Shown here: positions 1 to 21,353 of the stretch, one piece after another | How the letters are laid out: each line of letters begins with the position of its first letter | Position numbering within the stretch: the stretch's first letter is position 1 | Virus record (IMG/VR): IMGVR_UViG_3300010153_000151 | Location: 1 to 21,353 of that record | DNA: 21,353 bases | Source: a virus | Direction: 5' to 3' (one strand) | Program-made: the position numbers and the translations under genes | Notes under the pieces: generated by a model | Told to the model about the DNA's origin: nothing | The model's database searches: none | What the model saw: the letters and a program-made list of their open reading frames with translations, nothing else

Positions 1-2033
1 GTGAACGTGCCGCCCGCTAAAGGCATTTTTGTGGCAATTGAATTCGTAACAGTGGTGCTAAAGTTAGCATCATCACCAAGCGCCGCAGCCAGTTCATTTA
101 ATGTATTAAGCGCGGAAGGCGAACTGTCGACTAGATTACTTACAGCCGTATCAGCGTAGTTTGTATAATAAGAACCGTGTTGCCCATCTAATAAATCAGC
201 ATCTAAACCAGAACTTGCTCCATCTACGGTCTTAACCGCCGTTAGTATTTCACTTGCACTCTGATCAGCTGTAGCACTGGCTTCAATACCGTCTAATTTG
301 CTTTTAAGGGTATTGGTGAAGTTATTTTGTGTAAGCCCACCATCGCCTACAGAGTAAGTTGTATTCGTATAGTTACCAGAGTGGATATTTGTTGAACCTT
401 GATCTGCAGTCCAATCAACATGCTCTGCGGCGACGAAGCCTTGCAGATTGTCGTGATTAACGATTGCTTCGATTTCACTTGCGCTCTGATCTGCGGTGGC
501 ACTGGCCTCTATGGCATTTAACTTGCTGTGGTCTGCGTCAGTGAACACGTTGCTGTCAGTCGCTGCTTCGACTGCCGCTCTTATCTCTGCATCAGTCTGA
601 TCCGCAGTGGCGCTTGCTTCAATGCCGTCCAGTTTTGACTTCAGCGTATTTGTGAAGTTATTCTGAGTTAAACCGCCATCCCCAACAGAATAAGTCGTAT
701 TGGTATCGGTTGAAGCAATGGTTACTGTGTCAGTACCCGCATCTGTTGTAAGCGTAACATTTGAACCCGCCGCTAGTGTAAGTGTATCAGTGGCGGCATC
801 AGCTGCTACAGTGCTTTGCCCCGACACAGCAACATTTGAAAAAGCATTTTGATTGGTGTCACCGCCGCTTGTCGCCGCTATAGTCCCATCACTGGCTATA
901 GTAACATTTGTCCCTGCGGTAAGTGCCGCCACTACGTTTGCTGTATCTGTAACGTCTGCGGATGCCTCTATAGCATTTAACTTGCTGTGGTCGGCATCGG
1001 TGAAAACATTACTGTCTGTCGCAACCTCGACAGCCGCTCTGATTTCAGCGTTAGATTGATCGGCTGTAGCACCATCTTCGACATTGAGTATTGTGCGCAA
1101 GCTAGAGGCGCTAATTTCCTCTATAACCCCTGCGCCAGAGCTATCTCTGCCCAACACAACATTTGTTGCTGAAACATTCTGAATCTTGGCATACGTTACT
1201 TGGTCATCGCCAATGTGCGCGGTATCAATTGAGCCATCTACATATTGGTCTGAGTCCACCGAGTTAGCTGACATATGAGCTAGGTCAATTGCGCCGCTAG
1301 CAATATGCTCACTGTCTACTGCATCGTCAGCTATTTTTGCCCCAGTAACCGCATCAGCCGCTATAGTGGTTGCCCCATCTGCTGACGATGTTACGTCACC
1401 TGTGTGGTTGGGGTGAGAATAATTGTTAGCACTTGCAGCGATACCATCTAATTTTGAATGGTCTGCATCGGTAAACACGTTGCTATCTGATGCAGCTTCA
1501 ACTGCCGCACGAACTTCTGCGTTGCTTAAAGCGCCATTGTCAACAGCTTCTGGATTGCCGGTCGAGCTATTGAACCCAAGAACTTTGCCTAAGCGACTTG
1601 CCTTGGCTGGAAGCGTCATATTATAGCCAGCTGCTTCAGAGTCGGGCGCTTTGATTGATCGATCAATTCTGTCTTGCTGATGCTGGGATATGACCGTGAG
1701 CCGGTCTAATGCATCCTCATGCAATGCCGCCGGGAAGGCATCGTTGGCCACATAGTCAGTGCTCTGCGTAATTGCTGTGTTTCGTAAGATGGTTACGAGC
1801 ACACCAGTTCCTGGCGTGTTGCCTGATGTGAATGTGACGTTGCCGCCCCCAGCATCACCAGCCCCGGACACAGTGTAATGCGTGGACAATGTTTGCACGG
1901 TTTCAACACCAGCTGTGCTCGTCAAAATGACTTTGAGATCTGCATCGGCGTAAATCTTAAAGGCATAGGCAAAGGCTGTGGTGCTATTATTGCCGGTGTA
2001 TTGATTGACCGTAGTTGTCGATGAAATCGTCAT
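1..2033 (-). CDS. Tail fibre protein, T7 gp17-type N-terminus (C-terminus beyond left edge)
   Basis: The reading frame opens at an ATG at 2033 and stays open to the left edge, giving 677 residues without the C-terminus. It begins MTISSTTTVNQYTGNNSTTA, and residues 1-150 follow the T7 tail-fibre N-terminal domain pattern: a beta-rich YTVSGAGDAGGGNVTF segment, then DYVANDAFPAALHEDALDRL and a helical stretch ending QHQQDRIDRSI. That domain anchors the fibre to the tail. The rest is a repetitive shaft with three copies of a unit containing SNVFTDADHSKL, two copies of TYSVGDGGLTQNNFTNTLKS, and a module with LDADLLDGQHGSYYTNYADT, all common in marine phage fibres. The start codon overlaps the stop of the upstream ejection-protein gene (ATGA), so translation is probably coupled. 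The receptor-binding tip is not in the window, so host range cannot be judged. Confidence 0.92.
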   Translation of the reverse strand, partial: MTISSTTTVNQYTGNNSTTAFAYAFKIYADADLKVILTSTAGVETVQTLSTHYTVSGAGDAGGGNVTFTSGNTPGTGVLVTILRNTAITQSTDYVANDAFPAALHEDALDRLTVISQHQQDRIDRSIKAPDSEAAGYNMTLPAKASRLGKVLGFNSSTGNPEAVDNGALSNAEVRAAVEAASDSNVFTDADHSKLDGIAASANNYSHPNHTGDVTSSADGATTIAADAVTGAKIADDAVDSEHIASGAIDLAHMSANSVDSDQYVDGSIDTAHIGDDQVTYAKIQNVSATNVVLGRDSSGAGVIEEISASSLRTILNVEDGATADQSNAEIRAAVEVATDSNVFTDADHSKLNAIEASADVTDTANVVAALTAGTNVTIASDGTIAATSGGDTNQNAFSNVAVSGQSTVAADAATDTLTLAAGSNVTLTTDAGTDTVTIASTDTNTTYSVGDGGLTQNNFTNTLKSKLDGIEASATADQTDAEIRAAVEAATDSNVFTDADHSKLNAIEASATADQSASEIEAIVNHDNLQGFVAAEHVDWTADQGSTNIHSGNYTNTTYSVGDGGLTQNNFTNTLKSKLDGIEASATADQSASEILTAVKTVDGASSGLDADLLDGQHGSYYTNYADTAVSNLVDSSPSALNTLNELAAALGDDANFSTTVTNSIATKMPLAGGTF
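262..704 (-). repeat. Two-copy coding repeat (TYSVGDGGLTQNNF unit) in tail fibre
   Basis: Two copies of a unit of about 36 codons lie at roughly 262-370 and 596-704. Both encode NTTYSVGDGGLTQNNF, then TNTLKSKLDGIEASATADQ. The protein copies are almost identical but many third codon positions differ. This suggests an old duplication kept by protein selection, not a recent slippage event. Confidence 0.85.
501..1528 (-). repeat. Three-copy coding repeat (SNVFTDADHSKL unit) in tail fibre
   Basis: Copies lie at about 1431-1528, 960-1059 and 501-600. Each encodes an AE(I/V)RAAVE-A helix, then DSNVFTDADHSKL and a GI/AIEASA-type end. The two downstream copies are closest to each other; the first has diverged (KLDGIAASAN). 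These are probably shaft modules of the trimeric fibre. Confidence 0.85.
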
Positions 2034-5000
2034 TGATTAAAAGTCTCCATGAGATTTGTCGCGTCATCATAGCGTTTCTGCATCTTCAAACTGAGGCTAT
2101 CGCTGTAAGTTGGATCAGCCGTGAGCATGTATGCTTTTGCCAAATTCCGAGCGTTCCTAAAGACAGTATCGATCTGCGTGTGTAAGATTTCACGGGCCAG
2201 ATCATCGCCCTGCTTTGTACGCTCGATCAGCTGGTGTATACCTTCTGATTTCAGCAGTTCTTCAACGCCCAGCATTTCAAAGCCTTTAATGCCACCTTGC
2301 AGGGCAAAGACACCGGCGACTTGATGGTAGCGGCTTTCTTCCTCTGGTGAGAGCTCTATCTTTTCCATAAGCTCGCCGCCCATACGATCACCCATTAAAA
2401 CCTTGCCGGGCATTTTGGGGCTGTAGCGCACATCAGCAAAGATCTGGGATACCGCGACCACGCGCTTATTGTAATTTTTATTCGTATTGAAATCGTTGCT
2501 GCCAACAGCTGATGAATAAAACGGGCTTAGCAAGTCAGGGCCGCGAGATCCATCAAGCACTTTAACTTGGCCGAAATGATTACGTCTTGGCGGCAAAGTT
2601 TTAGAGAACCCTGGGATCTGTGATTTAATCTGATCGAGGGCAGTCCTTGCATTTCTTACCACGGGATCCCCTTCTAGCACCCCTGGCAAACCCGATTTTT
2701 TAACTTGTGCAACAACGCGCGGAACACCGGATCTAATGAAATTATCAAGAGTGCTGCCAGCGTAGCGTGTTGGATCTTGCAGCGTAGAAACGAGATTACT
2801 GAAGCCCGACATAAATGTTTTGTCAGTGAGCTGGTGCGCAAACACTGCAGCCACATGCCCGGCTATTTCCTGATAAGTTGCTTCATCAAGAGTGCCATCC
2901 ATCATCAGTTCAGCTGCATCAGCGCCAATCATGAGCGTTGTGGTGAAGGGTTCAAACGCCATATAGCTAATCCATTCACCAAGCGGATTTTCGTCCGTGA
3001 CGCTACCCGGCACTCGTATTGAATATGGCCGCCAGCCCTGCGCGCGCAGATTGGCTTGCATACCAGGATCAGCTGGGCCAGCTCCAGAGATGTGTCCTTG
3101 TGCAGCCAAACCACCCATAACCAGCGCAGCGCCAGATCCCAAAGACATTCTTGCTATGGCCATTTCGGCAACTTGTTTGTCGAGCTGAGTAGCGCCGGGC
3201 TGAAAACCTCGCGAGATTTGGGAACGTATTTCTGCGCTCATTAAACCCAGCGGTGTCCGGTCACGAAACACATATTTGAATGCGTTGTATGGCGTTTTTA
3301 GAAATGGAACAAAATATCTTAGACCCGGCACTTTTTTCATATTTGAAAACGATTTGCCTACTGCGTCGAGGTCAGTTTGCAATGTCGCATATTTTGCAAA
3401 AGCATCGGCAGTTTCAATAGCTGTTGCCGGGGGATCATAAAGAAAGTTTGCAATGTGCGAGGCTAAGGCATCGCCCTCAAGCCCTTGAGCCTTACCCGTG
3501 CTTAACGCATTTTCATATAAACTCATGCGCGTGGCGATGACTTTAAAAAATGTATCTTCTGCTTCCAGTGCGCGCGTTGGTACTCGGCCAAGGGTCATAA
3601 TATTGCCAAGAATATCAACTGCTGTCGCTAGCCCCCCTTCTTGCATACCTTCTGAGCTGAACGCTTTGCCTGGGCGAGATCCTTTAAATCCTTCAATTTT
3701 ACTTCCAGCAACAACGCGCTCACCTGTTCTAAACGCGCGGCCAGCGCCAGCAAAGGCATCTGTCATTGCCATGACAACACCAAATATTTGAGCGTTACCT
3801 TGTGTAAATGTAGTGCCGCCAGCTCCCCCCATTCCACGCCGAGCTGCGCCGATACCAGCAGCAACATACGTTTCTGGAATATTTGCGAATGTGGTCATCG
3901 CAGCGCCCACAGTATTTTTAAAATGCGTGATGGGTGAGCTGAGAAGCAAATTGATCCAGGCTTCATACATTGCGTCAGAGAACCGGCCAAACTTTGACAT
4001 GGAGCCAAGCTGCGCAAACTTGGCTTTTTGGTGCACTGCTGTTGCCTGTTGATTATATGCCTTCGCCATTTCACGAATGTCGCCGGTGCCGCCAAAGTCT
4101 TCAAGCATACCAGTTAGATCTTTAGCGCGCATCATTTCTGTATCGCCAGCCCCGGATCTTGCCGGTATTTTAAACGAGCCCAACGCCCGTGCAATTTCAG
4201 TTTGTGAGCCTTTGATATTGAACTGCAGCTGCGCCACCAGCTCAAGCTGCGATCTAAATTGGAGCGCTTCCTGATCGCCGCCAAATTCTGCTTTCTTGGC
4301 TAAATCATCTAACTTTTTAATTTCAGAAATAAGAAGATCTCGCGCAGCCAGCATTGTTTCAGCAAGCCCCTGACCTTCAATATTTATAACGCTGCCAGCC
4401 GGTCTGTTTAAAATAGCGTTGCCAAGCGCTGCCTCATCCATACCCAGAAGGTCAGCCATTTGCCTGGTAACGTCTTGAGTTATTTCACCGCGCTTGGCTT
4501 CGGTTATTTCGCCCTTGTATTGCTGAGATATAGCTTCAATCGTTGAAAGCACATTGCCTTCGTCGGGTATCTTTTCATCTCCCCTAGAGCCCACCGCTCT
4601 GAAATCAGAAAGCATACCGTCACCGTCAACCGGCCTTGGGTTTGCGATGCTTGCAAGCACATCGGCAGCGTCACTATCATCGATCTTCCAGGTGTTGCCG
4701 CGCGCAAATCCTTCATAGGCATCCGCATTGCTTTGATCAAACTCTTCACCAAAGCCGAGCTCTTGCATTTCTTCCGGGCTATCAATGGGATTTGTTTCTA
4801 GAGGTGAAGGCTCAAGCTCTTGTTCGTCTAATCTTCGGCGCGCCTCATCTATAGCCTGGCGCATCTCAGGTGCAAATCCACTGCCGCCAATAACTGTGCC
4901 AGCATCCGAAACTAATGGGTCAGGCTGAACAGTTTCTGGCACAGCATCACCGGCTTCAAGCTCTTGTAGCTTGTCCAGTGCTTTATTAAGCACATCGCCT

Positions 5001-5233
5001 TTAGGGCTTAAACCTTTGCCAATACCACGGCGCAATAGATTACCAGCTTGCGATGCGAGTTCGCCAAGGCCAGCAACCTCAACCCCCTCTTCTGGGTTGA
5101 TCTGTTGGTTTTGTTCAAGATCCAAAGCCATCTGGTTATCGAGAACATCATTGCCCTGGAGCGGAGACAAAAGACCGCCGGTGGCTGCAGCCTCTTGGGC
5201 CAGCCTATCTGGTGCGTTAGGATTTATGGACAT
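2030..5233 (-). CDS. Very large ejection/internal virion protein (T7 gp16-position)
   Basis: A protein of 1067 aa lies directly upstream of the tail fibre gene, in the slot held in T7-like phages by the largest ejection protein (gp16). Residues 1-240 are acidic and low in complexity. Residues 240-410 are charged and helical. Around 427-445 is a segment with LLSSPITHFKNTVGAA, a pattern I recall from other very large phage internal proteins. Gly/Ala-rich hydrophobic stretches follow (about 455-500 and 697-712) and could insert in membranes. I see no lytic transglycosylase motif, so the peptidoglycan-cutting activity of T7 gp16 is not supported. The stop overlaps the tail fibre start (ATGA). No ribosome-binding site is close to the chosen ATG; a hairpin sits between an AAGGTG and the start. 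The role in forming the DNA-ejection channel is inferred from position and length. Confidence 0.72.
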   Translation of the reverse strand: MSINPNAPDRLAQEAAATGGLLSPLQGNDVLDNQMALDLEQNQQINPEEGVEVAGLGELASQAGNLLRRGIGKGLSPKGDVLNKALDKLQELEAGDAVPETVQPDPLVSDAGTVIGGSGFAPEMRQAIDEARRRLDEQELEPSPLETNPIDSPEEMQELGFGEEFDQSNADAYEGFARGNTWKIDDSDAADVLASIANPRPVDGDGMLSDFRAVGSRGDEKIPDEGNVLSTIEAISQQYKGEITEAKRGEITQDVTRQMADLLGMDEAALGNAILNRPAGSVINIEGQGLAETMLAARDLLISEIKKLDDLAKKAEFGGDQEALQFRSQLELVAQLQFNIKGSQTEIARALGSFKIPARSGAGDTEMMRAKDLTGMLEDFGGTGDIREMAKAYNQQATAVHQKAKFAQLGSMSKFGRFSDAMYEAWINLLLSSPITHFKNTVGAAMTTFANIPETYVAAGIGAARRGMGGAGGTTFTQGNAQIFGVVMAMTDAFAGAGRAFRTGERVVAGSKIEGFKGSRPGKAFSSEGMQEGGLATAVDILGNIMTLGRVPTRALEAEDTFFKVIATRMSLYENALSTGKAQGLEGDALASHIANFLYDPPATAIETADAFAKYATLQTDLDAVGKSFSNMKKVPGLRYFVPFLKTPYNAFKYVFRDRTPLGLMSAEIRSQISRGFQPGATQLDKQVAEMAIARMSLGSGAALVMGGLAAQGHISGAGPADPGMQANLRAQGWRPYSIRVPGSVTDENPLGEWISYMAFEPFTTTLMIGADAAELMMDGTLDEATYQEIAGHVAAVFAHQLTDKTFMSGFSNLVSTLQDPTRYAGSTLDNFIRSGVPRVVAQVKKSGLPGVLEGDPVVRNARTALDQIKSQIPGFSKTLPPRRNHFGQVKVLDGSRGPDLLSPFYSSAVGSNDFNTNKNYNKRVVAVSQIFADVRYSPKMPGKVLMGDRMGGELMEKIELSPEEESRYHQVAGVFALQGGIKGFEMLGVEELLKSEGIHQLIERTKQGDDLAREILHTQIDTVFRNARNLAKAYMLTADPTYSDSLSLKMQKRYDDATNLMETFNQ

Positions 5234-5242
5234 GCTTTTTGA

Positions 5243-5263
5243 GCGGTTAGCTTTCGCTACCGC
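5243..5263 (-). promoter_or_regulatory. GAAA-tetraloop hairpin before the 1067-aa ejection gene
   Basis: On the minus strand GCGGTAGC, GAAA and GCTAACCGC form an 8-bp stem with one bulged A and a GNRA loop. It lies between a purine-rich AAGGTGAAAGG and the ATG at 5233. No U-tract follows, so it is not a terminator. It may bring the distant ribosome-binding site close to the start codon. Confidence 0.55.
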
Positions 5264-5295
5264 CTTTCACCTTTTCAGTTATTGTATGTTTGCTT

Positions 5296-5460
5296 TTAAG
5301 CGTTTGCTTTTTTAACTGATCCCGTCACATACAATTGCTGTGACGTTTTGCCTGTTTGTTTAGCAGCGATCTGCCTACGCAGCTGCTTAACCACAAAATC
5401 ATCTTCACTAGCGCCCTCCGCTAGTTCATCTTGTAGCTGTTGTTCCAAGGTATTCGCCAT
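5296..5460 (-). CDS. Small 54-aa protein of unknown function between the two large ejection genes
   Basis: The frame encodes 54 residues, beginning MANTLEQQLQDELAEGASED and ending GSVKKANA. A strong ribosome-binding site, GGAGGT, lies 7 nt before the ATG, inside the 3' end of the 987-aa gene, which it overlaps by 35 nt. The protein has an acidic N-terminal half, a basic middle (KQLRRQIAAK) and no membrane segment or cysteine. I do not recognise a family. The strong RBS, in-operon strand and tight overlap argue for a real gene. It may be a chaperone or minor partner of the adjacent ejection proteins, but that is only a guess from position. Confidence 0.75.
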   Translation of the reverse strand: MANTLEQQLQDELAEGASEDDFVVKQLRRQIAAKQTGKTSQQLYVTGSVKKANA

Positions 5461-8389
5461 AACTCGTACCTCCAATTATCCATTCTGATCCAGAACGGTC
5501 AGTATTTTTATATACATTCGTTTCGTAATTTACAACGTCTGCATATGTTATTCCTTCTATTTTGCTTACATCTCGCAAGACTTTTCGCAAGTCTTTTCGT
5601 TTTTGGTCAAATATTTTTTCAGCATTTGCTGGATCAAACGCATCATCAAACTCTGGAATGTATTGGAACCGTATCCCAACCAACCCAGCTGTTGCATCAT
5701 CTGTTCCAGCTTGCACATCTACTCGATCTGCTTGGCGCGCATCTGTAACAAAGGTAAACCCGTCAATGCCTTTTGCTCTTAGAATGGCAGTGATTTGCTG
5801 CGCATAATCCACACCCTGTCTTTCTTTGAAATACACCTCAACGCCTGGTCTGGCATTTTGTGTACCGTCAGGAACTACCTTAGATAAAAACACAGCGTCT
5901 TGATCATATTTACGCCCAGCCTCAACCAACGATTTTGTCACCTCGCTTGGGTCAAAATCTGTCTGCGTCACAATTTCAAAATTTAACGCTCTTTCAGTAT
6001 CGCCCATAAATTCGCCAAGCGTGTTGTTTGCTTGGTAGGCAATGACTTTTTGATCAGCTGCAAGTGGCGCAGTCAGCTCACTTGCGAGCTCCGCTTGCTC
6101 TGGGTTTGTCGGGATCTGGTCTGGCCGCTCTCTCGAAACACCAGCAACAAATCTTTGCGGTTCACCTTCTAGCGTTTGCAGCTCGGCCTTTGCAGCTATT
6201 TTGCTTGCGGTATTATCTTTAGTGGCTTGTGCCAAGCGCGTGGCATATTCTTTGTCAGTTTCTTTTTGTAATTTTTTTGGTGGGTTAAATTTTGCGTTAA
6301 TTATAGATCTTAGTTCTTTGACCCGATCCCTGTCTGGTGAACCACCAAAGACGCTTTCGTAATCCATCGAGCCGCCTTCGCCAGCCTTTGATGTCCATCC
6401 GTTTGCAGTCCATTTTTCTTTTTCCATGAACCAAACAATGGCTTGCAAATCATCTGGGCCAATATCCCCCAAATTTGGATCAAACGCTTTTATTTGCCCA
6501 GCGTTGTTTAGCGCGCTTGCTGCTTCGCTAAAGACTTCCTGACCAAACCCAAACTCGCCGCCAATGCGTGGATCATCTAATGTTGACCCCGTCAAATGTT
6601 TACCGGCTACAGCTTTCTCAGCTGGTGGTGGTATCCTTGGCAAATTGGCGATATCGCGCAAATAACGTGCAACCCAGACATCAATAGTTGCTTCGTTACC
6701 AAACCCAATTAGGTTGCCAGTAAAGTTTATGGTTTTAGGCGATTGGTTTACTTTGACCTGTCTGAACATGTTTAGCAGGGCTTCTGTCGCTGCCGGGCTG
6801 TTTGCTCCAAACATTTTACCAGCAGCGTTTCTTATTAACCTAAATTCATCTTGTTCGTCTTTGTCTCTCGCAAATAAAGCGCCGCCTTTTTTACCACCGC
6901 TCGCAAGATGTTCTTGATACGCTTTAATTTCAACGTCAAACTCGCCGCGCACAAATTGTCTTAGAACACTCAGTGAGTTCTCGTAGTTTCGCTGCACATT
7001 GGTCTGCGCTGACGTTGCCCCTAAAATGTCTGCGAACACATCAGCTAAGCCGCCAAACTCCTGGCGCAAACGTGACCGCATTGATCGATACCAATTTGCT
7101 TGTTTAATGATATCAATAGCTGCTTGATCCCCAGCCTGGGCGCGCGCCAACACCGCATTAACATCGGTAACAGTTTGATCAATTAACCTTTGCCTATGGA
7201 CAAGTGCCTTCATTCTGCCTTTAGGCGTGTGAAAGGCATAGGCTGGCTGTTTCCATTTGATCTCTACATTGCCTTCTTTATCCAGCGTAAAGACCGGCCC
7301 CTTTGCATCCACGTTAATTTCAATTGGCAACCAGCCGTCACCTTTTGGGTACTCATTTTTAATTCTCAGCGCTTCCGTTTGCGCTTGGCTAAATAGCTCT
7401 TGGTTTAGTGTGCCATCCTTTGTTGCAGCTGCCTTTAAGCTCGCTGTTTCTTTTCTATTCAGCTTGGCTGTTTCTTGCGCTGCCAAGTTGCCCAGGTTGC
7501 TACCAACAACAGGCATCTCGCCTTCCTGGGTTAATCGATCACGCACTGCTCTAACCACAATAGGAGCTGCATCGATGGCACCGACAAACGCAGGGCCAAG
7601 TGCTAGACCAGCTCCACCAGCAATTAAAGTTTGCGTTGGGTCAACGCCATCACGAACACCAGCCTCAATCTCTACGCCCTGACGCAATAAGTCATCGATA
7701 GATCCGTATGCACCGCCCTCAAGTGCGGCTATGACGTATGGATTTTTCAGCTTATTTTTTAGCGCTTGCGCAAAAGTTTTTTTCGTCATCTGCTTTGCTG
7801 CAGATCTACCAATAAACCCAAGGCCAAGCGAGCCAAGCCCGGCATATGTTGTCGGATCTGTCGCTAAGCCCTTAAACATGCGCTTGGTGCCGTTCCAGGT
7901 AAAATTAGGGAGCTCATCATACATTTGCATCATCACAACCATGTTGAGCGCAGTTTGCTCATCGAGGCCGCGCAGCTTCACATAGTCAGCCGCCATCTTG
8001 GTCATATTGTAATTAAACTGCCCCATGAACTCGACGCCCCACCGGGCATAGTCTTCATCAGTCTTCGGCCCTTGCGGCCCTGCCAGCTGCATAGGGCGCG
8101 GTGTGTTTGACGGCGCGCCGTTCCACATCTCATAAATATGTCTGCTGCTTTTTGCCCACTGCGCACCTTCGGGTGAGCTGACATCCACCAATTCATCTTC
8201 AGCCAAACCGCCATCATTTTCAGCCTGGTCAGACGATGCTTGCAAGCTTGCATTGGGCGTATTGGTGTCCATGACATAACCGGGCTCAATACCTACTTTT
8301 AAACTGCTCTGAAGGCCGCGCATATACGGGCCGTCAGTGTACTGCAGTTTATGCCGCTGGTTCACATAGTCTTCGACAATATCACTCAT
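5426..8389 (-). CDS. Large internal virion / ejection protein with a DUF7178-like embedded domain
   Basis: A protein of 987 aa in the ejection-protein cluster, starting 2 nt after the gp15-like stop (TAATAATG). Residues 1-170 are helical and soluble. Residues 170-195 and 254-280 are Gly/Ala-rich and hydrophobic and could insert in a membrane. Residues about 425-660 look like a separate folded domain: NWYRSMRSRLRQEFGGLADV, NFTGNLIGFGNEATIDVWVA near 555-574, and GPDDLQAIVWFMEKEKW near 644-660. This pattern resembles the phage DUF7178 family, which I recall as having a DNA-glycosylase-like helical fold. The C-terminal 200 residues form another alpha/beta-looking unit. The virion role is inferred from position; the embedded domain call is tentative and no catalytic activity can be asserted. 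Confidence 0.68.
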   Translation of the reverse strand: MSDIVEDYVNQRHKLQYTDGPYMRGLQSSLKVGIEPGYVMDTNTPNASLQASSDQAENDGGLAEDELVDVSSPEGAQWAKSSRHIYEMWNGAPSNTPRPMQLAGPQGPKTDEDYARWGVEFMGQFNYNMTKMAADYVKLRGLDEQTALNMVVMMQMYDELPNFTWNGTKRMFKGLATDPTTYAGLGSLGLGFIGRSAAKQMTKKTFAQALKNKLKNPYVIAALEGGAYGSIDDLLRQGVEIEAGVRDGVDPTQTLIAGGAGLALGPAFVGAIDAAPIVVRAVRDRLTQEGEMPVVGSNLGNLAAQETAKLNRKETASLKAAATKDGTLNQELFSQAQTEALRIKNEYPKGDGWLPIEINVDAKGPVFTLDKEGNVEIKWKQPAYAFHTPKGRMKALVHRQRLIDQTVTDVNAVLARAQAGDQAAIDIIKQANWYRSMRSRLRQEFGGLADVFADILGATSAQTNVQRNYENSLSVLRQFVRGEFDVEIKAYQEHLASGGKKGGALFARDKDEQDEFRLIRNAAGKMFGANSPAATEALLNMFRQVKVNQSPKTINFTGNLIGFGNEATIDVWVARYLRDIANLPRIPPPAEKAVAGKHLTGSTLDDPRIGGEFGFGQEVFSEAASALNNAGQIKAFDPNLGDIGPDDLQAIVWFMEKEKWTANGWTSKAGEGGSMDYESVFGGSPDRDRVKELRSIINAKFNPPKKLQKETDKEYATRLAQATKDNTASKIAAKAELQTLEGEPQRFVAGVSRERPDQIPTNPEQAELASELTAPLAADQKVIAYQANNTLGEFMGDTERALNFEIVTQTDFDPSEVTKSLVEAGRKYDQDAVFLSKVVPDGTQNARPGVEVYFKERQGVDYAQQITAILRAKGIDGFTFVTDARQADRVDVQAGTDDATAGLVGIRFQYIPEFDDAFDPANAEKIFDQKRKDLRKVLRDVSKIEGITYADVVNYETNVYKNTDRSGSEWIIGGTSYGEYLGTTATR

Positions 8390-8391
8390 TA

Positions 8392-10152
8392 TTAAGTTCC
8401 TGAGTTTTCTATAGAGTTACCAGGGCCAGGTGCAGCTGTTTCACGCCTTGTTCGCTCGTAAAACTTGCGCAACAAAATTAACTGCTCCATGTCTGCAGCT
8501 TTTTCAAATTGGCTAATGTCATCATTTGCATTGATTGCGGCTTGCGCTTCAGCCATCGCTGGTTGTGTCAAAACAAAATTAATATTACCTGGGCTATCAA
8601 TGAGCGGAAAGTATGTATCCATAAAGCGGCTTGTTAATCCAACAAATGGCAGTTCTCTTTCTTCGCCCTCAGTAATTTGATCACGCAGCAACTCAAACGC
8701 TTCTTTTGGTGTAAAATTAGGAGAGGTTGCCAGCTCGTAATATTTCACCTTCGCATCAAAAAACCGCTGATCTTTAGCGGCATCTTCTGGTGTTGTTTGC
8801 CCAGCAATAGTAAACTGAAAACCTTCTTCATCACGGGCAAAGCGCGTATTAATCAATTTATCGTATTGCCTGAGATCGCGTAACTCTTTTGCTGCAGCTG
8901 AACTTGTGCGCGCTGCACCGGCTGTATCAAGGATTTGCAACACGCTGGAGAGCGTTGATACTTTTACACCCTTATTATTTTCAACGAGCTGCAGAGCTGC
9001 ATTTCTTACTGCCGTAATTTCTTCCTCAGTTTCAGCCGCTCGCGCACGGTTTAAAATGCCAAAAGTTGCTGCACGATCTACTGGGATATCCGAGTCATCA
9101 GTGAGCGCATCGCTGACTATTTTAGCTATCGAGGTGTTTATATCCCCATCTCTTAACGCATCAGAAATGTCATCAAGTTTTGGCTTGTTATTGCCGGTGT
9201 CTTGAAAATCAATAAGCTGCGCAAGCAGCTCTCTGTCGTTTTGTTTAACTCTTTGCGTTTCTTCTTTTTGCGCAGCTGCACTGCTTGCGCGGTCTTGGGA
9301 CTCGGCCTCGTTTTGCATCGCTACCGATGTGGTTAGCGCCTGATTGGCCAGCGTAATGCTTTTGCCTGGTGCAATGTCTGGGAATGCCTTGCCGTCCAGT
9401 AAGTTATTAACGAGCTGATCTATCACTGTTGTGTTGCCAGTTTGCTTGGCATTCAACAGCATTGTGCGAACTGTATTTTCTTGGATGTTTGCCTTTGTGC
9501 CGCTCTCATATTCAAAGACTTTATCGGGGCCAATCAGACCGCGCGCGGCCATGTTTTCAAAAACACTTGCCGAACTTTTTTGCCCTGCGCCGTCAATTCC
9601 GAAAAGATACAATCTAGCATCAGCTTGCTGGGCAGCATATTCTGGCGATGCCGGGCGCGATAGAACGTCTTGCGCCTGACGCACCTTTTTCATCTCAGAA
9701 TTAAATGCAGCTCCGATCTGACGCCGCCGAGCTTCTTTGTTTATTGTGATCGACGCATTTGTCAGCGTTGCCAGGCTTCGGTTTTTAAAACGCTTGGAAA
9801 CGACACCGTCATCCAAACCTATGGCCAGTTTTGACACAAGCAATTGAGCTCTGGACTTAAAGCTTTTTGGCCCCTTTCCCATAACAACGCTTGGGCTTTC
9901 TGTTTGCGTCTGCAGCTCCAGATCCGCGAGCTGGGTTGCAAACATGACCTCGGCCTCATTCAGCTCGGTCTGCCGCTTTTCTGTGAGCATACGGCTGTAC
10001 AGATCCATTGATTGGTTCGCCAGCTCTTCACCAAAGCTTGCAAGCGCGCGGCTATCCTGGCTCAGCGCGCCGGGGCTGGCTTGCGTTGTCAGCCTGGATG
10101 CGCCCTGCGGCGTGGCCATCTGCGTCTGCGAATTATAGACAGGAACCTTCAT
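8392..10152 (-). CDS. Internal virion protein, T7 gp15-like
   Basis: A protein of 586 aa, mostly charged and helical with no signal peptide or clear membrane segment. The N-terminus has a Gln/Ser-rich linker followed by a long predicted helix (about 40-85) with LANQSMDLYSRML. It sits directly after the gp14-like gene, the same order as the T7 internal core genes, and its ATG overlaps that gene's stop (ATGA). T7 gp15 is 747 aa, so this one is shorter. In T7-like phages the protein is ejected with the DNA and forms part of a trans-envelope tube. Assignment rests on order and overall character, not on a motif. Confidence 0.68.
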   Translation of the reverse strand: MKVPVYNSQTQMATPQGASRLTTQASPGALSQDSRALASFGEELANQSMDLYSRMLTEKRQTELNEAEVMFATQLADLELQTQTESPSVVMGKGPKSFKSRAQLLVSKLAIGLDDGVVSKRFKNRSLATLTNASITINKEARRRQIGAAFNSEMKKVRQAQDVLSRPASPEYAAQQADARLYLFGIDGAGQKSSASVFENMAARGLIGPDKVFEYESGTKANIQENTVRTMLLNAKQTGNTTVIDQLVNNLLDGKAFPDIAPGKSITLANQALTTSVAMQNEAESQDRASSAAAQKEETQRVKQNDRELLAQLIDFQDTGNNKPKLDDISDALRDGDINTSIAKIVSDALTDDSDIPVDRAATFGILNRARAAETEEEITAVRNAALQLVENNKGVKVSTLSSVLQILDTAGAARTSSAAAKELRDLRQYDKLINTRFARDEEGFQFTIAGQTTPEDAAKDQRFFDAKVKYYELATSPNFTPKEAFELLRDQITEGEERELPFVGLTSRFMDTYFPLIDSPGNINFVLTQPAMAEAQAAINANDDISQFEKAADMEQLILLRKFYERTRRETAAPGPGNSIENSGT

Positions 10153-10652
10153 GCAAACTTCCCGATTTTATAGGCGTTCATGGCACCGCTCATCAATGAC
10201 GATCCAGCTTGGATCTGCCCGGCACGTTGCGCTGCTTTTCCGTACATGCGCTGCAGTTTGCCTTCGAGCTCTGAATTTAGCGCAGCCTCTTCGCGCGCCT
10301 GTTTGCCCAGCTTGATATTGTAGATATTGCTGGCTATTTCCGTTTCAGCCTCTTGCGCCGATTCCAATTGAACTGCCAAAGCAGATCCGCTGGTGGCCAC
10401 GACATTGTTGTGCGAAAACGCCATGCGCTGGGCATCCGCAAAGTCTTTATAGTTTTTGCGAAACTTTTCGACCTGGGCGGTTTCAATAAACTCAACGCGC
10501 TCTGCATTAATCCGCTCGGCTTCTGCATTGCGATCTTGCACCTGGGCATTGTAATCGTGCGCTGCCTTCGCATCATTGCCAGCTTGGATCTGCCCGACAG
10601 CTGTCACAGCCGTACCCACGGCGTTCATTATCAATAATGCTTCAAGTCCCAT
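10149..10652 (-). CDS. Internal virion protein, T7 gp14-like
   Basis: A protein of 167 aa. It begins with a hydrophobic helix (residues 5-23, LLIMNAVGTAVTAVGQIQAG), followed by a long Ala/Glu/Gln-rich coiled region with NAEAERINAERVEF and the central SGSALAVQLESAQEAE, and ends in a Gly/Ser/Ala segment. This layout is typical of the gp14-type ejection protein, which in T7 goes to the host outer membrane. The gene overlaps the GNAT-like gene by 11 nt and the next gene by 4 nt. The start at 10652 is supported by the hydrophobic helix beginning right after it. Confidence 0.78.
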   Translation of the reverse strand: MGLEALLIMNAVGTAVTAVGQIQAGNDAKAAHDYNAQVQDRNAEAERINAERVEFIETAQVEKFRKNYKDFADAQRMAFSHNNVVATSGSALAVQLESAQEAETEIASNIYNIKLGKQAREEAALNSELEGKLQRMYGKAAQRAGQIQAGSSLMSGAMNAYKIGKFA

Positions 10653-11088
10653 TGAACCAAGCCATCCTTATAAAGTCTTCGCCATTCTGGCCGTAGCGTT
10701 TCATCAAGCCTTCGTCTTTGAAGCCCATGAATTTTGCAAAGCGCAGCGCCTCTGGCCAATCAGCTCGACATGCTGCTTGCACTCGCCAGAGCCCCAAAGC
10801 CTTTGCGGTATTTTCGTAAATGCCTGACCTTGCCAGGCGCGCAAAAGATCGTGCCTTGAGATTGATGCGCGCGGATCCAAGAAACCATGCCTCGCCCACA
10901 CCTTCCCACATTTCAGTGATGCCGACACAGGCCACCAGGTGACCATGATCAAGCACCGTGAAGCTCCAGCCGGGCCGCTCTAAACTGCCAGCGTACTGCT
11001 TCACAAAAATCTGCTTACCCGTGCCAGAGCTCAGATCGCCATCGATCAGATCTTTGAGATGCTCTTGCCGGTATTCTATGACCCTCAT
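10642..11088 (-). CDS. GNAT-fold protein, T7 gp13-like (DUF2833 type)
   Basis: A protein of 148 aa with a GNAT-like outline: strand pair WSFTVLDHGHLVACVGITEM (about 41-60), a segment GEAWFLGSARI (65-75), and a C-terminal ALRFAKFMGFKDEGLMKRYG (114-133) in which the GF-EG pattern is typical of acetyltransferase ends. In T7-like phages this slot holds gp13/DUF2833, an internal virion protein with a GNAT fold. The usual acetyl-CoA loop (Q/R-x-x-G-x-G/A) is not visible between residues 72 and 90, so catalysis is doubtful and a structural or assembly role is more likely. The start overlaps the nozzle gene's stop (ATGA). Confidence 0.8.
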   Translation of the reverse strand: MRVIEYRQEHLKDLIDGDLSSGTGKQIFVKQYAGSLERPGWSFTVLDHGHLVACVGITEMWEGVGEAWFLGSARINLKARSFARLARSGIYENTAKALGLWRVQAACRADWPEALRFAKFMGFKDEGLMKRYGQNGEDFIRMAWFNGT

Positions 11089-13676
11089 TCGTCAAATGTG
11101 ACAAGCCTTGGGAAGAGGCCAATCACTGTCATCGGCAGCGGCTGATCTTGAACAATCACAATATGTGCGTCCTGTTCGTACCCACCTCTAAACTCGATTT
11201 CTTTATCGCCGTTGAACAGATCCAGCGCCTGATCCATTTCATCTGACGCTGTGCGGAACTGTATGCTGTCGAGCTCTGTTTCGGACGTACCCACTCTAGC
11301 GCCGACTGTTTTGTGAAACCTGACGGTCATATCGTGGATCCGTTTGATCTTGCCCTGCGCCGTGCCTTGCTGAGAACCGGCATCAATACGCATGGTTTGA
11401 ACTACAGATTTATAAGGCAACCCGATATGCACTTTGGTTGCAGAGACATCTAGGCTTATTGAGCCAGAGCTGACGGTCTTGTCATTATGAGCCGCGCCAT
11501 TTGTCAGGATGGAAACAACCTCTCCTTCGAGATGATCCAAACCCGATATGCTGTTTGCGGCTGACCCGGAATACGTCAGGCCGCTATCAACAAAAAAGGC
11601 ATCAGATGTTTCTGTGCCGAAATCAAAGTTGGATAAATACTCGACATATTTTTTTGTCGCGCCATTGATCGTGCGCTTCACAACCATATAGAAATCGTCT
11701 TCATCCAGATCGCCCGGAACACAGGCCACGCTTTCGACAACCGCATTGCTTTCATCTGTAGTTGCCAGGCGTGTGGTGTCGGAGCTGACCACAGTCAGCA
11801 AACCGCCAGCTGATGGGCTGGTTTCACGAATTGTCACAACATTTGACGCCGGGTTTGCCACGGTAAAATCTGCATGTGCGTTGATTGCTGTATAGATATT
11901 GTCAGCGGTTGTGTCGTTGTTTGTGTTTGGCCTAAACCCTGTTGATGACGCTGGCGCAGAGCTGCCAGCTGCTTCAGATGTAAAGGTCACCAAAGTGCCG
12001 TCTGATTTAGTAAACTTGAGTGTCGTACCGACTGCAATATTTGCATAATCTGTCACGGTCACTGTGCAGTCATTAAAATGCCCACCGATCAGATGCGAGT
12101 GCCAGGCCACCACGCCCTCTTCTCTGCGATAGGTTAGTGCGGCCATTTTCCCGTTATCAAGCGCCACCCAGAGCACGTTGTCCGGTTCTTGCTGGTACGC
12201 CATCTCTTTTATGCCGCCACTGGTAATGTGCTCGGCCAGCAGCGTCATGTCCGGTGCCTGGTAACTATCTGAGCTGAGATCAAAGACGAACTCGCGAATT
12301 TTACGCTTGGCGCGCTGGGTAAACAGCGTGGCGTTGCCAATGGATATTGGCTGCATTGTAGATGATCCATAGGTGCCTTGCTTTAGGATCTGGGTGGTGG
12401 TGGGCGTTAGTGGGCCTTCATTGGTGCTTGTGACCGTAAACTCGCCGCCAGATGTTCCGACTTGCAAGTGTCTACCGGGCTGCAGATAGCGAATTTCATT
12501 TGCCTGATCACTGGCCAGAGTAAACGCCAACGGATCAGCATCAGCTGTACCAGGCGTAAAGTTTTCAAAATCACCCGACTTGGAAAAGTGGATGGTTCTT
12601 GGTTGGGTTGTTGTGTTGGCAAAGATCAGCCGCTGTTCATGCAGCGCCACTTGATTAGGATATCCTGTTGTGCCAGAGAAAGCGCCCAGCTGAAAGTTTT
12701 TATCGGCCACAAGATCGCCCGTCACTGTGTGACCGCTATCAGCTGTTTCGTTGCTTAGATCCGCACCGGGCTCTAGCAACATCGTGGTGGCTGTGACCTG
12801 TGCGATTAGAACATTGGAAACATTATTGTCTGTGGATCCGGTGACACTGACTTGCATCCCTGCCTCGAACCCGGCGTCTACAAACCCACCAGCGGTATCT
12901 TCCAGCCTGTCATTATGCTCATTGCCTGTGGAGCTTGGATCGCCCTCATGAAAGCTAACCGTTGAAGCGGTATAGGACGGGCTTAATTCTGCAACCCCTC
13001 TTTCATTTTCTAAAACTAGAATCTGTGCAGATGTACTATTGTTAAAAGTTGTAATTTTAGCAAAGCCGTGATGAAGTTTGACCAGGCGTCCAACATCCGT
13101 GGAAACAAAGCCGCCAAATGAAGAATTGCTTGCTGTAAGAGTTGTACTTCCTGTTCTATTTCCAGCTGTAAAAGTTGTTATAGTTGTGTTTGGATCCAGA
13201 AACGGGCCGCGCACAAAGGGAACCTCTGTGATTGTCCAGGCTGTGTGGCTTGTTCTGGTGATTTTGCGCGGTGCATGGGAATGGTGCGCCACATACATTA
13301 CATCATTGGACTGCGTGAACTTGAAATCTGCGAGCTCGTCGTGGCCATAGGGCGTTGTAATCTCTACCGGGGATCCGCTTGAAACCACCGTGCCGCCATC
13401 CTTGTGGATGCGGAAATAATCATCACCGAACTCCAGAATGTAACTTTGCTCAACATTAAACTGAAACGGAATAAGCCGCGCATTGTGCGCGCTGTTCTTT
13501 ACCTCACGCACAAAAATTGTGCCGGGTCTGCGCGCCACACCACCTTGCGGATGCACCGTCATGTTCTGCAGCTTTTTCGCAGCCTGTGTATACTTTTGCA
13601 GATCCACACGGCCATCTAGCTTCGGCGAAAACTCACCGGCAGAAAAATTGGTAAAGGCTGGGGAAACTTTTGCCAT
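11085..13676 (-). CDS. Tail tubular protein B / nozzle (T7 gp12-like)
   Basis: A protein of 863 aa, somewhat longer than T7 gp12 (794 aa). The N-terminus is characteristic: FTNFSAGEFSPKLDGRVDLQ (8-27), KKLQNMTVHPQGGVARRPGT (34-53), then LIPFQFNVEQSYILEF. Other conserved points are GYPNQVALHEQRLIFANT (338-355), SFS-type IHFSKSGDFENF (362-373) and VESVACVPGDLDEDDFYMVV (648-667) with NGATKKYVEYL (671-681). It forms the distal tube of the short tail through which DNA leaves. Two stretches, about 245-310 and 531-645, look like beta-domain inserts into the core. The start overlaps the gatekeeper stop by one base (TGATG), with AGGT just upstream. Confidence 0.9.
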   Translation of the reverse strand: MAKVSPAFTNFSAGEFSPKLDGRVDLQKYTQAAKKLQNMTVHPQGGVARRPGTIFVREVKNSAHNARLIPFQFNVEQSYILEFGDDYFRIHKDGGTVVSSGSPVEITTPYGHDELADFKFTQSNDVMYVAHHSHAPRKITRTSHTAWTITEVPFVRGPFLDPNTTITTFTAGNRTGSTTLTASNSSFGGFVSTDVGRLVKLHHGFAKITTFNNSTSAQILVLENERGVAELSPSYTASTVSFHEGDPSSTGNEHNDRLEDTAGGFVDAGFEAGMQVSVTGSTDNNVSNVLIAQVTATTMLLEPGADLSNETADSGHTVTGDLVADKNFQLGAFSGTTGYPNQVALHEQRLIFANTTTQPRTIHFSKSGDFENFTPGTADADPLAFTLASDQANEIRYLQPGRHLQVGTSGGEFTVTSTNEGPLTPTTTQILKQGTYGSSTMQPISIGNATLFTQRAKRKIREFVFDLSSDSYQAPDMTLLAEHITSGGIKEMAYQQEPDNVLWVALDNGKMAALTYRREEGVVAWHSHLIGGHFNDCTVTVTDYANIAVGTTLKFTKSDGTLVTFTSEAAGSSAPASSTGFRPNTNNDTTADNIYTAINAHADFTVANPASNVVTIRETSPSAGGLLTVVSSDTTRLATTDESNAVVESVACVPGDLDEDDFYMVVKRTINGATKKYVEYLSNFDFGTETSDAFFVDSGLTYSGSAANSISGLDHLEGEVVSILTNGAAHNDKTVSSGSISLDVSATKVHIGLPYKSVVQTMRIDAGSQQGTAQGKIKRIHDMTVRFHKTVGARVGTSETELDSIQFRTASDEMDQALDLFNGDKEIEFRGGYEQDAHIVIVQDQPLPMTVIGLFPRLVTFDE

Positions 13677-14266
13677 CAGTACCTGGAACTAATAAATGTT
13701 TCGGCTTTGAGCGTCTGACTGTCGCTCAGCACATTTGAGTTGATTACGTTGTCTTCTGTGGCGTCAGTGAACTTGGCCTCTTTGAGCTTGGCCTCATACT
13801 TTGCGTAGAGGCTGTTTGACAGGTTAACCGAGCCCACCAGGGGATAAGCGATATCATGCGCCAGCGCGGCTGAGATGGTTTCTTGAAGGTGAATGTCATA
13901 AACGCTGGCATCGGTGATGCGGCCCACATAGATCATCTTGATAGTGCTTTCATCGCAGAGCAATTTGCGCCCCTCGATTTTGTAAATGATATCCGGGTCA
14001 TCGAGCCCAAGAACTCTTAAACAATGTGGGCTTGTTGGTAGGGTAAACTGTTTGGCAAACTCGAATGTCGGTGCCGCGCTATCAGCTGCTATACTGACGC
14101 GCTGGATCAAGCAGTTCCAGGGGTGGGATCGAAACACGCTATCGCGCACAAACGCATATCGATCATTAAGTATGCGCGCAGCCTTACTGTCTTCTGACAG
14201 GGCTGTGATTTGCGTTGCACCCAGCTGATGCAGCGCAGCATTTGCGATAGCTACGTCACTACTCAT
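13676..14266 (-). CDS. Tail tubular protein A / gatekeeper (T7 gp11-like)
   Basis: A protein of 196 aa, matching T7 gp11 (196 aa). The N-terminus carries the family pattern: ANAALHQLGATQITALSEDS (8-27), a Y--VRD segment (37-42) and HPWNCLIQRV (48-57). Later come FTLPTSPHCLRVLGL (74-88) and a C-terminal helical part with LSNSLYAKYEAKLKEAK. The protein forms a ring between portal and nozzle. The RBS GAGGT is 5 nt before the ATG and directly follows the T-tract of the terminator after the cement gene. It is the first gene of the tail segment. Confidence 0.9.
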   Translation of the reverse strand: MSSDVAIANAALHQLGATQITALSEDSKAARILNDRYAFVRDSVFRSHPWNCLIQRVSIAADSAAPTFEFAKQFTLPTSPHCLRVLGLDDPDIIYKIEGRKLLCDESTIKMIYVGRITDASVYDIHLQETISAALAHDIAYPLVGSVNLSNSLYAKYEAKLKEAKFTDATEDNVINSNVLSDSQTLKAETFISSRY

Positions 14267-14277
14267 TGCCTACCTCA

Positions 14278-14307
14278 TAAAAGAAAAAGGGGCGGCTGGG
14301 CCGCCCC
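14278..14307 (-). terminator. Strong intrinsic terminator after the head genes
   Basis: On the minus strand GGGGCGGC (14307-14300), loop CCA and GCCGCCCC form a perfect 8-bp GC-only stem, followed by TTTTTCTTTT. It lies 6 bp past the cement-gene stop and just before the RBS of the gatekeeper gene. It should end much of the head-gene transcription and lower tail-gene expression. Confidence 0.93.
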
Positions 14308-14313
14308 GATCAT

Positions 14314-14778
14314 TTAGCTTTGCACATATAGCATTGTGACAGCGATTGTGCCGGTGCCAGCAGCACCGCCCATAGTCACTGTAACCACTTTGCCATCTTC
14401 GTTGGCGTCAACCTCTTCGCCGTTCAGCAATGCAAGCGTGGCAACGATGTCCACAATTTGCGCTGACGTTGAAGCAGCTGCAGCTTTATACGCTGCGGCA
14501 GAAGCGGAAACCGCTGTGCCAGCCGCATTGGTATGAGCTGCATATCCAACTGACAAAGTTGTCGAGCTGCCCAGCGCGTCATGCGCCAGAGAGCCCTGCA
14601 AGATGCGCGCGCCGTCAGGCAATGCGAACATCTCAATGACATCGCCAGATGCCAGAGAAGATGCCTCATATGTTGCCCGTGCCACACGGATCTCACCGCC
14701 AAGCTCATTTGCTTTGACCATGTCGGTTGGATCGTTTTGGGTTAACGATGTGCGGAGATCAGAATAAACAGTAGCCAT
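14314..14778 (-). CDS. Capsid cement / decoration protein (Bbp16-like position)
   Basis: A protein of 154 aa placed directly after the major capsid gene. It has a beta-rich pattern usual for head decoration proteins: GDVIEMFALPDGARILQGSL (44-63), then STTLSVGYAAHTNAAGTAV, an Ala-rich stretch, and a C-terminal VVTVTMGGAAGTGTIAVTML. In Bordetella phage BPP-1 the same slot holds Bbp16, a cement protein. The RBS GGAGG overlaps the capsid stop region and lies 9 nt before the ATG, so the two are probably co-translated at high level. The family is inferred from position and composition, not from an alignment. Confidence 0.75.
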   Translation of the reverse strand: MATVYSDLRTSLTQNDPTDMVKANELGGEIRVARATYEASSLASGDVIEMFALPDGARILQGSLAHDALGSSTTLSVGYAAHTNAAGTAVSASAAAYKAAAASTSAQIVDIVATLALLNGEEVDANEDGKVVTVTMGGAAGTGTIAVTMLYVQS

Positions 14779-14791
14779 TTTTCATGCCCTC

Positions 14792-15655
14792 CTATGCTGA
14801 CTCATCACAATCTATTTGAACCACTTTTTCTTCCTCCATACGGCAGGAGCCAAAAGTTGCACAGTAATAGACTTGTGTTGAGTATGATTTGTCAGACCGC
14901 TCATCGATCTTAGACATTACGTCCTTACCCATTGCGAGCTTGATGCCGTCTTGAGCCCAAGCAAAACAGGTGCGGATGTTACCAGACTTGGCAAGGCGTG
15001 TTGTTACATGGAACTGGAAGCCCATGAACGTGTTGACCTCACCCTGCACCAGAGCCTTGACTGTATTAAAGTCCGAGCTGGTCACAGAGGTTGTGTTCAA
15101 CAATGCCTCGATCTGGTCTGGCCCGACTGCAATGTGGCGTGGGATTGACGGGTCAACTGATGCCAGATCCAAGGTCTTCTTGGCTGTAATCAGTTTAGCG
15201 ATAGTCAAATCCGCTGAGCCGTTTGCAATCTGATGCGCAGCAAGCATCGATGTTGATGTACCGCCAGACTTGCCAGTTTTGGCAGTTCCGGTTGCAGCTG
15301 CAATGATTTCATCATCCATAGCCCGGCCCATCGCAGCGGCTGCTGCCCTGGCATAGGTGGATGTTGGATCAATGAGCATACGGACTTTATCCGCATCATC
15401 GATCAGGTCAGCCCATTCATACGATTCTAGGGTCACCTGACGGCGTGAGTGTGGTGTCTCAACGAGGGGTGTATCCCCATGTCGAGTTGTGCGTTTCACA
15501 GCAGCTGCTGCACCGACTTGATCAAAGAAAGCCTTTTCGCCGGTCACGCTTTCCTCATCAACTCCACCCCGTAGGATCGAGCCTGTTTGCTGCGATAGCA
15601 GCTGAACATTTGCGGAAAACTGTTGTGAAAACGCAGTGGTAACTTGAGTACTCAT
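14792..15655 (-). CDS. Major capsid protein (Bbp17-like, presumed HK97 fold)
   Basis: A protein of 287 aa. I chose the ATG at 15655 (MSTQVTTAFSQQF) over the GTG two codons earlier because AGGAG lies 7 nt before it. The sequence has features of small podovirus capsid proteins: an N-terminal Q-rich arm, EKAFFDQVGAA, the TPLVETPHSRRQVTLESYEW segment (E-loop-like), LIDPTSTYARAAAAAMGRAM (spine-helix-like, near 95-115), and a C-terminal VYYCATFGSCRMEEEKVVQI. Four cysteines lie in the last 65 residues (TCFAW, YYCATFGSC, IDCDES), which is unusual for a cytoplasmic shell protein. It follows the scaffold gene after a structured 147-nt leader and precedes the cement gene. Confidence 0.88.
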   Translation of the reverse strand: MSTQVTTAFSQQFSANVQLLSQQTGSILRGGVDEESVTGEKAFFDQVGAAAAVKRTTRHGDTPLVETPHSRRQVTLESYEWADLIDDADKVRMLIDPTSTYARAAAAAMGRAMDDEIIAAATGTAKTGKSGGTSTSMLAAHQIANGSADLTIAKLITAKKTLDLASVDPSIPRHIAVGPDQIEALLNTTSVTSSDFNTVKALVQGEVNTFMGFQFHVTTRLAKSGNIRTCFAWAQDGIKLAMGKDVMSKIDERSDKSYSTQVYYCATFGSCRMEEEKVVQIDCDESA

Positions 15656-15684
15656 AAGCACTCTCCTTTACGTTTGCGTTGACA

Positions 15685-15771
15685 ATAAGCTCGCTACCCG
15701 ACACCTGTCGGACGAAAAAAGTTCATATTTTGTGGGGGCTTAGAGCTTATCCCGGTCTGCCTGTGCGGCAG
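15685..15771 (-). promoter_or_regulatory. Structured leader of the major capsid gene
   Basis: The minus strand here holds CTGCC-GCACA-GGCAG (15771-15757), then an 8-bp inverted repeat ATAAGCTC (15750-15743) and GAGCTTAT (15692-15685). The repeat encloses the palindrome CCGACAGGTGTCGG (15711-15698). There is no U-tract after the stems, so they are not terminators. Likely roles are RNA stability or processing, or control of capsid translation. I do not see a convincing promoter. Confidence 0.55.
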
Positions 15772-15802
15772 GGGTCACTGTGCAAAATCTGGGGCCAGAG
15801 GC

Positions 15803-16636
15803 TTATCCAGTTGATGCGTTCAGCATTTCTTGCAGCCTCAAACGCTCTTGTACGAGGTAAGATTGTTGAGGATGATTTCGTTGGGTATATGCCGGGTTCG
15901 ACATAATTTCTTGCATTTGCGCTTGTATATCACCTGGTGTCATGGCGTTGCTGGTTTTGACGCCTTCCAGCGTGTCTTCACCGATTTTTTCATTGATAAA
16001 GTTAGCAATGCCAACATTCATGCGAATGAACTCCGGGTTGTCGCCAAGCCTTGTGCCATCTGCCAGCATGATCTCCGTCATGCCTTCATTGGCAAACTGA
16101 GCGGCCACGCCCTGGGCATTGTTTAAGTTGTCATCGTAAGCTTGGCCGTATTCTTTCCTAAGATCTGCCTCAACTTGCGTCTGCGCAGCCTCGTACTTTC
16201 CTTCTTGCAGCTGAGCCGTTTGACCCATTGTGTCATTATACCAATCAAGCAATTTCTGCGCCTGACCTGGTCTAAGACCTGTTTCATGCGCGGCTTGTCG
16301 GAAGCCGGTCATCATATCGTCGTTTTGCTCAACGCCTTCGGGCAGATTGTTCTGCAGCTCGTAGCCATCGGGGTTGTCGGGTTTGCCCAGGCGTCGATCC
16401 ACTTCTGCCCAATCATCGGGCGTGGCATACTTGCCGGGGATCGCCAGCTTGTCTGCGCCGATCATGCTTTGTGCATTGACGTATGACTTTGCCAGGGCTC
16501 CAACATCTTGGATATGTTCAAGTGATTTATGACCGGCAATATCTTCCGGTATCTGCGAGCGCCAATCTCCTGTTGTATCGGCGACAGACGGTGCTACCTC
16601 TTGTTGAGAGACATCCGCTACCTGTTCTTCACTCAT
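15803..16636 (-). CDS. Capsid scaffold protein (T7 gp9 / Bbp18-like)
   Basis: A protein of 277 aa, acidic, rich in Gln, Glu and Asn, with no cysteine. Residues 1-40 are disordered. Residues 45-95 carry the pattern of podovirus scaffolds: GALAKSYVNAQSMIG, then IPGKYATPDDWAEVDRRLGK and PDNPDGYEL. The second half is helical (LRPGQAQKLLDWYNDTMGQT) with a C-terminal QQSYLVQERLRLQEMLNA helix, which probably binds the capsid protein. AAGGAG lies 10 nt before the ATG, and the start overlaps the Bbp19-like gene by 8 nt. Position just before the capsid gene fits a scaffold. Confidence 0.87.
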   Translation of the reverse strand: MSEEQVADVSQQEVAPSVADTTGDWRSQIPEDIAGHKSLEHIQDVGALAKSYVNAQSMIGADKLAIPGKYATPDDWAEVDRRLGKPDNPDGYELQNNLPEGVEQNDDMMTGFRQAAHETGLRPGQAQKLLDWYNDTMGQTAQLQEGKYEAAQTQVEADLRKEYGQAYDDNLNNAQGVAAQFANEGMTEIMLADGTRLGDNPEFIRMNVGIANFINEKIGEDTLEGVKTSNAMTPGDIQAQMQEIMSNPAYTQRNHPQQSYLVQERLRLQEMLNASTG

Positions 16637-16850
16637 TTATAACTTGCTCCTTTGGTGATTTATCTTGCAGCATTGCGTGTAGAAATAGAACCACCGTGCG
16701 CTGCCCTTCACGGAAGGCTGTTTCTGTGGGATCCGTTGAGAACGTCGATCCATGTATGTGAAACCGTGCCGCCAGATCCTTGACTACGCGCTCGCCATCA
16801 TTTGTGGCAAAGACGGTCTTATAGAGGGTTTGTAGTTCTTCTGGCGTCAT
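16629..16850 (-). CDS. Bbp19-like small head-module protein
   Basis: A protein of 73 aa. It has the pattern of the Bbp19-like phage family: YKTVFATNDGERVVKDLAAR (9-28), then F--GSTFSTDPTETAFREGQ (about 31-50) and a helix RTVVLFLHAML. Members sit between portal and scaffold, as here. Function is unknown. It overlaps the portal stop (ATGA) and the scaffold start (8 nt). AGGGG lies 7 nt upstream. Confidence 0.85.
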   Translation of the reverse strand: MTPEELQTLYKTVFATNDGERVVKDLAARFHIHGSTFSTDPTETAFREGQRTVVLFLHAMLQDKSPKEQVINE

Positions 16851-18460
16851 TGCGGCCCCTGCGCTTGTATTGCTCTAAGCATTGGCGCAGCCTGGCCGGC
16901 GGCTTCAGCGGTTTGCATCATTTCCTGTTGTTCAGCCATTTGCGCGGCAGCTTCAGCTTTTTGCTCGCGAATAACTGCGACCTGTTGCGCGGATCTAACC
17001 GCCGTGGCCGGTACACCCAGAATTTTAATCAGATGCTTGGCAATGCCATCTGCATCGATGTAATCCATGATTTCCGGTGCCATTTGCGATAGCGGCCCCA
17101 TGAGCTCCAGCAACCGGGTGACATCTTGGATATCGCCCTGGCGCTGGGCTTTTGCCAACGGGCTGACGTATTCGATCTCCAGATCCTGATTGGCCATAAC
17201 CTCTGGCGCTGGGCGAAAGGCTTTTTGCCGTGAAAGGATGGCATATACTCTGGTGATCAGCGGTTGCAGCAGCTCGGCTTGTAGGCGTCCAAGCACCGGC
17301 CCAAGCAGCCTCATCTTTTCTTCGGTTCTTTGCACCACCTCGGTGGCCGTCATTTGCGGCCCCTCGCCCAAGATCAGCTGATCCACATAGTAGGCCGAGC
17401 GGATCGCCGTGCGGCGTTGCTCTTCCATATTCAAACCAAGCGGATTGTTCGCGCCGATATTCAGCGGTTCTATTCTGTCCCTGGAGCCTGATCTGTAATA
17501 GTTCAAGCCGCCAGGGATTGTACGCACCGGCAAAAGAAAACCATCGTCAGGAACAAGCAGGGGAGGATCCACCTGTTTCTGCGCTGCGCGTATAGTAACC
17601 TCGCACATGCGGTTTAGCATTTTGATATCTGCCAGCGCCGTCATTGAGGGTGATCTGCCGTAGCCGATCTCAAACGAGCTCTTTAAAAACCTCGGACATG
17701 TATACGGGTTTTCATCAAAGCCTTTTTCGCTCAGAACTATCTTTTCTTCTGGCTCGATGTAGATCGATGCAAAGGGTTTATTCTCGGATGATATCTTGAG
17801 CGGATCCCGGTCATGCCGCTCGAACACCGCATGTACCAGTTTGACCTGTGCATAGGGGTTGTTCTTTGCGCGCTGTAAAACCTTGCTGCTAAACTTTTCC
17901 TCGCCAAAGCGCGCCTGTGCAGCCCGGAGAGGCATCTTAAACTCGCGGTAGACCGTGTCCACCCTGCCCTTGTCATCTTCGCTTAGAAAACATTCCTTGA
18001 TGTGCCTGGCGCTAAAGCGCAGCTGCTGGTCATCATCGGCATCGATAAACATCACGGCGGTGCCAAAGGTGATCAGATCGTGATAGAGCTCATGGATCTG
18101 TTCTTGGAAGTTTGAGCGATTGAACGCCTTGTACATCACATCTTCGACGCTCTGCAGCCATTCCATCGCCTCATCGTCTTCGTTCAGCTCTTCGTCGCGG
18201 TATCGTAACGAAAACCAGCTGGTGGCCGCACTGGTCAGCATTCCATGAAGACTAGCGCTTAAAAGCTCGGCGGCGTGAATAGCCGTGCCGTCAAAGACCA
18301 GCTCAGATCTTTTATCACCAGGCGAGCGGTTTTTTGTGACATCCGCTTTTCTGGGAACCACAAAGTCAGCAACCTCTTGCCAATGGCTTTCCCAGGTTTG
18401 CCGCTCGGTCTTCAGTGATCCCAGCCGACCTAACAGCTTTGATGCCAGCTCTTCTGCCAT
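16847..18460 (-). CDS. Head-tail connector / portal protein (T7 gp8-like)
   Basis: A protein of 537 aa, essentially the length of T7 gp8 (536 aa). The N-terminus has ERQTWESHWQEVADFVVPRK (19-38), followed by LLSASLHGMLTSAATSWFSL (66-85), the typical portal start. Later are LYHDLITFGTAVMFIDADD, FEIGYGRSPSMTALADIKML (wing/stem region), TATEVVQRTEEKMRLLGPVL and LQAELLQPLITRVYAILSR. The C-terminal 50 residues form an Ala/Gln/Met-rich coil. Twelve copies form the ring through which DNA enters and leaves. The start overlaps the stop of the proline-rich gene (TAATG). Confidence 0.93.
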   Translation of the reverse strand: MAEELASKLLGRLGSLKTERQTWESHWQEVADFVVPRKADVTKNRSPGDKRSELVFDGTAIHAAELLSASLHGMLTSAATSWFSLRYRDEELNEDDEAMEWLQSVEDVMYKAFNRSNFQEQIHELYHDLITFGTAVMFIDADDDQQLRFSARHIKECFLSEDDKGRVDTVYREFKMPLRAAQARFGEEKFSSKVLQRAKNNPYAQVKLVHAVFERHDRDPLKISSENKPFASIYIEPEEKIVLSEKGFDENPYTCPRFLKSSFEIGYGRSPSMTALADIKMLNRMCEVTIRAAQKQVDPPLLVPDDGFLLPVRTIPGGLNYYRSGSRDRIEPLNIGANNPLGLNMEEQRRTAIRSAYYVDQLILGEGPQMTATEVVQRTEEKMRLLGPVLGRLQAELLQPLITRVYAILSRQKAFRPAPEVMANQDLEIEYVSPLAKAQRQGDIQDVTRLLELMGPLSQMAPEIMDYIDADGIAKHLIKILGVPATAVRSAQQVAVIREQKAEAAAQMAEQQEMMQTAEAAGQAAPMLRAIQAQGPQ

Positions 18461-18672
18461 TACATACCACCCGGTCTACGAACAGATCCAAGCAAAGACG
18501 CATACTGCAATGGCGCATTCGACATCACGCCCTGCGCAGTGGTCTGGATTGTCGGTTGCGTTGCAGCGCCACCTGTTTGCGCAGCCGTTGGCTTTGTTGG
18601 GGCTTGAATTGCTGGCGCTGGCGGCGCTGGCGGCGGTGGATCAGGTTTACGTCTACGATTAAAAAATCCCAT
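18460..18672 (-). CDS. Small proline-rich protein between terminase and portal
   Basis: A protein of 70 aa. It has a basic start (MGFFNRRRKP), a proline run (PPPPAPPAPA, residues 13-22), a Thr/Gln/Ala linker and a C-terminal QGVMSNAPLQYASLLGSVRR. Short proteins of this layout, with a QGV---LLG type ending, are common between terminase and portal genes in podoviruses. I know of no assigned function. It overlaps TerL by one base (TAATG) and the portal gene by one base. AGGAG sits in the end of terL as its RBS. Confidence 0.78.
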   Translation of the reverse strand: MGFFNRRRKPDPPPPAPPAPAIQAPTKPTAAQTGGAATQPTIQTTAQGVMSNAPLQYASLLGSVRRPGGM

Positions 18673-19955
18673 TAGACTGCTACTCCTAGAGGATTGTAAT
18701 TGTTGTCAGCGATCATTGGCGGTTTCTGCCCGTCAAACATGCGACTTTCTTTAAGGCCCACTGCGAGATAGCGGAAAGCATCCGCTGCATGGCTAGACCA
18801 ATCATGAACAGGCGTATTCCTAAAGCTTCGCAGCCTCTCGTTATACGCCCGGTGATACTGCCTAAGACTTTCAAGACCCGGCTTACAAAGCTGCGCATCA
18901 AACCAGCAACGTGGTAAAACCATCTTCGCAGCATGGATCCCGTCCTCTAAAGGCAGTTTCGGAACAACACGAAAATTTATGCCAAGATCGTAAGCAGTCT
19001 CGCGCCTGCTTTTCCCAGACCCCAGCTCGCGCACCTCAATGTCATGCGGTGCGTTGTGCGTCCCATAAAAATATTCTTTCTCCTGAAGCACACGCGCATA
19101 GTGCGGCAATCCCTCGCCCCTATTCTCATAGAAGTCGATCACATGAATGGCCCTGCCCACTTGCTGGACAAACCAGATCACCGTGCTGTCATTCACACCC
19201 AGATCCCAAAAAGTATCCACCTTAACGGTTGGATCATAGGGAACTGAACAGATGCGGCCCTTTTCCTGCACCTCTTCAAGCTCTTTGCCATAAACAGCAC
19301 CCGGCACATTCGCCACCCAGCTGCACTCATACTCCTGCGCATACTGGTCAGGGCTCATCATGGCACGGGCAGCGTCAAGCTCCTCTGCGTCCAGTATCCC
19401 TGTCTCAGAAGCCTTAAACAGCGCCGTGTGCCAATCGTCCTGACCTTCAGCAGCCGCATACAAATCAAAGAACGCATTATGACCGCGCGGCGTACCTATG
19501 AACAGCGCCCAGCCCTTGCGATCACTCAGCGCTGGTCTGATGATCTCAGGAAATAAACTCTCTGGCATGTCAGCCATCTCATCAAGGCAAACACCATCCA
19601 AATATATTCCCCTCAAACTATCAGGGTTCTCACTGCCAAGAAGCTGTATCCTTGCGCCATTCGGCAAGTCACAACGCAGCTCAGTCTCATGAAAACGCAC
19701 ACCAGGTATCGCACCGGCGTACATCTTCAGATAATCCCAAGCCACAGCCTTCGCTTGCCTATAGGTAGGCGCGATATAAGCGTACCTGGGGTTAGGTTTG
19801 TCATTCGTAATCGATCTGCCAAGCAAATGGTTTATGGCCATCACAGTCTTGCCAAATCGCCTGTGACACACAACTACGCCCCAGCGGTTTGATCCCAGCG
19901 ACTTGTGCAGCTGGCTCTGCAATGTTCTTGGGCTATAGGGGATCTCGATGTGCAT
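18672..19955 (-). CDS. terL: Terminase large subunit
   Basis: A protein of 427 aa with both terminase activities. ATPase: Walker A HRRFGKT (31-37), Walker B GIYLDGVCLDEMADM (116-130, catalytic Glu126), coupling motif FIGTPRG (152-158). RNase-H-like nuclease: FWDLGVNDST (249-258, Asp251), HVIDFYE (271-277, Asp274) and HDWSSHAADAFRYLAVG (384-400, Asp392). The protein cuts and pumps phage DNA into the prohead through the portal. The ATG is the only start before an in-frame stop eight codons upstream, yet no clear RBS precedes it. It is separated from terS by a 297-bp non-coding gap, unlike the overlapping genes downstream. Confidence 0.96.
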   Translation of the reverse strand: MHIEIPYSPRTLQSQLHKSLGSNRWGVVVCHRRFGKTVMAINHLLGRSITNDKPNPRYAYIAPTYRQAKAVAWDYLKMYAGAIPGVRFHETELRCDLPNGARIQLLGSENPDSLRGIYLDGVCLDEMADMPESLFPEIIRPALSDRKGWALFIGTPRGHNAFFDLYAAAEGQDDWHTALFKASETGILDAEELDAARAMMSPDQYAQEYECSWVANVPGAVYGKELEEVQEKGRICSVPYDPTVKVDTFWDLGVNDSTVIWFVQQVGRAIHVIDFYENRGEGLPHYARVLQEKEYFYGTHNAPHDIEVRELGSGKSRRETAYDLGINFRVVPKLPLEDGIHAAKMVLPRCWFDAQLCKPGLESLRQYHRAYNERLRSFRNTPVHDWSSHAADAFRYLAVGLKESRMFDGQKPPMIADNNYNPLGVAV

Positions 19956-20052
19956 GTGTGGGTGTCTTGTCCAGGGTTATTTACGTATATAGAAACGGCG
20001 GCCTAGTTTGGGGGGTGTGGGGGGGTGCTCCACAGGATCACCGGGCCGCACA

Positions 20053-20069
20053 ACGGGGGCGATCCCCGT
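20053..20069. other. Perfect hairpin in the terS-terL gap
   Basis: ACGGGG and CCCCGT form a 6-bp stem with a 5-base loop (GCGAT). No T-tract follows on either strand, so it is not a terminator. It could be a packaging or processing element. Confidence 0.6.
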
Positions 20070-20106
20070 CACCTACCTCAATGTTTACAAGCGCTTAGAT
20101 ATGCTT

Positions 20107-20127
20107 GGTGCCAAACGGGTGCCAAAC
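20107..20127. repeat. 11-bp-spaced direct repeat GGTGCCAAAC
   Basis: GGTGCCAAAC occurs at 20107-20116 and again at 20118-20127, about one helical turn apart. The first copy is part of the near-palindrome TTGGTGCCAA. The arrangement suits binding of adjacent protein subunits. Confidence 0.7.
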
Positions 20128-20231
20128 CAGCAGCGATATAGCAAATTCAAAACAAAAGCTTGGGGGGGGGTGCCTCGCGCGCGTGATCACTGACGCACAA
20201 CGTCACCACCACACAAGTAGAAGCACCGCCC

Positions 20232-20258
20232 TGGTTACCTTGATTACCTTGGTTACCC
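20232..20258. repeat. Three 9-bp tandem repeats across the terS stop
   Basis: On the plus strand TGGTTACCT, TGATTACCT and TGGTTACCC follow each other without a gap. On the minus strand this gives three in-frame TAA codons spaced 9 nt apart, the first of which ends terS. Confidence 0.85.
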
Positions 20259-20675
20259 TGCACTCTCAGCGAACATATCACCGCCAGCCCAGGTCAATGT
20301 GATCTGCCCGGAGCTTTGCTTATCCTCTGCCTTATCTCTTATGCCAAGCGGTTGCATCTGCCTGATGTGCTTGTCCTTGTGATCGCACTCAAGGCGTCTA
20401 CGCTGTACCTCTGCCATTGCAAGCTTGGGATCTTCTGGCAGTGAAGCTTCTACGATATCAATGATCTGATCGCGCATGACCTCGCATTGCAATGTCCTGG
20501 CTGTTCTGTACTTTGTGTATGCGTTCTCGTCCTCTTGAACCAAGCGCAATACTGTACGCCAGCTGGGCAGATCCTTTGTTCCATTGCATATGCGTGTAAG
20601 GCTTTCACCTTCTGCTATGCGCTCGCAGATCGTATCGAGCTGCTTTTGAGTTACGTTTCGCTTTGGCATTTGCAT
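20253..20675 (-). CDS. terS: Terminase small subunit (Sf6 gp1-like)
   Basis: The protein is 140 aa from the ATG at 20675 (MQMPKRNVTQKQ). An N-terminal helix-turn-helix spans QLDTICERIAEGESLTRICN to DLPSWRTVLRLVQED. Then comes a central KYRTARTLQCEVMRDQIIDI helix and VQRRRLECDHKDKHIRQMQP, matching Sf6-type small terminases, where this part makes the oligomer core. The subunit recognises phage DNA and delivers it to TerL. An upstream GTG at 20726 would add 17 residues, but it has no RBS and the extra codons lie inside a terminator hairpin. A second ATG at 20669 has a weak GGA. The gene is followed by the tandem-repeat stop and the 297-bp gap. Confidence 0.87.
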   Translation of the reverse strand: MQMPKRNVTQKQLDTICERIAEGESLTRICNGTKDLPSWRTVLRLVQEDENAYTKYRTARTLQCEVMRDQIIDIVEASLPEDPKLAMAEVQRRRLECDHKDKHIRQMQPLGIRDKAEDKQSSGQITLTWAGGDMFAESAG

Positions 20676-20679
20676 CCAT

Positions 20680-20716
20680 AAAAAAGCCAGCGTTGCTTTC
20701 GCAAACAACAGCTGGC
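20680..20716 (-). terminator. Intrinsic terminator / attenuator directly before terS
   Basis: On the minus strand GCCAGC (20716-20711), a bulged base, GTTG, a 10-base loop, CAAC and GCTGGC (20691-20686) form a 10-bp stem with one bulge, followed by TTTTTT (20685-20680). The terS ATG lies four bases beyond the T-run. Any RNA that carries terS must cross this element. Confidence 0.85.
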
Positions 20717-20753
20717 CAGTGTCCACAGGAGGAGGTAATACATGAACAACATT
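20680..20753 (-). ncRNA. Predicted short terminated leader RNA with CCUCCUCCU
   Basis: From the extended -10 element (20768-20760) a transcript would start near 20753 and stop at the T-run ending at 20680, giving about 74 nt. Its 5' half contains CCTCCTCCT (20737-20729) with no complementary GGAGG in the same RNA, so the motif should be single-stranded. Its 3' end is a terminator hairpin with six U. The form is that of a lambda 6S-type leader and of anti-SD sRNAs. It is inferred only from sequence. Confidence 0.4.
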
Positions 20754-20807
20754 TCGTTCAGTATATCATATTTCATACTACATTTCGTGCATTCGCGCAA
20801 GCACTAG
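20742..20807 (+). CDS. Possible 21-aa peptide with perfect Shine-Dalgarno
   Basis: A frame of 21 codons (MNNISFSISYFILHFVHSRKH) begins 5 nt after AGGAGGAGGT. The peptide is hydrophobic with a basic tail. I see no good plus-strand promoter upstream, and the same AGGAGG is explained by a CCTCCTCCT motif on the other strand. It is listed as a low-probability alternative reading of this segment. Confidence 0.2.
   Translation: MNNISFSISYFILHFVHSRKH
20749..20788 (-). repeat. 9-bp direct repeat flanking the terS promoter
   Basis: ACGAAATGT (minus strand) occurs at 20788-20780 and 20757-20749, 31 bp apart or about three helical turns. One copy lies at the -35 position, the other over the expected start of transcription. 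This fits a regulator-binding pair. Confidence 0.65.
20760..20768 (-). promoter_or_regulatory. Extended -10 promoter for the terS leader
   Basis: The minus strand reads TGATATACT, an extended -10 (TGn plus TATACT, one mismatch to TATAAT). No TTGACA-like -35 exists 16-18 bp upstream; a copy of the ACGAAATGT repeat occupies that place. This is typical of an activator-dependent or extended -10 promoter. Confidence 0.55.
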
Positions 20808-20826
20808 ATATATTTTGTCATATCCC

Positions 20827-20854
20827 TTGACGCTTTCTGTCCACTTGATAATCT
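20827..20854 (+). promoter_or_regulatory. Sigma70-type promoter for the small basic gene
   Basis: TTGACG (20827-20832), a 16-bp spacer and TAATCT (20849-20854), with TG one base before the -10. The predicted start near 20861 leaves a leader of about 20 nt containing GGGGA before the ATG at 20881. Confidence 0.6.
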
Positions 20855-20880
20855 GCGTGGATCACAGACGGGGAATTGTA

Positions 20881-20997
20881 ATGACAAGGCAAAAGGCATC
20901 AAAGCGCAAGCGCTCGCATTCGGATCAAGCAAGGCGCATCGTAAAAAGAATTAAGAAGGCAGCTGAGAAGAAATTAAAGAAAAAGGCAAAGTCTTAG
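20881..20997 (+). CDS. 38-aa highly basic protein, divergent from the late operon
   Basis: The frame encodes 38 residues from MTRQKASKRKRSH to KKLKKKAKS. Eighteen are Lys or Arg and only two are acidic. The second half (residues 16-37) looks like one amphipathic, lysine-rich helix. A frame 22 codons longer at the N-terminus exists, but the ATG at 20881 has GGGGA 6 nt upstream and a good promoter before it, so I prefer it. It is the only well-supported plus-strand gene here and meets the DUF6362-like gene end to end, the stops overlapping by 2 bp. It may bind nucleic acid; no family is recognised. Confidence 0.55.
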   Translation: MTRQKASKRKRSHSDQARRIVKRIKKAAEKKLKKKAKS

Positions 20998-21353
20998 CCA
21001 AAGAGCTCGCCCAGCGTGACAACCTCATCGTCCTGCGCCTTGAGCTTGTAGTACAGCCTGATCAGCGCATCTGTGTATCTGCGCTTTACCTGGCGTCCAT
21101 CTCTTAGCCCCTGCAACCTTGCCAGCTTCTGCCACTTTGGCCCACGCTCTCGAAACGCCGCGCTGTGCGCTACGGCCCAGACAATGCGCCTATCATCTGC
21201 ATCCATCTGCTCTATGCCAAGAACCAAAGCTTTCTCATAAGCAGTGATCTCTGGTGGTGAAGCCTTGGGCAATCCTACTGAAAAATCTGTGTAGCCATAT
21301 GCGGATCTTTCTTGGACGTACTCTGGCCAGCCGCACAGCTTCTGCTTTCGCAC
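20994..21353 (-). CDS. DUF6362-like helix-turn-helix protein (5' end at or beyond window edge)
   Basis: At least 119 aa. The first codon visible is a GTG exactly at the edge, so the true start may lie outside. The pattern matches DUF6362 proteins of alphaproteobacteria and their prophages: an early GWPEY, then PKASPPEITAYEKALVLGIE (29-48), DADDRRIVWAVAHSA, KWQKLARLQGLRDGRQVKRR (73-92) and ALIRLYYKL. The W-K---L-GL---RQVKRRY stretch is a helix-turn-helix-like end. It is the first minus-strand gene before the terS control region, where a late-gene regulator would be expected. Role as regulator is inference; DUF6362 has no established function that I know of. Confidence 0.7.
   Translation of the reverse strand: MRKQKLCGWPEYVQERSAYGYTDFSVGLPKASPPEITAYEKALVLGIEQMDADDRRIVWAVAHSAAFRERGPKWQKLARLQGLRDGRQVKRRYTDALIRLYYKLKAQDDEVVTLGELFG

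Follow-up and report, generated by a model that had tools for sequence, protein, structure and literature searches.

The analysed window is a stretch of 21,353 nucleotides from the IMG/VR virus record IMGVR_UViG_3300010153_000151. Its minus strand carries the structural genes of a podovirus-like phage, i.e. the terminase genes terS and terL, followed by genes for the head-tail connector, scaffold, capsid, tail tube and internal virion proteins. Judged by TerL, the nearest cultured relatives are the Pelagibacter phage HTVC010P and its kin with about 57% identity. The features that are important for the following considerations are all located on the minus strand and are given here in the direction of transcription:

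20994-21353, minus strand: DUF6362 gene, cut by the window edge, candidate Q-type antiterminator (Pfam PF19889, E 4e-8)
20795-20800, minus strand: TTGCGC, -35-like hexamer in the first promoter reading (TTG in nearly all of 43 non-redundant relatives)
20778-20794, minus strand: conserved 17-bp spacer GAATGCACGAAATGTAG, candidate binding element (information profile)
20772-20777, minus strand: first -10 hexamer TATGAA (almost no variation at T and A; distant clades have TAnnnT)
20760-20765, minus strand: second -10 hexamer TATACT with TGA extension (fixed offset from the first -10)
20743-20760, minus strand: inverted repeat TGAACGAAATGTTGTTCA, immediately behind the second -10 (weakly conserved in relatives)
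20728-20735, minus strand: CCTCCTCC, anti-Shine-Dalgarno-like leader motif (recurrence in leaders)
20685-20717, minus strand: terminator hairpin, 14 bp with one bulged U (folding, relatives, late-strand scan)
20680-20685, minus strand: terminator T-run TTTTTT (sequence)
20253-20669, minus strand: terS, Sf6-type small terminase (PF20901, E 1.4e-22; start from the alignment of relatives)
14289-14307, minus strand: second strong intrinsic terminator, within the late operon between head and tail genes (late-strand scan)

Relatives were gathered from IMG/VR by searches with TerL and DUF6362; all of them are metagenomic contigs and mutually related, hence the counts given below are not independent. 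Fifteen relatives of approximately 35 kb served as the larger-genome set. Only 119 of the 147 amino acids of the DUF6362 protein are encoded inside the window, and the complete gene is found on a longer, near-identical contig (L082:5917-6360). In its early region, this contig also encodes a C1/Cro-type helix-turn-helix protein (L082:843-1529, minus strand; PF01381, E 1.2e-5) beside a winged-helix protein, which is possibly the repressor of a temperate or formerly temperate phage. The DUF6362 assignment is above the curated threshold, because PF19889 scores 34-40 bits compared with a cut-off of 31, and it extends to all aligned relatives (30/30). Among 128 distinct DUF6362 copies, terS is the next same-strand gene in 116; the contig end truncates 11 others, and the last one (L222) lies on a contig that ends 1.9 kb past DUF6362, which is within the gap range of the other loci. 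Hence, terS follows in 116/116 untruncated distinct loci, i.e. the candidate regulator gene is linked to the late promoter as in the Q-type class, and exactly one DUF6362 gene occurs in each of the 15 genomes of about 35 kb. The first-pass annotation had noted that no recognisable Q gene is present here, which does not hold in practice: the adjoining edge-cut gene, which always stands ahead of the module, is the evident candidate for the Q role. On the opposite strand, a short and very basic ORF of 38 aa (20881-20997, plus strand; MTRQKASKRKRSH...) converges on DUF6362 and is also present in the related contig L002. Regarding terS, the alignment of relatives places the start most likely at the ATG at 20669, which has a GGA ahead of it (20677-20675), whereas the formerly assumed ATG at 20675 is not conserved.

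Between the promoter-like element and terS, a hairpin with six T (20717-20680) is situated on the minus strand. It had initially been described as a 10-bp hairpin; the hairpin and its T-run are real, but the stem comprises 14 bp with one bulged U, and this bulge caused a simple consensus scanner to overlook the structure. Folding of the 91-nt leader gave -30.1 kcal/mol (z = -4.0), with 0/200 shuffles as good, and no other site on the late strand of the window looks as much like a terminator as the hairpin before terS. Its conservation in related phages had been proposed as a check, and the hairpin was indeed found before terS across the clade. Using as score cut-off the value that is reached by 5% of dinucleotide shuffles, a stem with a T-rich tail was detected in 42 of 51 non-redundant terS-upstream regions; inspection added three further regions (L005, L098, L153), and a looser T rule gave such structures at 104/116 loci. 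The gap between the 3' arm of the hairpin and the start of terS homology has a median of 22.5 nt. Across relatives, the stems vary in sequence and loop length while the pairing is kept, and many two-sided, pairing-preserving changes occur between similar stems, which serve as illustration and not as a test, because the stems were chosen for pairing. Six lineages (L014, L049, L072, L073, L168, L170) kept a strong hairpin without the T-run, where it may have a role beyond intrinsic termination. The locus thus shows the order that characterises the Q-type class, a late promoter and then an intrinsic terminator ahead of the late genes.

The same promoter-hairpin module was found in 116 distinct relatives. 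The recurring element between DUF6362 and terS has a fixed spacing and consists of TTG, a 17-18-bp spacer, TAnnnn and a second -10-like hexamer. The -35 reads TTGACT or TTGACG in other clades, and AATGnnC...AAATGTnG represents the conserved spacer core, in which the window has the direct repeats AATGC (20793-20789) and AATGT (20784-20780) at a spacing of 9 bp. An exact search of IMG/VR with the 19-base core returned 14 contigs, and 14/14 matches are located just downstream of DUF6362 on the same strand. Among relatives of at least 8 kb, the best match to the promoter element lies far above the second best. A relaxed pattern gave a single match in each of 10 of the 15 genomes of about 35 kb, always just downstream of DUF6362, compared with zero matches for the reversed pattern in the same genomes; the remaining five carry more diverged variants of the element. 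In the six regions that were left unplaced by the profile scan, the sequences suggest that the stop codon of DUF6362 lies within the element or directly next to it, so that these regions, as far as inspected, seem to be no real absences. A conserved block between -35 and -10, one per genome where detected, provides a candidate binding site as in the Q-type class. Upstream of the late promoter, at approximately 20825-20845, an imperfect palindrome TTGACn7GTCAA recurs in relatives; it overlaps the -35 of a likely opposite-strand promoter and looks like an operator.

It had been claimed that an extended -10 about 45 bp before the hairpin is the only promoter-like element nearby. This extended -10 is present as TGATATACT (TATACT, 20765-20760), 43 nt ahead of the hairpin, but another promoter can be read 12 nt upstream, with TTGCGC (20800-20795), a 17-bp spacer and TATGAA (20777-20772). 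The second hexamer follows the first -10 by 12 nt in most relatives, as in lambda, and by 11 nt in a few lineages; in many relatives, it could be the promoter -10 itself. If transcription starts at the first -10, the second hexamer would occupy +1 to +6 and act as a sigma-dependent pause element, while the spacer block would be the protein's candidate site; this layout has been published for the promoters of Q21, AlpA and, with regard to the binding site, GafZ (PMC6606751, PMC9371919, PMC11150451). If it starts at the second -10, the spacer block would lie over the -35 region. In most relatives including the window, the second -10 is better than the first, and in the window's clade it is TG-extended; two distant clades possess a textbook first promoter (TTGACT-17-TAGTGT then TAAGAT; TTGCAC-17-TACAGT then CAAGCT). 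For the clade as a whole, we lean slightly towards a start at the first -10. Either way, the terminator is downstream of the late promoter. The logic suggested in the first-pass annotation, which resembles that of lambda PR'/tR', is well supported by the relatives, since promoter and terminator are both kept ahead of terS.

The short leader contains further motifs. CCTCCC occurs in 13 of 32 non-redundant leaders compared with 1.4 in mononucleotide shuffles. The core of the inverted repeat TGAACGAAATGTTGTTCA resembles the spacer block, forming a direct repeat 31 nt downstream, and the repeat could be a second binding site. A 33-codon ORF of the window runs across the hairpin (ATG near 20751), but leader-peptide attenuation was rejected because the corresponding frame in the near-identical L002 stops after 3 codons. 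A riboregulator had also been considered as the factor needed at this place; it appears unnecessary and unsupported, because the leader had no Rfam match at E <= 1 and no leader ORF is common to the window and L002.

The late strand harbours a second strong terminator after the capsid genes (14307-14289), a perfect 8-bp G+C stem (GGGGCGGCCCAGCCGCCCC) followed by a T-run, and 25 of the 30 relatives tested have a comparable strong terminator about as far from terL. A processive antiterminator would get past both terminators, whereas a simple activator would explain the passage of neither, although partial termination after a capsid gene would also be an ordinary means of setting protein ratios.

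In two AlphaFold models of DUF6362 (pLDDT 78 and 75), the N-terminus forms a helix, which is followed by a poorly predicted loop region; the C-terminal part is helical and its end resembles a helix-turn-helix. Among PDB fold matches, Q21 entries and sigma factors appear near the top for both models (E ~2.4-6), with 6p1c at rank 3 (E 4) and 6jnx_P at rank 6 (E 2.6); none of these matches is significant, and the predicted fold likeness is suggestive only. Searches of the DUF6362 sequence against solved structures returned nothing relevant or significant. The lambda Q family PF03589 is absent from the 15 genomes of about 35 kb, with lambda as positive control, and DUF6362 members gave no match to it; likewise, the Q21 family PF06530 had no match in these 15 genomes, with control genomes positive, and none in any DUF6362 member at E <= 0.1. 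The Q82 family PF06323 is not among the Pfam matches at E <= 0.1 of 30 DUF6362 members. A T7-type single-subunit RNA polymerase was found in 0/15 of the larger genomes, while the T7 positive control was detected. The pattern set used revealed no prophage relatives of DUF6362 in 84,980 genomes, and tblastn with three members identified no cultured phage with DUF6362 in the collection searched, the one match (E 0.2) being not significant. Within the literature set searched, DUF6362 is mentioned in no paper.

Collectively, the anatomy of the locus and the co-occurrence of its parts suggest that DUF6362 is probably a Q-type antiterminator that loads at a sigma-paused late promoter. According to this model, host RNA polymerase with the main sigma factor would start at the promoter that closely follows the DUF6362 gene, and would pause at the second -10-like hexamer, 12 nt further. 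Without the regulator, transcription would stop at the hairpin before terS and release a short RNA of approximately 74-86 nt. Once accumulated, the DUF6362 protein would bind the conserved promoter-spacer block and join the paused polymerase via its helix-turn-helix domain, converting it into a terminator-resistant form. The modified polymerase could then pass the terS hairpin as well as the second terminator after the capsid genes, such that the structural operon becomes transcribed. Binding, pausing and read-through are the inferred parts of this scheme. It is favoured by the strong terminator that separates promoter and terS and keeps its position although its stems, still paired, diverge, by the constant pairing with DUF6362 and the promoter block that occurs once per locus or genome beside it, and by the same order and spacing of -35, conserved spacer, -10 and -10-like hexamer at +12 as in lambda PR'. 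By analogy, the published Q21, AlpA and GafZ sites between -35 and -10 point in the same direction, and so do the lack of a T7-type polymerase and the helical protein with its C-terminal helix-turn-helix-like region. Against it stand the lack of significant sequence matches of DUF6362 to Q families or solved structures, the weak fold matches, and the six lineages with a hairpin but no T-run. Moreover, given the better second -10, the start may be at 20753, which would place the block on the -35 region in the manner of an ordinary activator.

The latter point leads to the most serious alternative, which we nevertheless regard as unlikely, namely that DUF6362 is an ordinary late-promoter activator, which occupies the block, here covering the -35 region that belongs to the second -10 (TGATATACT), and increases initiation, while the hairpin merely trims leakage and is overrun by strong late initiation. 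In the window's clade, the second -10 is much closer to the sigma-70 consensus than the first and is often TG-extended, and the block would then lie at about -47 to -23, overlapping the missing -35. However, if read-through were not controlled, one would hardly expect a strong terminator to be kept downstream of the phage's own late promoter throughout the clade, together with another within the operon, and distant clades with a textbook first promoter have a weak second hexamer. It is quite improbable that the terminator serves as insulator and attenuator, in which case the extent of read-through would depend on the leader RNA, on a small RNA or on a host factor, and DUF6362 would act elsewhere; such a role would fit the retention of the hairpin even where the T-run is lost and the recurrent CCTCCC motif, but no Rfam family matched, and the leaders vary widely in length and sequence, whereas the conserved part is the promoter-spacer DNA, always beside DUF6362. 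Least of all do we expect the short terminated RNA to be the main product, acting in trans as an anti-Shine-Dalgarno small RNA against mRNAs of the host or of early genes, so that late transcription would be a by-product, because, despite the CCTCCC enrichment over shuffles and the strong 3' hairpin, over half of the lineages lack the motif, neither a target nor a homologous small RNA was found, and the promoter-DUF6362 pairing would be left unexplained.

Returning to DUF6362 as an antiterminator, it seems on balance somewhat likelier than its contrary that the family represents a further, sequence-unrelated group of processive antiterminators, which arrived independently at the lambda PR' design and governs the late genes of uncultivated marine phages that form a widespread clade. 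With this proposal, a protein family of so far unassigned role gains a function that can be tested, and marine phages that are known almost only from metagenomes, a clade without any studied late regulator, gain a probable regulator of their late genes. If confirmed, the design of lambda PR' with spacer site, pause and terminator would be used by another unrelated protein family, and the module would provide a sequence rule for locating late promoters in viral metagenomes.

The Pelagibacter phage HTVC010P group, despite its TerL similarity, was rejected as comparator, because it has different genes upstream of terS; its records gave no DUF6362 by tblastn, and nothing resembling the hairpin, the T-run or the promoter element was seen there. 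A close parallel in gene order is the lambda Q/PR'/tR' system, with the succession of regulator, promoter, short leader, terminator and late genes. Reading the lambda sequence (J02459) from what we take to be the PR' start site, the promoter is TTGACT-17-TAAATT, and AACGAT begins 12 nt after TAAATT does, i.e. it has the same 17-bp spacer and the same 12-nt offset. Lambda differs in that its Q protein is unrelated by sequence to DUF6362, in the leader length of about 190 nt compared with about 74-86 nt here, and in the lysis genes that follow the terminator in place of terS.

Likenesses also exist to phage 21, where the Q21 site consists of 6-bp direct repeats 8 bp apart between -35 and -10 (PMC6606751), compared with repeats of about 5 bp that are 9 bp apart in the promoter spacer here. 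The distance between site and pause is similar, with the repeats here ending about 14 nt before the candidate pause hexamer, as is the protein size, and Q21 contains a sigma-region-4-like helix-turn-helix (PMC6606751); nevertheless, its family PF06530 has no sequence match to DUF6362 and the fold match is not significant. AlpA of Pseudomonas aeruginosa has a binding element between -35 and -10, a -10-like pause at -1 to +5 and bypasses terminators (PMC9371919), which by description corresponds to the layout with a start at the first -10, but it is a host regulator with a single 6-bp site. Finally, GafZ of Caulobacter crescentus is a sigma-like helix-turn-helix antiterminator of a phage-like structural operon, and its single target lies between -35 and -10 (PMC11150451); it works with GafY and IHF at a palindromic site, and by description its promoter resembles the DUF6362 module in the position of the binding site.
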